Source of the DNA: Ruminococcus sp.
Lineage (GTDB): Bacteria; Bacillota; Clostridia; Oscillospirales; Ruminococcaceae
DNA: 64,000 nt
Assembly (NCBI RefSeq): GCF_017464355.1
Contig: NZ_JAFUAG010000045.1
Coordinates: forward strand, 62,001-126,000
Direction: 5' to 3'
The notes under the pieces were generated by a model that was not told where the DNA came from, did not search any database, and was given only the letters and a program-made list of their open reading frames with translations. The position numbers and the translations under genes are program-made. Positions 1 through 64,000 of the stretch are shown one piece after another. Every line of letters starts with the position of its first letter. The stretch's first letter is position 1.

Positions 1-387
1 GCCTACTTCGTGGGAACTTTCTTCAACAAAACAGGCCGTGAGGTCCATCACCCATGGCCTGAGATAAGCCCCAACAAGACCCTTGAGGGACTTGCAGGCG
101 GTGTTATCACAAACGGCCTTATACTTGTCATAGTCAGCCTTGTGTTCGATGCTGTGTGCGACGGCTTCAGCGTGCGCTATCTCATAGTGTTCGCTGCGGG
201 CATGGCAGCAGCGCTCATCGGTTTGGTGGGCGATCTTACCGCGTCAATGGTAAAAAGGCAGACAGGCATAAAGGATTACGGCAACATAATGCCCGGTCAC
301 GGCGGTGTTATGGACAGGTTCGACAGCGCACTGCTGGTCGTGCCTTTCATGTACTACCTGGCATCCCAGTGGCTGCTTATCAAATAA
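1..387 (+). CDS. cdsA: Phosphatidate cytidylyltransferase, C-terminal part
   Basis: The gene enters from the left edge, so only its last 128 codons are present. CdsA makes CDP-diacylglycerol from phosphatidate and CTP at the membrane, feeding phospholipid synthesis. The fragment holds the family signature near its end: SMVKRQTGIKD, then PGHGGVMDRFD, with the acidic residues that bind metal and CTP. Hydrophobic segments lie before and after the signature. It is followed 65 bases later by dxr and then rseP, the common Firmicute order cdsA-dxr-rseP-ispG-polC, which supports the call. The true start is outside the window. Confidence 0.93.
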   Translation, partial: AYFVGTFFNKTGREVHHPWPEISPNKTLEGLAGGVITNGLILVIVSLVFDAVCDGFSVRYLIVFAAGMAAALIGLVGDLTASMVKRQTGIKDYGNIMPGHGGVMDRFDSALLVVPFMYYLASQWLLIK

Positions 388-452
388 AGATCAGAGGGGC
401 AGGCCGAAATACGGCTTACCCCTTTTGAACGTTTTTTACAGAGGTTATTTTC

Positions 453-1607
453 ATGAAAACTATCAGTATCCTAGGCTCAACAGGCTCTATCGGCACCCAG
501 GCATTGGAGGTCTGCCGTGAGCATAAAATTAAGGTAAAGGCGCTGGCAGCGTACTCAAATGTCAGGCTGCTGGCTGAACAGGCTTCGGAGTTCGGGGCAG
601 AGTATGTCTGCGTTTACGATGAGAAAAAGCTTGATGAACTCAAAGGTCTGCTATCGGGCAGGGAGGTCACTTTCCTGACGGGCATGGAGGGTCTTAAGAC
701 CATAGCTGCTCTTGACGGTGTGGATATCATGCTCAATTCCGTGGTGGGAATGGTCGGCCTTGTGCCTACCCTGACCGCAATCGAACACGGCACGGACATC
801 GCCCTTGCCAATAAGGAGACCCTTGTGGCAGGAGGAAAGCTGGTCATTGACTCCGCTAAGGAAAAGGGCGTTAAGATATATCCCGTGGACAGCGAGCATT
901 CAGCCATATTCCAGTCAAGGCAGGGCAATGAGATGAATGCTGTCAAGGGGATAATACTTACAGCCTCCGGCGGCCCGTTTTATGGCAAGACCGCCGATGA
1001 ACTGAAAAATGTCACCGTGGAGCAAGCCCTTGACCACCCTAACTGGTCCATGGGCAATAAAATAACTATCGACTCTGCAACGTTGATGAACAAGGGGCTT
1101 GAATTTATAGAAGCCATGTGGCTCTTTGACCTGCGTCCCGAGCAGATAGAGATAGTTGTCCACCGTGAGAGCGTTATACATTCAGCGGTGGAGTATGAGG
1201 ATAATTCCGTCATTGCACAGCTGGGCGTGCCCGATATGAAAATACCTATCCAGTACGCGCTGCTCTATCCGAAACGTGTACACTGCGATGTCAAGCACCT
1301 TTCCCTGACAGACTACGGCAGGCTGACCTTTGCAAAGCCCGACCACGATACTTTCAAATGCCTGACAGCCTGCATAAAAGCCGTCACCGAGGGCGGCATA
1401 CTTCCGGCGGCGGTAAACGGCGCCAATGAGCAGGCAGTTGCGGCTTTCCTGGCAGGGAAGATAAGCTTCCTGGGCATAGGCGAGCTTGTTACCGAAGTTC
1501 TTGAAAATACAGAAAATAAAGAGATACATGATGTCGAAGATATACTTGCCGCCGATAAGGCTGCGAGAGCATATGTGGCAGAACGAATAACAGAAAGGCA
1601 ATACTGA
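453..1607 (+). CDS. dxr: 1-deoxy-D-xylulose 5-phosphate reductoisomerase
   Basis: Dxr catalyses the NADPH-dependent rearrangement and reduction of DXP to MEP, the committed step of the non-mevalonate isoprenoid pathway. The 384-residue length is normal. Visible motifs are the N-terminal nucleotide-binding loop GSTGSIGTQALEV (about residues 7-19), ANKETLV, the metal-binding VDSEHSAIFQ and the ASGGPF loop, and NGANEQAVAAFL near the C-terminus. The stop overlaps the rseP start by one base (TGATG), implying translational coupling. ispG, another MEP gene, lies two genes downstream, so two pathway steps share this operon. Confidence 0.97.
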   Translation: MKTISILGSTGSIGTQALEVCREHKIKVKALAAYSNVRLLAEQASEFGAEYVCVYDEKKLDELKGLLSGREVTFLTGMEGLKTIAALDGVDIMLNSVVGMVGLVPTLTAIEHGTDIALANKETLVAGGKLVIDSAKEKGVKIYPVDSEHSAIFQSRQGNEMNAVKGIILTASGGPFYGKTADELKNVTVEQALDHPNWSMGNKITIDSATLMNKGLEFIEAMWLFDLRPEQIEIVVHRESVIHSAVEYEDNSVIAQLGVPDMKIPIQYALLYPKRVHCDVKHLSLTDYGRLTFAKPDHDTFKCLTACIKAVTEGGILPAAVNGANEQAVAAFLAGKISFLGIGELVTEVLENTENKEIHDVEDILAADKAARAYVAERITERQY

Positions 1608-2662
1608 TGAGCATAGTCATAGCGATAATAATATTTGGTCTTATAATAACTATCCATGAATTTGGACACTTTATAGCAGCTAAGCTGAACGGTGTAAAGG
1701 TGAACGAATTCGCCATAGGCATGGGGCCTGCAATTTTCAAAAAGCAAAAGGGCGAGACACTCTATGCGCTGCGTTTGCTGCCCATAGGCGGCTACTGCGC
1801 CATGGAGGGCGAGAACAGCGACAGCGCCGACGGCAAAGCATTCTGCCAGAAAGCCGTGTGGCGCAGAATGATAATCGTCGTCGCAGGTGTGTGCATGAAC
1901 ATGATACTCGGATTTATACTGCTGATGATACAGACGGGCATGAGCGATGCTATCGTCACCACCACAGTTTCCAGATTTGAGGAAAATGCTGTCAGCCACG
2001 AAACAGGCCTTGAAGTGGGGGACAGGATAATCGCCATAAACGGCATGAGGATATTCACCTCCATGGATATGTCCTATAAGTTCACCAACGACGAGGACGG
2101 AGTATACGATATGGTCGTTGAACGCGGCGGCCAGCGGGTCAGCCTGAAAAACGTAAAGCTCTCCACCACTGTTGATGAAGAGGGCAATGAGACCATACAC
2201 TACGACTTCTGGGTAGAACCCGGGGAAGTAAACGCAGGTACGGTCATAACCCAGTCCGTGAGGCAGATGGGCACTGATGCAAGGCTCATCTATATGTCTC
2301 TTACAGATATGATCAGGGGCAAATATACACTGAAAGATATGAGCGGCCCCATTGGCATAGTTGACTCTATCGGTGAGGTCATTGAAAGCGAACGAGATCA
2401 GGATACAGGCAAGATCGACTGGAAAGGCCTGATAGATTCAGTGCTGACGATGTCGGCTTTCATCACCATAAATGTAGGTATTTTCAACCTGCTGCCTCTG
2501 CCTGCCCTCGATGGCGGCAGATTTATCTTCCTGCTGCTGGAGGCTGTCCGCGGTAAACCCGTAAAACCCGAACATGAGGGCATGGTACACACCGTAGGCA
2601 TGGTAGCGCTCCTGATGCTCATGGTGGTAATTACAGTTAGTGATATAACAAAGTTGGTGTAA
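1607..2662 (+). CDS. rseP: RIP metalloprotease, site-2 protease family
   Basis: Membrane-embedded zinc protease of the RseP/RasP family, which cleaves anti-sigma factors, signal-peptide remnants and other transmembrane substrates within the bilayer. The zinc motif HEFGH lies in the first membrane helix (about residues 17-21). A PDZ domain is seen around residues 120-200 (TGLEVGDRIIAINGMRI). The C-terminal motif NLLPLPALDGGRF supplies the second half of the active site, and a last membrane helix closes the protein. At 351 residues it is slightly short for the family. It overlaps dxr by one base and sits five bases before the next gene. Confidence 0.94.
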   Translation: MSIVIAIIIFGLIITIHEFGHFIAAKLNGVKVNEFAIGMGPAIFKKQKGETLYALRLLPIGGYCAMEGENSDSADGKAFCQKAVWRRMIIVVAGVCMNMILGFILLMIQTGMSDAIVTTTVSRFEENAVSHETGLEVGDRIIAINGMRIFTSMDMSYKFTNDEDGVYDMVVERGGQRVSLKNVKLSTTVDEEGNETIHYDFWVEPGEVNAGTVITQSVRQMGTDARLIYMSLTDMIRGKYTLKDMSGPIGIVDSIGEVIESERDQDTGKIDWKGLIDSVLTMSAFITINVGIFNLLPLPALDGGRFIFLLLEAVRGKPVKPEHEGMVHTVGMVALLMLMVVITVSDITKLV

Positions 2663-2666
2663 ATAT

Positions 2667-3605
2667 ATGAAAGATATCCATAAGCTGAAAGGCGGCATTT
2701 TCGGCCTGTTGGTGGGGGACGCTCTCGGTGTGCCCTATGAGTTCCATGAGCCTGAGGATATCCCGCCCCTCGAAAATATAGAGATGACCCCGCCCGAGGG
2801 TTTCATGCGGGCGCATTCAATGGTAAAGCCCGCCACCTGGTCTGATGACGGCGCTCAGGCACTCTGTCTGCTGGACAGCCTAGTGGAAAAGGGCGGCTTT
2901 GACCTTGAAGACTTCTCACGGAAAATACTTGCCTGGTACGACAAAGGCCTCTGGGCTGTAGGCGGCAGGGTCTTCGATGTGGGCATACAGACAGGTATGT
3001 CCCTCGATGCTTTCAGAGGGGGAGTCAAGCCTGAAAAGGCAGGCCTTATCCGCCCTGACGGCAAGGGAAACGGCGCACTCATGCGGGTACTGCCTCTGGC
3101 GCTGTGGCATGAGGGCAGCAATGAACAGCTTGTTGATGACGCTCACAGACAGTGCCTTATAACCCACGGCAACATCACCAATCAGGTCTGCTGCGCACTT
3201 TATGTGCTTATGGCGCGGGAACTTCTTAAAGGCAATGATACCGAGTCTGCCCTTGATTCTTCCGCAGCGGAGATAAGGCGCATTTATGCGGACAAGCCCG
3301 AATATTCCGATGAATTTGAATTTCGTATACGTCCCGAGGAACCTGATTTCTGGCAAGGCAGCGGCGGCGGATATGTCCTGGACAGCTTAAAAAGCACCGT
3401 TATGCTGCTTAGAAATTCTTCCACCTATGAAGAAGTCGTGAAAGGCGCAGTAGCCCTGGGTCACGACACCGATACCACCGCCTGCATAGCTGGCGGTCTG
3501 GCAGGTATCATCTACGGGTATGAAGGCATACCCTCACGCTGGCTGGAAGAACTTAGAGAAAAGGAAAAAGTTGACAGCCTGCTGGAACGCTGGCTCGGTC
3601 AATAA
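2667..3605 (+). CDS. ADP-ribosylglycohydrolase family protein (DraG-like)
   Basis: Predicted dinuclear-metal hydrolase that removes ADP-ribose from proteins or small molecules. The family motifs are clear: GDALGVPYEF near residue 18, WSDDGAQALCLLDSL (metal ligands) near residue 58, and GHDTDTTACIAGGLAGIIYG near residue 270. The length of 312 residues fits. It begins five bases after rseP and ends 20 bases before ispG, so it is an accessory gene embedded in a housekeeping operon. No ADP-ribosyltransferase partner is visible in the window, so the substrate is unknown. Some family members act on ADP-ribosyl compounds other than proteins. Confidence 0.88.
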   Translation: MKDIHKLKGGIFGLLVGDALGVPYEFHEPEDIPPLENIEMTPPEGFMRAHSMVKPATWSDDGAQALCLLDSLVEKGGFDLEDFSRKILAWYDKGLWAVGGRVFDVGIQTGMSLDAFRGGVKPEKAGLIRPDGKGNGALMRVLPLALWHEGSNEQLVDDAHRQCLITHGNITNQVCCALYVLMARELLKGNDTESALDSSAAEIRRIYADKPEYSDEFEFRIRPEEPDFWQGSGGGYVLDSLKSTVMLLRNSSTYEEVVKGAVALGHDTDTTACIAGGLAGIIYGYEGIPSRWLEELREKEKVDSLLERWLGQ

Positions 3606-3625
3606 AAATATAAGGGGAATTATTT

Positions 3626-4663
3626 ATGAGAAATGTAAGACCCGTAAAGGTCGGGGCGCTGACTCTTGACGGAAAACATATATATATCCAATCCATGCTC
3701 AACGTGCCCTCTACCGATATAAAGGGCTCGGTGGAGCAGGCTGTGCGCCTTGAAAAGGCAGGCTGCGAGATAGTCCGTGCAGCCATTCCCAATATGGACG
3801 CTGTACAGCTTATCCCCGCTATCAAGGAGAAGATAAGTATCCCTCTGGTAGCTGATATCCATTTTGACTACAAGCTTGCCCTGGCTGCGGCCGATGCAGG
3901 CATTGATAAGATACGTATTAATCCAGGTAATATAGGTGATATGGACAGGGTAAAGGCGGTAGTCGCCAAGTGTACAGAAAAGCATATCCCCATACGCATA
4001 GGCGTAAACGGCGGTTCTCTTGAAAAGGACCTGCTGGCAAAGTACGGCCGCCCCTGTGCCGATGCACTGGTGGAAAGCGCCATGGGTCATGTGCGCATAC
4101 TTGAAAAATGCGATTTCAATGACATCGTCATCTCCATAAAATCCTCCGATGTAAATATCATGGCGGAGGCTTACCGCAAGCTGGCAGCTCAGTGTGATTA
4201 TCCTCTGCACCTGGGTGTTACAGAAGCGGGTACCGAGAGAATGGGCCTGATAAAATCAGCCATAGGCATAGGCTCTCTGTTAATGGAGGGCATAGGCGAA
4301 ACTATCCGTGTTTCTCTGACGGACGAGCCCGAAAAGGAGATCTATGCTGCCGGGGATATCCTGAAAGCCATAGGCCGCGGCAGCGGTGTGCAGATAGTTT
4401 CCTGCCCCACCTGCGGAAGAACGAGGATAGACCTCATAGGTCTTGCTAAGAAAGTCGAGGAGCTGACCAAGGATATCAACAAGGATATCAAGGTGGCTGT
4501 AATGGGCTGCGTGGTAAACGGTATAGGTGAAGCAGGCGAGGCCGACATAGGCATCGCAGGGGGCGAGGGCAAGGCTGTCATTTTCGCCCATGGCAAAAAG
4601 CTTTTCACCGTCACCGAGGACAAGGCGCTGCAGGCGCTTATGGACGAGATAGAGAAGTTATAG
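3626..4663 (+). CDS. ispG: 4-hydroxy-3-methylbut-2-enyl diphosphate synthase (flavodoxin type)
   Basis: IspG (GcpE) reduces and opens the MEcPP ring to give HMBPP in the MEP pathway using a [4Fe-4S] cluster. The protein is 345 residues and starts with the usual RPVKVGALTL segment. The cluster ligands are visible as CPTCGRTRIDL near residue 258 and MGCVVNGIGEA near residue 295. A TIM-barrel N-terminal part holds IPLVADIHFDY. It lies between the DraG-like gene and polC. A reduced flavodoxin could be the electron donor; one is encoded at 23783-24187. Confidence 0.96.
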   Translation: MRNVRPVKVGALTLDGKHIYIQSMLNVPSTDIKGSVEQAVRLEKAGCEIVRAAIPNMDAVQLIPAIKEKISIPLVADIHFDYKLALAAADAGIDKIRINPGNIGDMDRVKAVVAKCTEKHIPIRIGVNGGSLEKDLLAKYGRPCADALVESAMGHVRILEKCDFNDIVISIKSSDVNIMAEAYRKLAAQCDYPLHLGVTEAGTERMGLIKSAIGIGSLLMEGIGETIRVSLTDEPEKEIYAAGDILKAIGRGSGVQIVSCPTCGRTRIDLIGLAKKVEELTKDINKDIKVAVMGCVVNGIGEAGEADIGIAGGEGKAVIFAHGKKLFTVTEDKALQALMDEIEKL

Positions 4664-4679
4664 ATAGGACGGTAATTCA

Positions 4680-7600
4680 ATGGCTGTACATAAGATGAAC
4701 GAATACTTCGATGATTTCGCCGAGGCCATGCCTGCCGAGATCGGAGAGGGGAAAATATTAAAGCTGCTGTTCACCGAGGATATGTCAAGCCTCGGCTGCG
4801 TGACTGCCTTTGATAAGCTGGTGGGCTTTGATGTGATAAATCAGTTTGAACAGCGCATGAGGAATGCCCTGGGCTGCGCTTTTTCGCTGTATCCAAAGTT
4901 CACCCCCGACCTGCTTGACGCTTCCTATTTCGGCGACCTCTGCAAGTTCCTGAAAAGCAGGTTCCCTTTTGTGAACGGCTTTCTTGATAATGCCGAGGTG
5001 GTGCTGGAAGGCACGACCTTCAAAGCTACACTGAAGCACGGCGGCTTTGAGCTTATGAAGAATGCAGGCATATATTCCGCATTTACAGGGCTTGTGTATG
5101 AGCTTTTTTCTGCCAAGGCAGAGATAGAGTTTGACGGCGTGCTGCTCAACGATATGGAAGCTCACGAGCAGGCTCAGCGGGAGTATCTTGATTCTCTGCC
5201 CCAGCTCGATATCAAGGCCTATGAGCAGAAAGCTGCCAGCCATGCCAATAACGGCGGCGGAAATAACCCGGGTGAAGTTGAATTCAGAACTGTTGACGTT
5301 GACTTTACCTCTCTTCACCTGATGGGTGAGGGTGCCGCTGTACTCAAAGGCGGCCCTATCCAGTCGGACAGCAGGGTACACAGCATGGCAAATCTTCCCA
5401 TGGACGCTGCAGCGATGGAACATTTCAACGACGCTGTAACAGTATGGGGCGATGTCTTCCAGGTGGAGACCAAGGAGACAAAGACGGGTATGCTCATAGC
5501 TGTCATATTTTTTACAGACTATACTTCTTCCTGTGCCATGAAGCTTATCGGCTCCAACAAAAAGGGCAAGTTCGTCCGCCTTACCAGAGAGCAGCTTGAA
5601 GCTATGCTTGGTAAGATGAAAAAGGGCAGTACCGTCATGGTGCGCGGCCAGCTGCAGGAAGATGATTTCGACCACAACATTTACCTCATGGCAGATGATA
5701 TCATGCTGGTAGGCAGGGAGCAGGAGAAGGACAATTCCGAGGAGAAGCGTGTCGAGCTTCACTGCCATACCAATATGTCCATGATGGACGCACTTGCAGC
5801 CCCCGAAAAGCTGGTAGCCAAGGCTGCAGGCTGGGGTCACAGGGCACTGGCTATCACCGACCACGGCGTGGTGCAGGGCTTCCCCGAAGCAGGTACCAAG
5901 TGCGCCGAACTGCGCAAGGGCGGCAAAGATTTCAAGATAATCTACGGCTGCGAAGCCTATGAGGTCAACAACGATGCCCGTATCTTCAAGGGTGTGGACA
6001 AGCGAGAACTGACCGACGAGATAATCTGCTTTGACCTGGAAACTACGGGTACCAACACCCGTGATGACAAGATAATCGAGATAGGCGCTGTAAAGCTGAG
6101 AAACCTGGAGATAGTTGACAGCTTTGATATGCTGGTAGACCCAGGGGTGCCTATATCCGAGTTCATTTCAAATCTTACAAACATAACCGATGATATGGTC
6201 AAGGGGCAGCCCGATATCAAAACTGCCCTTACTGCCTTTATAGAATTCTGCGGCGAGAAGCCTTGTCTGGTGGCGCACAATGCCCCCTTTGATACAGGCT
6301 TTATTTCCAATGCCTGCGAAAAGCTGGGTATAAAGTTCGAGTTCTCCAGTATAGATACCGTGCCCATGTCCCAGCTCATGCTGCCTCAGCTTGAAAGACA
6401 TAAGCTTAATTTCGTTGCCGAGCATTTCGGCTACGGAGATTTTCAGCACCACCGCGGCTGCGATGATGCCGAGGTGCTGGGCAAGATATTCATTGAGCTG
6501 TGCAAGATGCTCCAGACACAGTTCCCACTGCTGCTAATAACCGTTGATATGCTCAACGGTCTGCTGGGCGAACTTGACAGCGTCACCGAAACAAAAGCGG
6601 TGTACCACCAGATAATACTGGTAAGAAATAACATCGGTCTGAAAAACCTCTATAAACTCATCTCCGATTCAAACCTGAAATACTTCAAGCGCAAGCCCCG
6701 TATCCCCAAGAGTGAGCTTACAAAGCTTCGTGAGGGTCTTATCATCGGCAGCGCCTGCGAGAGGGGAGAGGTCATTCAGGCTTACCTGGAGGGCAAGTCC
6801 CATGAATACATAAAGCAGATAGCCAGCTTCTATGACTATCTCGAAATTCAGCCCGACGGCAACAATATGTTCATGCTCACCGCCGAAAAACCACCCTATG
6901 ACAGGATAAGGACAGAGGAAGATGTCAAGGATATAAACCGCTTCATCGTCCGCCTGGGCGAAGAGCTGGGCATACCCGTCTGCGCTACGGGGGACGTGCA
7001 TTTCCTCAATAAGGAAGACGCCAAGTTCCGTGCGATAATACAGGCTTCCATGGGCTTTACCGACTGCGATAACCAGGCACCCCTCTACCTTAAGTCCACC
7101 GACCAGATGCTGAAAGAACTGGCATATCTTGGCAAGGAAAAGGCCTACGAGACCGTTGTCACCAATACCAATGCAGTAGCGGATATGGTAGACGGTGATC
7201 TGAAAGCATTCCCCAACGGCACCTATACCCCCTTTATCGAGGGCGCTGTGTATGAGCTTCAGATGATCTGCTGGCGCAAGGCCTGCGAGCTTTACGGTGA
7301 CTGCGACCCCATGTCTATAGAAGTCCCCGAGGGTGAGGACGTGGACGTTTCCGAATATTTCAAGGACCATGTTCACCCTCTGGTGTTCAAGCGCCTTAAG
7401 CGTGAGCTTGACTCTATCATAAAGCACGGCTTCTCGGTGCTGTACATGATATCCCAGAAGCTTGTTGCGTATTCAAATCAGTGCGGCTATCAGGTAGGTT
7501 CCCGTGGTTCGGTCGGTTCCTCCTTCGTTGCCTCCATGTCGGGCATTTCCGAGGTCAATCCGCTTGAACCCCACTATATCTGCCGAAAGTGCCACTATTC

Positions 7601-9179
7601 GGAGTTCTTTGAGAACGGTGAATACGGTTCGGGATTTGACCTACCGCCTAAGGACTGCCCTAACTGCGGCATACCGATGCACCGCGACGGCCATAAGATA
7701 CCCTTTGAAACTTTCCTTGGTTTTGACGGCGATAAGGCTCCTGATATCGACCTGAACTTCTCGGGAGACTGCCAGGGCAAGGTGCATAAGTATACAGAAG
7801 AGCTTTTCGGTTCTGACCACGTTTTCAAGGCAGGTACTATAGGCAAGGTCGCTGACAAGACAGCCTACGGCTATGTCAAGAAGTATCTTGATGAGCGCGG
7901 AAGAACTGCCTGCCCCGCCGAGATACAGCGTCTTGTAAACGGCTGTGTCGATGTCAAGAGGACTACCTCCCAGCACCCGGGCGGCATGGTCGTTATCCCG
8001 GGTGACTACGAGGTATACGACTTCACCCCCGTACAGCACCCCGCCGACAAGGCCGACTCTGACATGGTAACGACACACTTCGACTTCCATTCACTTCACG
8101 ATACTATCCTGAAGCTGGACGAGCTGGGTCACGATGTGCCTACCATGTATAAGTATCTTGAAGATTTTACCCACATGGATATCAACGAGTGCCCCATGTC
8201 GGATCCCGCTGTTTATTCACTGTTTACTTCATCGGAAGCCTTAGGCGTACAGCCTGAAGATATCAGGTGCGAAACAGGCACCCTGGGCATACCCGAGATG
8301 GGTACGCCTTTCGTAAGAGGAATGCTGCTTGAGTCAAAGCCCAAGAACTTCTCCGACCTCTTGCAGATTTCGGGACTCTCACACGGTACTGACGTATGGC
8401 TGGGCAACGCGCAGGAGCTTATCAAAAACGGCACCTGCGACATTTCCAACGTTATAGGTACCCGTGACAGTATCATGGTATACCTCCTTGAACACCACCT
8501 TGAACCCAAGCTGGCATTCAAGATAATGGAGATAACCCGTAAGGGTAAAGCACCCAAGCTGCTCACCGAAGAGATGAAGCAGGATATGCGTGCCCACGAT
8601 GTCCCCGAATGGTATATCGACAGCTGTCTTAAAATAAAGTATATGTTCCCCAAGGCACACGCTGCGGCTTACGTTACAGCTGCCATACGTCTTTGCTGGT
8701 TCAAGGTGCATGAGCCCCTGGCTTTCTATGCGACTTACTTTACCGTGCGTGGTGAGGACTTCGATGCGGAAACTACTCTCAAAGGCATTTACATGGTCCG
8801 TGAAAAGATAGACAGGCTCAATAATATGTCCAAGGACGAACGCTCGGGCAAGGACAGCGGTGTGCTGGATATGCTCATGCTGACCAATGAGATGATGTCC
8901 CGCGGATTTGAATTTCTGCCCATAGATATCTATAAGTCCCATGCCTTTATCTACCAGATAGAGGACGGCAAGATAAGGCTGCCCTTCTGTGCCATAAACG
9001 GTGTCGGCTTAAATGCGGCGCTGGCTATCTACGATAAGGCGCAGAAAGGTGATTTTATCTCCATAGAAGAATTCCAGCAGAACAGCGGTATCTCCAAGTC
9101 CGTTGTGGAAGCTATGGAAAATATCGGCGCTTTCGGCGACCTGCCGAAATCCAGCCAGATATCACTGTTCAATTTCTGA
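4680..9179 (+). CDS. polC: DNA polymerase III PolC-type
   Basis: Replicative polymerase of low-GC Gram-positives, with built-in 3'-5' proofreading. The 1499 residues are slightly longer than the usual 1430-1450. Domains in order: an N-terminal region; an OB fold (about 245-345); a PHP domain beginning with ELHCHTNMSMMD (about 358) and split by the DEDDh exonuclease, which starts with CFDLETTG (about 450); the rest of PHP with TGDVHFL; a C4 zinc finger CRKC...CPNC (about 968-1000); the palm motif PDIDLNF (about 1021); and a C-terminal fingers and HhH region. It starts 16 bases after ispG. Its length and motif order rule out DnaE. Confidence 0.97.
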   Translation: MAVHKMNEYFDDFAEAMPAEIGEGKILKLLFTEDMSSLGCVTAFDKLVGFDVINQFEQRMRNALGCAFSLYPKFTPDLLDASYFGDLCKFLKSRFPFVNGFLDNAEVVLEGTTFKATLKHGGFELMKNAGIYSAFTGLVYELFSAKAEIEFDGVLLNDMEAHEQAQREYLDSLPQLDIKAYEQKAASHANNGGGNNPGEVEFRTVDVDFTSLHLMGEGAAVLKGGPIQSDSRVHSMANLPMDAAAMEHFNDAVTVWGDVFQVETKETKTGMLIAVIFFTDYTSSCAMKLIGSNKKGKFVRLTREQLEAMLGKMKKGSTVMVRGQLQEDDFDHNIYLMADDIMLVGREQEKDNSEEKRVELHCHTNMSMMDALAAPEKLVAKAAGWGHRALAITDHGVVQGFPEAGTKCAELRKGGKDFKIIYGCEAYEVNNDARIFKGVDKRELTDEIICFDLETTGTNTRDDKIIEIGAVKLRNLEIVDSFDMLVDPGVPISEFISNLTNITDDMVKGQPDIKTALTAFIEFCGEKPCLVAHNAPFDTGFISNACEKLGIKFEFSSIDTVPMSQLMLPQLERHKLNFVAEHFGYGDFQHHRGCDDAEVLGKIFIELCKMLQTQFPLLLITVDMLNGLLGELDSVTETKAVYHQIILVRNNIGLKNLYKLISDSNLKYFKRKPRIPKSELTKLREGLIIGSACERGEVIQAYLEGKSHEYIKQIASFYDYLEIQPDGNNMFMLTAEKPPYDRIRTEEDVKDINRFIVRLGEELGIPVCATGDVHFLNKEDAKFRAIIQASMGFTDCDNQAPLYLKSTDQMLKELAYLGKEKAYETVVTNTNAVADMVDGDLKAFPNGTYTPFIEGAVYELQMICWRKACELYGDCDPMSIEVPEGEDVDVSEYFKDHVHPLVFKRLKRELDSIIKHGFSVLYMISQKLVAYSNQCGYQVGSRGSVGSSFVASMSGISEVNPLEPHYICRKCHYSEFFENGEYGSGFDLPPKDCPNCGIPMHRDGHKIPFETFLGFDGDKAPDIDLNFSGDCQGKVHKYTEELFGSDHVFKAGTIGKVADKTAYGYVKKYLDERGRTACPAEIQRLVNGCVDVKRTTSQHPGGMVVIPGDYEVYDFTPVQHPADKADSDMVTTHFDFHSLHDTILKLDELGHDVPTMYKYLEDFTHMDINECPMSDPAVYSLFTSSEALGVQPEDIRCETGTLGIPEMGTPFVRGMLLESKPKNFSDLLQISGLSHGTDVWLGNAQELIKNGTCDISNVIGTRDSIMVYLLEHHLEPKLAFKIMEITRKGKAPKLLTEEMKQDMRAHDVPEWYIDSCLKIKYMFPKAHAAAYVTAAIRLCWFKVHEPLAFYATYFTVRGEDFDAETTLKGIYMVREKIDRLNNMSKDERSGKDSGVLDMLMLTNEMMSRGFEFLPIDIYKSHAFIYQIEDGKIRLPFCAINGVGLNAALAIYDKAQKGDFISIEEFQQNSGISKSVVEAMENIGAFGDLPKSSQISLFNF

Positions 9180-9213
9180 TATGCAGCTGCCCGTGCTGAA
9201 TGAGGGTAATAAA

Positions 9214-9603
9214 ATGGACATTTACGAATATTCTCTCGAAGAGCTTGAAAATGCACCTGCGGGTGAGCCTGCTATAGCTTCCTATGTGGCAGGCACCTGC
9301 CATGCAGCCCGCAAAAAGCCCCTATCTCAGCTTTCGGCGGAGGAGATAAGGCTGCTCATCGGGCAGAAGACAGGCCTTCAATATCTGCTGCCGCCGGCGG
9401 TGGAAATGGTCTGCGCCGAGCCGCTGACAGAGGTGACATTCTACGAGGGCGACCTGCTGAACGTGCTGCTGCGCCTTGATATAGCCGACTGGCAGCATAA
9501 TTTATCAGAGCTTGCAGCTTTCAGAGGAATGCTTGCCCGTGAAAGGGAAGTAATTGCAAAGTCCGAAGATGTGGATAAAGACCTTTTACAGAAATACCTG
9601 TGA
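9214..9603 (+). CDS. CdiI-like contact-dependent inhibition immunity protein, orphan
   Basis: A 129-residue soluble protein resembling the CdiI_2-type immunity family: an early SLEELEN motif, then CHAARKKPLSQLS, EEIRLLIGQ and YEGDLLNVLL, which form that family's usual core. Such proteins neutralise toxins delivered by CDI, Rhs or Wap systems. No toxin gene lies nearby, so it would be an orphan or a solitary stress gene. The ATG at 9214 follows GAGGGTAAT, a fair ribosome site. An in-frame ATG at 9181 lies too close to the polC stop and lacks one. It probably rides on the polC transcript. The family assignment is by remembered motif pattern only. Confidence 0.6.
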   Translation: MDIYEYSLEELENAPAGEPAIASYVAGTCHAARKKPLSQLSAEEIRLLIGQKTGLQYLLPPAVEMVCAEPLTEVTFYEGDLLNVLLRLDIADWQHNLSELAAFRGMLAREREVIAKSEDVDKDLLQKYL

Positions 9604-9656
9604 ATGGCCGTTCACATATAATTTACAATTTGATTTTGCTTTTTTGTACAAATCAG

Positions 9657-9685
9657 TTGACAAATCTTTGTCAATATGCTAAAAT
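9657..9685 (+). promoter_or_regulatory. Sigma-A promoter with palindromic operator, his region
   Basis: TTGACA at 9657-9662 and TAAAAT at 9680-9685 are separated by 17 bases, a strong sigma-A promoter. The -35 is part of a perfect dyad, TTGACAAA-tc-TTTGTCAA (9657-9674), which would let a dimeric repressor block polymerase. Downstream come the 9752 gene and, 22 bases after it, hisZ, so this probably drives the whole histidine operon. Confidence 0.75.
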
Positions 9686-9751
9686 ATATCATGTTGATAC
9701 TATGATACTATGTTAGCACTTTACTACAATAAAGCACGAAGAGGCGGTCTT

Positions 9752-10264
9752 ATGGATAAGGAGCAGATAAAAGCTGCAAAGGCAAAGTTCAGACAGATCA
9801 AGGAACTCAATGCCAATAAGATAGTCCTCAGGCTCAAAAAGGGCGGGCTGGTCTTCCTGGTGGCAGGAGTGTCCGATGGTAAAAAATATATCATAGCAAG
9901 CTACAGACATGAAGTCATCAACGGCAGACCGTGGATACGCTGGTGTGTTTCAGCACATAAGGAGTGGAACGGCGCTTTTATCGACGGCGAAAAGGTAATG
10001 GTCGAAAGGCAGAATGCCGCCGCTGACTTTGAAGAATGGCTGAAAATGAAAAATGAAGGTATCTTCAGAAAGTACCTTGGCTACTATGAATATGATATCC
10101 GTGAGGAGTTTAAGTGGACGCTTAACGGCGATGACGGATTTTTCCCTAAAGGCTGCCGCTTCTGGGGATATGTGTATGATGACCCCTCCGCCATGGGCGA
10201 GGGCATAGAGGAAGAATTCGCCGAGTATTGGTTTGAGTGCAGACGTTTGGCTGACGATAAATAA
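9752..10264 (+). CDS. Hypothetical protein, first gene of the his transcript
   Basis: A 170-residue soluble protein that I do not recognise. It begins MDKEQIKAAKAKFRQIKELN after a good GAGGCGG ribosome site; an in-frame upstream ATG at 9710 has none. The N-terminus is Lys-rich and probably helical. The middle is rich in Trp, Tyr and acidic residues (RWCVSAHKEWNGAF, EEWLKMKNEG) and the C-terminus is acidic. There is no signal peptide or membrane segment. It is the first gene after the promoter at 9657 and ends 22 bases before hisZ, so it is probably co-transcribed with the histidine genes. Nothing in the sequence gives it a role in that pathway. Confidence 0.72.
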   Translation: MDKEQIKAAKAKFRQIKELNANKIVLRLKKGGLVFLVAGVSDGKKYIIASYRHEVINGRPWIRWCVSAHKEWNGAFIDGEKVMVERQNAAADFEEWLKMKNEGIFRKYLGYYEYDIREEFKWTLNGDDGFFPKGCRFWGYVYDDPSAMGEGIEEEFAEYWFECRRLADDK

Positions 10265-10286
10265 TTTTACATAAAGGAAAGATATT

Positions 10287-11486
10287 ATGAAAAGATATGA
10301 CCTTATAACCCCCGAGGGAACAAGAGATCTGCTGTTTGAAGACTGCCTTGCACGCCGAAAGGTAGAAGGCACCCTGGCAGCACTGTTTGAGGGCTTCGGA
10401 TACAGCGAGGTAGTTACCCCGGGTATCGAGTTCTATGACGCTTTCAGCGGCAGCACAAGAAATTTCAGACAGGAGAGCCTTTATAAGCTGACAGACTCCA
10501 AGGGCAGACTTATAGTCCTACGCCCCGATTCTACCATTCCTATAGCAAGGCTTGCTGCTACCAGACTTAAGGAGGCAGGCACACCTCTGCGCCTTTATTA
10601 TAACCAGAGCGTGTTCTCAAACAATGCCCTGCTCAAAGGCCGTTCCGATGAGGTGGTACAGGCAGGTATCGAGCTGATAGGCGGCGACAACGTAAAGCGT
10701 GCCGACCTTGAGGTGCTGTGTACCGCCGTTGAAGCGCTGGCAAGCTTCGATAAGGAGAACTTCCGCCTTGAACTTGGACATATAGGCTATTTCAAGGAAC
10801 TGGTCGCTCAGCTGAACCTTGATGAGGATGTTATCGAGGAGATAAGGATGCTCATATCCACCAAGAATTTCCCCGCCCTCAATGACCTGCTGGACGAGAT
10901 AGGCGATAATGATATAACCCGTGCCCTGAAGCAGCTGCCCAGCCTTTTCGGAGGTATCGAGGTGCTGGATAAGGCCAGCGATATCTATGCCAATGATAAG
11001 ATAACAGGTATACTCTTCAACCTGCGCAAGGTCTTCAACAGACTTTCCAGCCTGGGTTACGAGGGCAAGATATCTGTTGACCTGGGCATAGTCAGCCATA
11101 CTGATTACTACACGGGCATAGTGTTCAAGGGTTATCTTTCCGAGGTGGGACATTCAGTTCTCAAAGGCGGAAGATATGATAACCTCATAGGCTCCTTCGG
11201 CAAGGAACTGCCTGCTGTTGGCTTTGGTGTGAATGTGGATCTGGTCGCACGACATCTGGAGCGTATCGGCGCAAACCCCGCAAGCAAGCCTGTGGACGCT
11301 GTTATCTTCGGCGAAAAGGGTTATGTGGTAGAAGCTATGGCTCATGCCCAGAAGCTTGTACGCGAGGGCAGAAAGGTCGAGCATTCGCTGTTCAATTCCT
11401 ACGAGGAAACAGTTGAGTATGCAAAGAGCAAGGGTGTTAAGAAAGTTATCACCGTCGGCGAAGAAATCACCGAGAACGATATATAA
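10287..11486 (+). CDS. hisZ: ATP phosphoribosyltransferase regulatory subunit
   Basis: HisZ is a catalytically inactive class II histidyl-tRNA-synthetase-like protein that joins the short form of HisG to make an active, feedback-regulated first enzyme of histidine synthesis. The 399 residues show class II elements: a motif-2-like stretch RLIVLRPDSTIPIARLAA near residue 73 and a motif-3-like GGRYDNLIGSFG near residue 293. It is followed 25 bases later by a 210-residue short HisG, the pairing expected for HisZ. A true HisRS would be longer and carry an anticodon-binding domain, which is absent here. Confidence 0.94.
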   Translation: MKRYDLITPEGTRDLLFEDCLARRKVEGTLAALFEGFGYSEVVTPGIEFYDAFSGSTRNFRQESLYKLTDSKGRLIVLRPDSTIPIARLAATRLKEAGTPLRLYYNQSVFSNNALLKGRSDEVVQAGIELIGGDNVKRADLEVLCTAVEALASFDKENFRLELGHIGYFKELVAQLNLDEDVIEEIRMLISTKNFPALNDLLDEIGDNDITRALKQLPSLFGGIEVLDKASDIYANDKITGILFNLRKVFNRLSSLGYEGKISVDLGIVSHTDYYTGIVFKGYLSEVGHSVLKGGRYDNLIGSFGKELPAVGFGVNVDLVARHLERIGANPASKPVDAVIFGEKGYVVEAMAHAQKLVREGRKVEHSLFNSYEETVEYAKSKGVKKVITVGEEITENDI

Positions 11487-11511
11487 GAGCGATCGGGAGG
11501 AGTAATGTAAA

Positions 11512-12144
11512 ATGAATAAACCTTTGAGGATCGCCCTTACCAAGGGCAGACTTGAAAAAGATACCGTCGGTCTTCTGGAAAAGATCGGCTATGATTGTAC
11601 AGCTATCCGTGAAAAGGGAAGAAAGCTCATTCTCCCCGTGCCTGACGGCAACCTTGAAGTGGTGCTGGCCAAGGCTAACGATGTTATAACCTATGTTGAG
11701 CATGGTGTGTGCGACATGGGCGTTGTGGGCAAGGATACCATTCAGGAAATGGAAGGCAAGTTCTATGAACTGGTAGACCTTGGCTTCGGCAGATGCCGCT
11801 TTGCGCTTGCCACCAAAAAGGGTCAGAGCTTCTACGGGGGCTACAATGTGAAGACCCTTGCCACCAAGTACCCCAACATCACCCGCAAGCACTTTGAGAG
11901 CAAGGGCATGGATGTTGATATCATCAAGATAGAGGGTTCCGTGGAGCTGGCACCCCTGCTTGAACTGGCAGACGGTATCGTCGATATCGTTGAAACAGGT
12001 ACCACACTTAAAGAGAATGGTCTGGAGATAGTCGAGGATAATATATGCCCCATCTCTGCCAGACTTATAGTAAATTCCGTAAGCATGAAGCTCCGCCAGA
12101 GCGAGATAGAGAACTTTGTTTCTCTGGTAGAGAAAAATCTGTAA
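11512..12144 (+). CDS. hisG: ATP phosphoribosyltransferase, short form
   Basis: HisG condenses ATP and PRPP to phosphoribosyl-ATP, the first committed step of histidine synthesis. At 210 residues it is the short form, which lacks the C-terminal regulatory domain and depends on HisZ, encoded just upstream. Motifs include RIALTKGRLEKDTVGLL at the N-terminus, CDMGVVGKDTI near residue 66, and the PRPP-binding VDIVETGTTLKENGL near residue 161. The start is preceded by GGGAGGAG. Thirteen bases separate it from hisD. Confidence 0.96.
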   Translation: MNKPLRIALTKGRLEKDTVGLLEKIGYDCTAIREKGRKLILPVPDGNLEVVLAKANDVITYVEHGVCDMGVVGKDTIQEMEGKFYELVDLGFGRCRFALATKKGQSFYGGYNVKTLATKYPNITRKHFESKGMDVDIIKIEGSVELAPLLELADGIVDIVETGTTLKENGLEIVEDNICPISARLIVNSVSMKLRQSEIENFVSLVEKNL

Positions 12145-12157
12145 GGAGGAAAAGCAA

Positions 12158-13450
12158 ATGTCATTTATAAAGAAGATATATGTAAACGGCAAGGACGAGG
12201 TCGAGTTTTTCAAGCAGCTCGAAGAACGCAGCGGTGAGACCGACAAGAAAGTTTCTGCTGTTGTAAATGAGATAATCGAGACCGTCAGAAAGGGCGGCGA
12301 TGAGGCAGTTAAGGCCTATACCGAAAAGTTCGACGGCAAGCTGCCCCAGTATTACGAGGTCCCCCGTGATGTCATCAACGATGCCATGACCGAGGCTGAC
12401 CCCGCTTTTGTTGAAGCACTGCTGAACTCTATCGCCAACATCACCGATTTTCACCAGAGACAGAAGTCCCAGAGCTTTGTAAATGCCAAGGCAGACGGCT
12501 GCATTCTCGGCCAGAAGGTGAGAGGACTTGATAAGGTCGGCCTGTATGTGCCGGGTGGCACAGCTGCTTATCCCTCCTCCGTACTGATGAATGCTGTTCC
12601 CGCAAAGATAGCAGGTGTCAAGGAGATAATCATGGTGACACCCCCTCTCAAGGACGGCACACCCAATAAGGATATACTGGTAGCAGCAGGTCTCTGCGGA
12701 GTTGACAGAGTGTTCATGTCGGGCGGCGCCCAGGCCATCGCAGCACTGGCTTACGGCACTGAGGAGATACCTAAGGTCGATAAGATAGTAGGCCCCGGAA
12801 ACATCTACGTTGCCACCGCCAAGAAGCTGCTCTACGGTGTAGTTGATATCGACATGGTAGCAGGCCCCAGCGAGATACTTGTAATGGCTGATGAAACAGC
12901 AAAGCCCAAGTTCGTGGCGGCAGACCTTATGTCCCAGGCTGAGCACGACAAGCTGGCTTCGGCTATACTTGTAACTACCAGCGAGAAGCTGGCAGATGAA
13001 ACTATCGCTGAGATAGAGCGCCAGATGGAATATCTGGAGAGAAAGGATATCATAAAGTACTCCCTGGAAAACTACGGTGCAATGATAATCTGCAATACCA
13101 AGGACGAAGCTGTTGAAATGGCTAACCGCTATGCTCCCGAGCACCTTGAAGTCCTCTTCGAGAATCCCCTGGAGTATGTGGGCAGGCTGGATAACGCAGG
13201 CTCTGTATTCCTGGGTCAGTATGCTTCCGAACCCCTTGGTGACTACTACGCAGGCCCCAACCACGTCCTTCCTACCAGCGGTACAGCAAGGTTCTTCTCG
13301 CCTCTGGGTGTGAACAGCTTTGAGAAGCGCTCCAGCTTCATCTATTATACCGAGGACGCCCTGCGCAAGGCCAAGGACGACATCGTTCTCGTGGCTGAAA
13401 AAGAGGGTCTTACTGCACACGCAAATGCTATCAAGGTAAGGTTTGAATAA
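12158..13450 (+). CDS. hisD: Histidinol dehydrogenase
   Basis: Zinc- and NAD-dependent enzyme that oxidises histidinol to histidine in two steps. The 430-residue length is typical. Visible motifs: GLYVPGGTAAYPSSVLMNAVPA near residue 130, then GGAQAIAALAYGT and VGPGNIYV, QAEHD with zinc-ligand residues, and HVLPTSGTARFFSPLGV near residue 370. The ribosome site AAGGAGG is strong. Its stop lies five bases before the following deacetylase-like start. Confidence 0.97.
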   Translation: MSFIKKIYVNGKDEVEFFKQLEERSGETDKKVSAVVNEIIETVRKGGDEAVKAYTEKFDGKLPQYYEVPRDVINDAMTEADPAFVEALLNSIANITDFHQRQKSQSFVNAKADGCILGQKVRGLDKVGLYVPGGTAAYPSSVLMNAVPAKIAGVKEIIMVTPPLKDGTPNKDILVAAGLCGVDRVFMSGGAQAIAALAYGTEEIPKVDKIVGPGNIYVATAKKLLYGVVDIDMVAGPSEILVMADETAKPKFVAADLMSQAEHDKLASAILVTTSEKLADETIAEIERQMEYLERKDIIKYSLENYGAMIICNTKDEAVEMANRYAPEHLEVLFENPLEYVGRLDNAGSVFLGQYASEPLGDYYAGPNHVLPTSGTARFFSPLGVNSFEKRSSFIYYTEDALRKAKDDIVLVAEKEGLTAHANAIKVRFE

Positions 13451-13454
13451 TAGC

Positions 13455-14150
13455 ATGATAAACGCAGTACTTACCATAGATGATATCGCTTCCCGCAATA
13501 CTCCCGCCATAGTTGACTACCTTAACGAAAAGGGCATTCAGGCGGTGATGTTCGCCTGGGGCGAAAACGTTGAAGCTCACTTTGATAACGCAGTCTATGC
13601 ACTTAAGCACAGCATGATAGTCGGCAACCACAGCTATACCCACCCTTTCTTCTCCGAGCTTTCTTTTGAAGAATGCGTCGCTGAGATAGAAAAGTGTGAG
13701 GCAGTGCTGGAAAAACTGTACAAGGCCGCAGGTGTCCAGCGTGTTTACAGACCTTTCCGTTTCCCCTACGGCAACAGGGGCGGTAAGAACGAGGCTGCTC
13801 TGCAGAAATACCTGGCGGAGAACGGCTTCACCAAGCTGAAGGATACCCAGATACCCTATAAATGGTGGAAGGCCGATGGTCTTGATAAGAACATTGACAC
13901 TTTCTGGACCTTTGACCTAGCAGAATACAATATCCGCCCCGACAGCGGCTTTACTGAGGAAGATGTCTTCAAGCGCATAAATGACCCTGCCCCCGCTTCG
14001 GGTGCGGCCATGCTTGAAGATGGCGGCAGCCACATAATACTCCTCCATGCCCACGATGAAACAGAGGATATGGTGCCTGAGTATTATAAGCATTTTATCG
14101 ACTTTCTGCTGGAAAAGGGCGTTAAATTCAACAGACCCGAATTTTTGTAA
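13455..14150 (+). CDS. Polysaccharide deacetylase-fold protein (NodB-like)
   Basis: A 231-residue cytosolic carbohydrate-esterase-4 fold protein. NodB-type motifs are present: LTIDDI (a TFDD-like motif with the metal and catalytic Asp), NHSYTH (HxxxH metal ligands) and RPFRFPYGNRGG. Near the C-terminus, IILLHAHDE provides the late His. There is no signal peptide, so it is not an ordinary secreted peptidoglycan deacetylase. It sits right after hisD in an operon without a recognised histidinol-phosphatase, but assigning it that job would be speculation. I chose the ATG at 13455 over the in-frame TTG at 13443, which lies inside hisD. Confidence 0.82.
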   Translation: MINAVLTIDDIASRNTPAIVDYLNEKGIQAVMFAWGENVEAHFDNAVYALKHSMIVGNHSYTHPFFSELSFEECVAEIEKCEAVLEKLYKAAGVQRVYRPFRFPYGNRGGKNEAALQKYLAENGFTKLKDTQIPYKWWKADGLDKNIDTFWTFDLAEYNIRPDSGFTEEDVFKRINDPAPASGAAMLEDGGSHIILLHAHDETEDMVPEYYKHFIDFLLEKGVKFNRPEFL

Positions 14151-14164
14151 ATAACGATATATCA

Positions 14165-14203
14165 GGCGTTCAGCGCCGTACAACAACAGCGCTGGACGCC
14201 ATT
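14165..14203 (+). other. Stem-loop between his-operon genes
   Basis: GGCGTTCAGCGC and GCGCTGGACGCC form a 12-base stem around a 12-base loop, but the following ATTCTTCAT is not a solid T-run. It could be an RNA processing or stability element, or a weak terminator that tunes the downstream his genes. Confidence 0.5.
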
Positions 14204-14232
14204 CTTCATAAAAGAAAGCAGGTGAAAATACC

Positions 14233-15495
14233 ATGGGACTTCTCGGAATGTTTGCAAAAAAAGCCGCGGTAAATCTTGTACGTGCAGGTGCGCAGAAGAC
14301 AGCTTCCGAGGCAAATAAATTTGAAGATCTGCCAAAGTCGGCTAACAAGACCTCTGTTACCAAGGAAGAAACTGTTATCAGGACAATACTTGAAAATACC
14401 GCTGGCGCTGTGCGCAACGGCAACCAGATCACTTTTCCTCAGCGGGGGGGACTTGAGATAACCCTTATGGAGGCAAAGACTCTTATCTCGGAAAGTAGGA
14501 CGAAAAATCCCTTTACTGCTGAGATCAGGTTCTTCATAGCACTGCCTAAAGCAGAATCTCTGCTTACTGACAGATACATAAGCTTCGGCGTTTCCATGAA
14601 TGATGCGGTAAGTTCTGCTGCGAAAAAGTTCTGTGCATTTCTTAACTCAATGTTCGAGCTAATTGACGGCGGCGAAGACGACCTGTTTGAAAATTATTTT
14701 GACGGGGAACTGCATCTGTACAAGTATGGCAGAGAGACGGTCGTAGCAACTATCGGCGACCCTGCTATGGGTGAGGTCGATGATCTGTTCAGATGTATCA
14801 AGAACGACCTTTCCCCTTATCTCGGCGCAAAGAAGTATTACTGGCTGAGCATTGATGTGCTGTTCAACGATGACCATATGGACGTTCACTGCCGTATCAA
14901 CAACGAAGATATTGACAGACTCTGTGATATCCTCAGGGAACATCTTGCACAGTTTTTCAAAGCGGGTACCTGCGGCCAGTATCAGCAGCAGCTACTCATC
15001 GAGCAGAGCAGCAGGACCTATGTCCCCCGTAAAGATAACTACAATGAAGCGTACAATAAAATGTACAAATACGTCCGCGAGTGCATACCGATCATCGGAA
15101 ATTCTTCCATACTGGTCAGTTACGATGAGCTTTACAGGAAGATACTTGCGGTAACAGGCGATGATAATTCCGCCTGGGAGGTAATAACGTTTCTGCCCGA
15201 GGTATATGTTCAGGAATTCTTCAAGGTCAAAGGCACAGGTCTTGTGGCCATGGAAAGGGGCAGCCAGCAGCTTGCCCTGACAGAGTTCCAGATATCGCCC
15301 ATAAGGGTAATAAAGTCAGAGGTGGAGAAATTCTTCTCAAAGAATGAACCCTCTGAGGAATTCAATCAGAATATATTCTCCCTAAGCTCCAGATTTTCCA
15401 GCGCTGTAAAAGCACTGCAGTCGGGTGTCAAGGAGGAAGAGCTTGCCTTCGGTGTGCTTGCCTGCAAAGCCCCCGAAGATTATGTCATATGGTAA
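14233..15495 (+). CDS. Hypothetical protein in the his operon (DUF6348-like?)
   Basis: A 420-residue soluble protein that I do not firmly recognise. The segment from about residue 75 to 290 (ITFPQRGGLEITLMEA, ISFGVSMNDAV, LFENYFDGELHLYKYG, WLSIDVLFNDD, CRINNED) resembles a widespread domain of unknown function of the DUF6348 type. The C-terminal third looks helical. There is no signal peptide or membrane segment. A G7 run at about 14444-14450 lies in the coding region and could slip. The gene lies between the deacetylase-like gene and hisB, which follows after 12 bases, so it is inside the histidine transcript. Confidence 0.75.
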   Translation: MGLLGMFAKKAAVNLVRAGAQKTASEANKFEDLPKSANKTSVTKEETVIRTILENTAGAVRNGNQITFPQRGGLEITLMEAKTLISESRTKNPFTAEIRFFIALPKAESLLTDRYISFGVSMNDAVSSAAKKFCAFLNSMFELIDGGEDDLFENYFDGELHLYKYGRETVVATIGDPAMGEVDDLFRCIKNDLSPYLGAKKYYWLSIDVLFNDDHMDVHCRINNEDIDRLCDILREHLAQFFKAGTCGQYQQQLLIEQSSRTYVPRKDNYNEAYNKMYKYVRECIPIIGNSSILVSYDELYRKILAVTGDDNSAWEVITFLPEVYVQEFFKVKGTGLVAMERGSQQLALTEFQISPIRVIKSEVEKFFSKNEPSEEFNQNIFSLSSRFSSAVKALQSGVKEEELAFGVLACKAPEDYVIW

Positions 15496-15507
15496 GGAAG
15501 TGTGGAT

Positions 15508-16086
15508 ATGAGAAAAGCAGAGATAAAAAGAAAGACCCGTGAGACCGATATCGAGGTCTTCGTTGACCTGGACGGCAGCGGAAAAGTCGAGATAGATACG
15601 GGCATAGGTTTTTTTGACCATATGCTTACAGCCTTCGGTGTACACAGCAGCATCGACCTGAAAATTAAGTGCAAGGGCGACCTTTATGTGGACGCTCATC
15701 ATTCGGTGGAAGATACAGGTATCTGCATAGGCAAGGCCTTTGCGGAAGCCCTGGGCGACAAGGGCGGCATTGCCCGCTACGGCAGCGCCTATGTGCCCAT
15801 GGACGAAGCCCTCAGCTTCTGTTCACTGGATATCAGCGGCAGACCTTTCCTGGTCTTTGACGCTCAGTTCCACGATGACCGCTGCGGCAGTTTCGATACC
15901 TGCCTTACAGAAGAATTCTTCCGTGCATTCGCCTTCAATTCGGGCATAACACTCCACGTTAAGGAAGAATACGGCAAAAACGACCACCACATTATCGAAG
16001 CCATGTTCAAGGCCGTGGCTCATGCTTTGAGAGACGCTATGACCGAAACAGGCAAGGGCGTGCTTTCCACAAAAGGGGTGCTGTGA
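15508..16086 (+). CDS. hisB: Imidazoleglycerol-phosphate dehydratase
   Basis: Mn-dependent dehydratase converting IGP to imidazole acetol-phosphate. The 192-residue monofunctional form has no phosphatase domain. The His-rich metal motifs are visible: FFDHML near residue 36, VDAHHSVEDTGI near residue 61, and DHHIIEAMFKA near residue 155. The ATG at 15508 lies seven bases after AAGGAAG; the in-frame GTG at 15502 is too close to that site. The stop overlaps the hisH start (TGATG). Confidence 0.96.
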   Translation: MRKAEIKRKTRETDIEVFVDLDGSGKVEIDTGIGFFDHMLTAFGVHSSIDLKIKCKGDLYVDAHHSVEDTGICIGKAFAEALGDKGGIARYGSAYVPMDEALSFCSLDISGRPFLVFDAQFHDDRCGSFDTCLTEEFFRAFAFNSGITLHVKEEYGKNDHHIIEAMFKAVAHALRDAMTETGKGVLSTKGVL

Positions 16087-16691
16087 TGATTGCTATAGTT
16101 GATTACGGTGCAGGCAATATCTTCTCAGTGAAGAATGCCCTTGACCACCTGGGATTTGAAAATAAGCTCACCGACAAAAAGGAAGACATCATCGCCGCCG
16201 ACAGGATAATACTGCCTGGTGTAGGGGCTTTCCCCTGGGCGATGAATATGCTCAAGGTCAGCGGACTTGTGGATACCATAAAAGAACAGGCACAGCAGAA
16301 GCCTTTCATGGGCATATGTCTGGGTATGCAGCTTATATTCGATAAGAGCTATGAGTTTGAAGAATGCGCAGGCCTGGGCCTGGTAGGCGGCTATGTTGAC
16401 AAGATAACAGACCCCGGTCTGGTCATACCCCACATGGGCTGGAACAAGCTGGAATACAACCGCACAAGCCCCTTGTTCGAGGGACTTGGCAATGACGAGT
16501 ATGTCTACTTCGTCCACAGCTACAAGGCTTTCTGTCAGGACGAGAACCTTTATGCCTACTGCACCTACGGTTCAAAGGTACCCGCTGTTGTAGGGGACGG
16601 CAAGTTCGTTTACGGCTGTCAGTTCCACCCCGAGAAAAGCGGCGAAACAGGTCTTAAGATACTTAAGAACTTTGCTGAGTTAAGACCATGA
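16086..16691 (+). CDS. hisH: Imidazole glycerol phosphate synthase, glutaminase subunit
   Basis: Class I glutamine amidotransferase that supplies ammonia to HisF. The catalytic triad is visible: the nucleophile Cys in MGICLGMQLIF near residue 80, and His and Glu in QFHPEKSGETGLKIL near residue 182. The N-terminal IVDYGAGN is typical. It overlaps hisB by one base, and its end overlaps the next gene by four bases. Its partner hisF lies 1 kb downstream, separated by two unrelated paralogous genes, although hisH and hisF are usually closer. Confidence 0.96.
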   Translation: MIAIVDYGAGNIFSVKNALDHLGFENKLTDKKEDIIAADRIILPGVGAFPWAMNMLKVSGLVDTIKEQAQQKPFMGICLGMQLIFDKSYEFEECAGLGLVGGYVDKITDPGLVIPHMGWNKLEYNRTSPLFEGLGNDEYVYFVHSYKAFCQDENLYAYCTYGSKVPAVVGDGKFVYGCQFHPEKSGETGLKILKNFAELRP

Positions 16692-17176
16692 GCTGGCGGG
16701 AGATAAACACTCAGTCAGATATTGACGAGTTCATGGAAAAAAACGGCAGTCTGCACGATTCGGTCATAGTTTCGGTAAATTATGTAAGCGGCTGTCATAA
16801 CACAGATGATGATAAAATGATGATCTTTGCGCCTGACAATGCTCTTCTGCTCACTGTTGACAGCGGGTGGTGCGGCAGGATAGAGATGCTATTCAGCGGA
16901 GTGGTCTACCATGCAGTGCAGGGTCATGCTGAGAATTCTACAGCTGAGATATATGAATGTGTGCTGGAGTTTCGCACAGACCTCATGGGAAAGACCCGTG
17001 ATGACAGGCTGATAGTCTGGACAGATTTCAGACAGCTGAACGATCTTGAAAATTTCGGCATAGACCTGAAAAAAGCCAATGACTCCTTTGTAATAGCAAA
17101 AAAACTGCGCTGGCGCTATGCAGAAGAAGCCGATGATATTGACATAGCAGATGAGGTATACAGCCTCTTTATCTGA
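16688..17176 (+). CDS. Hypothetical protein, paralogue A of a tandem pair
   Basis: A 162-residue soluble protein, related to the next gene. Both begin with a Trp and 'sDIdeFMek.GslhDsViVSvNYvsG', contain a central segment that ends in a hydrophobic strand (RIEMLFSGVVYH here), and finish with an 'iAkkLrWRyAeE'-like motif. The function is unknown. Proteins of this layout are scattered singly or in pairs through Firmicute genomes, sometimes near toxin-immunity loci, but I cannot show that here. It overlaps hisH by four bases (ATGA), so it is translated with the histidine genes. Confidence 0.75.
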   Translation: MSWREINTQSDIDEFMEKNGSLHDSVIVSVNYVSGCHNTDDDKMMIFAPDNALLLTVDSGWCGRIEMLFSGVVYHAVQGHAENSTAEIYECVLEFRTDLMGKTRDDRLIVWTDFRQLNDLENFGIDLKKANDSFVIAKKLRWRYAEEADDIDIADEVYSLFI

Positions 17177-17191
17177 CAGGGAGGTGCTTTT

Positions 17192-17671
17192 ATGGCATGG
17201 AACGAGATAAAGTCCGATGAGGATATAAAGCATCTTATGGATAAAACAGGCAGCTTCATTGACGCTGTGCTGCTCTCCGCAAATTATCTCACAGGCAATG
17301 AGAAGTTCACCGATTGCTTCGGTGAGGAAAGAAGCACAGGCCGCAGCCTGCTGCTGAGGGTCAGCTCACATATATGCGGTGAGATAGAACTGCTGTTTTA
17401 CTCGGTGGAGTACTTTACCATGCAGAAAGACCTGATGACAGACTGCAAGCTTGTCTTCCGTGATGACCTGAACGGTAAACACAGCCGAAATAAACTGCTG
17501 GTGCTTTCTTTGAATGAAAGCTTCGACCCGCCGTACCGCCGCAGTGACAAGCCCTTTTCTCTGGCGGACGTACATGACACCGCTGTCATAGCCCGGGGCA
17601 TGAAATGGCGGCTTGCCTCTGAAAAAAGCGAGGCGGATCTTCTTGACTATGAGTATGCACCTTTCACATAA
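17192..17671 (+). CDS. Hypothetical protein, paralogue B of a tandem pair
   Basis: A 159-residue relative of the preceding gene, with a matching start ([19 protein letters not shown] against SWREINTQSDIDEFMEKNG), the same D-A/S-V motif, and a closing [18 protein letters not shown]. The two have diverged to modest identity, so the duplication is old. The start follows GGGAGGTG. It lies 15 bases after paralogue A and 19 bases before hisF. I see no catalytic motif, signal peptide or membrane helix. Confidence 0.75.
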
Positions 17672-17690
17672 AACCTTATGGAGGTAAAAT

Positions 17691-18446
17691 ATGCTTGCTA
17701 AAAGAATAATACCCTGCCTTGACGTCCGTGACGGCAAGGTGGTAAAGGGTGTGAATTTTGAAGGTATAAAAGAAGTCGGCGACCCCGTGGCCTGTGCCAT
17801 GGAGTACAACGAACAGGGCGCCGATGAGATAGTTTTTTACGATATAACCGCGTCCCACGAGGGCAGGGGAGTCATGCTGGACGTTGTCCGTGAGACCGCC
17901 AAAAAGGTCTTTGTCCCTCTGACAGTAGGCGGCGGTATCAAGACAGTTGATGATATCCGTGACACTCTCCGTGCAGGGGCAGACAAGGTGTCTGTAAATT
18001 CCCAGGCGGTGCAGAACCCTCAGCTTATCAAGGAAGGCGCCGATATATTCGGCAGCCAGTGCATATGCGTGGGTGTAGATGCCAAAGCTGTCGGGGAAAA
18101 TAAATGGACAGTTTTTATCAACGGCGGCCGTATCGATATGAAGATAGACCTGATAGACTGGGTAAAAAAATGCGAGCAGCTGGGCGCAGGCGAGATATGC
18201 CTGAACTCCATCGACACTGACGGTGTGCGGGGCGGTTTTGACCTGCCTATGCTGAAAGCCGTGGTAGATGCTGTCAGCATACCTGTCATCGCTTCGGGCG
18301 GTGCAGGCAAACTGGGGGATTTTGCAGAGGCTTTCCTCAGGACAGATTGCTCCGCAGCACTGGCAGCTAGCCTGTTCCACTTCCGTGAACTGACAGTGGG
18401 TCAGGTCAAGGCTGACTGCCGCAGCAAGGGTATAATCGTCAGGTAA
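17691..18446 (+). CDS. hisF: Imidazole glycerol phosphate synthase, cyclase subunit
   Basis: TIM-barrel enzyme that, with HisH, converts PRFAR and ammonia to IGP and AICAR. The 251 residues begin with the HisF signature [20 protein letters not shown], whose Asp is catalytic. [14 protein letters not shown], the second catalytic Asp in [11 protein letters not shown], and [15 protein letters not shown] follow. These motifs separate it from HisA, which is missing from this operon. The stop overlaps the start of the next ATPase gene by one base. Confidence 0.96.
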
Positions 18447-19183
18447 TGGGCGGCGGATATATCCGCAGTATCGAACTTTACGGCATGGAGGACGAGGAAA
18501 GCTACATCGCTGACCTGCCTGCTGTGAAGCACCTTGCCGAAATGGGCGGCCTGAGTTTTGATAACAGCGTGACTTTTCTGGTGGGCGAGAATGGCACAGG
18601 TAAGTCAACCTTGCTGGAGGGGATCGCCGTTGCTTTCGGTTTCAACCCCGAAGGCGGCAGCAGGAATTTCAGCTTTGCCACCAATGAAACTCACTCGCCG
18701 CTGCACGAGCATCTGCGGGTGATAAAGAGTTTTTCCCGCCCGAAAGACGGTTTCTTCCTGCGGGCGGAGAGTTTTTACAATGCTGCAAGCTATATCGACA
18801 GTTTAGGCAGTAGGGTGTTGAACAGCTACGGCGGCGTTTCCCTGCATGAGATGTCCCATGGCGAGAGCTTTTTTGCGCTGGTGATGAACCGTTTCAAAGG
18901 CAATGGGCTTTACATTCTGGACGAGCCTGAGGCGGCGCTTTCGCCGCAGCGGCAGATGGGTCTGCTGATACGCATGAATGAACTGGTACAAAAAAACTCC
19001 CAGTTTATCATAACCACCCATTCTCCCATATTGCTGGCATATCCGGAGGCGCTGATATACGAGCTTGACGAGAAAGAGATAGCTCGCAGACGCTATGAGG
19101 AAACAGAGACCGTCAGCGTCAGCAAGGCTTTCCTGAACGACCCGAAGAGAATGATAGCAAATCTTTTTGGAACGGAGAGATGA
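18446..19183 (+). CDS. AAA/ABC-type ATPase (AAA_21/AAA_23-like)
   Basis: A 245-residue stand-alone ABC/SMC-fold ATPase. Walker A is GENGTGKST (about residues 48-56), a signature-like EMSHGESF lies near residue 136, Walker B is LYILDEPEAALSP near 153, and the H-loop TTHSP is near 189. There are no coiled coils and no transporter partner. Relatives serve as DNA-repair or defence ATPases, but also as housekeeping proteins of unknown role. It is coupled to hisF (one-base overlap) and to the next small gene, forming a three-gene cassette with a GNAT gene inside the his operon. Confidence 0.85.
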   Translation: MGGGYIRSIELYGMEDEESYIADLPAVKHLAEMGGLSFDNSVTFLVGENGTGKSTLLEGIAVAFGFNPEGGSRNFSFATNETHSPLHEHLRVIKSFSRPKDGFFLRAESFYNAASYIDSLGSRVLNSYGGVSLHEMSHGESFFALVMNRFKGNGLYILDEPEAALSPQRQMGLLIRMNELVQKNSQFIITTHSPILLAYPEALIYELDEKEIARRRYEETETVSVSKAFLNDPKRMIANLFGTER

Positions 19184-19185
19184 AT

Positions 19186-19554
19186 ATGTATTTTACATCT
19201 GAATATGCTGATGTACAGCTGTGGAAAGGCAAGTCGCTGCTGACATGGAAAAAGAGGGCAACGTTCGATGATTACCGTGCCCCTGCCACTGCTGCGCTGG
19301 AGCTTATCCGTCAGCATGGCTGTGACCTTGTGATAGATGCCCGCAATGGCTTTGAGGACGAAAAGGAAGACGTCGAATGGGGCTTTTCTTTTCTTCTTCC
19401 CGAAATGTCAAAGGCAGGCTGCAAAAGGGTCTGGTTCATCATGACCGAAGTCAACGAGAACGATATAGGCGAAGAAATGGATATGTGGTCGGCTGAGTTT
19501 ATCAAATATTTTGAGGTCAGAAAAGTCGATGACCCCGATAAGATAAACGAATAA
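19186..19554 (+). CDS. Small hypothetical protein next to the ATPase (STAS-like?)
   Basis: A 122-residue soluble acidic protein. The first 90 residues read as alternating strands and helices: a basic amphipathic start, CDLVIDARNGF in the middle, then KRVWFIMTEVNENDI. This resembles a STAS/SpoIIAA-like fold, but I cannot confirm it. An upstream ATG at 19180 overlaps the ATPase stop (ATGA). The ATG at 19186 stands six bases after GGAGAG and is preferred. It is probably translationally coupled with the ATPase. Confidence 0.7.
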   Translation: MYFTSEYADVQLWKGKSLLTWKKRATFDDYRAPATAALELIRQHGCDLVIDARNGFEDEKEDVEWGFSFLLPEMSKAGCKRVWFIMTEVNENDIGEEMDMWSAEFIKYFEVRKVDDPDKINE

Positions 19555-19570
19555 AAGGCGGCAGTGACAG

Positions 19571-19978
19571 ATGAATGATATAGTTTATAAAGATATCCAT
19601 GATTTTACCACCGCAGAACTGGAAAGGCTGTTCCTTTCGGTGGAATGGTCATCGGGGCATTTTCCCGATAAGCTGAAAACAGCCATGACTAATTATGAGA
19701 CTGTGTTCTCTGCCTGGGACGGAGATAAGCTGGTGGGCATGATATGCGCCATGGACGACGGTGTCATGAACGCATATGTACACTATCTTCTGGTAGACCC
19801 CGAATATCAGGGCAAAGCCATTGGCAGAACACTGGTGGAGATGACCAAGGAGAAGTACCGCGACTACCTGCGCATAGTGCTGGTAGCTTATAATAAGGAA
19901 GCTCACTTCTACGAGAACTGCGGCTTCAGACGTGAAACAGAGTCATCGCCCATGTTCATAACTTCACTTTGGACGTAA
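19571..19978 (+). CDS. GNAT family N-acetyltransferase
   Basis: A 135-residue GCN5-type acetyltransferase. The acetyl-CoA binding segment is clear: [21 protein letters not shown] (motif A, with the Q-x-x-G-x-G/A pattern), followed by [19 protein letters not shown], the conserved Tyr-containing motif B. The substrate cannot be predicted. It ends just before hisI and is probably co-transcribed with it. Confidence 0.87.
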
Positions 19979-19989
19979 AGGAGTTTGAT

Positions 19990-20343
19990 ATGAGTAAGAT
20001 AAAGATCGACATAAATGACCTTGACAAATACTTTGTCAAGAGCGAACTGATACCCGCTATATGCTACGAGGTAAATACAAAGACGGTGCTTATGCTGGCC
20101 TACATGAATAAGGAGAGCCTTAATCGTACTCTTGAAACGGGCTACACCTGGTTCTGGAGCAGATCAAGACAGGAATACTGGAACAAGGGCGCTACCAGCG
20201 GTCATCTGCAAAAGGTCGTTTCTATCTACGGCGATTGCGATGACGATACTTTGCTTGTCAATGTTGAGCAGACAGGTGTGGCCTGCCACACAGGTTCATA
20301 CAGCTGCTTTTTTAAGGAAATGTATAATGAGGAGGAAGAATAA
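19990..20343 (+). CDS. hisI: Phosphoribosyl-AMP cyclohydrolase
   Basis: Zinc enzyme that opens the adenine ring of phosphoribosyl-AMP in histidine synthesis. At 117 residues it is the monofunctional form. Motifs: [12 protein letters not shown] near residue 35, [38 protein letters not shown] and a following Cys, giving the zinc-ligand cysteines. ATG 19990 follows AAGGAG with proper spacing; the in-frame upstream start at 19969 lies inside the acetyltransferase. Its stop overlaps the hisE ATG by one base. Confidence 0.95.
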
Positions 20344-20681
20344 TGACAGTTTATCAGGAAATATTTGAGGTGCTGAAAGCCCGCAAGGAACAGTTCGATA
20401 AGGGCGAGGCTCCCGAGAAGAGCTACACCTGCTACCTCTATCAGCAGGGTGTTGACAAGATCTGCAAGAAGGTAGGCGAGGAAGCTGCCGAAACTATCAT
20501 CGCTGCCAAGAACGGTGACAACGATGAGCTGAAAAACGAGATCAACGACCTGCTTTACCATGTAATGGTACTGGCAGTAAATCAGGGTCTTGACTGGAGC
20601 GACGTTGAGAAGGTCCTCGATGAGAGAAACGAAAAGATCGGAAACCTCAAGCAGTTCAAGACAGTTGACAAGAATACTTAA
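20343..20681 (+). CDS. hisE: Phosphoribosyl-ATP pyrophosphatase
   Basis: All-alpha MazG-like pyrophosphatase that turns phosphoribosyl-ATP to phosphoribosyl-AMP, the second histidine step. The 112 residues show KKVGEEAAETIIAAKNGD and EINDLLYHVMVL, the acidic metal-binding helices. It is separate from but overlapping hisI, so the two act as a coupled pair. It is the last gene of the operon; a terminator follows within ten bases. Confidence 0.95.
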   Translation: MTVYQEIFEVLKARKEQFDKGEAPEKSYTCYLYQQGVDKICKKVGEEAAETIIAAKNGDNDELKNEINDLLYHVMVLAVNQGLDWSDVEKVLDERNEKIGNLKQFKTVDKNT

Positions 20682-20689
20682 ATACAGCA

Positions 20690-20725
20690 AAGCGCAAATG
20701 TCACATCATCTGCGCTTATTTTTTT
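20690..20725 (+). terminator. Terminator of the his operon
   Basis: AAGCGCA and TGCGCTT form a seven-base stem around a 14-base loop, followed by ATTTTTTT. It lies nine bases after the hisE stop. Confidence 0.8.
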
Positions 20726-20817
20726 GCGTTAAGACAAGCAGTTTCTGCACACTTTCTGCCTCACGGGAATATGATGTAGAGAAGATAAAACTTCAATATT
20801 TTTCGGGAGGTATATTT

Positions 20818-21588
20818 ATGAGCGAAAATACTTTCAGACCGGGCAGCAATTTCAAAGAAGCTGTCTGCATAGACGCCATGCGTATCTTTGATTCCTGCAG
20901 CGCCCAGGATTGCCTTGAGGACCTGGCTTTCACCTTTAATGCGGAAGACAGTTCTCTCATCGACGATGCAGCCTACATCAAGACCCAGTCCATCGACGTC
21001 ACCGATGTCAATTTCAGCATAAGCCCCGTGGCTTTCAATCAGGGCTTTTATTCGGTGGACGTCACCTACAATTTCCGTGGGCAGATAGAGGTCTTCAACG
21101 GCGAGAACACTCCGCCCGTGGTGGTGTACGGAAATGCCCTGTTCACCAAAAAAGTTATCCTCTACGGCAGCGACGGCGGCACTCAGCGCTTTGTATCTGA
21201 TACAGGCCTTGTCACCACACCTGAGTCGCCCACTACAGGCTGTGCCTGCTGCAAGTCCCTCTGCACACTGCCTACAGCCTCGGTAAGCCTGGTGGAGCCC
21301 ATGTGCCTTGACACAAAGCTCACTGCCCCCGACCCCGAAACAGGGGAGCGTACCGTGCTTATCACCATAGGCCTCTTCGCCATGATCTCCCTGTCCCGCC
21401 CCGTGCCCCTCATGGTGCCTGTTTACGACTACTGCGTCCCCGGCAAGGAATGCACTTCGTCAAGCGGAACACCCTGCGAGATGTTTGAGCAGATAGATTT
21501 CCCCGTTGGCGAATTCTTCCCCCGCAGCCTGGAGAACAACGGCTGCATGAACAGGTGCAATAATTCCCCCGAACAGGCTGAAAGCTGA
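20818..21588 (+). CDS. Cys-rich conserved hypothetical protein
   Basis: A 256-residue protein starting MSENTFRPGSNFKEAVCIDA after GGGAGG. The N-terminal half resembles a family common in Clostridia, with the pattern 'F.e.vCI...riyDsC...DCLEDL' followed by beta strands (VNFSISPVAFNQGFYSVDVTYNF). The C-terminal half carries 10 or more cysteines (CACCKSLC, CVPGKECTSS, CMNRCNNS). I see no signal peptide. A role in spore coat or in a disulfide-rich assembly is possible but unproven. It stands alone between two terminators. Upstream 20726-20817 shows no convincing promoter. Confidence 0.78.
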   Translation: MSENTFRPGSNFKEAVCIDAMRIFDSCSAQDCLEDLAFTFNAEDSSLIDDAAYIKTQSIDVTDVNFSISPVAFNQGFYSVDVTYNFRGQIEVFNGENTPPVVVYGNALFTKKVILYGSDGGTQRFVSDTGLVTTPESPTTGCACCKSLCTLPTASVSLVEPMCLDTKLTAPDPETGERTVLITIGLFAMISLSRPVPLMVPVYDYCVPGKECTSSSGTPCEMFEQIDFPVGEFFPRSLENNGCMNRCNNSPEQAES

Positions 21589-21624
21589 AAAAGCGCCGCT
21601 GCATTACTTTTGCAGCGGCGCTTT
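21589..21624. terminator. Bidirectional terminator
   Basis: AAAGCGCCGCTGCA and TGCAGCGGCGCTTT form a 14-base perfect stem between two convergent genes. A-rich and T-rich flanks let it work on both strands. Confidence 0.88.
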
Positions 21625-21635
21625 GCTGTATTCGG

Positions 21636-22529
21636 TCAAGTGCTTTCCTTTTTGACTTTTGCCTTATCGTGCAGGAAGTTGTTGTATAAAAATACCAGCA
21701 CAGCCATGCCTATTATTATGGCATAGCCGATAAAGCTCCAGTGGTCGGGGAACTGGCCAAGGAATATCACACCAAGTATGGTCGAGAATATCAGCTGTGA
21801 ATAATCGTATACGGATATCTCCTTTGCAGGCGCATGAGAATATGCCGCCGTAATGGAAAACTGTCCACCCGCCGCAGAAATGCCTGCCCCTAACAGACAA
21901 AGAAGCTGCACAAGGCTCATGGGCTTGGACTGGAATATCAGGAATGGCAGTGTGAACAGGCAGGAAAATCCCGAGAAGTACGCAACTATCACCGAGCCCT
22001 TGACACCGTGCTGTCCTAAATAACGTACACAAGTGTAGGCAAGCCCCGCACCCATTCCGCCGAGAAAACCGCATACAGCAGGGAATAACTCCACATTGGC
22101 AAAGCTGGGTTTTATGATGAACAGGCTTCCCGCAAAGGCCCCGACTACCGTCAGTGCCTGGAAAGTAGTCAGCTTTTCTTTCAGGAAAATAAAAGAGAAA
22201 ACAATAACGAAAAAGGGCGACATCTTGTTGAGCATGAGCGCATCAGAAAGATTGAGTTTGCCCAGCGCATAGAAATTTCCTATCATGCCGATAGTGCCCC
22301 CCAGCGCCCTGACAAACAGCACCGCATGGTTTTTCTTGTCGCCTATCTCGAATTTGGTATGACTCTTTTTCAGTGAGATAACAGCGATGATAAGGGCAAA
22401 GAAATTCCTGAAAAATACCTTCTGCAAGGTGGGCAGATCCCCTGACTGCGCCACAAAAAGCCCCATGAGCGCAAAGCAGAAAGCGGAGATAACGATGTAT
22501 ATGACAGCCTTATATTTCTTCTTAGCCAT
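21636..22529 (-). CDS. EamA/DMT-superfamily permease
   Basis: A 297-residue integral membrane protein with about ten hydrophobic segments arranged as two EamA repeats. The typical first-repeat end is LNKMSPFFVIVFSFIFLKEKLT and the second-repeat end is VYDYSQLIFSTILGVIFLGQFPDHWSFIGYAIIIGMAVL. Such transporters export metabolites or amino acids, and the substrate is unknown. I chose the ATG at 22529 over the GTG at 22538 because the GGAAAG ribosome site fits only the former. It overlaps the preceding DUF3783 gene by eight bases, the last of a three-gene operon. Confidence 0.88.
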   Translation of the reverse strand: MAKKKYKAVIYIVISAFCFALMGLFVAQSGDLPTLQKVFFRNFFALIIAVISLKKSHTKFEIGDKKNHAVLFVRALGGTIGMIGNFYALGKLNLSDALMLNKMSPFFVIVFSFIFLKEKLTTFQALTVVGAFAGSLFIIKPSFANVELFPAVCGFLGGMGAGLAYTCVRYLGQHGVKGSVIVAYFSGFSCLFTLPFLIFQSKPMSLVQLLCLLGAGISAAGGQFSITAAYSHAPAKEISVYDYSQLIFSTILGVIFLGQFPDHWSFIGYAIIIGMAVLVFLYNNFLHDKAKVKKEST

Positions 22530-22929
22530 TGCTGTCACGCTTTCCGCGGCTGGTCATGTATTCGTGCTCGCCTGCAAGTTCTTCTGCCAGGGCTGAAACT
22601 GTCCAATCCTTGTTGTGGGGAGTTACCATGGCTTTCAAGGGTATAGAGCAGCCCTTTTCCCTGAGCATAGTTACAGCCTTGTTAAGCTCATTGCCCTGAA
22701 GTCCCGAGAATATCAGCAGTTCAGCCGATACCTCTGCTCTTTCCGAATTTTCCGTATATCCCCGCAGCCCGCAGATAGAGCCTACGCTGTCATTTCCGCA
22801 GTCAGTTCCTGCGGCACGGTATTCACCGCCCAGTGCAGCCATTACCTCAGCCACAACAGCAGACTTCTCCTCACTTAAATTCACCCCTGCCGCCACCTTG
22901 GGCTGCACAGAGTTTATCCTTGCTTTCAT
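22522..22929 (-). CDS. DUF3783-like protein
   Basis: A 135-residue soluble protein. The central part (AELLIFSGLQGNELNKAVTMLREKG) and the following IPLKAMVTPHNKDWTVSALAEELAGEHEYM match the pattern of DUF3783, a small Firmicute domain of unknown function. The start ATG at 22929 follows AGGAAG; the longer reading frame upstream has no ribosome site. It lies 11 bases after the preceding membrane protein gene and overlaps the permease. Confidence 0.8.
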   Translation of the reverse strand: MKARINSVQPKVAAGVNLSEEKSAVVAEVMAALGGEYRAAGTDCGNDSVGSICGLRGYTENSERAEVSAELLIFSGLQGNELNKAVTMLREKGCSIPLKAMVTPHNKDWTVSALAEELAGEHEYMTSRGKRDSNG

Positions 22930-22940
22930 TTTACCACTTC

Positions 22941-23579
22941 CTATAATCCGTGCTTGTGGAGCTTGTCCCACTCCATGTCTTCCTTACTGTAATAATCGTC
23001 GTCATCAGTAATGACGTTGTAGTTCTTTTTGGGATAGTTTATCTCATCATGCAGCTTGTCTATCAGGGTGAGCTTGGCCTTGGTGTCCACAAATTTCAGC
23101 ACCAGCAGACCGTCCTTCGGCTGATATTTTTCCTGCCCGCCCTTACGGCGCACCTTTGAGAATTTGCTGCGCTCTGCTTCTTTCAGCGTGAAGCACATAT
23201 TTCCCCTGCTGTCCTGAGATGTCTTTTCTACCTCATCATAGTACAGGGTGACTTCCAGCATATCCCCCATAAGCCCCAGCTTCTGCAAATGCTCTATGCG
23301 GTCGGGATATATCCTTGTGTACAGCCCGGTATCTCTTGATAGGGCATAAAACCGATAAAGCAGCACGCCTACCGCCGCATTGCCTACAGCCACAGCCATG
23401 AGCAGCACCTTTATAACTATTACTTTTACAAGTATGGCCAGCACGAAGATGATCCCTGCCAGTATGAGATTTCTGTACATCTGCTTCGACATCTTCCGAT
23501 GCTCGGCAATATCGTTCATAGCCTTTGCCTGCTTTTCCGTCCTTGAAAGCTTAGGCGGGAAAATGTATATAGGCTCCAT
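22941..23579 (-). CDS. Membrane protein of unknown function
   Basis: A 212-residue protein with a basic cytosolic N-terminus, two adjacent membrane helices (about residues 38-75) and a soluble C-terminal domain. The latter has a PH/YcxB-like feel (LYTRIYPDRIEHL, EVTLYYDEVEKTSQDSRGNMCFTL, GLLVLKFVD), though I cannot confirm it. The start is preceded by AAGGAGGTG. It is the first gene of the operon with DUF3783 and EamA. Its own promoter, TTGAAA-17-TATAAT, lies on the minus strand at 23610-23638. Confidence 0.75.
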   Translation of the reverse strand: MEPIYIFPPKLSRTEKQAKAMNDIAEHRKMSKQMYRNLILAGIIFVLAILVKVIVIKVLLMAVAVGNAAVGVLLYRFYALSRDTGLYTRIYPDRIEHLQKLGLMGDMLEVTLYYDEVEKTSQDSRGNMCFTLKEAERSKFSKVRRKGGQEKYQPKDGLLVLKFVDTKAKLTLIDKLHDEINYPKKNYNVITDDDDYYSKEDMEWDKLHKHGL

Positions 23580-23609
23580 GGAAGCTCACCTCCTTGCACA
23601 CAATAATTC

Positions 23610-23638
23610 ATTATAACACACATCTGTGAATTTTTCAA
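23610..23638 (-). promoter_or_regulatory. Sigma-A promoter for the EamA operon
   Basis: Reading leftward, TTGAAA (23633-23638) and TATAAT (23610-23615) are spaced 17 bases. The ribosome site and ATG at 23579 follow within 35 bases. Confidence 0.78.
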
Positions 23639-23676
23639 CACCTGCGGCTGACCTTGCCACTCTCCGCCCAATAGTG

Positions 23677-23698
23677 CCCCCACCCACCCGCCCACCCA
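23677..23698 (-). other. G-quadruplex-capable tract
   Basis: The minus strand reads GGGGG-T-GGG-C... with five G runs of three or more separated by single bases, a textbook potential quadruplex. It lies about 40-60 bases upstream of the -35 of the EamA-operon promoter and downstream of the flavodoxin terminator. Confidence 0.7.
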
Positions 23699-23718
23699 CA
23701 GTATTGTCCCGACTAACG

Positions 23719-23762
23719 AAAAAAATGCGCCTTCCCCGCCGAAGCAAGAAAAGCGCACCTGA
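23719..23762 (-). terminator. Terminator of the flavodoxin gene
   Basis: On the minus strand GTGCGC pairs with GCGCAT across a loop that holds a smaller internal stem, and a run of seven T follows. It lies about 20 bases after the flavodoxin stop. Confidence 0.65.
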
Positions 23763-23782
23763 CTTATGAAAAAGAAAAGACT

Positions 23783-24187
23783 TTACTTGATCTGCTCACC
23801 TGCAGCCTTGCACTTAGCAAGAGCGTCGTCATCAGGAGTGTTGTTGGCAATGATACCCTCGCCGCCAACGATCTCAGCGCCTGCAGCCTTTACTCTGTCA
23901 GCCCAGAGTCTCATCCACTCACCGTCTCCCCAGTCGTAGGAACCGAACAGAACTACCTTTTTGCCCGAAAGCTTGCTCTCGTTAGCTGTGTACCAGGGCT
24001 CTACTTCGCTGTCCTCCAGCTCCTCAGCACCCATAGCAGGGCAGCCCAGTGCTACCGCATCAAACTCGGAAACGTCGCCCGAAAACTCGGAAAAAGTAAC
24101 TGCCTCAACACCTGCACCCTCAGCTACTGCCTTAGCCATAGCCTCAGTGTTGCCTGTGCCACTCCAATAAATAACTGCTGTCTTCAT
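23783..24187 (-). CDS. Flavodoxin
   Basis: A 134-residue FMN electron carrier. The phosphate-binding loop is SGTGNTEAMAK at residues 9-19, the two isoalloxazine-contacting loops are GCPAMGAEELED and GSYDWGDGEWM, and the acidic overall charge is typical. It can replace ferredoxin when iron is scarce, and could serve IspG, whose flavodoxin type is encoded here. It is a single gene with its own promoter and terminator. Two GTTAG/CTAAC dyads just downstream of the promoter suggest an iron-dependent DtxR/IdeR-like regulator. Confidence 0.93.
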   Translation of the reverse strand: MKTAVIYWSGTGNTEAMAKAVAEGAGVEAVTFSEFSGDVSEFDAVALGCPAMGAEELEDSEVEPWYTANESKLSGKKVVLFGSYDWGDGEWMRLWADRVKAAGAEIVGGEGIIANNTPDDDALAKCKAAGEQIK

Positions 24188-24280
24188 TTTGTGAAACCTC
24201 CGTTTTTAGTGATATTATCGTGCATATACCGCTGTATCTCCCTTATATATCATTGCCGCGGGAGAACCGTTTATGCAAAT

Positions 24281-24357
24281 AGTTAGCTTTAACAAACTAA
24301 TTAAGTTAGCATTTACTAACCATATATACTATACCACCCCATGCCCCTGTTAGTCAA
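24281..24357 (-). promoter_or_regulatory. Flavodoxin promoter with DtxR-like dyads
   Basis: Reading leftward: TTGACT (24352-24357), 18 bases, TATAGT (24328-24333), then GTTAGTAAATGCTAAC (24305-24320) and TTAGTTTGTTAAAGCTAACT (24281-24300). The dyads resemble the TTAGGTTAGSCTAACCTAA iron box of DtxR/IdeR proteins and lie at the transcription start, a repressing position. The regulator identity is inference. Confidence 0.6.
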
Positions 24358-24453
24358 GGGTGACTTATGACCTGCTTGGCGGATAAATGTAAACAAAGCG
24401 TAAATATCTGTCCCGAAAAATAAAGCGCCCACGGCCGAACCAAAGGGCGCATA

Positions 24454-24681
24454 TCAATCTCTGAAATCAAACAGCTGCCTGGGCTTTATCTCAAGAACAT
24501 CGCAAAGCTTGAAGATAAGGTCAAAAGATACCCCCACATTGCCAAGCTCAATGGCGCTGATGTGGCTGCGGTCAATGTCGGCAAGTTCTGCCAATTGCAG
24601 TTGAGTAAGCTTTTTCAGTTTGCGGTAATAAACAACATTTGCTCCGAATAATTCATAGTATTTTTTGTATTCAGGTTTCAT
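24454..24681 (-). CDS. XRE-family transcriptional regulator
   Basis: A 75-residue single helix-turn-helix protein of the Cro/CI type. The HTH runs from about residue 10 to 65: NVVYYRKLKKLTQLQLAELADIDRSHISAIE, followed by SFDLIFKLCDVLEIKPRQLF. It has no extra domain. It is divergent from the Thr-rich lipoprotein gene. Its promoter TTTACG-17-TATAAT (24699-24727, minus strand) abuts a 14-base inverted repeat, making autoregulation likely. Confidence 0.92.
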   Translation of the reverse strand: MKPEYKKYYELFGANVVYYRKLKKLTQLQLAELADIDRSHISAIELGNVGVSFDLIFKLCDVLEIKPRQLFDFRD

Positions 24682-24698
24682 ATTATCACCCCCATATT

Positions 24699-24727
24699 AT
24701 TATATGCCTAAGATATACAATCGTAAA
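24699..24727 (-). promoter_or_regulatory. Promoter of the XRE regulator
   Basis: Minus strand TTTACG (24722-24727), 17 bases, TATAAT (24699-24704), 18 bases before the ATG at 24681. Confidence 0.7.
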
Positions 24728-24728
24728 C

Positions 24729-24821
24729 CTTGTGAAAATAGCGTAATGCTATTCACACAAGTAATAAAATGCGTCTGAATAGAAAAATGCTATTGACACA
24801 AGTCAAATTCTGTGCTAAAAT
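24729..24821 (+). promoter_or_regulatory. Three-half-site operator and promoter of the lipoprotein gene
   Basis: CTTGTGAAAATAGC (24729-24742), gtaat, GCTATTCACACAAG (24748-24761) form an inverted repeat with two mismatches. A third copy, GCTATTGACACAAG (24789-24802), contains the -35 TTGACA (24793-24798), followed after 17 bases by TAAAAT (24816-24821). The arrangement between an XRE gene and its divergent neighbour is typical for a repressor operator. Confidence 0.72.
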
Positions 24822-24853
24822 AACATCAGCATATAACGAAAGGGAGTACCCAA

Positions 24854-25441
24854 ATGAAAAAATTTCTTGCAATGACATTAACTATAATAATGACCTGTGC
24901 TGCCCTCACCGCCTGCGGCGATACAGCACAGCCGTCCGAAGAAAGCAAGACTGAAACTACCACAACGACTACCACTGAAACCACAACCGAAACTTCCTTA
25001 GAAACAGAAGAAACAACGACGACTACAACTGCGACCGAGACCGAAACTACCACGACCACGGAAGCAGCAGAGGAGTCCGAAACAGCTACCGAAACTGAAG
25101 CACCCTCAGAAAACTCCGAAGAAACAGGCATTGTGACTATGGAAGATAACCCCGAGGGTATGTATCCTATGAAAGAATGTTTTAGAAGAGCTGTGGAAAA
25201 CTTTTCTGAAAATGTTTTAGAGACAACGACAGTTGTAGTTTCTATACAATTTGATGAAAAAGATAATTCTTATGTGGCAACTTGCGATGATGGAACAAAA
25301 TATGTGTATATGGAGGTAGGTGGTGGGTTAAATGCATATGAGTCTCAAATTATGTATGATCCTCAAAAACTTAGAATAAGTCTTTATCCACTTGAAGAAG
25401 GTTACTCCTTTGAGGTAACATATGATAAAAGCCGAGAATGA
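24854..25441 (+). CDS. Thr/Glu-rich lipoprotein of unknown function
   Basis: A 195-residue lipoprotein. The signal peptide ends in the lipobox LTAC (Cys near residue 21). Residues 30-90 are an extended Thr/Glu/Ser linker, the type that spaces domains from the cell surface in ruminococci. The C-terminal domain of about 100 residues (from MEDNPEGMYPMKEC) is small, acidic and beta-like, and I do not recognise it. Codon use shifts in the last 250 bases toward A/T-rich codons compared with neighbours, which may indicate acquisition of the domain. It is probably controlled by the divergent XRE protein. Confidence 0.8.
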   Translation: MKKFLAMTLTIIMTCAALTACGDTAQPSEESKTETTTTTTTETTTETSLETEETTTTTTATETETTTTTEAAEESETATETEAPSENSEETGIVTMEDNPEGMYPMKECFRRAVENFSENVLETTTVVVSIQFDEKDNSYVATCDDGTKYVYMEVGGGLNAYESQIMYDPQKLRISLYPLEEGYSFEVTYDKSRE

Positions 25442-25466
25442 AAATTGTAAACTTTCTGTAAACCCC

Positions 25467-25495
25467 TTGAATTCCCCGAAAAACTATGCTAATAT
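25467..25495 (+). promoter_or_regulatory. Promoter of the pheS T-box transcript
   Basis: TTGAAT (25467-25472), 17 bases, TAATAT (25490-25495); an alternative -10 TATAGT starts four bases later. The T-box leader begins shortly downstream. Confidence 0.65.
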
Positions 25496-25529
25496 AGTAT
25501 AGTAAAATAATATCACAAAAACACTGTGA

Positions 25530-25795
25530 CCAAGAGAGTAAGCATTCAATACGACTTACAGAGAGAGCCGCCGCGAGGTTTTCGTGGGCTGCAAGCGGCT
25601 TATTTCGCAGAGTGCCGAAGTTCACTTGTGAGTGGCTGCGCCGAAGGCTTTTTGCTTGTAAGTGCGGACGTTGAGCCTGCGTTAAGGGAAAGGGGAATGT
25701 TGGTTCTCCAGGGTGGTCAATGTCTGCGTATGCGGATACAAGAACGTAATCATCGGTCTTGTCCTGTTTTGGGACAAGACCTTTATTTTTGTTAG
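25530..25795 (+). ncRNA. T-box leader (tRNA-Phe) with terminator
   Basis: The region before pheS is about 300 bases and structured. It holds the GAGAGAGC stem I base region, a candidate specifier UUC (Phe) in GAAGTTCACTTG near 25620, a stem III-like segment CGGACG...TGCGTTA, and the T-box-like AGGGTGGT (25709-25716), whose UGGU would pair the ACCA end of uncharged tRNA. A strong terminator GGTCTTGTCC/GGACAAGACC plus T-run lies at 25755-25790. The AGGGTGG is followed by TCAATG rather than the usual ACCGCG. The expected outcome is read-through into pheS when tRNA-Phe is uncharged. Confidence 0.8.
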
Positions 25796-25806
25796 GAGGA
25801 TAAGAA

Positions 25807-26826
25807 ATGAAAGAACAGCTGCAAAACATCGAAGCAAGCGCCAAGGAAGAACTTTCCAAGGTCAGCGATATCAAGACGCTGGAAGACCTGAGGGTAAGGT
25901 TCCTGGGCAAAAAGGGTGAACTTACTGCCATACTTAAGCAGATGGGTAAGCTTTCCGCAGAGGAAAGACCTGTTATCGGCCAGCTGGCAAATAAGGTGAG
26001 AAGTGATATCGAGGCCGCTCTCACTGCCCGCCGTGACGAACTTAAAAGCAAGGCTGAGGAAATGCGCCTTAAGGCTGAAACTCTGGACGTTACTCTCCCG
26101 GGCAAGGCTAAGCGCATAGGCCGCGCACACCCCCTGGACGTAACTCTTGAACAGGTAGAAGAAGTCTTCCTCGGCATGGGCTTTGATATAGTTGAGGGTC
26201 CCGAGGTGGAAACAGACCACTACTGCTTCGAGGCACTGAATATGCCCAAGCACCACCCTGCAAGAGATACTCAGGATACTTTCTATATCAACGAGAACGT
26301 TCTGCTGAGAACACAGACCTCCTCCGTTCAGATAAGAACTATGGAGAACAGAAAGCCTCCTATCAGGATAATCTCACCGGGCAGAGTTTACCGTTCCGAT
26401 GCGGTGGACGCTACCCATTCACCTCTCTTCCACCAGATAGAGGGTCTTGTTATCGACAAGGGCATTACCATGGCTGACCTCAAGGGTACCCTTGAACTGC
26501 TGATGAAGCGCCTTTACGGTGAGGAAACTCAGGTAAGGTTCAGACCTCACCACTTCCCCTATACCGAACCTTCTGCTGAGGTAGACCTGATGTGCTTCAA
26601 CTGCCACGGCAAGGGCTGCTCGATGTGCAAGCAGGAAGGCTGGGTAGAGCTGCTGGGTTCAGGTATGGTACACCCCAAGGTGCTTGAAGAATGCGGCATC
26701 GACCCCGAGGTATACAGCGGCTTCGCCTTTGGTATCGGCCTTGAAAGAATAACTATGGGTCGATACAGCATAAACGATATGCGTCTGCTCTATGAGAATG
26801 ATATGAGGTTTTTAGAGCAGTTCTGA
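25807..26826 (+). CDS. pheS: Phenylalanyl-tRNA synthetase alpha subunit
   Basis: Class II catalytic subunit that charges tRNA-Phe. The 339 residues are typical. An N-terminal coiled-coil for tRNA binding spans about residues 1-85. Motif 2 is [27 protein letters not shown] near residue 190, with F[11 protein letters not shown] near 240, and motif 3 is [13 protein letters not shown] near residue 306. It starts after GGAGGA, just beyond the T-box terminator. Its stop overlaps the next membrane gene by one base; the beta-subunit gene is 1.2 kb away. Confidence 0.97.
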
Positions 26827-27392
26827 TGAACTACAGAAAAAACTGGTTCTACAGGCTTTGTCTGAGCGAACTTAAAGTTTGCGCTGCTGCTTTGATACTG
26901 TTCTGTATACTTACTGTCGTGGGTATCGTTATTCTTGTTCACGGCATAAATATCCGTGCGATAATGCTTGTCGTTCTGTGTGGTATTTTGACGGCGGGCT
27001 TGCTGGTGTCGATCATAAGGCGATCTGTTTTCGGACTGACACGGGTGAGAAAACAGCTGAAAAACTTTGGTGATGATCTGCCCTATTTTCTCGGTGATAC
27101 AGAACCGCAGTGTGCATTCGGCAATTTCTACATCGGTGAAAGTTACCTCTGTATCCCTCGTGAATTCCTGTTGATAGATTATAGGGATATAGAAGATGTC
27201 GCTATCGAACCGAGATACAGCAGCGGACAGATAGTCAGCTATGATGCGGTGTTCACCCTTTCCGACAATATTATCAAAAAGGTGGATATTCTTAAATGGA
27301 AAGGACAGGAGAGCGGCTTCGGCGGTTTTATTGCTCTTATCAGATCAAAGGCTGACAGACTTCGCAGAGAAACAGATAAGATCTATTATTGA
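26826..27392 (+). CDS. Membrane protein between pheS and pheT, paralogue A
   Basis: A 188-residue protein starting NYRKNWFYRLC, with two adjacent membrane helices (about residues 15-65) and a C-terminal cytosolic domain. In the latter, PYFLGDTEPQCAFGNFYIGESYLCIP and a following IDYRDIEDVAIEP look like a PH-like/YcxB-type beta domain. The next gene shares the same plan. It overlaps pheS by one base, so it is read with it. The function is unknown. Confidence 0.8.
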   Translation: MNYRKNWFYRLCLSELKVCAAALILFCILTVVGIVILVHGINIRAIMLVVLCGILTAGLLVSIIRRSVFGLTRVRKQLKNFGDDLPYFLGDTEPQCAFGNFYIGESYLCIPREFLLIDYRDIEDVAIEPRYSSGQIVSYDAVFTLSDNIIKKVDILKWKGQESGFGGFIALIRSKADRLRRETDKIYY

Positions 27393-27424
27393 ATTAAAAG
27401 ATACAGAACTATGGAGACTAAAAA

Positions 27425-27988
27425 ATGAACGACTACAAGAACAACTGGTTCTATAAGGAATGCTCAAAACAAGGCGGAAAGAATATCGTCTTTATCGTTG
27501 TGGGCTTGCTGCTGGTTATTGTGGGCATTATGCTTTTTACGGCAGTGATAAGCGTCCTGAATGTCCTGCTGTCACTCTTTGGGATACTGATGATAGCACA
27601 GGGGGCAAGGTCAATGTTTTCAAGTATGCCAAGACTAAAAGAGCAGATGGAGAGAATGTCCGCAGAAGACCTCGAAAGTCTTGGTGATTTTCCGCCGCAG
27701 CCTTATTACTACCACACTTTTTATTTTACCGAGCGTTACCTTTGCGCACCCTCAGCCTATGCGCTGATACGGTATGACAATATAAAGAATTTAACTGCAA
27801 ATTCAGTAAAGGTCAGTCGTGCGGGTCAGCAGAGCGTATATGTGAACATCGAGTTCACCGACGGCAGACCGCCCGTAAATATAAACGTGAAAGACTACGG
27901 CACTTTCCTGAAGGAAGCCGCAGATCTCACAGCGATGATACAAAGCTATCAGATGCAGCTGCAAAGTCAGCAGCAGAACAGGTATTAA
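27425..27988 (+). CDS. Membrane protein between pheS and pheT, paralogue B
   Basis: A 187-residue relative of the preceding gene, starting NDYKNNWFYKEC. It has two membrane helices at about residues 20-60 and a cytosolic domain (YHTFYFTERYLCAPSAYALI, followed by RYDNIKNLTAN) matching the positions in paralogue A. The C-terminus is Gln-rich. A tandem duplication thus separates pheS and pheT, which are normally adjacent. It lies 21 bases before pheT. Confidence 0.8.
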   Translation: MNDYKNNWFYKECSKQGGKNIVFIVVGLLLVIVGIMLFTAVISVLNVLLSLFGILMIAQGARSMFSSMPRLKEQMERMSAEDLESLGDFPPQPYYYHTFYFTERYLCAPSAYALIRYDNIKNLTANSVKVSRAGQQSVYVNIEFTDGRPPVNINVKDYGTFLKEAADLTAMIQSYQMQLQSQQQNRY

Positions 27989-28009
27989 ATTTTAACGGAG
28001 GAATAATCA

Positions 28010-30421
28010 ATGGATCTTTCAATGAGATGGCTCGCAGATTATGTTGACTGCGATATGCCTATAAAAGAATTTGTTTCCGGTATAACCCTTTCGGGCTCCA
28101 AGGTAGAATGCTATAACGAGGAAGGCAGCTACCTGGAGAACGTAGTAGTAGGTCAGGTAAAGGAGATAGTACCTCACCCCAACTCTGACCATATGTTCAT
28201 CTGCCAGCTGGACGTAGGCGAGGGTTCCCTCGTGCAGATAGTTACAGGTGCCCAGAATGTAAAGAAGGACGATTTCGTGCCTGTGGCAAAGCATAAGTCC
28301 ACCGTTCTCCACGAGGGCAAGACTGTCAAGATAACCAAGGGCAAGCTGAGAGGCGAGGCCTCCAACGGTATGCTTTGCTCCCTGGGCGAGCTGGGTCTTA
28401 CCACCCACGATTTCCCCTATGCTATCGAAGACGGCATATTCATTCTCGGTGATGACTGCGACAAGACTATCGGCAAGGATATCCGTGAGGCTATCGGCTT
28501 CAATGATACTACCGTTGAGTTCGAGATAACCTCCAACCGCCCCGATTGTATGTCCGTCATCGGCCTGGCAAGAGAAACAGCTGCTACCTTCGGCAAGGAG
28601 CTGAAAGTAAAAGCTCCCGAGTTCAAGGGTATCGACGGCGACGTCAACGAGATGCTGAAAGTAAAGATACACAACACCGACCTCTGCAAGAGATATATCG
28701 GCGCTATCGTCAAGAATGTAAAGATAGGCCCTTCTCCCAGGTGGATGAGAGAAAGGCTCCGTGCCAGCGGTGTTCGTCCTATCAACAACTTCGTTGATAT
28801 CACAAACTATGTAATGCTTGAATATGGCAGACCCATGCACGCTTTCGACCTGAGATATGTTGACGGCGCAGAGATAAATGTCCGCAATGCTAAGGCTGGA
28901 GAGAAGATAACTACCCTTGACGGTATCGAGAGAGAGCTTTCCGAGGATATGCTGGTCATCGCCGATGCCAACAAGCCCGTTGCCGTTGCAGGTGTCATGG
29001 GCGGCGAGTACAGCGGTATCATGGACGACACCACCACCGTTGTTTTCGAGTCTGCCTGCTTTGACGGCGCAAGCGTTGCCACCACTGCCAAGAAGCTGCG
29101 CATGAGGACAGATGCTTCCTCCAGATACGACAAGGGTCTTGACCCCCACGAGTGCTATGAAGCCCTCATGAGAGCCTGCCAGCTGGTCGAAGAGCTGGGC
29201 GCAGGTGAGGTAGTAAAGACCGTCATCGATGAGAACTACCAGAGCGAAACTGCTCCCTCTGTTGAGTTCAGCGCTGAATGGATAAACAATTTCCTCGGCA
29301 CAGATATCCCCGAGGCAGAAATGGTGCGCATACTTGAAAAGTTGGAATTCACCGTAAAGGACGGCAGAGTATATGCTCCATGGTTCAGGGTTGATATCGG
29401 CTGCAAGGCAGATATCGCTGAGGAAGTCGCAAGGATATACGGCTACAACAGCATTCCCGATACTATCATCAGGGGCGTTGCCAATGCCGAGCGCACACCC
29501 AAGCAGAACTACGAGAAGAAGGTCAAGGCAGCAATGCTGTCCATGGGTCTCAACGAGATCGAAACATTTTCCTTCATCTCGCCCAAGTACTTTGACAAGA
29601 TAGCACTTCCCGCTGACAGCAGGCTGAGAAATACCGTTACTATCATGAACCCCCTGGGCGAAGACACCAGCGTCATGAGAACGACTATCATTCCCTCCGT
29701 GCTGGAAGTAGTCGGCAGGAATTACAGCTACCGCAACCCCGAATGCTATGTGTTCGAGCTGGGCAATGAGTATATCCCTGTTGAGAACGAGGTGCTTCCC
29801 AACGAGCCTGTAAGGCTGGGCATAGGCTTCTATGATACCGAGAGCAATGTGGATTTCTACACACTCAAGGGCATGGTAGAGGGTCTGATGAACACCGTTG
29901 GCGCTGAGGAAGTCGAGTACGAAAGACCCTCCGATGACTGCGAGTTCGCAGAAGTTTCCGCTTTCCACCCCGGCAGATGTGCTGTGGTAAATGTCGAGGG
30001 AAAGCAGGTAGGTATCTTCGGCGAGCTGCACCCCAAGGTAATGGAAAACTACGGCATCGAAGCAAGAACTTATGTTGCCAAGATAAATATCCCCGAGCTT
30101 ATGGAGCTTTCCTGCGATACCAAGACATACAAGCCCCTGCCCAAGTTCCCCGCAACTACCAGAGACCTTTCTGTGGTATGCGATGAGGAAGTACCCGCAG
30201 CTGTCCTTGAGAAGTTGATCAGCAAGGCCGTAGGCGGCATACTGGAGAACGTAACTCTCTTCGACGTTTACAGAGGCGAGCAGATCGAGGCAGGCAAGAA
30301 GTCCGTTTCCTACTCTATCTCCATGAGATCTCTTGAAGGCACCCTCACCGATGAACAGGCTGATAAGGCTATGGAGAAGGCTGTCAAGGAACTCAGCGCT
30401 ATCGGTGCTGAACTGAGGTAA
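28010..30421 (+). CDS. pheT: Phenylalanyl-tRNA synthetase beta subunit
   Basis: The 803-residue beta subunit with tRNA binding and editing. Domains in order: an EMAP-like tRNA-binding domain (about 40-150), B3/B4 editing core (about 210-390, RPINNFVDITNYVM, GRPMHAFD), B5 (about 400-475), a class II synthetase-like core, and a C-terminal anticodon-binding ferredoxin-like domain (PLPKFPATTRDLSVV near 708). Its leader is the T-box 2.5 kb upstream, so pheS, the two membrane proteins and pheT should share Phe-responsive expression. No clear terminator follows. Confidence 0.97.
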   Translation: MDLSMRWLADYVDCDMPIKEFVSGITLSGSKVECYNEEGSYLENVVVGQVKEIVPHPNSDHMFICQLDVGEGSLVQIVTGAQNVKKDDFVPVAKHKSTVLHEGKTVKITKGKLRGEASNGMLCSLGELGLTTHDFPYAIEDGIFILGDDCDKTIGKDIREAIGFNDTTVEFEITSNRPDCMSVIGLARETAATFGKELKVKAPEFKGIDGDVNEMLKVKIHNTDLCKRYIGAIVKNVKIGPSPRWMRERLRASGVRPINNFVDITNYVMLEYGRPMHAFDLRYVDGAEINVRNAKAGEKITTLDGIERELSEDMLVIADANKPVAVAGVMGGEYSGIMDDTTTVVFESACFDGASVATTAKKLRMRTDASSRYDKGLDPHECYEALMRACQLVEELGAGEVVKTVIDENYQSETAPSVEFSAEWINNFLGTDIPEAEMVRILEKLEFTVKDGRVYAPWFRVDIGCKADIAEEVARIYGYNSIPDTIIRGVANAERTPKQNYEKKVKAAMLSMGLNEIETFSFISPKYFDKIALPADSRLRNTVTIMNPLGEDTSVMRTTIIPSVLEVVGRNYSYRNPECYVFELGNEYIPVENEVLPNEPVRLGIGFYDTESNVDFYTLKGMVEGLMNTVGAEEVEYERPSDDCEFAEVSAFHPGRCAVVNVEGKQVGIFGELHPKVMENYGIEARTYVAKINIPELMELSCDTKTYKPLPKFPATTRDLSVVCDEEVPAAVLEKLISKAVGGILENVTLFDVYRGEQIEAGKKSVSYSISMRSLEGTLTDEQADKAMEKAVKELSAIGAELR

Positions 30422-30482
30422 CTGTAATCGTAAAAATTTCATTGCCAAATTTGTGCAAATCTTATAAAATTCATTATACCCC

Positions 30483-30511
30483 TTGTTATTTTTGAGAAAA
30501 TAGAGTATAAT
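30483..30511 (+). promoter_or_regulatory. Promoter of ireB
   Basis: TTGTTA (30483-30488), 17 bases, TATAAT (30506-30511), about 35 bases before the ATG at 30547. Confidence 0.72.
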
Positions 30512-30546
30512 ATATACAAGAACAGTAAGCAAGGAGCTGAGCTAAA

Positions 30547-30795
30547 ATGAATGATAGAACAATGGAATTTTCGTTGCAGCGGGATAAGGAAACCGAGCTT
30601 AAAAAGACACTGACCGAGGTTTATGACGCTCTGAAAGAAAAGGGCTATAACCCTGTCAATCAGATAGTAGGCTATATCCTCTCCGAGGATCCGACCTACA
30701 TAACCACATACAACAACGCACGCAGTCTTATCCGTCATATCGACAGAGATGAACTGCTGCAGGCACTGGTGAAGAATTACCTTCAGGATCAGTGA
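30547..30795 (+). CDS. IreB-family regulatory phosphoprotein (UPF0297)
   Basis: An 82-residue small protein of the UPF0297/YrzL family, matching 'TM.F....e....k.tL..VY.aL.[23 protein letters not shown].hnnAR.lIr..eRDEil.elv..Yl'. In Enterococcus faecalis the family member IreB is phosphorylated by the PASTA kinase IreK and tunes cell-wall stress resistance. In many Firmicutes it is next to ruvX; here it stands alone with its own promoter and terminator. Confidence 0.92.
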
Positions 30796-30809
30796 TCGGA
30801 TGAATATTT

Positions 30810-30846
30810 CGGGAACGGAAGTTTTTTCCGTTCCCGTTTTTGTTTA
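30810..30846 (+). terminator. Terminator after ireB
   Basis: CGGGAACGGAA and TTCCGTTCCCG form an 11-base stem with a five-base loop, followed by TTTTTGTTT. Confidence 0.9.
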
Positions 30847-30891
30847 TTTATCCCTTTGGGTGAGATAATATATCCAGAGGAGGAATGATAA

Positions 30892-31734
30892 ATGGATAAA
30901 CTGATAATAGCAAAAGCAGCCGCCGTCTTCACTGCAAGTGTGCTGACAGCCTGCGGTATGGCGGGAAACTCAGAAAGGGAGGACAGCAACGGCGAGCTGT
31001 CCTCCGTGAGCGCAAAACAGGTGATGATAACAGCCGAGGGCGCAAAGGCTGATATCAGCGCCCTTTCCACCGAAAAACACGGCTACGGGCAGGGTGTTCT
31101 GGTGGACGATAAAAACCGCACTACAGGTGCCCTGGATTTCAATTCCGCTTACGGAAAATACAGCGCCGCGGCCATAAACGAGGATACCGACAGCATAACC
31201 CTGACCTTCGACCAGGGCTACGAGAACGGCTATACCGCAAAGATACTTGACACCCTGAAAGAGAAGAAGGTCAGGGCAGTGTTCTTTCTGGTGCAGGACT
31301 ATGCCGAGCGCAACCCCGAGCTTGTGCAGCGCATGATAGATGAGGGACATACCGTGGCCAACCATTCGGTACACCACTACTCCATGCCAAGCCTTGCCCC
31401 CGAGACCGCCCGTGCCGAGATAATGGACTTCCACAAGTATATGAAAGATAATTTCGGGGTGGAGATGAAGCTGTTCCGCCCGCCCATGGGTGAATTTTCC
31501 GAGCAGTCCCTGGCTGTTACGCAGGAGTGCGGCTACAAGACCATGCTCTGGAGTTTTGCCTATGCCGACTGGAACGTAGACGACCAGCCCGAACCCTCAG
31601 CGGCACTGGAAAAACTCAGGTCTGCCGCCCACCCCGGGGCGATATATCTGCTGCACTCGGTATCTTCCACCAATGCACAGATACTTGGCGACCTCATCGA
31701 CGGCCTGCGGGCTGACGGATTTGAACTTGAATGA
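30892..31734 (+). CDS. Polysaccharide deacetylase lipoprotein
   Basis: A 280-residue surface-anchored carbohydrate-esterase-4 protein of the PdaA type. A short signal peptide ends in the lipobox LTAC (Cys near residue 22). NodB motifs are ITLTFDQGYENG (the expected Asp-Asp pair is D-Q here), VANHSVHHYSMPSL (HxxxH), FRPPMGEFSEQSLA and YLLHSVSST. The TFDDG-like motif reads TFDQG, typical for delta-lactam-forming PdaA enzymes. It probably trims N-acetyl groups from peptidoglycan muropeptides. A terminator follows at once. Confidence 0.88.
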   Translation: MDKLIIAKAAAVFTASVLTACGMAGNSEREDSNGELSSVSAKQVMITAEGAKADISALSTEKHGYGQGVLVDDKNRTTGALDFNSAYGKYSAAAINEDTDSITLTFDQGYENGYTAKILDTLKEKKVRAVFFLVQDYAERNPELVQRMIDEGHTVANHSVHHYSMPSLAPETARAEIMDFHKYMKDNFGVEMKLFRPPMGEFSEQSLAVTQECGYKTMLWSFAYADWNVDDQPEPSAALEKLRSAAHPGAIYLLHSVSSTNAQILGDLIDGLRADGFELE

Positions 31735-31740
31735 ATGCAG

Positions 31741-31767
31741 GCTCTCGCAAAATGCGGGAGCTTTTTC
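31741..31767 (+). terminator. Terminator after the deacetylase gene
   Basis: GCTCTCGCA and TGCGGGAGC pair around AAA, followed by TTTTTCTT. Confidence 0.82.
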
Positions 31768-31796
31768 TTGATTTTTCTTACGAGATATGTTATACT
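31768..31796 (+). promoter_or_regulatory. Promoter of the flavodoxin-like oxidoreductase gene
   Basis: TTGATT (31768-31773), 17 bases, TATACT (31791-31796), 42 bases before the ATG. Confidence 0.65.
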
Positions 31797-31838
31797 GAAA
31801 AAGTAAACTAAAGTGAACCCGAAACGGAGGTACATACC

Positions 31839-32456
31839 ATGAAAGTTTTAATGCTCAACGGAAGTCCCAAGGCTAACGGCAATACAGCCCTTGCCCTTGA
31901 AGAGATGTCAAAGGTCTTCGCCCTTGAAAATGTGGAGGCCGAGATAGTTCAGGTAGGCAGCAAGAATATACGGGGATGTCTCAGCTGCGGCGGCTGCGGC
32001 AGAAAAGGGAAGTGCGTCATAGATGACGGTGTTAACGACATAGCCGAAAAGCTCAAAGCAGCCGACGGCCTTGTCATCGCTTCGCCCGTTTACTATGCTT
32101 CCGCCAACGGCACCCTCGTGTCATGTCTTGACAGACTCTTCTACAGCATAAACTGCGACCTCCGCTTCAAGGTTGGTGCCTCTGTGGCCGTAGCAAGAAG
32201 AGGGGGCTGCTCCGCCACCTTTGATGAGCTGAACAAATACTTTACTATCAGCGGTATGCCCGTAGCTTCCAGCCAGTACTGGAACAGTGTCCACGGCGCC
32301 GCCCCCGGTCAGGCCGCGGAAGATGCCGAAGGCCTCCAGACCATGCGCACCCTGGCAAGGAACATGGTCTTCCTCATGCGCTCCATAGAATTGGGCAAAA
32401 AAGAGTTCGGTCTGCCCGAGCAGGAGGAGCATATTTTTACAAACTTCATTGGATGA
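31839..32456 (+). CDS. Flavodoxin-like NAD(P)H-dependent oxidoreductase (iron-sulfur flavoprotein type)
   Basis: A 205-residue member of the FMN_red/ISF family. The FMN phosphate loop is LNGSPKANGNTALALEEM at residues 5-22. A CLSCGGCGRKGKC motif near residue 48 may bind an iron-sulfur cluster, as in archaeal and clostridial ISF proteins. The second flavin loop is SPVYYASANG near residue 82. It likely moves electrons from NAD(P)H or ferredoxin to quinone-like or other small acceptors. It is a single gene bounded by a promoter and a terminator. Confidence 0.9.
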   Translation: MKVLMLNGSPKANGNTALALEEMSKVFALENVEAEIVQVGSKNIRGCLSCGGCGRKGKCVIDDGVNDIAEKLKAADGLVIASPVYYASANGTLVSCLDRLFYSINCDLRFKVGASVAVARRGGCSATFDELNKYFTISGMPVASSQYWNSVHGAAPGQAAEDAEGLQTMRTLARNMVFLMRSIELGKKEFGLPEQEEHIFTNFIG

Positions 32457-32488
32457 CCGTAAGTCATATTTACATTAATATATTAAAC

Positions 32489-32535
32489 GACCTGAAAAAC
32501 CGTATCTTTAACGAGATACGGCTTTTTTAGGTCGA
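32489..32535. terminator. Bidirectional terminator
   Basis: CCGTATCT/AGATACGG (32501-32508 with 32515-32522) is extended by A-rich and T-rich arms and an outer CGACCT/AGGTCG. It closes the oxidoreductase gene. Confidence 0.88.
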
Positions 32536-32635
32536 TTTTCACAATATCATCATAAATGATTTAGGGAAAATGCCTAACATTTACTGATCTGATATAGATA
32601 AATTAACGAATTGAAGACGTAAGTATGAATAACTC

Positions 32636-32665
32636 TTGACTTTTATTTGGTGAATAGGGTATAAT
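32636..32665 (+). promoter_or_regulatory. Promoter of the Ter operon
   Basis: TTGACT (32636-32641), 18 bases, TATAAT (32660-32665). About 100 bases of leader follow, with small hairpins at 32692-32700 and 32720-32750, before the ATG at 32771. The rest of the 32457-32770 gap holds only the terminator above. Confidence 0.72.
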
Positions 32666-32770
32666 ATATGAGGAAAATTGTGCCGTAAAAACGGTACTGT
32701 ACCAAAGAAAAAAACTGCTCCGCGGCGGGCAGAACTTACCCGCTGGCGGATATATTAAGGGTATGTCTGA

Positions 32771-35056
32771 ATGTTTGAGCATAAGAGATTAGTAGGGCTT
32801 GATGACTATTTTAAAGAACTGGATCAAAGGCCCGAAAAAGGAGTTTATTTTTACCGTATCTGCGGCTATAATGCCCAGGTAGCGGAATTCATAAAAAAAT
32901 ATTACGAGCAGGCGCGTACAGGCGGCGTTATCATCGAGGGCAGGATACCTAACCCCGATAACAAGAACCTTGCCTATTTTGAAGAGATCATGGGCATGGA
33001 TTTCAAACTGGAGCTGAACTTCATCAGCACCAAGCTGAAAAAATGGCTGCCCCGCATGAGCAATTATCAGCGGGAAACTGTATCGGGCTCTATCTTCAAT
33101 ACGCTGAGTACACTGCGCACCCAGGGCAAGAACGATAATATGCTGAAAAACTGCTATATCAAGTTCATGTGCTGGCTTTATTATAAGTTTGAGAGGGTCA
33201 CTGCCCAGCTTGGCGAGAACAAGGTGCCCAAGATACTCTATGAGGGCGATATAAGCAATTATGAACTGCTGCTGATATCAGTGCTTTCCAACGCGGGCTG
33301 TGATGTGGTGCTGCTTGAATATAACGGCGACAGCGGATATCTCAAGGTGGATCCTCAGTCGGCGGATTCTTTCAAGCTTGATATCGCAGGTCTTGGGCCT
33401 TTCCCGGACGGTTTCAGCCTTAGAGGTATGCGTGAGATGGCGCAGGCAGAAGCGGGCAGGCAGCGGCTCTACGGGGCGCCGCCCAAGTTCACCAACTGTA
33501 CCAATGCCTGGATAAGCGGTGAGCAGGATCATATCGCTGAGTTCAAAATGCCTGTCAATTCCCGCGGCAGCGACGCGAATATGTTCTATAATATTTACAC
33601 CCGCATAAATGGTGTGTGGGATAAGATGACCTATACCAACGACCTCTACCAGATGCAGCTGGAGATCAAAAACAGCGGCAGAAGAGTGGTCATAGTCGAT
33701 GAGGTGCTTCCCCTGCCCACACCTGATGAGATAAACAACGTTCCCAGAAAGTACTATAATCAGCAGGATCAGATGATAGCCGACCTGTCTACACAGATAC
33801 GCTACGGCAATAATGTCGAGCTGCAGAGGATAATGGTCAAAAGCTTTGTGGACGTTATGCTGGAAGAAAGCAAGATACCCGATATCAATCTCAGCAAGCT
33901 TACCAATAAGGCGGTATACCTTATCTGCTGGCTGAAAAGATATATGGCACAGCTTTTTGCCAACTGGCGTATGCCCGAGGTCTCCTGCTTCATCTATATG
34001 GGCGGCTGCACCAATGAGAACGAAGCTATGTTCATGCGCTTCCTTGCTAGACTTCCTGTGGACGTGCTGATACTTGTGCCTAACCTTAACGGCGAAAGGT
34101 GCTGCCTGAAAGACAGCCTGCTCTATGAGCAGAACTGTGCTGAGTCGCTGGATCTGAGAAAATTTCCTGCGGAGAATTCTCAGCTGCAGATGGCGACCCT
34201 GGCTTATCATGCCGAAAGGGAACTGGATACCCTCATGTATCAGGATTCGGGCATCTACCGCAACCGCCAGTATTCAAAGGCAAATGCGGTCACGCTCAAG
34301 ACCATGTATGAGGAGATAGCTATCCTCTGGAAGGAGGAACTTAAGTATCGTCCAAATTTCAGTACAGTTGACGACGTGGTGAATATGCCTGTGCTTTTTG
34401 CAAAGGTGTCAGGCGTCAAGGACGGCGACCTGGAGCAGTACTGGGGCGGCATCAAACAAATGCTCACCCCCGATACCTTCCTGATAACCCAGGCGCCCTA
34501 TATAAGCCCTAATGCTTATAACGAGATGAAGAGCTACAGCACCGAGTTCCTGAAAAGGGGCGTGCTGCAAAGACAGGTGATAAAAAATCACCCCAGCTAC
34601 CGCTACAGCTTCCTGCGTGATGAGATACAGGACCATATGCTGGATAAGCTGCAGCTGCTCATCGACAGCAGGAGCATAAAGGGTACTTTCGAGAACGGCA
34701 CAGAGTATCTGATAGTTGCCACTATCATGAACATGAATATGGACATGATAAGAAAGATACAGAGCTTTGATTTCACAAAAACAAATCCGAAGCTCATATA
34801 CATCAATTCGGGAGAGAGAATGATCTCCCTGGAGGATTCGATCATCGTATCGTTTCTCAATCTTATCGGCTTCGATGTGGTATTCTTCGTACCCACGGGC
34901 TACCAGAGCGTTGAGAAGCATTTCAATAATATGGTGATGGAAGAGCACCAGATAGGCCAGTATGTTTATGACCTTAACGTGCCCGACCTGAGAAGATTTG
35001 TAGTCAGAAAACAGCCAACTTCATGGCGAGACAGAATATTTAAGAGAGGTAAATAA
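32771..35056 (+). CDS. yceG: YceG-family Ter-system protein
   Basis: A 761-residue soluble protein resembling Bacillus subtilis YceG, a fixed partner of TelA (YceH) and TerD proteins in tellurite/stress operons. No standard catalytic motif is obvious to me. The N-terminal third (VYFYRICGYNAQVAEFIKKYYE) and middle (CFIYMGGCTNENEAMFMRFLARLPVDVLILVPN) alternate Rossmann-like strands and helices. KNCYIKFMCWLYYKFERV sits near residue 127. It is three bases from telA, so the two are translationally linked. It is the first gene of the operon. Confidence 0.82.
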   Translation: MFEHKRLVGLDDYFKELDQRPEKGVYFYRICGYNAQVAEFIKKYYEQARTGGVIIEGRIPNPDNKNLAYFEEIMGMDFKLELNFISTKLKKWLPRMSNYQRETVSGSIFNTLSTLRTQGKNDNMLKNCYIKFMCWLYYKFERVTAQLGENKVPKILYEGDISNYELLLISVLSNAGCDVVLLEYNGDSGYLKVDPQSADSFKLDIAGLGPFPDGFSLRGMREMAQAEAGRQRLYGAPPKFTNCTNAWISGEQDHIAEFKMPVNSRGSDANMFYNIYTRINGVWDKMTYTNDLYQMQLEIKNSGRRVVIVDEVLPLPTPDEINNVPRKYYNQQDQMIADLSTQIRYGNNVELQRIMVKSFVDVMLEESKIPDINLSKLTNKAVYLICWLKRYMAQLFANWRMPEVSCFIYMGGCTNENEAMFMRFLARLPVDVLILVPNLNGERCCLKDSLLYEQNCAESLDLRKFPAENSQLQMATLAYHAERELDTLMYQDSGIYRNRQYSKANAVTLKTMYEEIAILWKEELKYRPNFSTVDDVVNMPVLFAKVSGVKDGDLEQYWGGIKQMLTPDTFLITQAPYISPNAYNEMKSYSTEFLKRGVLQRQVIKNHPSYRYSFLRDEIQDHMLDKLQLLIDSRSIKGTFENGTEYLIVATIMNMNMDMIRKIQSFDFTKTNPKLIYINSGERMISLEDSIIVSFLNLIGFDVVFFVPTGYQSVEKHFNNMVMEEHQIGQYVYDLNVPDLRRFVVRKQPTSWRDRIFKRGK

Positions 35057-35058
35057 CT

Positions 35059-36243
35059 ATGGGACTTGATTTCAGCAAGGCTTCCGTCCCCCAGGCGGCA
35101 GCCGTACCGACAACAAACGATATGCCTACAATGGCAGCAGCTCCTGTTCAGCAGGACACAGAACTCAGCGTGGTAGAGAAATACGATATCGTCGCTGACA
35201 GAGAACAGATGACCACCGAACTTGTCAACTCACCCGAGGTAGATGCGCTCGTAAGCACTATCGAGCTGGATAATCTGGATACTATCGTATCCTTCGGCGC
35301 CGAGGCTGCCGATGAGATATCCAAGGCTTCCGACCAAGTGCTCAACAGCATGAATATGTCGCAGATAGATGAGACCAGCCAGCTTATGGCTACACTGGCT
35401 AACATTATGTCCAAGTTCGATATCGACGAGGTGAAGGACGATCCTTCCTTCTTCCAGAAGCTGTTCAACAACGCAAGAAAGCAGCTGGATAAGATACTTT
35501 CAAAGTACCATACCATGGGTGATGAGGTAGATAAGATCTACGTTCAGCTGAGAAAGTATGAGGACGAGATAAAGCAGTCCAACAGAAAGCTCAACACCAT
35601 GTTCGAGGCTAATGTGGGCTTTTATCATGACCTGGTAAAGTATATCCTTGCAGGTGAGCAGGGCTGTAAGGAGCTGGAAAACTATATCGCCCAGAAGCAG
35701 GACGAGCTTGCCAAGACAGGCGATAACTCTATCCAGTTTGAACTTCAGACCCTCAATCAGGCTCTCATGATGCTTGAGCAGAGAGTGCAGGACCTGAGAA
35801 CTGCCGAGAACGTGGCTATGCAGTCCATACCCATGCTCAAGACCATGGAGTTCTCCAACTATAATCTGGTCAGAAAGATCAACTCCGCATTCATCATCAC
35901 ACTGCCTATCTTCAAGCAGGCTCTTGCTCAGGCTATACTGCTCAAGAGACAGAAGATACAGGCTGAGTCCATGGCTGCCCTTGACCAGAAGACCAACGAG
36001 ATGCTCATAAAGAATGCCCACAATACCGTTGAGCAGTCCAAGATGACCGCAAGACTTGCTTCGGGCAGCTCCATACAGATCGAAACTCTGGAAACTACCT
36101 GGAAGACTATCATGAACGGTATCGAGGAGACCAGAGGCATCGAAGCTGAGGCACGCAAGAAGCGTCAGGAAGACAAGGTTAGACTTGAAGCTATCAAGCA
36201 GGATTTCAAGGCTCACTACGACGTACCTCAGAAGAATAAGTAA
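35059..36243 (+). CDS. telA: Toxic anion resistance protein TelA
   Basis: A 394-residue TelA/YceH-family protein (B. subtilis YceH). It is mostly long alpha helices with coiled-coil character (about residues 100-390). Landmarks: FFQKLFNNARKQLDKILSKY near 135, KLNTMFEANVGFYHDLVKYI near 180, and ALAQAILLKRQKIQAESM near 287, followed by TNEMLIKNA. The family is tied to tellurite and related stress resistance; its biochemical role is unclear. It directly follows yceG. After it comes a 167-base gap with a second promoter for the terD pair. Confidence 0.95.
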   Translation: MGLDFSKASVPQAAAVPTTNDMPTMAAAPVQQDTELSVVEKYDIVADREQMTTELVNSPEVDALVSTIELDNLDTIVSFGAEAADEISKASDQVLNSMNMSQIDETSQLMATLANIMSKFDIDEVKDDPSFFQKLFNNARKQLDKILSKYHTMGDEVDKIYVQLRKYEDEIKQSNRKLNTMFEANVGFYHDLVKYILAGEQGCKELENYIAQKQDELAKTGDNSIQFELQTLNQALMMLEQRVQDLRTAENVAMQSIPMLKTMEFSNYNLVRKINSAFIITLPIFKQALAQAILLKRQKIQAESMAALDQKTNEMLIKNAHNTVEQSKMTARLASGSSIQIETLETTWKTIMNGIEETRGIEAEARKKRQEDKVRLEAIKQDFKAHYDVPQKNK

Positions 36244-36293
36244 GCTGTCTGTAAATTGCAACTGTCCGTTGCGGAACTTCCACTGTTTGTCGC

Positions 36294-36322
36294 TGGACAA
36301 GTGCGGAGGTTTCTGGTATAAT
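36294..36322 (+). promoter_or_regulatory. Internal promoter before the terD pair
   Basis: TGGACA (36294-36299), 17 bases, TATAAT (36317-36322). It could give the TerD proteins a higher level than YceG and TelA. Confidence 0.6.
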
Positions 36323-36410
36323 TGCAATTACAGAGAGATAAAGGGGCAGAGCCCCAAAGAAAAGAGACGGCAAAAAAGCCGGAAGTTCATTATTAAGGAG
36401 GAACATTATT

Positions 36411-36992
36411 ATGCCTATTAATCTTAGCAAAGGACAGAAAGTAAGCTTAACAAAGGGTAATCCCGGTCTGAAGAATATAATGGTCGGTCTGGGCTGGGAT
36501 GTAAATGCCTTCGACTCAGGTACGGACTTCGACCTGGATACAGCTGCATTCATGGTAGATGACAGCGGCAGATGTCCTACTGAGAAGGAATTCATATTCT
36601 ACGGCAACCTGGAGCATTCCAGCGGTTCTGTAAAGCACATGGGCGATAACCTGACAGGCGGCGGCGACGGCGATGACGAGCAGATCATGATCGACCTGAG
36701 CCTGATCCCTCAGAATATCTCTAAGATCGCTTTCACTGTTACTATCTATGATGCTGATAACAGAAGGCAGAACTTCGGTCAGGTTTCCAACTCCTTTATC
36801 CGTGTAGTTGACGAAGCTACAGGCCAGGAGATCATCAGATATGATCTGGGTGAGGATTTCTCCATTGAGACAGCTATCGTTGTAGGCGAGCTGTACAGAA
36901 ATAACGGCGAGTGGAAGTTCAATGCTATCGGCAGCGGTTTCCAGGGCGGTCTGGCTGCACTTTGCGGTCACTACGGCATCGACGCTGAGTAA
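36411..36992 (+). CDS. terD: TerD-family calcium-binding stress protein
   Basis: A 193-residue TerD-fold protein (B. subtilis YceC/YceD/YceE, also called general stress proteins). It starts [19 protein letters not shown], then [40 protein letters not shown] (acidic calcium-binding loops) and [21 protein letters not shown]. The family binds Ca2+ tightly through these acidic loops. Its ribosome site, AAGGAGG, is very strong. The next gene is a divergent copy 12 bases away. Confidence 0.96.
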
Positions 36993-37004
36993 GGAGAATA
37001 TACT

Positions 37005-37664
37005 ATGTCGATCAGTTTGCAAAAAGGTCAGAAGGTCAGCCTTTCCAAGGAAAGCGCAGGACTTTCAAAAGTTATCGTCGGTCTGGGCTGGGACGAGGCA
37101 GGACAGCCTATGCCTCAGGGCGGCAAGCAGGGCGGATTTTTCTCGAACATATTCGGTTCGGGCAATAACACATCGGGCGGTATGCAGTCTATAGGTGGCG
37201 ATACCATTGACTGTGACGCATCTGCTTTCATGCTCCAGAACGGCAGACTTCTCAATAAAAATGATATCGTGTACTACGGGAACCTCCGCCACGGTACAGG
37301 TACAGTTGTCCACATGGGCGATAACCTGACAGGCGCAGGCGAGGGCGATGATGAGCAGATCGTAGTTGACCTCGCACAGGTGCCTCCTCAGTACGACAGG
37401 ATCGTTGTCACTGTCAATATATATCACGCTATCCAGAAAAACCAGCATTTCGGTATGATACAGAATGCGTTCATCAGGCTGGTAGATGCCAGGAACAACA
37501 AGGAGATATGCAGGTATAACCTGAGCGAGAGCTATCCCGGTATAACCGCCATGGTATTCGGTGAGATATACAGGCACGGTAATGAATGGAAGTTCAATGC
37601 CATAGGCCAGGGCACTCAGGACGGAAGCATATCCGATCTTGCCAAAAGATACGCAGGTATGTGA
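37005..37664 (+). CDS. TerD-family protein with Gly-rich insertion
   Basis: A 219-residue TerD paralogue of the preceding gene. It keeps [62 protein letters not shown] and [21 protein letters not shown]. About 35 extra residues are inserted after GWDE (residues 30-63; PQGGKQGGFFSNIFGSGNN, Gly/Ser/Asn/Gln-rich), replacing the first acidic loop region DFDLD. One set of calcium ligands may therefore be altered. A terminator follows. Confidence 0.93.
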   Translation: MSISLQKGQKVSLSKESAGLSKVIVGLGWDEAGQPMPQGGKQGGFFSNIFGSGNNTSGGMQSIGGDTIDCDASAFMLQNGRLLNKNDIVYYGNLRHGTGTVVHMGDNLTGAGEGDDEQIVVDLAQVPPQYDRIVVTVNIYHAIQKNQHFGMIQNAFIRLVDARNNKEICRYNLSESYPGITAMVFGEIYRHGNEWKFNAIGQGTQDGSISDLAKRYAGM

Positions 37665-37685
37665 TATCTGAAAAACGAGAAAACA

Positions 37686-37720
37686 GGAGAACTGCGGCGA
37701 AAGCCGCGTTTCTCCTTATT
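37686..37720 (+). terminator. Terminator after the terD pair
   Basis: GGAGAA-ct-GCGGC pairs with GCCGC-gt-TTCTCC around GAAA, followed by TTATTTTCT. Leakage through it would reach the ATPase. Confidence 0.72.
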
Positions 37721-37782
37721 TTCTGATAAATTTTTAAAGCTGCGCCAAAGCAGTTTTTGATTTGTAAGGGAGTTTAGTATTT

Positions 37783-40548
37783 ATGGACTTAAAAGGTTTG
37801 ACCTCACAACAGGTCGAAGAATCTCGCGCGAAAAACGGCTCAAATGCCATACCTGAGGCAGAGCCTACCACGTTCCTGAAAGAATTTCTGGAAACCTTCG
37901 GCGACCCCATGATAAAGATACTGCTGGCTATCGCTGCACTGATGATAGTCATGGCTGTTTTCGGGCTCGCTGAACCCTATGAGCCGATCGGTACTATCGT
38001 GGCTGTGCTGATAGTTGCTTTCGTTTCTGCGAAGACAAATGTTGCCAGCGACCAGAAGTATATCGAACTGAAAGAAAGTACCGAAAAGGATAAGTGTAAG
38101 GCTATCCGTGACGGCGCCACCAATATCATCGAAGTCGATGACGTTGTTCAGGGCGACCTCATACTCCTCCAGTCGGGCGATAAGATACCCGCTGACGGCG
38201 TGCTTGTCCACGGCAATATCAAGGTGGATAACTCAGCACTTAACGGTGAGGCTGAGGAGTGCAAGAAGACCGCCGCTGAGGCAGGGTTTGAAATGCCCTC
38301 CGAGATCACAGGTGATACCTTCGTCGATGACCACTCTCTGTTCAGAGGTGCTGTCTGTATCGACGGTGAGGGCTACCTCGATGTAAAGAACGTAGGCCTC
38401 AAGACCATGATGGGTAAAATGGCAGAAGAGATGAATGAGGAAGAACCTGATTCTCCTCTGAAAGTCAAGCTGGCCAAGCTGGCTAACCAGATCTCCGTAT
38501 TCGGTTATGTTTCTGCTATCATCATCGCTGTTATCTATATCATCTACTTCATTTTCTTCGCAAATGTTACTACCGAAGCCGGCGAGGTACTGGGCAAGGG
38601 TCCCTCTGTATTCTTCCATACCACCGAGGGCTGGGGCATAGGCGATATCATCAGCAAGTTCGTTGACGGTGTTTCTATCGCTATCCTGATCGTTGTCTGT
38701 GCAGTTCCCGAGGGTCTGCCTCTCATGATCTCTCTGGTCCTTATGCAGAATACCAGCAAGATGCTTGACCATAACGTACTGGTGCGTAAGGCTGTGGGTA
38801 TCGAAACTGCAGGTTCTCTGAACGTGCTGTTCTCCGATAAGACAGGTACTATCACCAAGGGTAAGCTGGAAGTCGTTGAGTTCTTCACCGCTGACGGTGA
38901 GGTCATACCCAATGCCGAACTTTCAAAACACACTCAGGTGAAGAGCCTGCTGGATATCTCCATAGGCAAGAACACCCAGTCACTGTTCGACGGCAACCAC
39001 AATGTCATCGGCGGTAACTTCACCGACCAGGCGCTCATGCACTTCATCGGTGAGGCTGATTTCAATGCACTCAAGGATAATAAGGATTATGAAGTTACCA
39101 CATATCAGGGCTTCAACTCCGCCAATAAGTTCAGCCAGTCAAGAATAGACAACCTGGGCAAGACCTTCTATAAGGGCGCCCCCGAAAGACTGCTGGCTAA
39201 GGCTACCAAGTACCTTGACGCTGACGGCAATATCAAGGATATCGACATGGACAAGCTCAATGCCAAGATCGACGCTCTTGCTAACAAGGCTATGCGTGTG
39301 CTGAGCTTCGGCTACTCCGAGAAGCCTATGGTAGAGAACGAGATCAATGATGACGTTGTTATCATCGGCCTGGTAGGTATCAGAGATGATGTCCGTGCTG
39401 AGGCTAAGGAAGCTATAAAGGAAGTTCAGGACGCAGGTATCCAGGTCGTAATGATAACAGGTGACCGTCTTGAGACTGCAAAGGCTATCGCCAAGGACGC
39501 AGGCCTTATCAAGACCGACAGCGACATCGCTCTTTCCTCTGCTGAACTCAACCAGATGTCAGACGATGAGGTAAAGAAGATAGTAAGAGATATCCGTGTT
39601 ATCGCAAGAGCATTGCCTACAGACAAGTCCAGAATGGTAAGGATCTGCCAGGAACTGAATCTCGTTGTAGGTATGACAGGCGATGGCGTTAACGACAGCC
39701 CCGCACTTAAGAAGGCCGATGTCGGCTTTGCAATGGGCAGCGGTACCGAAGCTGCCAAGGAGGCGGGCGATATCGTTATCCTTGACGATAACTTCAAGTC
39801 TATCAAGGACGCTATCCTCTACGGCAGAACTATCTACCGCAATATCCTTAAGTTCTGTAAGTTCCAGCTGGTCATCAACGTGGCCGCTGTACTGGTATCC
39901 GCATTCGGTCCTTTCTTCGGTGTTGAAGAACCCCTTAAGGTAACACACCTGCTGTTCGTCAACCTGGTAATGGACGGTCTCGGCGCTATCATGCTGGGTA
40001 ATGAGCCCGCACTTGAAAAGTATATGCGCGAGAGACCCAGAAGAAGAGACGAGAGCATCATCAGCAAGCCTATGGCGATCCAGATCGGTGTTATGGGCGC
40101 ATGGCTGACAGTTATGAGCTTCCTCTACTTCCTGCTGCCTGCTGCAGGCAACAGCGTAGGCGATGTCATGAAGGATCTTTCCAAGGGTCTGCTTTGCACA
40201 AACCTCTTTGACGGCAATGTTGATAAGCTGAAGACAGGCTACTTCGTACTGTTCATTCTCAGCGCACTGGCTAACGGCTTCAATGTAAGAGATGAAAGGT
40301 TCGGCATCTTCAAGGGCCTGGACCTGAACCCCGGCTTTATCAAGGTAATGCTGGCTATCATCGCTGTACAGGCAGTTATCGTTAACTGCGCACTGATACC
40401 TCTTGCACCTTTCCAGTGGATAGGCAAGATGTTCAGCTGTGAGCCTTTCGCTATCGGCGGCTGGGTAGTAGTCATCATCATGGCACTGACCATGATACCT
40501 GTTGACCTTATCAGAAAGTCACTGACCAAGCCCGCAGAAGAAAACTGA
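37783..40548 (+). CDS. Calcium-translocating P-type ATPase, PMCA-like
   Basis: A 921-residue type II P-type ATPase. Visible: an N-terminal cytosolic region; M1-M2; the actuator motif NGEAEECKKTA (a TGES equivalent reading NGEA) near residue 150; M4 with VPEGLP near 309; the phosphorylation site DKTGTITKG (D352); KGAPERLL near 465; TGDGVNDSPAL near 632; M5 QLVINVAAVLV and M6 NLVMDGLG, which keep only the site II calcium residues, as in PMCA rather than SERCA. It probably extrudes Ca2+. It lies inside the Ter locus, consistent with calcium-binding TerD. Confidence 0.93.
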   Translation: MDLKGLTSQQVEESRAKNGSNAIPEAEPTTFLKEFLETFGDPMIKILLAIAALMIVMAVFGLAEPYEPIGTIVAVLIVAFVSAKTNVASDQKYIELKESTEKDKCKAIRDGATNIIEVDDVVQGDLILLQSGDKIPADGVLVHGNIKVDNSALNGEAEECKKTAAEAGFEMPSEITGDTFVDDHSLFRGAVCIDGEGYLDVKNVGLKTMMGKMAEEMNEEEPDSPLKVKLAKLANQISVFGYVSAIIIAVIYIIYFIFFANVTTEAGEVLGKGPSVFFHTTEGWGIGDIISKFVDGVSIAILIVVCAVPEGLPLMISLVLMQNTSKMLDHNVLVRKAVGIETAGSLNVLFSDKTGTITKGKLEVVEFFTADGEVIPNAELSKHTQVKSLLDISIGKNTQSLFDGNHNVIGGNFTDQALMHFIGEADFNALKDNKDYEVTTYQGFNSANKFSQSRIDNLGKTFYKGAPERLLAKATKYLDADGNIKDIDMDKLNAKIDALANKAMRVLSFGYSEKPMVENEINDDVVIIGLVGIRDDVRAEAKEAIKEVQDAGIQVVMITGDRLETAKAIAKDAGLIKTDSDIALSSAELNQMSDDEVKKIVRDIRVIARALPTDKSRMVRICQELNLVVGMTGDGVNDSPALKKADVGFAMGSGTEAAKEAGDIVILDDNFKSIKDAILYGRTIYRNILKFCKFQLVINVAAVLVSAFGPFFGVEEPLKVTHLLFVNLVMDGLGAIMLGNEPALEKYMRERPRRRDESIISKPMAIQIGVMGAWLTVMSFLYFLLPAAGNSVGDVMKDLSKGLLCTNLFDGNVDKLKTGYFVLFILSALANGFNVRDERFGIFKGLDLNPGFIKVMLAIIAVQAVIVNCALIPLAPFQWIGKMFSCEPFAIGGWVVVIIMALTMIPVDLIRKSLTKPAEEN

Positions 40549-40558
40549 TAACCATTTT

Positions 40559-40592
40559 CACGGCTCGCACCGTTATGTGTGAGCCGTGTATT
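40559..40592 (+). terminator. Stem-loop after the ATPase gene
   Basis: CACGGCTCGCAC and GTGTGAGCCGTG form a 12-base stem (one G-T pair) with a six-base loop, but only TATTATG follows. It may be a weak terminator or processing site. A smaller hairpin, CTTATCG...CGATAAG, lies at about 40690-40722. Confidence 0.55.
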
Positions 40593-40770
40593 ATGTAAAG
40601 GTGATGAGCCTTTGCAGTGCTGCTCAAAGGCAGCATAAAGTTCCCGTGCTTATGGGGACTTTATGGCGCTTTTGAAAGAAACTACCTATCTTATCGTAAT
40701 TTTTTTGCCGATAAGAAAGTTCCGAATATCTAAAAGAGAGTAAAAAATCATGACCAAAGGAGTCTGCAAA

Positions 40771-42018
40771 ATGGAGAGAAAAATAATATCTGGAAAACGC
40801 AGCGGTTTTGAAAGCAGGGTAGCCTACCCCGTAAAGGGCAGCGCTGTTATGAACGCTGTGCCTGTTGAACAGGATTTTTCCAATGAGTATACCGAGGAAC
40901 AGCTTATGCACCTGGCAAAGCGCTTTCATAATACAAAGCGCACCTATCTGCTGGTGGACCCCCTGCAGGGCAAGCATATCCCTGTCAGCCCCACCGATTG
41001 CCTGTCCATGCTGCGCACCCTGGGGTGCAGGCTGCACGCTGAGTTCCCCAAGGCAAGACTTGTGGTGGGCTTTGCCGAAACTGCTACAGCCATAGGCGCT
41101 GTCGTAGCTGAATGCATGGGCGAGGACTGCGCCTATATACAGACCACCCGTGAGGAAGTCCCCGAGGTATCAGATTGGATAGAATTTCAGGAGGAACACT
41201 GCCACGCTACCGAGCAGAAGCTTTCTGCCCAGGGCTTTGCTGCGGCACTCTATAACACCGATACTGTCATTTTCGTTGACGACGAGCTTTCCACAGGCAA
41301 GACTCTTGTAAATATGATAGAGCAGCTGCGTAAGGCTTTCCCCATACTTTCACGCAAGGTCATAGTTGCAGCTTCGGTAATAAACCGTATGTCCGATGAG
41401 AACATACAGCGCCTTGCCGACCATGGCATGGTATGCCGTCAGCTGCTGAAGATAGATAACATCGACTATACCGATACCGTAAACAGCTACGCTATCACAG
41501 GCGCTGCCGAACTGCCCGAGTTTGATGACACAGATGATGTCATCAAGTCAGCATATCTTCTTAAGGACGAGGGCGAGCATTCCCCCAGAACAGGTGTGGT
41601 CATAGGGGAATATATCGACAGCATTTTAGCCCGCCACAGCTTTATCACTGCCGCTGACAGCAGCATGATACCCGCAGGGCGGAATATAGTCGTGCTTGGT
41701 ACAGAGGAATGTATGTACCCCGGACTTCTCATTGCCGAAAGGCTGGAGCAGAGTGGCGCCTACGACAGCGTAAAATTCCACGCAACTACCCGCAGCCCCA
41801 TAGGCATCTGCACCGATGAGGGCTATCCCATTTTCAACGGCTATAAGCTGCAAAGCTTCTACGAAAAGGGAAGACAGACCCACCTCTATGACCTTGATAA
41901 ATATGACTCAGCCCTTATCATCACCGATTCGGCTCCCCAGAATATGGACGCTGTAGCTGAGCTTGAAGGTCTGCTGCGTTACTACGGCTGCCGCGAGATG
42001 ATCGTTGAAAGGATATAA
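40771..42018 (+). CDS. PRTase_2-TRSP domain protein of the Ter biosynthetic module
   Basis: A 415-residue predicted phosphoribosyltransferase. The PRPP-binding loop is VIFVDDELSTGKT at about residues 167-179, the orotate-PRTase-like pattern. The region from residue 290 to the end (TAADSSMIPAGRNIVVLGTEECMYPGLLIAERLE, YDLDKYDSALIITDSAPQN) matches the TRSP domain that is fused to this PRTase in Ter operons. Published comparative analyses propose that these enzymes make a nucleoside-like metabolite for stress signalling. ATG 40771 follows AAAGGAG; the ATG at 40750 has no ribosome site. It is three bases from the next gene. Confidence 0.88.
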   Translation: MERKIISGKRSGFESRVAYPVKGSAVMNAVPVEQDFSNEYTEEQLMHLAKRFHNTKRTYLLVDPLQGKHIPVSPTDCLSMLRTLGCRLHAEFPKARLVVGFAETATAIGAVVAECMGEDCAYIQTTREEVPEVSDWIEFQEEHCHATEQKLSAQGFAAALYNTDTVIFVDDELSTGKTLVNMIEQLRKAFPILSRKVIVAASVINRMSDENIQRLADHGMVCRQLLKIDNIDYTDTVNSYAITGAAELPEFDDTDDVIKSAYLLKDEGEHSPRTGVVIGEYIDSILARHSFITAADSSMIPAGRNIVVLGTEECMYPGLLIAERLEQSGAYDSVKFHATTRSPIGICTDEGYPIFNGYKLQSFYEKGRQTHLYDLDKYDSALIITDSAPQNMDAVAELEGLLRYYGCREMIVERI

Positions 42019-42021
42019 GCA

Positions 42022-43077
42022 ATGTTCGGTTCGTATAAAAGTGAAGATGTTACCATTCTTCTCAAAGATATTACAGGCATGGTGCAGCCCCAGAGCACCG
42101 AGGAAAGGGAAAAGCTCATCCAGGGCGGCAGACATTACTGCGAAATGCTGCCCATTGAGTATGAACCCTCTGAGCAGTACATGAAGTCTTTCTTCATAGC
42201 CCTTGATATGTACAGCGGCATAACCGCCGAGGCTGTGGGCAGACTGGGTCAGCTCATCTATAAGGATAAGGGTGAAAAGGCCGTGCTTGTATCCCTGGCG
42301 AGAGCAGGTACCTCCATTGGTGTGCTGCTCAAGCACTATATGGATAAGAAATATAACATAAATGTGGCGCACTATACCATTTCCATAATCCGCGGACGGG
42401 GCATAGATAAAAATGCCATGGACTATATCCTTACCCGCCATGCCCCCGAGTCTATACAGTTTATCGACGGCTGGACAGGCAAGGGCGCTATCACCCGCCA
42501 GCTGGTGGAAGCTATGGCTGATTATCCTAATGTCAGCGCAGGTCTGGGCGTGCTTTCCGACCCAGCCTTCATCTCAGAAAAATGCGGTACTCACGATGAC
42601 TTCCTCATTGCCAGCAGCTGCCTGAATTCCACAGTATCAGGTCTTCTCAGCAGGACCTTCCTCCGTTCGGATATCATAGGCGAAAAGGATCTCCACGGGG
42701 CGGTCTTCTATAAAGAACTTGCCCATAAGGACCTCACCTATAAATTCATCGACACCGTTGAGGAGCATTTTGACTTCGGCGATTATGACCTTACGGAAAC
42801 TTCCGCCGATACCGCAGAAAATACTATGGAGGAGGTAAGAAACATCTGCCGTGAATTTGATATCTCGGATATCAACCTGGTCAAGCCCAGCATAGGCGAA
42901 GCCACCCGCGTGCTGCTGCGCCGTATGCCCTGGAAAATGCTGGTACACAGCCTTGATGACCATGAACATCTGGGACACCTTTATCAGCTGGCCGAGGAAA
43001 AGGGCTGCGAGCTGGTGGAGTACCCGCTGAAACACTACCGCGCCTGCGGGCTTATCAGATCAATGGCGGATAACTGA
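42022..43077 (+). CDS. PRTase_1-PELOTA (StiP-family) protein of the Ter biosynthetic module
   Basis: A 351-residue protein of the StiP family (sometimes labelled a cysteine protease). The N-terminal two thirds are a PRTase-like fold with LVSLARAGTSIGVLLKHY near residue 93 and IQFIDGWTGKGAITRQLVEA near 147, the latter resembling a PRPP loop. The C-terminal 65 residues (INLVKPSIGEATRVLLRR, DDHEHLGHLYQLAEEKGC) match the PELOTA RNA-binding-like domain. The reaction is not established. It is coupled to the PRTase_2-TRSP gene upstream and to the HAD gene downstream. Confidence 0.87.
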   Translation: MFGSYKSEDVTILLKDITGMVQPQSTEEREKLIQGGRHYCEMLPIEYEPSEQYMKSFFIALDMYSGITAEAVGRLGQLIYKDKGEKAVLVSLARAGTSIGVLLKHYMDKKYNINVAHYTISIIRGRGIDKNAMDYILTRHAPESIQFIDGWTGKGAITRQLVEAMADYPNVSAGLGVLSDPAFISEKCGTHDDFLIASSCLNSTVSGLLSRTFLRSDIIGEKDLHGAVFYKELAHKDLTYKFIDTVEEHFDFGDYDLTETSADTAENTMEEVRNICREFDISDINLVKPSIGEATRVLLRRMPWKMLVHSLDDHEHLGHLYQLAEEKGCELVEYPLKHYRACGLIRSMADN

Positions 43078-43078
43078 T

Positions 43079-43834
43079 ATGAGTAAGATACTTTTAGCCT
43101 GTGACCTTGATAATACGCTGATACATTCCTACAAGCACAAACGTCAGGGCGATATCTGCGTTGAGATACTGCGTGGCAATGAACAGGGCTTCATGAGCAG
43201 CCGTGTGTATGATAAGCTTTCTCATCTTCCCGAGAGCATTGAGCTTGTGCCCCTGACTACCCGTTCGGTGGAGCAGTTTGAGCGTATCAAGCTCCCTGCG
43301 GGCAGCCACACCCGCGCCATTACCACCAACGGCGGCATACTTATCGAGAACGGTGTGCAGAATGAGAAATGGCGGGAAAAACACCTGCGCTGTGCTGCCG
43401 AACTCATGCCCCTGCTGAAAAAGCTTCATGCTGAGCTGGAGGGCGATCCGTTGCTGAATGTGGTGCGCATCGTCGATGATATGTACCTTTACATATCCTG
43501 CAGTGACCCTTCTTATGTGGGAAAATTTATGGATAGATACGAGAGCATACCCGAACTTGATGTAATGGCCTCGGGCAGGAAGATATACTTTCTTCCCCCG
43601 AAGATAAACAAAGGCAGCGCCCTGCACCAGCTGGCTGAAAAGGAAGAATTTCCCTTTACCGCCGCCGCAGGTGACAGCACTATCGACCTGCCCATGCTTG
43701 AACAGGCCGACCATGCTATCATTCCCGAAAGCCTTGATAAGCTGCTGAAAAATCCCTCCCGCAGTGTATACCGCGGCGACGGCGATCTCGCAGAGTTCGT
43801 GGTCGATACCCTTGCGGGGCTTCTGGATAAATAA
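43079..43834 (+). CDS. HAD-superfamily phosphatase of the Ter biosynthetic module
   Basis: A 251-residue HAD hydrolase. Motif I, ACDLDNTLIHS (residues 7-17), contains the nucleophile and acid Asp pair. Motif II lies in PLTTRS near residue 60, and motif IV is AAAGDSTIDLPMLEQAD near residue 198. The cap between motifs I and IV resembles COF-type or sucrose-phosphatase-like members. In Ter operons such a HAD usually follows the two PRTases and probably dephosphorylates their nucleotide product. Its ATG lies one base past the previous stop. Confidence 0.9.
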   Translation: MSKILLACDLDNTLIHSYKHKRQGDICVEILRGNEQGFMSSRVYDKLSHLPESIELVPLTTRSVEQFERIKLPAGSHTRAITTNGGILIENGVQNEKWREKHLRCAAELMPLLKKLHAELEGDPLLNVVRIVDDMYLYISCSDPSYVGKFMDRYESIPELDVMASGRKIYFLPPKINKGSALHQLAEKEEFPFTAAAGDSTIDLPMLEQADHAIIPESLDKLLKNPSRSVYRGDGDLAEFVVDTLAGLLDK

Positions 43835-43855
43835 AAAGCGGCACTCTACCGTTCG

Positions 43856-43995
43856 CAATACGAAAAAATAAAGCCATAGTACTTATCGGCATAAGCTGTA
43901 AGTACCATGGCTCTTTTATTATGTTTATCCCAATTTTGTTGTGTATCGTTTCACCCGACGAAAGAGTGGGAAACAATACGAAAAAAGCCATTCTG
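43856..43995. repeat. Imperfect direct repeat in the intergenic gap
   Basis: CAATACGAAAAAATAAAGCC (43856-43875) recurs as CAATACGAAAAAAGCCATT (43974-43992), 118 bases apart and flanking the terminator. It may be a small duplicated remnant. The rest of 43921-44063 holds no gene that I can support. Confidence 0.5.
43872..43920 (+). terminator. Terminator of the Ter biosynthetic genes
   Basis: AGCCATAGTACTTA and TAAGTACCATGGCT form a 14-base stem with one mismatch and a 13-base loop, followed by CTTTTATT. Confidence 0.82.
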
Positions 43996-44063
43996 TCTCA
44001 GCAGTAATACACTTCAAATTTGGGAGTTGAATTTTTTGGGTGGATATATTTCCGTAACGCAGT

Positions 44064-44101
44064 TAAAAAAGCCCCCGGGCGCTAAGAAAACGCTCAGGGG
44101 C
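44064..44101 (-). terminator. Terminator of the zinc-ribbon gene
   Basis: On the minus strand GCCCCTGAGCG pairs with CGCCCGGGGGC, followed by TTTTTTAAC. It lies about 25 bases after the stop. Confidence 0.82.
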
Positions 44102-44123
44102 AGGATGTTTTTTTATGTAAGTA

Positions 44124-45362
44124 TCACACATTCAGCTTGTCAGAGGTAACAAGACTGCCCCCGCAGGAGGTGCAGAATTTTCCTCCCGGGAAGGTCTTGC
44201 CGCACTGAACACAGTGGAGCAGACCGTCATTGGCAGGTGCAGCAGGTGCGCCCTGAGGTACCAGCTTGCTGCCGCATACTGTGCAGAATTTTCCTGCCTC
44301 AAAGGTCTTTCCGCAGCCCGAGCATACAAGACCTGCCGGCTGTGCCGCCGTCGGTGCAGGTGTGGGGACAGGTGCAGGAGTCGGTATAGGAACTGGTGCA
44401 GGGGTAGGTATCGGTGCGGGAGTCGGAACGGGAGCAGGGGAGGGGACCGCCGCAGGCTGTTCGGGTGCTTCACCCACAGGCCTGAGATCACCGCCGCAGG
44501 CCGTACAGAACTTGCCGCGCTCATGTATCTTTCCGCATTCAACACACTGCAGCTTTGCAGGAGCATTCTCCGCTGCGGGTGCCGCAGGAGCTGTCGGAGC
44601 AGGCGCGGGTACCCCGCCCTCAGGCTTGAGGTCTCCGCCGCAGACGGTACAGAACTTGCCTTTCTCGAAGGTCTTTCCGCAGACTACGCATTTCAGCTTA
44701 GCAGGAGCATTTTCCAGAACAGGGAAGTTGTTCTGCTGAGGAACACTAGTCTGAACAGGAATAACAGGTGCAGGCTCAGCAGCTTCACCCTCAGGCTTCA
44801 GCGCACCGCCGCAGGCCGTACAGAACTTGCCCTTGTCATGGACTTTCCCGCACATAACGCATACGAGCTTTGCAGGCGCCTCCGCAGGAGTTTCCGCTTT
44901 TGGTGCCTCACTGACAGGCTTCAGCGCACCGCCGCAGGCTGTGCAGAACTTGCCTTTCTCGTGTATCTTTCCGCATTCAACGCACTGTAATTTAGTATTC
45001 ACATCAGCAGGTGCAGCCTCTTCCACAACAGGTGCAGGCTCTTCAATAACGGGAGCAGCCTCTTCCACAACAGGTGAAGCTTCCTCAACAACAGGTGCAG
45101 CCACCTCAAATACGGGAGCAGCCACCTCAAATACGGGAGCAGCCACCTCCGCCGCAGCCCCGCCCAAAGGCTTCAAAGTTGTTCCGCAGAACACGCAGAA
45201 TTTACCCTCTGCAAACTGTTTGCCGCACTCAGGACACTCACCCGTGGGCTCTTTATTTGTATCAGCAGTCTTCAGCGTGAAGAACTCTTTCAGTTCTCCG
45301 CCGCAGTAAACGCAGAACTTCCCGCGCTTGCCTGTTTTACCGCATTTATCACATATCAGCAT
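44124..45362 (-). CDS. Protein with eight zinc ribbons and Ala/Pro linkers
   Basis: A 412-residue soluble protein of eight similar 20-residue CxxC...CxxC zinc ribbons (pattern C-x2-CGK-x5-GKFC-x2-CG), joined by Ala/Pro/Val/Glu-rich linkers. The first reads CDKCGKTGKRGKFCVYCGG and the last CVQCGKTFPGGKFCTSCGG. One linker (about residues 70-120) repeats the unit EVAAPVF/EEAAPV, and another (near residue 320) alternates Pro, Ala, Val and Thr. There is no other domain, signal peptide or membrane helix. A multivalent scaffold or metal store is conceivable. It has a consensus promoter and its own terminator. Confidence 0.82.
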   Translation of the reverse strand: MLICDKCGKTGKRGKFCVYCGGELKEFFTLKTADTNKEPTGECPECGKQFAEGKFCVFCGTTLKPLGGAAAEVAAPVFEVAAPVFEVAAPVVEEASPVVEEAAPVIEEPAPVVEEAAPADVNTKLQCVECGKIHEKGKFCTACGGALKPVSEAPKAETPAEAPAKLVCVMCGKVHDKGKFCTACGGALKPEGEAAEPAPVIPVQTSVPQQNNFPVLENAPAKLKCVVCGKTFEKGKFCTVCGGDLKPEGGVPAPAPTAPAAPAAENAPAKLQCVECGKIHERGKFCTACGGDLRPVGEAPEQPAAVPSPAPVPTPAPIPTPAPVPIPTPAPVPTPAPTAAQPAGLVCSGCGKTFEAGKFCTVCGSKLVPQGAPAAPANDGLLHCVQCGKTFPGGKFCTSCGGSLVTSDKLNV

Positions 45363-45444
45363 ATATCCTCCGTTCCCGACTATCTGCCATTAGGCAATGC
45401 CGTACAAAATAATGATACCGAAATTGGAATTTCTGTATATTTTT

Positions 45445-45473
45445 ATTATAATATTTATTTAAAGGATTGTCAA
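45445..45473 (-). promoter_or_regulatory. Consensus promoter of the zinc-ribbon gene
   Basis: Minus strand TTGACA (45468-45473), 17 bases, TATAAT (45445-45450); both boxes are perfect. Confidence 0.85.
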
Positions 45474-45492
45474 GAGAATTTTGATATTTACC

Positions 45493-45540
45493 TCAAAAAA
45501 AAGTGGCCGCATGCAGGAAGATTTTCCGCAGACGGCCGTT
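45493..45540 (-). terminator. Terminator of the glucosaminidase gene
   Basis: On the minus strand an interrupted stem (GGCCG/CGGCC, GCGGAA/TTCC) is followed by ACTTTTTTTT, about 40 bases after the stop. Confidence 0.7.
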
Positions 45541-45570
45541 TATATATACTATACTTCGCAAAATTCTGTT

Positions 45571-47370
45571 TTATCTGCCGCAGATTATCCTGATGATAGC
45601 CATGGCATCGGTGATGTTTACCTCACCGCTTCTGTCAATGTCAGCACGGGAATACTCACTGCTTGACAGGGGCCTTTTGTTTGCCACATATCCGAATAAT
45701 ATCATGGCATCTGTTATGTTAGTGTCACCGTCGCCGTTTACATCTGTGGTGCTGTAATCAAATTCAACGGGTTCAGAATAAGACTCAGCAGCCTTTTCGA
45801 TGTTTATGGTGTATACTCTCTGGGTCCCGCCTGCTGAAATGCAGGTGATGTTCACAGTGTTGCTGCCGCCTGACAGGGCAGTGTAACCTGTACCGTAAAC
45901 CGTTGCATTCGAGCTGTTTGAGCTAGCTGAAATGTTCACCCCGTCAGTGTCCGACGAAACGCTTGCTGTGTAATTCTGGGTGTACCTGTTAAAGGAGGGC
46001 GAAAGCTTTACTCCAGAAATGCTCAGGCTGTCCAGATAATCATTGTTGTCTCTGCTTGAGCCTGGTTCAAGGCAGACATATTCGGGCATATTGTCGTAAA
46101 CGGGTATCTTGAATTCCATAGCCGAAGCCAGTACCTCATCGCTGTAAGCATAAAGCATACTGGTGGCTTCGTTGGCCTGTCCGAAAACACAGGTCATGTA
46201 CTGGTGGGCGAAATAACCGTTGCCGCCGTCTGTCATGTCAAACTTCTGTAAGTAGAGGGTGTCCTGTTCACGGTTTATGTAGCCGTTGCCAAGGAACATG
46301 GATCCGCCTATAATGGACTTGTACTGGTTTGTCCAGGGCATGAGGTAATCAGGGTCATAGTTCGAGGCATACAGCGCTGCCATCTGTCCTGCCGTAAGGT
46401 TTGCGGTGGCAAAGGCCTGTATATCGAAGAAATTGTAATAGCCCTCGTAGCCTGCCGCTGTTCCCAGTGACTGGGGCGCACCGTAAGCACCCTGCTCGTT
46501 GCGGCACCTTGATGCCAGATGATAGGGCGAAACTCCCGAAACGGCTGCCGCCTCCATAAAGGTCTGTGCATAGGAAAGCACGTCGCCTGTATCAGGGCAG
46601 GTGTACCAGCCGTCCATAAATGACCCGCGGAGTATCGCCTCAACTCCGTCCAGGGTATGTACATCAGGGTCGTAGGAAAGGTTCTCAAACATGAAAACAT
46701 ATTCCTCGCTCAGGAAATTCCTGGGGTCCATATAGTACTGTATTATCTCTTCAGAAGCCGCTACCCAGCCTGTATCCAGCTGATACCATGTACCCGAACC
46801 GAAATCATAGGCGCCTCTTTCCATGGATTTCCATGAATCGGGAGCATAGTCATGTACCAGATTTCTGCCTATGACACATTCTTCGTCCACAGCCCTGTTC
46901 CAGTCAATGCCCAGGTGCTGCGCTGTGAATATCCAGCTTGGGTGCTGCTTGTGTAATTCTCTGAGGTAAACTTTGTAGCTCTCAGGGAAGCCCTGTCCGT
47001 TAAGATAGCTTTCATAGTTGCTCATGTCGTAGCTGACATTATCGTCAGCTTTTACATTGCCCGTACCATTTTCCGAAATGCTATCCGCAGGCACATAACC
47101 GTATATGCCCGAATAGACCATATAATACCAAAGCTTTCCGTAGCTGTCATATTTCTCATCAAGTATCTCCACATGATCTCCGCCGTCCAGCCAGCCTGTC
47201 CTCCAGGCATAGGGGTCAGCATCCTCTCTTATGTCCACATAGTCAACTGCACATATACCGCTTCTGTTCTGTGCAGCAGATGCTGCCAGCGTGCTGCTGT
47301 CAATGCATACAGCATTGGTCATTATCATAGCAGCTGCCATGACAGCCGCAGCGGTCTTCTTCAGTATCAA
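45571..47370 (-). CDS. Secreted glucosaminidase with cadherin-like and dockerin domains
   Basis: A 599-residue secreted protein. It starts with TTG: GGAGGTG lies seven bases upstream, and the next ATG would remove the two lysines of the signal peptide. Domains: signal peptide (about 1-33), an SH3-like segment (VDIREDADPYAW), an endo-beta-N-acetylglucosaminidase domain with ILRGSFMDGW and SRCRNEQGAYGAP, a cadherin-like beta-sandwich (about 440-535, ISGVKLSPSFNRYTQNYTA) and a C-terminal type I dockerin with two DxNxDGxxNxTD-like calcium loops (DVNGDGDTNITDAM, DIDRSGEVNITDAM). It probably cleaves peptidoglycan while bound to a cohesin. Confidence 0.9.
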   Translation of the reverse strand: MILKKTAAAVMAAAMIMTNAVCIDSSTLAASAAQNRSGICAVDYVDIREDADPYAWRTGWLDGGDHVEILDEKYDSYGKLWYYMVYSGIYGYVPADSISENGTGNVKADDNVSYDMSNYESYLNGQGFPESYKVYLRELHKQHPSWIFTAQHLGIDWNRAVDEECVIGRNLVHDYAPDSWKSMERGAYDFGSGTWYQLDTGWVAASEEIIQYYMDPRNFLSEEYVFMFENLSYDPDVHTLDGVEAILRGSFMDGWYTCPDTGDVLSYAQTFMEAAAVSGVSPYHLASRCRNEQGAYGAPQSLGTAAGYEGYYNFFDIQAFATANLTAGQMAALYASNYDPDYLMPWTNQYKSIIGGSMFLGNGYINREQDTLYLQKFDMTDGGNGYFAHQYMTCVFGQANEATSMLYAYSDEVLASAMEFKIPVYDNMPEYVCLEPGSSRDNNDYLDSLSISGVKLSPSFNRYTQNYTASVSSDTDGVNISASSNSSNATVYGTGYTALSGGSNTVNITCISAGGTQRVYTINIEKAAESYSEPVEFDYSTTDVNGDGDTNITDAMILFGYVANKRPLSSSEYSRADIDRSGEVNITDAMAIIRIICGR

Positions 47371-47457
47371 CGCTAATCACCTCCGGGTGAACAAAAAAAC
47401 AGACTATTAATTGATTTGCAGTTTGAACGTACTCTGTATGGCTTAGTGAGTATCTCC

Positions 47458-47486
47458 ATTATATATGAAAAAAATCGCATTGTCAA
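47458..47486 (-). promoter_or_regulatory. Consensus promoter of the glucosaminidase gene
   Basis: Minus strand TTGACA (47481-47486), 17 bases, TATAAT (47458-47463). The leader to the TTG start is about 80 bases. Confidence 0.82.
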
Positions 47487-47676
47487 CAGCCAATTTTGTT
47501 AATAAAAAGTTTACACGAGTCCGATTTATTACATAATTATTAGGTTACAAAAAAATTACAGCACATTTAGACGCCATTCTCGCTCCAAACCATATATATT
47601 GTATGAGAAAATATGTTCTTTTAACGAAGTGGTAACTTTTAACGAAATTTTGCAGGCATTTTCGACATTTTGTCCA

Positions 47677-47706
47677 TTGACGATATATAAATTTATATGC
47701 TATAAT
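47677..47706 (+). promoter_or_regulatory. Promoter of the cohesin gene
   Basis: TTGACG (47677-47682), 18 bases, TATAAT (47701-47706). The leader to the ATG at 47946 is about 235 bases. Confidence 0.72.
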
Positions 47707-47716
47707 TCTAAAACAG

Positions 47717-47770
47717 AAAAGGTTACAAAATTTGTAACCTTTTGAGGCTGAGATTACAATTTTTGTAACC
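47717..47770 (+). promoter_or_regulatory. Palindromic operator sites downstream of the cohesin-gene promoter
   Basis: AAAAGGTTACAAA-a-TTTGTAACCTTTT is a perfect 13-base dyad (47717-47743) just past the expected transcription start. A second, GATTACAA-tt-TTTGTAACC-like dyad (47752-47770) follows, and a related half-site GGTTACAA lies at 47543-47550. Together they read as repressor sites built on GGTTACAA/TTGTAACC. The rest of the 47371-47945 gap is A/T-rich, without a supported gene. Confidence 0.65.
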
Positions 47771-47945
47771 AAATTTGGTCTCAAAAATTTCCCATTTCAA
47801 TGTTAAAAAAATTTATCAACAGAAAATTACAGCTCACACGAAATTTGTGGTATAAGAAAATTAAACAAATGCCGTGTGGGCTTAATTGTCCAATAAAACG
47901 CTCGTATAGGTCTATAGCTTGATTTGGGGCAGGGGGTAGAGATGT

Positions 47946-49739
47946 ATGAAACAGAAAAGAAGAAAATTTAAAACCAACAAGGCCGTGCTTTCGGTGTCAA
48001 CATCGTTCCTGGTGCTGAGTTCCATAGTCTCCGCAGCAGGCAGCGCATCGCAGCTGAACGAGTTCGTGCTGAGTACGGATAAAAACTATGTATCCGAGGG
48101 TGACTGCTTTTGCCTGAATATAGACTATCTTCCCGATAGTCAGGGCATTTCGGGCTTTACCTTTGATATCCACTATGACCCCGCCGCTGTAACGCCTTCC
48201 ATTCCCGAAGATGATGAAGACTGGGGCGCAGAGGGTTTCTTTGTAGTGCCCACCGTTTCTGAAGGTGAGGGTGTTATCAGGATAGTCGGCGCATATCTCA
48301 CAGGTGACAATTATAAAAAAGACGTCCGCATAGCTTCTATTGATTTTACCGTGCTGGATACTTCCGCAGGCCAGGCCGATTACTGGCTGGATTTTGAGAA
48401 CGCAGTATTCTTTGACGGTGAGAACTATGTCAATACTGACGTTGCAGCACCCAATTCTTCCGCACCATATGCAGTCGGCCTGTTTGAGAATGAACTTCCC
48501 GTTACACAGCCCGCTGAAACTCAGCCTGCCGTTACCGAGGAAGGACCAGCTGTCACCGAAGCTCCCGTCACCGAAGCAGTTACCGAGACCGAGCCTGTGA
48601 CGGAAAGCAATATAGTCCCCGAAGAACCCGTGGTAGTTGAACTGGAAATGCCCGATGTGACAGAACCTGTCCCCGAGACCACCGAAGCCCCTGTACCCGA
48701 GCTCGATCTCAACGAGAGCAGTGCCGTTTCCGCAGAGGAAAGCACCGAGCCTGTTTTTGAGTATTCCGAGGCTCCATATTCCGAGGAAACAGAGGCGACC
48801 TCCGAGCCCATACAGTACGGCTTCAATATCTCCGATAACATAACCGACTACAGCGATACTTACGATATCCGCGTAAAGCTGAATACCACCGGCTTCGCCA
48901 ACGGCTGTATAGGTATGATGGATAACTACGGCAACTGGCAGTCCCAGTCCTTTGAAACTGAGTATGGTCAGGACGAATGGGTCTTCACCGACCTTGACCC
49001 CAACAGCTGCTGGGATCAGGTTTTCGTGCAGGTCTATTACCTCCAGTACGGTGCTGATATAGAGATAGAGTCAGTGGAGTTCATACCCCACTCCTCCTAT
49101 TATTCTGCCCCTGCTGCCGAGGCTCCTGTTGTAGATGAAGCCCCCGATACCACAGAGATATCTGCCGTGGCAGATACCGAGAAAAACGTTCTTTCCACCA
49201 GCACTGCGAATTCCGTACCTGCGGCAGATGTCATCAAAACTGCCCCCCGGGTAAAGGCCCCTGCTGAGGAAAGCTCTTCATCATCGGACACATCTTCTGT
49301 TGAGGAAAGCAAGGCAGATAACCAGCCCGAGGAAAGCAAGGCTGACTCTCAGCCCGAGACCGCCCCTGTACAGGCAGCCCCCGCTGATGATAAGCCCGAA
49401 GAAACTCCCGCTGATACATCTTCCGCTGCTCCCGCCGAAACTCCCGCAGAACAGCAGCCTGCAAAGACAACCCCTGCCGATACCACAGGCACCACGGGTA
49501 CACAGACAGAAACCTCAGCTGAAAACAAGGCCGAGGTAATAGAAAAGGTAGTAGAACAGCGCACCGAGGAAGCCAACAAAAACAGTTCTTCTACCACAAC
49601 TTCAAACCCCAACACAGGCAGGCACAAGGCCCTTGATGTGCTGAATATTTTCCGCGCAGCCGCTGCTCTTATCATGGGATATTCGCTGTTCGCAGCCATA
49701 TACAATAAGTTCTCTGAAAGAAAGACCATAAGAAGATGA
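47946..49739 (+). CDS. Membrane-anchored cohesin-domain protein (scaffoldin-like)
   Basis: A 597-residue surface protein. After a signal peptide (about 1-33), residues 36-180 show a cohesin-like jelly roll: LSTDKNYVSEGDCFCLNIDY, then GISGFTFDIHYDPAAV, RIVGAYLTGDNY and IASIDFTVLD. A Thr/Pro/Glu linker (about 181-285) leads to a beta domain (287-381; YGFNISDNITDYSDTYDIRV, GCIGMMDNYGNW, VFVQVYYLQYGADIEIESVEF) that looks like a carbohydrate-binding module. A second Ser/Pro/Ala linker leads to a final membrane helix (FRAAAALIMGYSLFAAIY) and a basic tail. It could tether dockerin proteins such as those encoded in this window. Confidence 0.78.
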   Translation: MKQKRRKFKTNKAVLSVSTSFLVLSSIVSAAGSASQLNEFVLSTDKNYVSEGDCFCLNIDYLPDSQGISGFTFDIHYDPAAVTPSIPEDDEDWGAEGFFVVPTVSEGEGVIRIVGAYLTGDNYKKDVRIASIDFTVLDTSAGQADYWLDFENAVFFDGENYVNTDVAAPNSSAPYAVGLFENELPVTQPAETQPAVTEEGPAVTEAPVTEAVTETEPVTESNIVPEEPVVVELEMPDVTEPVPETTEAPVPELDLNESSAVSAEESTEPVFEYSEAPYSEETEATSEPIQYGFNISDNITDYSDTYDIRVKLNTTGFANGCIGMMDNYGNWQSQSFETEYGQDEWVFTDLDPNSCWDQVFVQVYYLQYGADIEIESVEFIPHSSYYSAPAAEAPVVDEAPDTTEISAVADTEKNVLSTSTANSVPAADVIKTAPRVKAPAEESSSSSDTSSVEESKADNQPEESKADSQPETAPVQAAPADDKPEETPADTSSAAPAETPAEQQPAKTTPADTTGTTGTQTETSAENKAEVIEKVVEQRTEEANKNSSSTTTSNPNTGRHKALDVLNIFRAAAALIMGYSLFAAIYNKFSERKTIRR

Positions 49740-49745
49740 TAGCTG

Positions 49746-49784
49746 TCGGTCACTGCCGATTTTCAGGCAGTGGCCGATTTTTGC
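49746..49784 (+). terminator. Terminator of the cohesin gene
   Basis: TCGGTCACTGCC pairs with GGCAGTGGCCGA (12 bases, one G-T), followed by TTTTT. Confidence 0.88.
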
Positions 49785-49795
49785 TGTGAAGTGTC

Positions 49796-49824
49796 TTTAC
49801 AAATTCATGAATATGTGCTATAAT
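49796..49824 (+). promoter_or_regulatory. Promoter of the 49878 gene
   Basis: TTTACA (49796-49801), 17 bases, TATAAT (49819-49824). Confidence 0.72.
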
Positions 49825-49877
49825 ATACTAAAAAAGTAAAGCTGCACCTGCTGCAGCTTGCGGGGGTATAGAAGAAT

Positions 49878-50327
49878 ATGACGAAAAGCGAGGCTATGGA
49901 AATACTATCTTTCCATTCCTGCCGTAATATCAATGTTGAAGACCCAAGATGGGAATTCGGCTTTGTCGGACGGTTGAGGCCGTCGGGCGGTGAACTAAAT
50001 GAAGATAACTTTATCCAGATAATGGAAAGTATACGTATCCTCAGAGATGACCTTTCTGCGGAAATGATATCGAAAAACCTGGTGTATGATATAACAAGCA
50101 TAATACACCTGACCAGGCTGTGGTGTATGCCGCCCAGCGGCACTGTCAACACCAATGTAACAGCCCATGAGCAGGAACAGCTGCTCCAGTGGGTCGAGAT
50201 AATCGAGAAGACCCTTTTCTATCTGCTTGACGGCGCAGATGAGGAGATAGCTTTTCAGGATTATGATTGCTATCTGCAGGACAGCAGCGAGCAGCTGCTC
50301 AAAGCTGAACTGCTGAGAATGCTATAA
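49878..50327 (+). CDS. Hypothetical protein
   Basis: A 149-residue soluble, helical, acidic protein that I do not recognise. It begins MTKSEAMEILSFHSCRNINV. FGFVGRLRPSGG and a long helical region with WCMPPSG and HEQEQLLQWVEIIEKTLFYLL follow. There are no metal, nucleotide or membrane motifs. Its promoter is directly upstream. The next gene, a zinc-ribbon membrane protein, starts 33 bases later and is probably co-transcribed. Confidence 0.7.
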   Translation: MTKSEAMEILSFHSCRNINVEDPRWEFGFVGRLRPSGGELNEDNFIQIMESIRILRDDLSAEMISKNLVYDITSIIHLTRLWCMPPSGTVNTNVTAHEQEQLLQWVEIIEKTLFYLLDGADEEIAFQDYDCYLQDSSEQLLKAELLRML

Positions 50328-50360
50328 AAACGGTCATACCGAAAGATAGGAGTGCGCAAA

Positions 50361-51158
50361 ATGAAATGTCCCAAATGCGGAAAAGCCGTGGGCGACCACG
50401 ATGCTATCTGCCCGAGCTGCGGTGCAGAGATGTTTATTGATACCAAGCTGGCGGAAAAGCTTTTCAAGAAAAATGAAGAGCCTGTGCCCGATGATGAAAA
50501 GCCCCGTAAAAAATTCAGGCTCGGGGGCAGGTTCAAATTTGACCTCCACAATATCAAGCTCATAGCTATCGCAGTGCTTTCGGTGCTGATAATCGTGCTT
50601 ATCGTTATACTGGTCATACAGTCTATCAGTGCTAAGGGCGAAAAGTATGCTAAAAAAGCCTCCGATTTCATCGGTGCGGATTTTGAGATAGCGTCCAAGA
50701 AAATGGACTTCAAGATAAAGCAGGAGTCAGGCTACAAGGGGCTCACAGCAGTGGTCGATTATAACTATGTGGCCGAGTCCGATGACGATGTCCGCATAGA
50801 CGGTGTAAACTATCCCGAGTGGGCAGTTGTTTTCAAGACCGATGACGCTGACAGGATAACCGAGGTGCGCTACTGTGACTTCAAGGGTATCAAGAGCGAT
50901 ATCAAGGGCGTCAAGAAAGAGCATATGGTGAACCTGGATAAGTTCAATGCAGGCACGGATAAGGCCACTGTCGATAAAGAGCTTGATATGGACTTCTACA
51001 GCGTTTCCTATACCAAGGACGGCGAAGCTTATATCTACCGCTACTGGTATGAGAACGACAGCGGTGATGAACAGGCCGTTGTGCTTACAGTTTTCTATGA
51101 CAGCGATGGCGGTTTCAAGTCCTATACAGCCCAGCCTATCTATCACCAGTATATGTAA
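50361..51158 (+). CDS. Zinc-ribbon membrane protein
   Basis: A 265-residue protein with an N-terminal zinc ribbon (CPKCGKAVGDHDAICPSCG, residues 3-21), a charged basic linker, one membrane helix (about 66-92, IKLIAIAVLSVLIIVLIVIL) and an extracytoplasmic domain of about 170 residues. The latter has a beta-rich layout (GLTAVVDYNYVAES, EWAVVFKTDDADRITEVRYCDF, ELDMDFYSVSYTKDG) and may be a small-ligand or protein-binding sensor; I do not recognise it. ATG 50361 follows AGGAG at the right spacing; the GTG at 50352 lies within that site. A terminator follows. Confidence 0.78.
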   Translation: MKCPKCGKAVGDHDAICPSCGAEMFIDTKLAEKLFKKNEEPVPDDEKPRKKFRLGGRFKFDLHNIKLIAIAVLSVLIIVLIVILVIQSISAKGEKYAKKASDFIGADFEIASKKMDFKIKQESGYKGLTAVVDYNYVAESDDDVRIDGVNYPEWAVVFKTDDADRITEVRYCDFKGIKSDIKGVKKEHMVNLDKFNAGTDKATVDKELDMDFYSVSYTKDGEAYIYRYWYENDSGDEQAVVLTVFYDSDGGFKSYTAQPIYHQYM

Positions 51159-51166
51159 GTTTTCAG

Positions 51167-51197
51167 AACGTTCCCGTTACGGCGGGAACGTTTTTTA
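51167..51197 (+). terminator. Terminator of the zinc-ribbon membrane gene
   Basis: AACGTTCCCG and CGGGAACGTT form a ten-base stem, followed by TTTTAT. Confidence 0.88.
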
Positions 51198-51276
51198 TGT
51201 TCGTGAAAACATTATTATCATATAATTTCGACATCGAACGACTTAAAATATTTATTATTTTTGTTCAAAAACCCTT

Positions 51277-51306
51277 GACAAAAGGTAAAACATTTGTTAT
51301 AATATA
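51277..51306 (+). promoter_or_regulatory. Consensus promoter of the CotH gene
   Basis: TTGACA, 17 bases, TATAAT lies just before 51306. The transcript start is about 310 bases ahead of the CotH ATG. Confidence 0.8.
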
Positions 51307-51309
51307 CTT

Positions 51310-51623
51310 GACGAAAGACGTGTGTGTTTCGTATGCCCGCCGTTTCAGGCAGATAAAAACATCGTAAAGATGCCATCAGGTGTCTTTTGCAATGGCTGGC
51401 TCATCTTGATGTTTTAGGCTTTTTGTGATGAGCAGGGAAGTGATTTATTCGGATAGCTTCCGAAAGAATCATATACTGCCCTCTGGGTTGGGGGCAGACC
51501 AGGGGACTGAGGTGCATGAGCCGAAGGTTCTCACCATACTATCAATAACGGATAGCCTGTCTGCTTTGCGGACAGGCTGTTTTCATGACAGGATAGTCAA
51601 TGAGAGAAAGGAAATCGCAAAAT
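51310..51623 (+). ncRNA. Long structured leader with terminator, possible riboswitch
   Basis: The leader contains several stems: AAAACATC/GATGTTTT around 51357-51417 enclosing a 15-codon ORF; TTCGGA/TTCCGAA (about 51449-51466); CTGCCC...GGGGGCAG (about 51477-51497); and GGTG...CACC with GAGCCGAAGGTTCTC (about 51511-51534). It ends with a terminator AGCCTGTC/GACAGGCT plus GTTTT (51554-51584), about 40 bases ahead of the ATG. The layout of consensus promoter, compact multi-stem domain and terminator is that of a riboswitch. I could not match it to a known class. Confidence 0.5.
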
Positions 51624-53678
51624 ATGGAACATAAGAAGATACTTGCTTTTCTGCTGGCATTTTCGATGATAGTCGGCATGGCAGGCTGCTCGGACAGCAA
51701 GACGGGCAAAAATGCTGATAACAATAATTCCGCAGTACAAAGCGAGGATAAAGAAAAGTCTGTTAAAGCCGCAGATGATAAATATGACGAGAACCTGCCA
51801 AAGGTCGATTTCAGTCTTGAAAGCGGATTTTATGATACCGAACAGCAGCTTGAGCTTTCTGCGGGGGAGGGTGTGACTATCAGGTTCACCACCGACGGCA
51901 GCGTGCCTACCGCTGACTCCGAGGAGTACACAGGTGCAGTCACCCTGACTGACCGCAAGGGGGATTTTGCTTCCCTTGCCGAGTTTACCGATATCAGCGT
52001 GAACGGTGATTATTCTCCCCCCATGACCGTGCTGAAAGGCAACGTTATCCGCGCCGCAGCCTTCACCGAGGACGGCAGGCACGGCGATGTTATATCCCAT
52101 ACTTTCTTTGTGGGGATAGACCGCAAGGCCAAATACGGCGATGTTCCCGTTGTTTCCATAATGGTGGACAGAGATGACCTCTTCGACTACGAAAGGGGCA
52201 TATATACTCTGGGTAAGGTACACGATGACTGGCTGGCAGAGGATAAGTCCCACGCAAGCTATGACCCCTGGAAGCACGAAGCAAACTTCACCCAGCGTAG
52301 TAAGGAGTGGGAGCGTCCTGTTTATTTTGAGTATATAACTTCTGACGGCAGCACTGCTTTCTCTCAGGACCTTGGCATACGCATAATGGGTGCCGCCTCC
52401 CGCAATGAGTACCAGAAAAGCTTTCGTCTTACCGCCCGCAAGGACTACGGCGAGAAGAATGTAAAATTCGAGCTTATCCCTGATAACTCCCGTTCTGACG
52501 GCAGCGGCAATGTGGAAAAGTACAAGTCCTTCGTGCTGCGCAACGGCGGTAACGACTGCAATTTCGCCAAGATAAGAGACCCGCTGCTCCAATCCATGGT
52601 GGCGGATAAGGATATAGAAACTCTGCAAAGCACCCCCGTGGTGGCTTTCATCGACGGTGAGTACTGGGGTATGTATTCCCTCACCGAGGACTACAGCGAT
52701 AACTATCTGGCCAACAACTATGATATCGACAGCAAAAATGTGGTCATGGTAAAGGTCGGGGAGATAGATGAGGGCGAGGAGGAAGACATCAAACTCTACA
52801 GTGATATGTATGAGTTCATCACGGGCAATGATATGTCCGACTCCGATAACTACGCCAAGGCCTCTGAAATGCTTGATATGCAGATATTTGCAGACTACAT
52901 GGCCTTCAACATCTACATAGCCAACGAGGACAGCATAGTCCAGGGCAATAACTGGTGTATGTGGCGGGTGCGTGATGCGGATAATGCCACCCCCGTATCT
53001 GACGGCAAATGGCGCATGATGATCTATGATACCGATTATTCCTGCGGCATTTACACAGGCGGACAGAACTACAATGACAACTTCATCAAAAAGGCTATCA
53101 ACGGCACCGAGACCTATAAAGACCTGGAACAGCCTCCCGTAGATATGTTCCGTGCCCTGCTTGCAAACGAGGATTTCAAGCAGACCTTTATTCTCTCCCT
53201 CTGCGATATGAGAAATATCAGCTTTGAAAAATCAAAAGCAGATGCGGCCTTTGATGAGATGATAGATGTCTACGGCCCCCTTGCCAAGGATACCTATGCC
53301 CGCTTCGGCCCCTCCTATGCCAAGGACGGTTTTGATTTCAACGCACAGCTGTTAAAACAGTTCCTCGACGGCAGATATGATGTTTTCATGAGCCATATCA
53401 CCGACCAGTTCAAGCCCGGGGAAAAAGTCACCGTAACCATTAAGACCGAGGACAGCACCAAGGGCGGCGCTGTCATGAATACCACTGCCCTAGATCTTTC
53501 CGAAAAAGATTTCAGCGGTGAGTATTACACGGCCTATCCCCTCACTCTTACCGCTGACCCCAAGGCGGGTGAATTTGTCAAGTGGGAGGCCACAGGCTGT
53601 ACCCTCTCCGACCCGAATTCTCCCGTCACCACCGTTACCCTTGAGGGTGACTGTGAGATAACCGCTGTCTATAAATAA
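51624..53678 (+). CDS. CotH-kinase-family lipoprotein with chitobiase C-terminal-like domain
   Basis: A 684-residue lipoprotein; the lipobox VGMAGC places Cys near residue 22. Domains: a beta-sandwich (about 60-135, GVTIRFTTDGSVPTADSEEYTGAV) of the chitobiase/hexosaminidase C-terminal type; then a CotH domain (about 215-540). In the latter, RNEYQKSFRLTARKDYG, FVLRNGGNDCNFAKIRDPL, the conserved GEYWGMYSLTEDY and MMIYDTDYSCG give the atypical protein-kinase-like core. A C-terminal domain of about 85 residues follows. In Bacillus CotH phosphorylates spore coat proteins; the substrate here is unknown. Expression is probably set by the leader upstream. Confidence 0.88.
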   Translation: MEHKKILAFLLAFSMIVGMAGCSDSKTGKNADNNNSAVQSEDKEKSVKAADDKYDENLPKVDFSLESGFYDTEQQLELSAGEGVTIRFTTDGSVPTADSEEYTGAVTLTDRKGDFASLAEFTDISVNGDYSPPMTVLKGNVIRAAAFTEDGRHGDVISHTFFVGIDRKAKYGDVPVVSIMVDRDDLFDYERGIYTLGKVHDDWLAEDKSHASYDPWKHEANFTQRSKEWERPVYFEYITSDGSTAFSQDLGIRIMGAASRNEYQKSFRLTARKDYGEKNVKFELIPDNSRSDGSGNVEKYKSFVLRNGGNDCNFAKIRDPLLQSMVADKDIETLQSTPVVAFIDGEYWGMYSLTEDYSDNYLANNYDIDSKNVVMVKVGEIDEGEEEDIKLYSDMYEFITGNDMSDSDNYAKASEMLDMQIFADYMAFNIYIANEDSIVQGNNWCMWRVRDADNATPVSDGKWRMMIYDTDYSCGIYTGGQNYNDNFIKKAINGTETYKDLEQPPVDMFRALLANEDFKQTFILSLCDMRNISFEKSKADAAFDEMIDVYGPLAKDTYARFGPSYAKDGFDFNAQLLKQFLDGRYDVFMSHITDQFKPGEKVTVTIKTEDSTKGGAVMNTTALDLSEKDFSGEYYTAYPLTLTADPKAGEFVKWEATGCTLSDPNSPVTTVTLEGDCEITAVYK

Positions 53679-53685
53679 TATGTAA

Positions 53686-53712
53686 AGGCAGGGAAGCCCC
53701 CTGCCTTTTTCA
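53686..53712 (+). terminator. Terminator of the CotH gene
   Basis: AGGCAGGG and CCCTGCCT form an eight-base stem with a five-base loop, followed by TTTTTC. Confidence 0.87.
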
Positions 53713-53719
53713 GCTTTTG

Positions 53720-53812
53720 TCAGACAGTTCCCGTCACTGTGTCCGCAGCAGTTGTCAGCAGACCTGTGCTTTCATCATAGGCGCAGCCGCCTGTCTTCAT
53801 CTGACCGTCCAT
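53720..53812 (-). pseudogene. Possible remnant of a repeat-containing surface protein
   Basis: On the minus strand a short reading frame ends DMDGQMKTGGCAYDESTGLL..., resembling one glucan/choline-binding-type repeat. A stop lies just upstream in frame and no ribosome site is present. It is only 30 codons, so this is a weak suggestion. The remainder of 53813-53988 shows no gene that I can support. Confidence 0.25.
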
Positions 53813-53988
53813 GTCACGGACAAGGCAGGAGCTGCTTTGCTAGTTCTCCGACGAGTATAACAAGGCCTGTTCTAATGACGGTACCACACTTACGACAGAA
53901 GTTTCGGAGTAATAATTGTTCCATAAGAGAAAGGAAGTTACCGTAAGCATAGCTTCGGTCAGCTTCCTTTTTTCTTTGTATATTTTTC

Positions 53989-54078
53989 ACAAAAACAATT
54001 TGAGAGTTACTTTCAATTTGGCGGAGGGTTAGAAGTTATCAAATAATTATTGACAAAAACAATTTGAACAGATATAAT
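53989..54078 (+). promoter_or_regulatory. Zinc-cluster promoter with direct-repeat operator
   Basis: TTGACA (54050-54055), 17 bases, TATAAT (54073-54078), both perfect. The 15-base element ACAAAAACAATTTGA occurs twice, at 53989-54003 and 54053-54067, the second overlapping the -35 and spacer. In front of zinc-uptake genes this arrangement suggests a metalloregulator such as Zur or AdcR; the regulator is inferred. Confidence 0.65.
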
Positions 54079-54172
54079 ATAAAACTGAAAATGGGATGCT
54101 CCGAGAGGAGCTGACAGCGATATCGAGATCATATTGATATAGATAAATGCAGGTAAAGTGAGGTGAGCAGAT

Positions 54173-54475
54173 ATGTTAAAAAGCAGGAAAAGAGCATTAT
54201 CGTGGATAGTGCTTGTGGTATTCAGCCTTGTTATATTCTGCTCATCTGCCTTTATCGTCGTTCATGCAGAACATGAACATACGGGTGAGGACTGCTCTGT
54301 CTGTATGGAGCTTGCGCAGTGCCACAAAACTCTGCACACTCTCGGAACAGCAGTTTCAGGAGTATTACAGCTTACGCTGATGCTCTGCATTGTTGCGGCT
54401 CTTTGCAAGGTCGTTATAAGATCTCACTCTGAACATACAACTCTTATTTCTCTTAAAGTGGAGCTTCTGGATTAA
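54173..54475 (+). CDS. Small membrane protein with Cys/His metal motif
   Basis: A 100-residue protein with two membrane helices (about 10-30 and 58-82). A short extracytoplasmic loop between them holds HAEHEHTGEDCSVCMELAQC followed by H, giving four His and three Cys in 25 residues, a plausible zinc site. The next gene encodes a zinc-binding lipoprotein, so a role in zinc sensing or handover at the surface is suggested by position only. I know no named family for it. Confidence 0.72.
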   Translation: MLKSRKRALSWIVLVVFSLVIFCSSAFIVVHAEHEHTGEDCSVCMELAQCHKTLHTLGTAVSGVLQLTLMLCIVAALCKVVIRSHSEHTTLISLKVELLD

Positions 54476-54630
54476 ATATTGGCAGCATTATCTTTTGTGG
54501 GATAGTTATGTCCGCATAATGCTTTTACGGGATAACTATGCCTGCTTGAAAAATGCAGGGTGTATTTTTGATACGGATACACCTTATTTCGTTGTGCTGA
54601 CAATGTTTTTTATCAGGAGGTCCTATTTTT

Positions 54631-56250
54631 ATGTTTAAGAAAAAATTCGGCATTTATGCCCTTACATTCGTTATGGCTGCAATGGGAATGACAGGCTGTT
54701 CGTCAGGCAGTTCTTCAAAAGAAGCGACAGGCGGTACGGCAGGAACTGCAGCTAAGTCTGCCGACAATGCAGGTTCAGACACATTCAGCGTAGTTTGCAC
54801 CATCTTCCCTGAATATGACTGGGTAAAGGAGATACTTGGCGATCACGCTGACAATGCTGAGATAACCTATCTGCTTGACAACGGTGTTGATCTGCACAGC
54901 TATAAGCCTACTGCTGATGACATTATGAAGATATCCAACTGCGACCTGTTCGTGTATGTGGGCGGAGAGTCTGACGAATGGGTAGAGGACGCTCTTGCAG
55001 AGGCCTCCAACAAGGATATGAAGGTCATTGAACTTATGGAAGTTCTCGGTGACTCCGCTAAGGTGGAGGAACTCAAGGAGGGTATGCAGGAAGATGAACA
55101 CGACCATGACCATGGTCACAGCAAAGAGGTCTCCACCTTCGAGGACGATGAAGTACAGGACAGACCTCTCTCCGACTGGGAGGGTGACTGGCAGTCCGCT
55201 TATCCGCTGGTGCTTGACGGTTCTCTCGATGAAGCCTGGGAGCATAAGTCTGAAGACGGCAGCATGACCGCCGAAGAGTACAAAGACTACTACACAAAGG
55301 GCTATAAGTCCGATTACGATGCTATCAGCATTCATGACGATCATATCAAGTTCACTGATAAGGACGGCAAAGAAACTGAGTCTGATTATGAGTATACAGG
55401 TTATTATATCCAGAACTGGTCAACAGGCACAAAGGCTGCTATGTACCGCTTTGAAGCCGTTGATAAGGAATCGGGCGCACCCGTCTATATCGAGTTCAAC
55501 GACCATATCATCGAGCCTGAAAAGGCAGAGCATTTCCATATACGCATGAGCAATGAGAGCTATGACGCTATCGTTGACCCTGAGGGCAACTGGCCTACTT
55601 TCTTTGATGCTGCACTATCTCCCGAAGAGGTGTGTGATGAAGTCATCGGCCACGGACACAGCGATGAGGACGAGGACGAAGATGAACACGAACACGAACA
55701 TGAAGAGGGCGAGGAAGAATACGACGAACACGTCTGGCTCTCTCTGAAAAATGCTAAGATACTCTGTGCTGAGATCGAGAAGAATGTAGAAGCTATCGAC
55801 CCCGCAAATGCCGCTGATTATAAGGCAAACCTTGACAGCTATGCTGCAAAGCTGGACGAACTTGACAACAGCTTCAAAACACTTGTGGACGGTTCTTACG
55901 TTAAGACACTTGTTTTCGGCGACAGATTTCCTTTCCGCTATTTTGTTGACGATTACGGCCTTGATTACTATGCCGCTTTCATCGGCTGCTCCGCTGAAAC
56001 AGAGGCAAGCTTTGAAACTATCACTTTCCTTTCGGAAAAGGTAAAGGAGCTTGACTGCAAGACTATCTTCACAATTGAAAATTCAGCCAAGGATATTGCC
56101 AACACTATAATCAGCACATCCGGCCAAAGTGTGGATATCGCAGAGCTGAACTCTCTGCAGTCCGTATCCCGGGAGGATATCGCAGGCGGCGCAAGCTATA
56201 TCTCGCTCATGCAGAAGAACTATGATGTTCTCGCAGCCGCTCTGAAATGA
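54631..56250 (+). CDS. Zinc ABC transporter binding lipoprotein with inserted ZinT domain
   Basis: A 539-residue lipoprotein (lipobox MTGC, Cys near residue 23). Residues 50-155 form the ZnuA N-lobe ([35 protein letters not shown] with the zinc His). At the position of the usual His-rich loop there is HDHDHGHS, then a complete ZinT domain (about 180-340; [38 protein letters not shown] with its His ligands), then a second acidic His-rich loop, and the ZnuA C-lobe from [13 protein letters not shown] (about 363) to the end. In AdcA proteins ZinT is at the C-terminus, so this order is unusual. No permease or ATPase gene is beside it. Confidence 0.9.
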
Positions 56251-56258
56251 GGTGCAGT

Positions 56259-57365
56259 ATGAGTAATAAAAAGATACCCGTAATTCTTATAACAGGCTAT
56301 CTCGGTTCAGGCAAGACCACCCTCATGCAGAACCTGTTAAAGCAGGAACAGCGCAGGATAGCACTTATCGTAAACGACATGGGCAGCGTCAACATAGATG
56401 CTGCTCTCCTGAACAAGAACCGTGACCGCATATCCTCCGTTGAAATGGTGGAACTGCAGAACGGCTGTATCTGCTGTACTCTCCGTGATGAGTTTATCGC
56501 AGAGATAGAGCGAATTTCCAAACTTCCCGATATCGAAGCTGTTTTCGTGGAAGCCTCGGGTATAAGCGAGCCTTCCAATATTGCCGCGTCCTTCGTTATC
56601 TACACTGAGGACCACTCCGAGACCAATGTGTACCTGAGTTCGGTTGTTTCAGTGGTAGACGCTGACCGTATCTACAATGAGTTCCTGCGTGAGATATCCA
56701 TGGAGAATGACACCGAGGAGGGCGACATCATAAACCTTATCATCGACCAGATAGAGTTCTGCGACCTGGTGATACTCAACAAGACCGACCTGCTGTGTGA
56801 AATGCAGATAGAGGAGGTAACTAAGGCTGTCCGTGATATCCAGTCCGAGGCGGAGATAATACCTGCTGTCAACAGTGAGGTCGATACAGACAAGATACTT
56901 CACGGCAAGGAGTTTGACTATCACAGCGTTCTCGCCTCATCTTCCATTCAGCGTGCGCTCAACACAAACGAACCCACCGATAAGGAAGCCTGCATGGACG
57001 AATACGGTATAACTTCCTTTGTGTATGAGGAAGTCCGCCCCTTTGACCGTGATAAATTCATGGCGCTGGTGGACGATTATCCGTCAGAGCTTATCCGCAC
57101 TAAGGGCTATATGTGGTTCGCTGACGACGATGTGCATATACAGCTCTTTGAACAGGCGGGCAGAAATGCAAGTGTCACCGAACTTAATGAGTGGCTGGCC
57201 TCCTGTCCGCAGGAAGAAGTTGATGCCATACTCGAAAATTATCCCGATGTAAAAGATGATTGGGATGATACCTACGGCGACCGTATCAACCAGCTGGTAT
57301 TTATCGGCAAGGGCTATAAAAAAGCGGATATCCTTGCCCGCCTTGAAAGCTGCCTGACACAATAA
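56259..57365 (+). CDS. COG0523-family GTPase (CobW/ZNG1-like)
   Basis: A 368-residue metallochaperone-type GTPase. Walker A is [13 protein letters not shown] near residue 12, the metal-binding motif is [12 protein letters not shown] (CxCC) near residue 68, and the guanine motif is NKTD near residue 170. The C-terminal CobW domain spans about 250-365. Zinc-starvation-induced members are thought to deliver zinc to essential enzymes. ATG 56259 follows GAGGTG; the longer reading frame begins inside the preceding stop region. It lies eight bases after the zinc-binding protein gene. Confidence 0.9.
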
Positions 57366-57497
57366 GCAGCTGCGAAATCCGAAAGCCGTGCAAAGTTCAC
57401 GCACTGATGAGCGCAGAGCTATGTCAATTTCTATCACCCTCCTCGATGTGCTGAGCGTATTATAATACATATTTCGGAAATTGCAATATGTAAAAAA

Positions 57498-57902
57498 GTG
57501 AGATGTTCACAGCGTTCTTTTTCTGCCCCTGACCGCCGCCATAGCGTCAGCGACGCCTATGATACCGATGTTATCTCCGCTGAGTCCGCAGCACAGGGAA
57601 TGGCGAAAATGCGGCAGGAGTTCATCTTCTACAAGCGAGCCTATGACGATGTGTCGCAGAACGCTCTTTGGCAGTATATGCTGGAATACTTTGTCAGGCG
57701 CTATGAGCTTATCGCAAAAGAAAAGCTGAATACCGATATTCTCGATACTCAGCTTAAATACTCTATTCGGTTGTACTGCTACGGTACTGTCGGTATGACA
57801 AAGGAATGGCTGCTGAACGACAATACTACTTCTGCGGAAACTGTAGTGCAGATGATGTTTGAGTCCATGCCGCAGAATATGAAGGAGATATTTTTTCACT
57901 GA
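57498..57902 (+). pseudogene. Truncated TetR-type regulator, ligand-domain remnant
   Basis: The 134-codon frame lacks a helix-turn-helix. From about residue 33 (GMAKMRQEFIFYKRAYDD, ALWQYMLEYFVRRYELIAKEK, SIRLYCYGTVGMTKEWLLND, MFESMPQNMKEIFF) it matches the C-terminal domain of Firmicute TetR/DhaS-like repressors. The first 30 residues look unrelated and start at a poor site. I therefore read it as the 3' end of a regulator whose DNA-binding part has been lost. The 132 bases upstream show no missing part in another frame. It may have been the regulator of the zinc genes. Confidence 0.6.
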
Positions 57903-58101
57903 ATAAACAAGCAGCTGACTAAATGGCAGGTACACTGTCACTTATCTTCTCTATCTGATAAATACACTTGTATTATTCTGCAACTTTACGAAAGCGGAAC
58001 GGGAGTGTCGGGCGGATAAAGAACATGAGGCCTTACAACGCTCCCGCCACCGAGCATATCGCTGATACGTGGCAAAACTTATCCTTTCAAAGATAGGGGC
58101 C

Positions 58102-59250
58102 TCAGTTTATGACCCAGACCATAGCAGGGTTCTCAGGCTCGTAAGCCACACTTGCAAGCTTGCCGCCCTTGGGCGCCAGAACTTTCTCGTAGCCGCTTTC
58201 TTCGGTGGTGATGATGAACCTGCGGTTGCCCAGGGCTTCCGCCCTGAACTGTGCTGCCTTTCCGTCTATCTTGAGATAGTCGTAGCCGCTGCACTTCTTG
58301 TTGACATATCCGCCGTCAGCCACCTTAAGCCCGAAAGTTCCCAGCTCACTCAGCTTGACCAGCATCTTCTGCTCCTTGTCCTTGCTTAGCTCGTCAACAG
58401 CAAGTCCCCTGGGAGTGACAGTTATTACCAGCCCGCTGCCCTCATTCTTGAAGCAGTACTGCTTGTCATTGCAGAGGAAGTTCCCGTTGTCCGCAGTGCA
58501 GTCATTATAGAATTTCAGCAGTACAGCCATAACGTGCTGTTCGGTAACAGGCAGGGTGTTCTTTGCTGTGTCATCGAAGGCTCTGGGGTCAAGGTGAAGT
58601 ATGGTCTCCACAAATTTACCCGCATATTTTACCAGCTTGTTGAAAGCTTCCCCCGGGTCAGCCTTTTCGTAGTACTTTGTCAGCCTCTTGTCAAAGCTGC
58701 TCGCCGTGAAGTTCGCATAGCTGTTGTTTATCTGCTTTTCAAAGGCATTGTGGACATTGCTTGCCTTTATGCCGCTGGCCATATTAGCCACATGAGGTGT
58801 ACAGCCCATATCCGATACAAAGTGTATCGCCCGTCCAAGACAGGTCATGGCCTCAGCTGTCTTTCCGCTTTTATAGAGGGATACCGCCGCAGTGTAGTTC
58901 GCACGGAACAGTGTCCTCGCACTTGGCAGGAAATTCCCCAGCCTGTTGCGGTAAAAGCCCTTAGTTTCATCAAGCTCCTTGCCCTTGGCATTCATGCAGG
59001 CATAATAATGCTTGCCCGAGCCTTTGTCCATATCGCCCATTTTGTCAGGCTGCAAAGCCCCCTCTGATATCTCGGTGTGCCAGTCCTTGAAAAATGCCGC
59101 AGGCCTTACCTTCTTCTCTTTCTCCAGAAGTTCTAGCGCTTTCAGTGCCAGATGTCTGTGAACATCAGCGCTCCAGGCATAGGCAGTCTTGACCCTTGCC
59201 CTGCTGTATACCGCAGCAGCTGCGCCGATCAGAAACAGTTCTTTCTTCAT
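58102..59250 (-). CDS. Zinc-dependent phospholipase C-like protein
   Basis: A 382-residue secreted protein. After a signal peptide ending AYA, the mature protein begins with Trp (WSADVHRHL), as zinc phospholipases C do, because the N-terminal Trp is a zinc ligand. Further ligands: HRHLALKAL, DKMGDMDK, HFVSDMGCTPH (HxxxDxxxxxH) near residue 140, and VHNAFEKQ (HxxxE). The C-terminal 100 residues (from KNEGSGLVITVTPRG) form a separate beta domain. It probably hydrolyses phospholipids at the membrane or outside. It lies 27 bases after the flavoredoxin-like gene on the minus strand and may be co-transcribed. Confidence 0.86.
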   Translation of the reverse strand: MKKELFLIGAAAAVYSRARVKTAYAWSADVHRHLALKALELLEKEKKVRPAAFFKDWHTEISEGALQPDKMGDMDKGSGKHYYACMNAKGKELDETKGFYRNRLGNFLPSARTLFRANYTAAVSLYKSGKTAEAMTCLGRAIHFVSDMGCTPHVANMASGIKASNVHNAFEKQINNSYANFTASSFDKRLTKYYEKADPGEAFNKLVKYAGKFVETILHLDPRAFDDTAKNTLPVTEQHVMAVLLKFYNDCTADNGNFLCNDKQYCFKNEGSGLVITVTPRGLAVDELSKDKEQKMLVKLSELGTFGLKVADGGYVNKKCSGYDYLKIDGKAAQFRAEALGNRRFIITTEESGYEKVLAPKGGKLASVAYEPENPAMVWVIN

Positions 59251-59277
59251 TCTTACTTTCCTCTTTCAATCATAGTA

Positions 59278-59868
59278 TCAGCGTCTTTTAGCAGGACGCT
59301 TTTTATTTTTCCTTACAGAATAGCCGAAGCTTCCCAGCTGTTTTCCCAGCTCAAAATATCCCCCGTGGGCATAAGCCAGCAGCCCTGCCTTTTCAAGACA
59401 AAGCTTACCGCTTTCATCAAGCAGTTCCTTTGCCGCATCTATGCCTACGATGTCCGCTATGAACATATCATGGCTGCCAAGGGGAACTATCTTGGTTACC
59501 TTACATTCTATGCTGACAGGGCATTCCGCGATAAGGGGTGCCGAAACTTTCACGGCCTCTTCCGTGTGAAGCCCGCAGTCCGCAAACTTGTCAAGCTTTG
59601 CTCCCGTCTTCACACCGCACCTGTCTACCGCCCTTACAAGTTCTTTAGTGGGCAGATTGATGACAAATTCACCGCTTTGCTTTATTATATCATAAGAGTA
59701 CCTCTCGGGCCTGACAGATATGTAAGTCACGGGAGGTCTTGTACATAATATGCCCGTCCAGGCTATGGTCAGCACATTTACCTTGTCCCCGTAAGCACAG
59801 CTTACCAGTGTAGGCGGCAGGGGAGAGGTTATCACGCTGCCTTTCCAGTGTTCCTTGTTGTATGTCAT
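59278..59868 (-). CDS. Flavin reductase-like protein (flavoredoxin family)
   Basis: A 196-residue FMN-binding split-barrel protein. LPPTLVSCAYGDKVNVLTIAW near the N-terminus, RPERYSYDIIKQSGEFVINLP near residue 53, and an acidic stretch HDMFIADIVG near residue 133 match the flavin reductase-like domain; the basic C-terminus is RKNKKRPAKRR. Members use NAD(P)H to reduce FMN or carry electrons. Its start overlaps the stop of the preceding membrane protein gene by four bases. Confidence 0.88.
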   Translation of the reverse strand: MTYNKEHWKGSVITSPLPPTLVSCAYGDKVNVLTIAWTGILCTRPPVTYISVRPERYSYDIIKQSGEFVINLPTKELVRAVDRCGVKTGAKLDKFADCGLHTEEAVKVSAPLIAECPVSIECKVTKIVPLGSHDMFIADIVGIDAAKELLDESGKLCLEKAGLLAYAHGGYFELGKQLGSFGYSVRKNKKRPAKRR

Positions 59869-60221
59869 TTCAGGTCCTCCTGAGAAAAGCCGTGTACCTT
59901 TTTATATATAGCGTCGTAGTCCTTGTACAGCTTCTGCACTGTGTTCTCCAGAAAGAAATAGTGCTTTATATACGGCACCAGCAGACAAAGCAGCAGCACC
60001 GCCAGGGGTATCAGCGTAAGCTTTTCGTATATCACCACCGCCAGTACGGTCATCACCGTGCAAAGGGCGAACAGCGCCATTACTATAAGGTGAATGAACC
60101 TCTCGTGCTGGAACTGGTGCAGCTTTTCCTCATGGTAGTCAAGCAGCTTTTCAAAGTCACAGCTTTCGTCTTCAAGGCAAGCCAGAATGTACCTGCGGTA
60201 GCTGGTCAGATATTCGGTCAT
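59865..60221 (-). CDS. Small membrane protein
   Basis: A 118-residue protein with a helical, acidic N-terminal 40 residues (LTSYRRYILACLEDESCDFEK), two membrane helices (about 45-85) and a short charged C-terminus. I do not recognise it. It overlaps the genes on both sides by four bases, so the three are translated together. The function is unknown. Confidence 0.72.
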   Translation of the reverse strand: MTEYLTSYRRYILACLEDESCDFEKLLDYHEEKLHQFQHERFIHLIVMALFALCTVMTVLAVVIYEKLTLIPLAVLLLCLLVPYIKHYFFLENTVQKLYKDYDAIYKKVHGFSQEDLK

Positions 60222-60568
60222 TTTTCCTCGTTCTCCGTTTTTTCCTCACAAAGCTCCGAAAGGTCTATGGGGATAGCCTTTTCTATCTCCATCTCCCTGA
60301 GCTTTTTGTTTGAGAACTCTTTCATGGCCGCTTTGCGTTTTTCCTCTTTGGCCACATCTTTGGCAACGGTCATTACCAGCAGCTTGTCCACTGAGTTGTA
60401 GTACTTGCCGATACGCTGGAAGAAATTAGGCTTGCCCTTTTTCTTCTTTGAAGATATCGTCAGTATAGCCAGCGCCGTCGAGATAGAAGCTGCCATAATA
60501 GCCTTCTCGGGCTTGGTGTTCAGTTTTACGTTGACTTTTTTGCTGATATCCTTGTAATTCATTGACAT
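60218..60568 (-). CDS. Small basic membrane-associated protein
   Basis: A 116-residue protein starting MSMNYKDISKKVNVKLNTK. It has one hydrophobic segment (about 23-40, AIMAASISTALAILTIS) followed by a strongly basic KKKKGKPNFF, which suggests a stop-transfer with the rest in the cytosol. The following 70 residues are helical and charged, ending in Glu/Lys. ATG 60568 sits six bases after AAAGG. A longer frame to 61051 on this strand runs antisense through the leader of the next gene and is not real. It overlaps the next gene by four bases. Confidence 0.7.
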   Translation of the reverse strand: MSMNYKDISKKVNVKLNTKPEKAIMAASISTALAILTISSKKKKGKPNFFQRIGKYYNSVDKLLVMTVAKDVAKEEKRKAAMKEFSNKKLREMEIEKAIPIDLSELCEEKTENEEK

Positions 60569-60667
60569 GACCTGCCTTTCGCAAATAGTTTTACACTTTA
60601 TTATACACCATTCTCCCGACGATTTCAAGTGCTGAGAATAAAAATTTACATAGGGCAAGGAAAACTG

Positions 60668-60696
60668 TTGACAAATATGAAATAGTGATGTATAAT
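60668..60696 (+). promoter_or_regulatory. Consensus promoter of the first LRR-dockerin gene
   Basis: TTGACA (60668-60673), 17 bases, TATAAT (60691-60696). The promoter of the second LRR gene (62239-62267) has the same boxes and an almost identical spacer. Confidence 0.85.
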
Positions 60697-60714
60697 TTAA
60701 ATGAGGTGGAGAAT

Positions 60715-60771
60715 ATGTATACAGTAAATATATTACCAAATTGTAAACGGGGGGGGGGCTTGCTGAGGTAG
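60715..60771 (+). CDS. Leader ORF 1, 18 codons, frame-shifted by a G10 tract
   Basis: A good ribosome site, GAGGTGG, stands five bases before ATG 60715. The ORF runs through CGG and a run of ten G (60749-60758) to TAG at 60769. With one more G (or two fewer) the frame would stay open to TAG 60819-60821 and give a 35-residue peptide ending LAEVGLCSLCIFSSEIVIKA. That end resembles the leader 2 peptide (LAAAGLVLVPIFSSFIV...). The 60819 stop lies inside the left arm of the terminator. Whether it is translated is not known. Confidence 0.55.
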   Translation: MYTVNILPNCKRGGGLLR

Positions 60772-60814
60772 GCCTTTGTTCACTGTGCATATTTTCATCT
60801 GAAATAGTTATCAA

Positions 60815-60853
60815 GGCGTAGTGCGTATGGGCGCACTGCGCCATTTTTATTTT
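60815..60853 (+). terminator. Attenuator hairpin before the first LRR-dockerin gene
   Basis: GGCGTAGTGCG (60815-60825) pairs with CGCACTGCGCC (60832-60842) over 11 bases (one G-T), and ATTTTTATTTT follows. It lies between promoter and ATG 60867, so it can stop transcription before the gene. The stop codon of the in-frame leader peptide lies within the left arm. Confidence 0.75.
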
Positions 60854-60866
60854 AGGAGGAATATAT

Positions 60867-62165
60867 ATGAACAAAAAAGTAATTACGGGACTCATGGCAC
60901 TGACACTGGTGTTCGGTGCAGCAGGGGTAGTGCCTGCAAATGTTGCGGGCTTTGGCACGGTCGTTACGGCTTCTGCCGAGAATCCCGCTGAGGATTTTAA
61001 CTGGGAGATCATAGACGACGATACCATAAGGCTGACGAAATACAAGGGCACCGCAAAGGACGTGGTGGTACCTTCGATCGTAGCCGACAGAACAGTTACT
61101 CAGGTTGACAATGGTGCTTTTAAGGGGACTGACGTAACAAGTGTTGTACTGCCCGATACTGTCGATACAATGGGCTGGGAAGTCTTTAGAAACTGCAAGG
61201 AACTTAAGACCCTTACACTGCCTAAAGAGGCAAAGTCAATGGGGGATGGAGTTTGCTCTTACTGCCCGTCACTTGAGTCGGTAAACATTCCCGAAGGCAT
61301 AGAAGTGATTGAATATAAGTCATTTGTGGGCTGTACCTCACTGAAAGAAGTGACCATACCCGCAAGCGTTAAGGAAATCGACCATGAAGCTTTCAGTGGT
61401 TGTACATCGTTGAGCAAGGTCACGTTCAAAGAAGGCAGCCTGAAGACGATAGGTATGTCTTTCCTGAACTGCACATCTCTTAAAGAAGTGATAATCCCCG
61501 AGGGTGTTACCGAGATACACGGTGCTACTTTCCTGAACTGTACATCTCTTGAAAAGGTAGTGCTTCCCTCTACGCTGAAAGAGCTTGCTACACGGGGTTA
61601 CAGCAGTGGTAGCTCTGAAGGTGCATTCACAAATTGTACGTCACTGACATCTATCGTTCTGCCTGAAAATCTTACCGAAGTAGATGACTATACATTCGCT
61701 AACTGTACCGCACTGAAAGATGTAAAGATCGAGAGCAATGTACTGGATAGGATAGGTGTGGACGCATTCAAAAATTGCCCCGAACTCAAAGAGATAACTC
61801 TGCCCAAGTCTATTACAACAATGAAGAAAACAGGTCTGCTTAGTAACATAGATGAAAACGGAGAAAATGTGCTGAAATCCGACTTTATACTGCACTGCTA
61901 TAAAGGCAGCACGGCTGAGGTGTATGCGTTAAATTCAGGTCTGCCTGCGGCTAATATCGACTACCTGCCAGACATCGTCAAAGGCGATATGAACGGCGAC
62001 GGCGACGTCAATGTCACCGATGTCAATATCATCGCTGCTCACGTTAAAAGCATAAGGAGCCTTGCAGAAGTATCCCGCGGCGATGTCAACGGCGACGGTG
62101 ATATCAACGTAACAGACCTCATGCTGGTCGCAGCCCATGTTAAGGGCATAAAGTCACTGAAATAA
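60867..62165 (+). CDS. Secreted leucine-rich-repeat (BspA-type) protein with dockerin
   Basis: A 432-residue secreted protein. After the signal peptide (about 1-34) come about ten LRR_5/BspA-type repeats (residues 60-350; units such as CTSLKEVTIPASVKEIDHEAF and CTSLEKVVLPSTLKEL), a surface-binding scaffold. A type I dockerin follows (372-431; DMNGDGDVNVTDVNIIAAHV, DVNGDGDINVTDLMLVAAHV), with two calcium loops. It probably docks onto a cohesin and mediates adhesion to host or plant material. Its start follows AGGAGGA. The gene lies downstream of a phase-variable leader and hairpin. Confidence 0.93.
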   Translation: MNKKVITGLMALTLVFGAAGVVPANVAGFGTVVTASAENPAEDFNWEIIDDDTIRLTKYKGTAKDVVVPSIVADRTVTQVDNGAFKGTDVTSVVLPDTVDTMGWEVFRNCKELKTLTLPKEAKSMGDGVCSYCPSLESVNIPEGIEVIEYKSFVGCTSLKEVTIPASVKEIDHEAFSGCTSLSKVTFKEGSLKTIGMSFLNCTSLKEVIIPEGVTEIHGATFLNCTSLEKVVLPSTLKELATRGYSSGSSEGAFTNCTSLTSIVLPENLTEVDDYTFANCTALKDVKIESNVLDRIGVDAFKNCPELKEITLPKSITTMKKTGLLSNIDENGENVLKSDFILHCYKGSTAEVYALNSGLPAANIDYLPDIVKGDMNGDGDVNVTDVNIIAAHVKSIRSLAEVSRGDVNGDGDINVTDLMLVAAHVKGIKSLK

Positions 62166-62175
62166 TATGATACTC

Positions 62176-62208
62176 AAAGCGGGAACGGCCTGTTCCCGCT
62201 TTTTGTTT
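62176..62208 (+). terminator. Terminator of the first LRR-dockerin gene
   Basis: AAGCGGGAAC and GTTCCCGCTT form a ten-base stem with a five-base loop, followed by TTTTGTTTG. Confidence 0.88.
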
Positions 62209-62238
62209 GTGCAAAATTACCAATGTTGGAAAACACTG

Positions 62239-62267
62239 TTGACATATATGAAAAAATGATGTATAAT
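62239..62267 (+). promoter_or_regulatory. Consensus promoter of the second LRR-dockerin gene
   Basis: TTGACA (62239-62244), 17 bases, TATAAT (62262-62267). Confidence 0.83.
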
Positions 62268-62286
62268 TTAACAAAAGGTGGTAAAT

Positions 62287-62400
62287 ATGAGTGGGATGGA
62301 TATAGGTTCAGATAGTAGATATAGCAGGCTTGCCGCGGCAGGCCTTGTTTTGGTGCCCATATTTTCATCTTTTATAGTCAAAGAGGTGCAGCGACGATAG
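62287..62400 (+). CDS. Leader ORF 2, 37 codons
   Basis: ATG 62287 follows AAAGGTGG at a six-base spacing. The ORF is intact to TAG 62398-62400. Its peptide, starting MSGMDIGSDSRYSRLAAAGL and ending IFSSFIVKEVQRR, shares the 'LA..GL.....IFSS.IV' pattern with the in-frame form of leader ORF 1. The stop falls in the loop of the hairpin that follows, so a ribosome reaching it would keep the hairpin from forming. It has no G tract. Confidence 0.55.
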   Translation: MSGMDIGSDSRYSRLAAAGLVLVPIFSSFIVKEVQRR

Positions 62401-62421
62401 GTGTGTTGTGCCGTTTTTTAT
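62385..62421 (+). terminator. Attenuator hairpin before the second LRR-dockerin gene
   Basis: GGTGCAGCG (62385-62393) can pair with TGTTGTGCC (62404-62412) through several G-T pairs, and GTTTTTTATTT follows. It is weaker than its counterpart but occupies the same position before the gene. Confidence 0.5.
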
Positions 62422-62440
62422 TTGAAGGAGGATATACAAA

Positions 62441-64000
62441 ATGAAAACAAAGAAGATCGCAGCAGGTGTAATGGCACTTGCCCTGGTGTTCGGAACAATG
62501 GCAGCTGTCCCCACAGAGAACGGCTTTGGCTTCTTCGGCGGGATAAGCGCAAGCGCAGCCGCAGAGACCAAGAACTGGGGCACCAATGCCGAGTATACTA
62601 TCGATGAGTCGACCATGACAGTTACTGTTTCTCCCAAAGAGGGCAGCGACGGTGTACTTTCCGACAAGACACCTTTTATGTTCAATAAGGATATAAAGCA
62701 CGTTGTCATCAGCGAGGGCATAACCGAAATAAGCGACAATGCTTTCTATATGTGCGAAAACCTTGAAGACGTTGAACTGCCTCAGTCTTTAAGAGAGATA
62801 GGACAGAGCGCTTTCAAAGGCACCAAGGCCGAGAAGGTCTGCAAGGACGATAACAGGCTGAACGTTATCGGCAAGTGGATAATTTCCACCACCTCAGAAT
62901 CCCATGACGACCAGAATGCCGACTATGTCATTCCTGCAGGCATAAAGGGTATCGCAGCCCGTGCTTTTGAGTACGCTACTATCAGCTCTCTCACTCTGCC
63001 CGAGTCTGTTGAGACCATAGGCAAAAACGCATTCTTCAACACCGATCTTCAGGAGATCAATTTCCCAAACAATTCCGAGGTGCGTATAGGTGACTATGCT
63101 TTCCACGGCACTAAGTTCAAAGAGCTCACCGTTCCCGCAAATGCAATTCTGGGCGCAGGTGCTTTCTACGGCTGTACCGATCTCAAAAGTGTGGATATCG
63201 TTGAGGGTGTTCCTGCTATAGGTAAAAGTGCTTTTGCTGACTGCGGAAACCTGATGAAAGTAACTATACCCTATTCGGTAGAAAGTGTAGGCGAGGACGC
63301 TTTCAGGGGTACAGGCATTGTATATCAGCAGAATTCAGAGCCTTTCGTTACTGTTTCTGATTGGCTGGTAGCTGTACATGATAAGTCTGAGTCTCTCACT
63401 GTTCCCGAGGGCATTGTTGGTATCGCTGATAATATGGGTCTTAAGGGTGAGCCAAAGCTGCCAAAGACTCTCAGGTGCATAGGCAGCTATGCAGTAAAGG
63501 GCGACGGCAAGACCGAGCATGAGACTCTGGAGATTCCCGCATCTGTAAAGTTTATCTCAGAGCACGCCTTCCATGACTATATAGCCAAGGAGCTTGTGCT
63601 GAATGAGGGCCTTGAATTTATCGGCAAGGAAGCTTTCAGCAGCATCACAGATAACGATATTACTCTCCCTGCTTCTGTGGAATATGTTGAATGCGGTGCT
63701 TTTGGCGGGCTGTACGCACAAGGCCGTTCCATAACTGTCCTGAACCCAGATTGTGTACTGAGTTGTGATGAACCTCTGCTGCCTAACATATTCATACCGA
63801 CTTTTGTTGTCGATCGTGTCTATGGTTATACAGGCAGTACCGCTGAGGCTCTCTGCAAAGCCTACCATGATGACAGCAAAAGGAACGATGATTCAGAGCC
63901 CATGCTTTTCGTGCCCATTGACGGCAAGCCTGATGAGGGTGATGATACCGTCAAAGGCGACCTGAACGGCGACGGTGAAGTAAATGTTACCGATGTCAAC
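62441..64000 (+). CDS. Secreted leucine-rich-repeat (BspA-type) protein with dockerin, 3' part outside
   Basis: An open frame of 520 codons to the right edge. After the signal peptide (about 1-40) come BspA/LRR_5 repeats (from ISEGITEISDNAFYMCENLEDV, then KGIAARAF..., IPYSVESVGEDAFRG, ASVKFISEHAF). At the edge starts a type I dockerin (GDLNGDGEVNVTDVN), so at least one more dockerin half lies beyond. It is a diverged relative of the preceding gene, with a shared leader architecture. The start follows AAGGAGG. The protein end is not in the window. Confidence 0.92.
   Translation, partial: MKTKKIAAGVMALALVFGTMAAVPTENGFGFFGGISASAAAETKNWGTNAEYTIDESTMTVTVSPKEGSDGVLSDKTPFMFNKDIKHVVISEGITEISDNAFYMCENLEDVELPQSLREIGQSAFKGTKAEKVCKDDNRLNVIGKWIISTTSESHDDQNADYVIPAGIKGIAARAFEYATISSLTLPESVETIGKNAFFNTDLQEINFPNNSEVRIGDYAFHGTKFKELTVPANAILGAGAFYGCTDLKSVDIVEGVPAIGKSAFADCGNLMKVTIPYSVESVGEDAFRGTGIVYQQNSEPFVTVSDWLVAVHDKSESLTVPEGIVGIADNMGLKGEPKLPKTLRCIGSYAVKGDGKTEHETLEIPASVKFISEHAFHDYIAKELVLNEGLEFIGKEAFSSITDNDITLPASVEYVECGAFGGLYAQGRSITVLNPDCVLSCDEPLLPNIFIPTFVVDRVYGYTGSTAEALCKAYHDDSKRNDDSEPMLFVPIDGKPDEGDDTVKGDLNGDGEVNVTDVN

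Follow-up and report, generated by a model that had tools for sequence, protein, structure and literature searches.

The BspA-type LRR–dockerin gene near the end of the window (the whole stretch of 64,000 nucleotides that was analysed) is probably controlled by a phase-variable, translation-dependent transcription attenuator, a reading to which, judging from the sequence, a probability of roughly three in four is assigned. This reading had been put forward with hedges in the earlier note on this DNA, and it is now favoured by comparative evidence and by the analogy with the pil1 locus of Streptococcus gallolyticus. The support consists of homologous leaders with runs of 6 to 12 G, a reading frame that is reserved for entry into the terminator, a mixture of predicted states, one-G differences between species, intact leader versions that have no G run, and the S. 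gallolyticus precedent.

Results

The G10 leader and its terminator

The features of the locus are collected in Table 1. As the earlier note had described, the leader has a ribosome-binding site and an ORF starting at ATG 60715, which is broken by the run of ten G, all within 60704–60771; with this tract length the ORF has 18 codons and stops at TAG 60769–60771. The claim that one added or two lost G would restore the ORF up to TAG 60819 also holds: the G11 version has 35 codons and ends at TAG 60819–60821 in the left arm of the hairpin, and the G8 version, having the identical stop, is one codon shorter. The hairpin over this stop (60815–60842) is indeed a strong terminator, as had been proposed, with 12 base pairs, a folding energy of -23.8 kcal/mol (z -5.2) and the T-rich tail ATTTTTATTT directly 3' of it. 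The start signals recur in relatives, with a -35 box that begins with TTGAC in seven of the eight leader copies compared, and with a purine-rich site at the position of the ribosome-binding site in a 22-copy leader alignment.

Table 1. Coordinates of the leader, the structural genes and the neighbouring paralogous leader in the window
Feature	Position	Strand	Evidence
Leader promoter, TTGACA-17-TATAAT	60668..60696	+	consensus match 12/12
Leader-ORF ribosome-binding site, AGGTGG	60704..60709	+	sequence
Long-range stem P1, 5' arm with the leader start codon (paired 60709-60718, 60721-60725)	60709..60725	+	MFE fold; RNAalifold; pair counts
G10 leader ORF, 18 codons, stop TAG 60769-60771, predicted OFF	60715..60771	+	
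G10 tract, proposed slipping switch	60749..60758	+	sequence; homologous copies
ON-frame second half of the leader ORF, to TAG 60819-60821 in the terminator left arm	60759..60821	+	
Stem P1, 3' arm	60782..60796	+	MFE fold; RNAalifold, 7 copies; pair counts, 22 copies
Intrinsic terminator hairpin, 12 pairs, then ATTTTTATTTT	60815..60842	+	folding; covariation
Structural-gene ribosome-binding site	60854..60860	+	sequence
Putatively controlled gene, encoding a 432-aa BspA-type LRR–dockerin protein	60867..62165	+	LRR_5 1.9e-62, Dockerin_1 4.7e-9
Promoter of the paralogous neighbouring leader	62239..62267	+	consensus match 12/12
Paralogous leader ORF (W2, L031), 37 codons, without G run	62287..62400	+	sequence
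Second LRR gene, extends past the window end	62441..64000	+	LRR_5 4.5e-53

A run of eight or more G occurs only once in the window (60749–60758). It gives 3 overlapping G8 matches, a count attained by 20 of 100 shuffles, for which the mean is 1.31. The G run by itself is within chance expectation, and its significance rests on its context and its relatives. In searches with the covariance models of Rfam 15, the window leader matches no family, and neither do the leaders in 20 relative loci (four of which were also searched at looser cut-offs); phage and plasmid records have no match to the window leader.

The leader of the neighbouring gene is 68% identical to the G10 leader as DNA over 205 bases, and its ORF (ATG 62287) runs into a terminator hairpin of its own (left arm at about 62385–62393), which is weaker than the hairpin of the G10 leader (-13.7 kcal/mol, z -1.5). 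The resemblance noticed previously between the restored C-terminal part LAEVGLCSLCIFSSEIVIKA and the intact neighbouring leader RLAAAGLVLVPIFSSFIVKEVQRR is confirmed, and by the present reading the neighbouring leader (62287–62400) would be a locked-ON form. The search of genome contigs for relatives of the LRR–dockerin protein itself gives one distant match, in a MAG, which was left unused.

Homologous leaders within one family

In the genome of the window (3.48 Mb in 49 contigs), a DNA search finds the neighbouring leader and a G9 copy on contig C31, before a lipoprotein-like gene. A covariance model (R1), built from seven leader copies and searched across genomes, has matches in seven of the 29 genomes of the window genus, reduced to five of 29 on inspection, when the matches in G003 and G013 proved not to be leaders. 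It also has matches in five of the 297 genomes of a family sample (with stricter filters), in 10 of the 15 genomes of genus g74, where one genome (G686) alone has 11 copies, in three of the 40 genomes of genus g16 and in one of the 16 genomes of genus g28. When five more copies, added by inspecting sites with eight or more G, are included, the total is 57 homologous leaders in 19 genomes of four genera, all of one family.

A run of 6 to 12 G is present in 50 of these 57 leaders and absent from the other seven. The tract lengths are G6 in one copy (L044, in which the run is interrupted and was counted by its longest piece), G7 in two, G8 in two, G9 in 18, G10 in five, G11 in 18 and G12 in four; this count includes a copy without a start (L072), which is outside the 49 predicted states described below.

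Sites with eight or more G are of the leader type in nine of 11 cases in genome G101, the other two being at contig ends, and in two of 10 cases in the genome of the window, where the sites in contigs C14, C22, C27, C34, C37, C41, C44 and C47 are not of the leader type on inspection. The same was found for one site in G023 (C45) and two in G190 (C24). In G000, the runs not of the leader type are a G21 run at the end of C41 (L109) and G12 runs in C14 (L104) and C34 (L107). Dropped before the counts were three weak model matches that are not leaders on inspection (L025, L026, L035), short DNA matches (L004 and L010 after inspection; L008, L009, L011, L012 and L016 for the short match) and fragments at contig ends (L117, L121–L123). 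Contig ends fall within or close to G runs in G101 (C9, C27), G190 (C35) and G684 (C1, C16, C24, C36, C38), and leader sequence is present at three such ends (G190 C35, G684 C36 and G684 C38). As contigs end in G runs, the leader copies are probably undercounted. An order-wide pattern search finds one of 394 genomes, a family member, and none of the 352 genomes outside the family, a weak negative since the pattern also missed the genome of the window.

A reading frame reserved for the terminator

For the frame comparison, the target frame was set by the position of the stop in the left arm of the terminator (motif GRCRTWRT), not by openness, and it was defined after the leader frames had already been inspected. 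Of the 38 motif-bearing copies, 35 have no stop in the target frame between the G run and the motif, as against 6.2 expected from dinucleotide shuffles; for the remaining two frames this holds in four of 76 cases. When the copies are clustered at 80% identity, the target frame is open in all members of 12 of the 14 clusters and in some members of all 14, where 2.5 are expected; because the leader copies are related, the shuffle expectations overstate their independence. In one copy (L052) the target frame is open but the motif is not a stop, such that the ORF runs on, and in the three copies with a closed arm-TAG frame (L041, L063, L064) another frame reads through the whole hairpin. The seven of 45 G-run copies that have no motif were set aside; three of these (L021, L022, L033) have a class with a stop in the arm, one (L028) has none, and three (L037, L051, L054) are uncertain.

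In 45 of the 57 copies a frame class stops between positions +2 and +19 of the left arm, in 26 of them at exactly +8, and 89 of the 96 stops that fall short of the hairpin are located 16–65 nt before the left arm. In the window copy and in most relatives, one frame class stops in or beyond the hairpin and the others stop well before it. The exceptions are L028, in which no class reaches the hairpin, and L043, L051, L053, L113, L114 and L116, in which two classes do, which makes the ON/OFF state of these six copies less sharp.

Predicted states and tract differences between species

A copy is counted as predicted ON when its leader stop is at most 8 nt before the left arm or further on. By this definition 11 of 49 copies are ON (in five of these, L043, L051, L053, L113 and L114, a second class gets to the hairpin as well), 29 need the loss of one G, seven, including the window copy, need the gain of one G, one could be switched by either change, and one (L028) is unable to be ON. 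The class that is one G too long thus has 29 of 49 copies, where an even spread would give about 16, and it includes ten copies of G686; the excess may reflect selection for the OFF state, leaky slippage by +1, or relatedness.

Comparison of matching loci between species, using one genome per species, indicates that the tract length changes between species. Three pairs of loci from different species, with downstream proteins that are 94–98% identical, differ by one G: L036 (G10) and L037 (G9), with 264 of 270 residues identical; L041 (G10) and L066 (G9), with 432 of 455 identical and an additional one-T difference beyond the G run; and L043 (G11) and L063 (G12), with 233 of 247 identical. Other matching loci of different species have equal tracts (L041 and L064, G10; L066 and L060, G9; L043 and L057, G11).

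Five of the seven G-less leaders (W2, L029, L023, L124, L125) have a single intact ORF of 35–38 codons that runs into the hairpin, as if locked ON; one of them (L029) is a close sister of a G7 copy in the same genome (L022). The other two (L024, L034), with leaders that stop after three and seven codons, respectively, may be decayed or misread.

RNA structure and leader peptide

The whole window leader has a fold with z -5.3 (MFE). In both the single fold of the window copy and the RNAalifold consensus of seven copies, the leader start region is paired with bases located about 70 nt further on (stem P1), and the terminator is also formed. In an alignment of 22 diverse copies, chosen from the 57 such that L031 (W2) and other near-duplicates are left out, 18 named pairs hold in 96.2% of the cells. 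Two-sided changes occur at eight pairs, six in the terminator and two in the start-codon stem; the shuffle mean is 4.1, and two of 500 shuffles are as high. From these comparisons the terminator structure is well supported and stem P1 moderately supported, and it is possible that P1, as modelled over the leader start codon, tunes initiation.

When six subfamilies are pooled, pN/pS is about 0.81 in the part before the G run and about 0.78 in the part after it, single subfamilies ranging from 0 to 1.7, and the leader substitutions are spread nearly evenly over the codon positions, although their numbers are small. These values lean towards the view that the act of translating the leader is what matters and that the peptide is mostly a by-product; it is a lean rather than proof, because of the small numbers, the scatter between subfamilies and the confounding RNA pairing, which also constrains the leader sequences.

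Genes behind the leaders

The domains found in 53 downstream proteins are LRR_5 (24), LytTR with response regulator (four), ABC_tran (four), dockerin (three), VTC (two) and acyltransferase (one), and many of the other proteins start, by eye, like secreted ones. The 53 are the 54 downstream ORFs minus that of L056, which is 415 bases off; L070 has no ORF, and L124 and L125 are outside the set. The kinds of gene behind the leaders include BspA-type LRR proteins, LytTR response regulators (behind L043, L053, L057 and L063), an ABC transporter, VTC-domain genes (behind L051 and L054) and an acyltransferase (behind L032). The odds seem about even that the promoter, leader, G tract and terminator form a modular cassette placed before dozens of unrelated genes in four genera, that each cell would have a random ON/OFF combination of surface and regulatory genes, and that the start-codon stem adds a second control. 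If a LytTR regulator is phase-variable, the switch would spread to its regulon. For the four LytTR response regulators, an own promoter is not clear by eye.

Two further elements are seen near some leaders. In L051, the G11 leader is followed after about 80 nt by a c-di-GMP-I riboswitch (1331–1422, minus strand), which has the same orientation and precedes the VTC-domain gene; this arrangement reads as two switches in series. In L040, L042, L067, L071 and L115, a second conserved stretch (GGAGGTGATTGGAAA...CAGCAAAG...CTTTGCTG...AGTCTGC) is located between the terminator and the signal peptide, and in L040, L042 and L067 this stretch has no stop in the reading frame of the gene.

Discussion

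Proposed mechanism and alternatives

The proposed mechanism takes the parts of the leader, the reserved frame, the homologous family and the tract differences between species as read from the genomes, and from these we infer the transcription start site, slippage in the population, translation of the leader and antitermination. RNA polymerase would start near 60703 and a ribosome at ATG 60715. With 8 or 11 G, the ribosome would reach TAG 60819 and occupy the hairpin's left arm, which would keep the terminator from forming and let the LRR–dockerin gene be transcribed. A tract of 9 or 10 G, as in the assembly (G10), would make the ribosome stop 44–49 nt before the hairpin; the terminator would then form and the gene would be off, apart from leak. 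Slipped-strand gain or loss of G at replication would flip the state; translating the leader would be the signal, and the peptide mostly a by-product. Several observations weigh against this mechanism: the equal tracts at other matching loci of different species, the excess of copies with one G too many, the copies in which no class or two classes reach the hairpin, the very short leaders of L024 and L034, and the closed arm-TAG frame of L041, L063 and L064.

Another reading of a homopolymer within an ORF is that it is a fixed slippery tract for programmed ribosomal frameshifting or polymerase slippage, with the output set by the efficiency of slippage and not by mutation. Homopolymers permit slips by re-pairing, the single class that a +1 shift would bring into the right frame holds 29 of 49 copies, and many g74 copies have a stop immediately after the run. 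However, all three classes occur, even among near-identical leaders of close relatives, such that one fixed programmed shift cannot serve every copy, and five G-less copies simply fuse the frames; this reading is considered unlikely. The tract might also be the target of a C/U-rich sRNA, with its length grading the binding, as described for RepG and the tlpB leader of Helicobacter pylori in the available part of PMC8295292. A variable G run in an mRNA leader is common to both cases, but tlpB/RepG acts by sRNA binding, no leader ORF running into a terminator is mentioned in that part of the paper (PMC8295292), and both the reserved frame into the terminator arm and the G-less intact leaders would be left unexplained, which makes a role as sRNA target improbable here.

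Slightly less probable again is that the leader encodes a functional small peptide, made in a phase-variable way, and that the hairpin serves only to end or protect its message. There is some peptide likeness across copies (AQN..S and ..KA*; L038 compared with L124), but part of the shared residues is on paired RNA stretches, and the pooled pN/pS values and the near-even changes over codon positions, small as the numbers are, speak against a peptide function. The strong fold of the whole leader and the conserved stems would suit a constitutive structured leader, acting for example in RNA stability or pausing, with ORFs that are accidental; the open frame in 35 of 38 copies and the near-fixed position of the stop in the left arm argue against this reading, which is the least probable of those considered.

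Relation to known systems

In pyrBI-type attenuation of Escherichia coli, the leader ORF enters the terminator and a ribosome close by blocks the hairpin; control is by nucleotide level and not, unlike the reading preferred for the G-run leader, by a mutable repeat. The closest precedent is the pil1 leader of Streptococcus gallolyticus, where, according to the available part of Danne et al. 2014 (PMC3894217), GCAGA repeats shift the leader frame, as established with variants and mutants, and transcription is higher when the leader is longer and stops beside, inside or past the hairpin; pil3 is similar. As far as that part describes it (PMC3894217), pil1 and the G-run leader, as interpreted here, have in common a leader ORF that has its own ribosome site and contains a repeat of variable length, a premature terminator whose hairpin is approached, entered or passed by the stop when the frame changes, a low-expression stop well upstream, and a surface structure as what is controlled. 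In the window, likewise, the leader ORF with its start signals is 5' of a premature terminator, and the repeat unit, one G, is not a multiple of three. The window locus is not itself a pil1 or pil3 locus with GCAGA repeats and pilus genes, having instead a G run and an LRR–dockerin gene.

The pil1 repeat has five bases and is present in 17–26 copies in the named variants (13 in pil3), and two pilus operons are concerned, in the part of PMC3894217 that is available. The G-run leader has a homopolymer, a conserved RNA with a start stem, many gene types behind it and four genera as hosts. The pil1 mechanism is proven by mutants (PMC3894217, same part), whereas the G-run leader is known from sequence alone. 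By this analogy, the logic of phase-variable attenuation is already known, and what appears to be new is the homopolymer form, the conserved RNA stem on the leader start and the dispersal before many genes. In a literature search of titles and abstract openings, with PMC8632094 checked in its available part and preprints and most subscription papers beyond its scope, no recognisable account of the G-run leader or of homopolymer-based phase-variable attenuation was found.

If the preferred reading of phase-variable attenuation is true, a little-studied bacterial family has a system of random surface variation that is missed by gene finders, because the variable tract is outside both the structural gene and the promoter. 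ON copies would then be predictable from sequence, and attenuation-based phase variation would be a reusable module that extends beyond two pilus operons. Consensus assemblies would hide the switching, and some contigs end in G tracts.

Other features of the window

The gene content suggests a gut or rumen habitat of the source organism. At 54631–57365 of the window, a CobW-type GTPase comes after a protein with ZinT and ZnuA domains, and the two are probably a zinc-uptake cluster.
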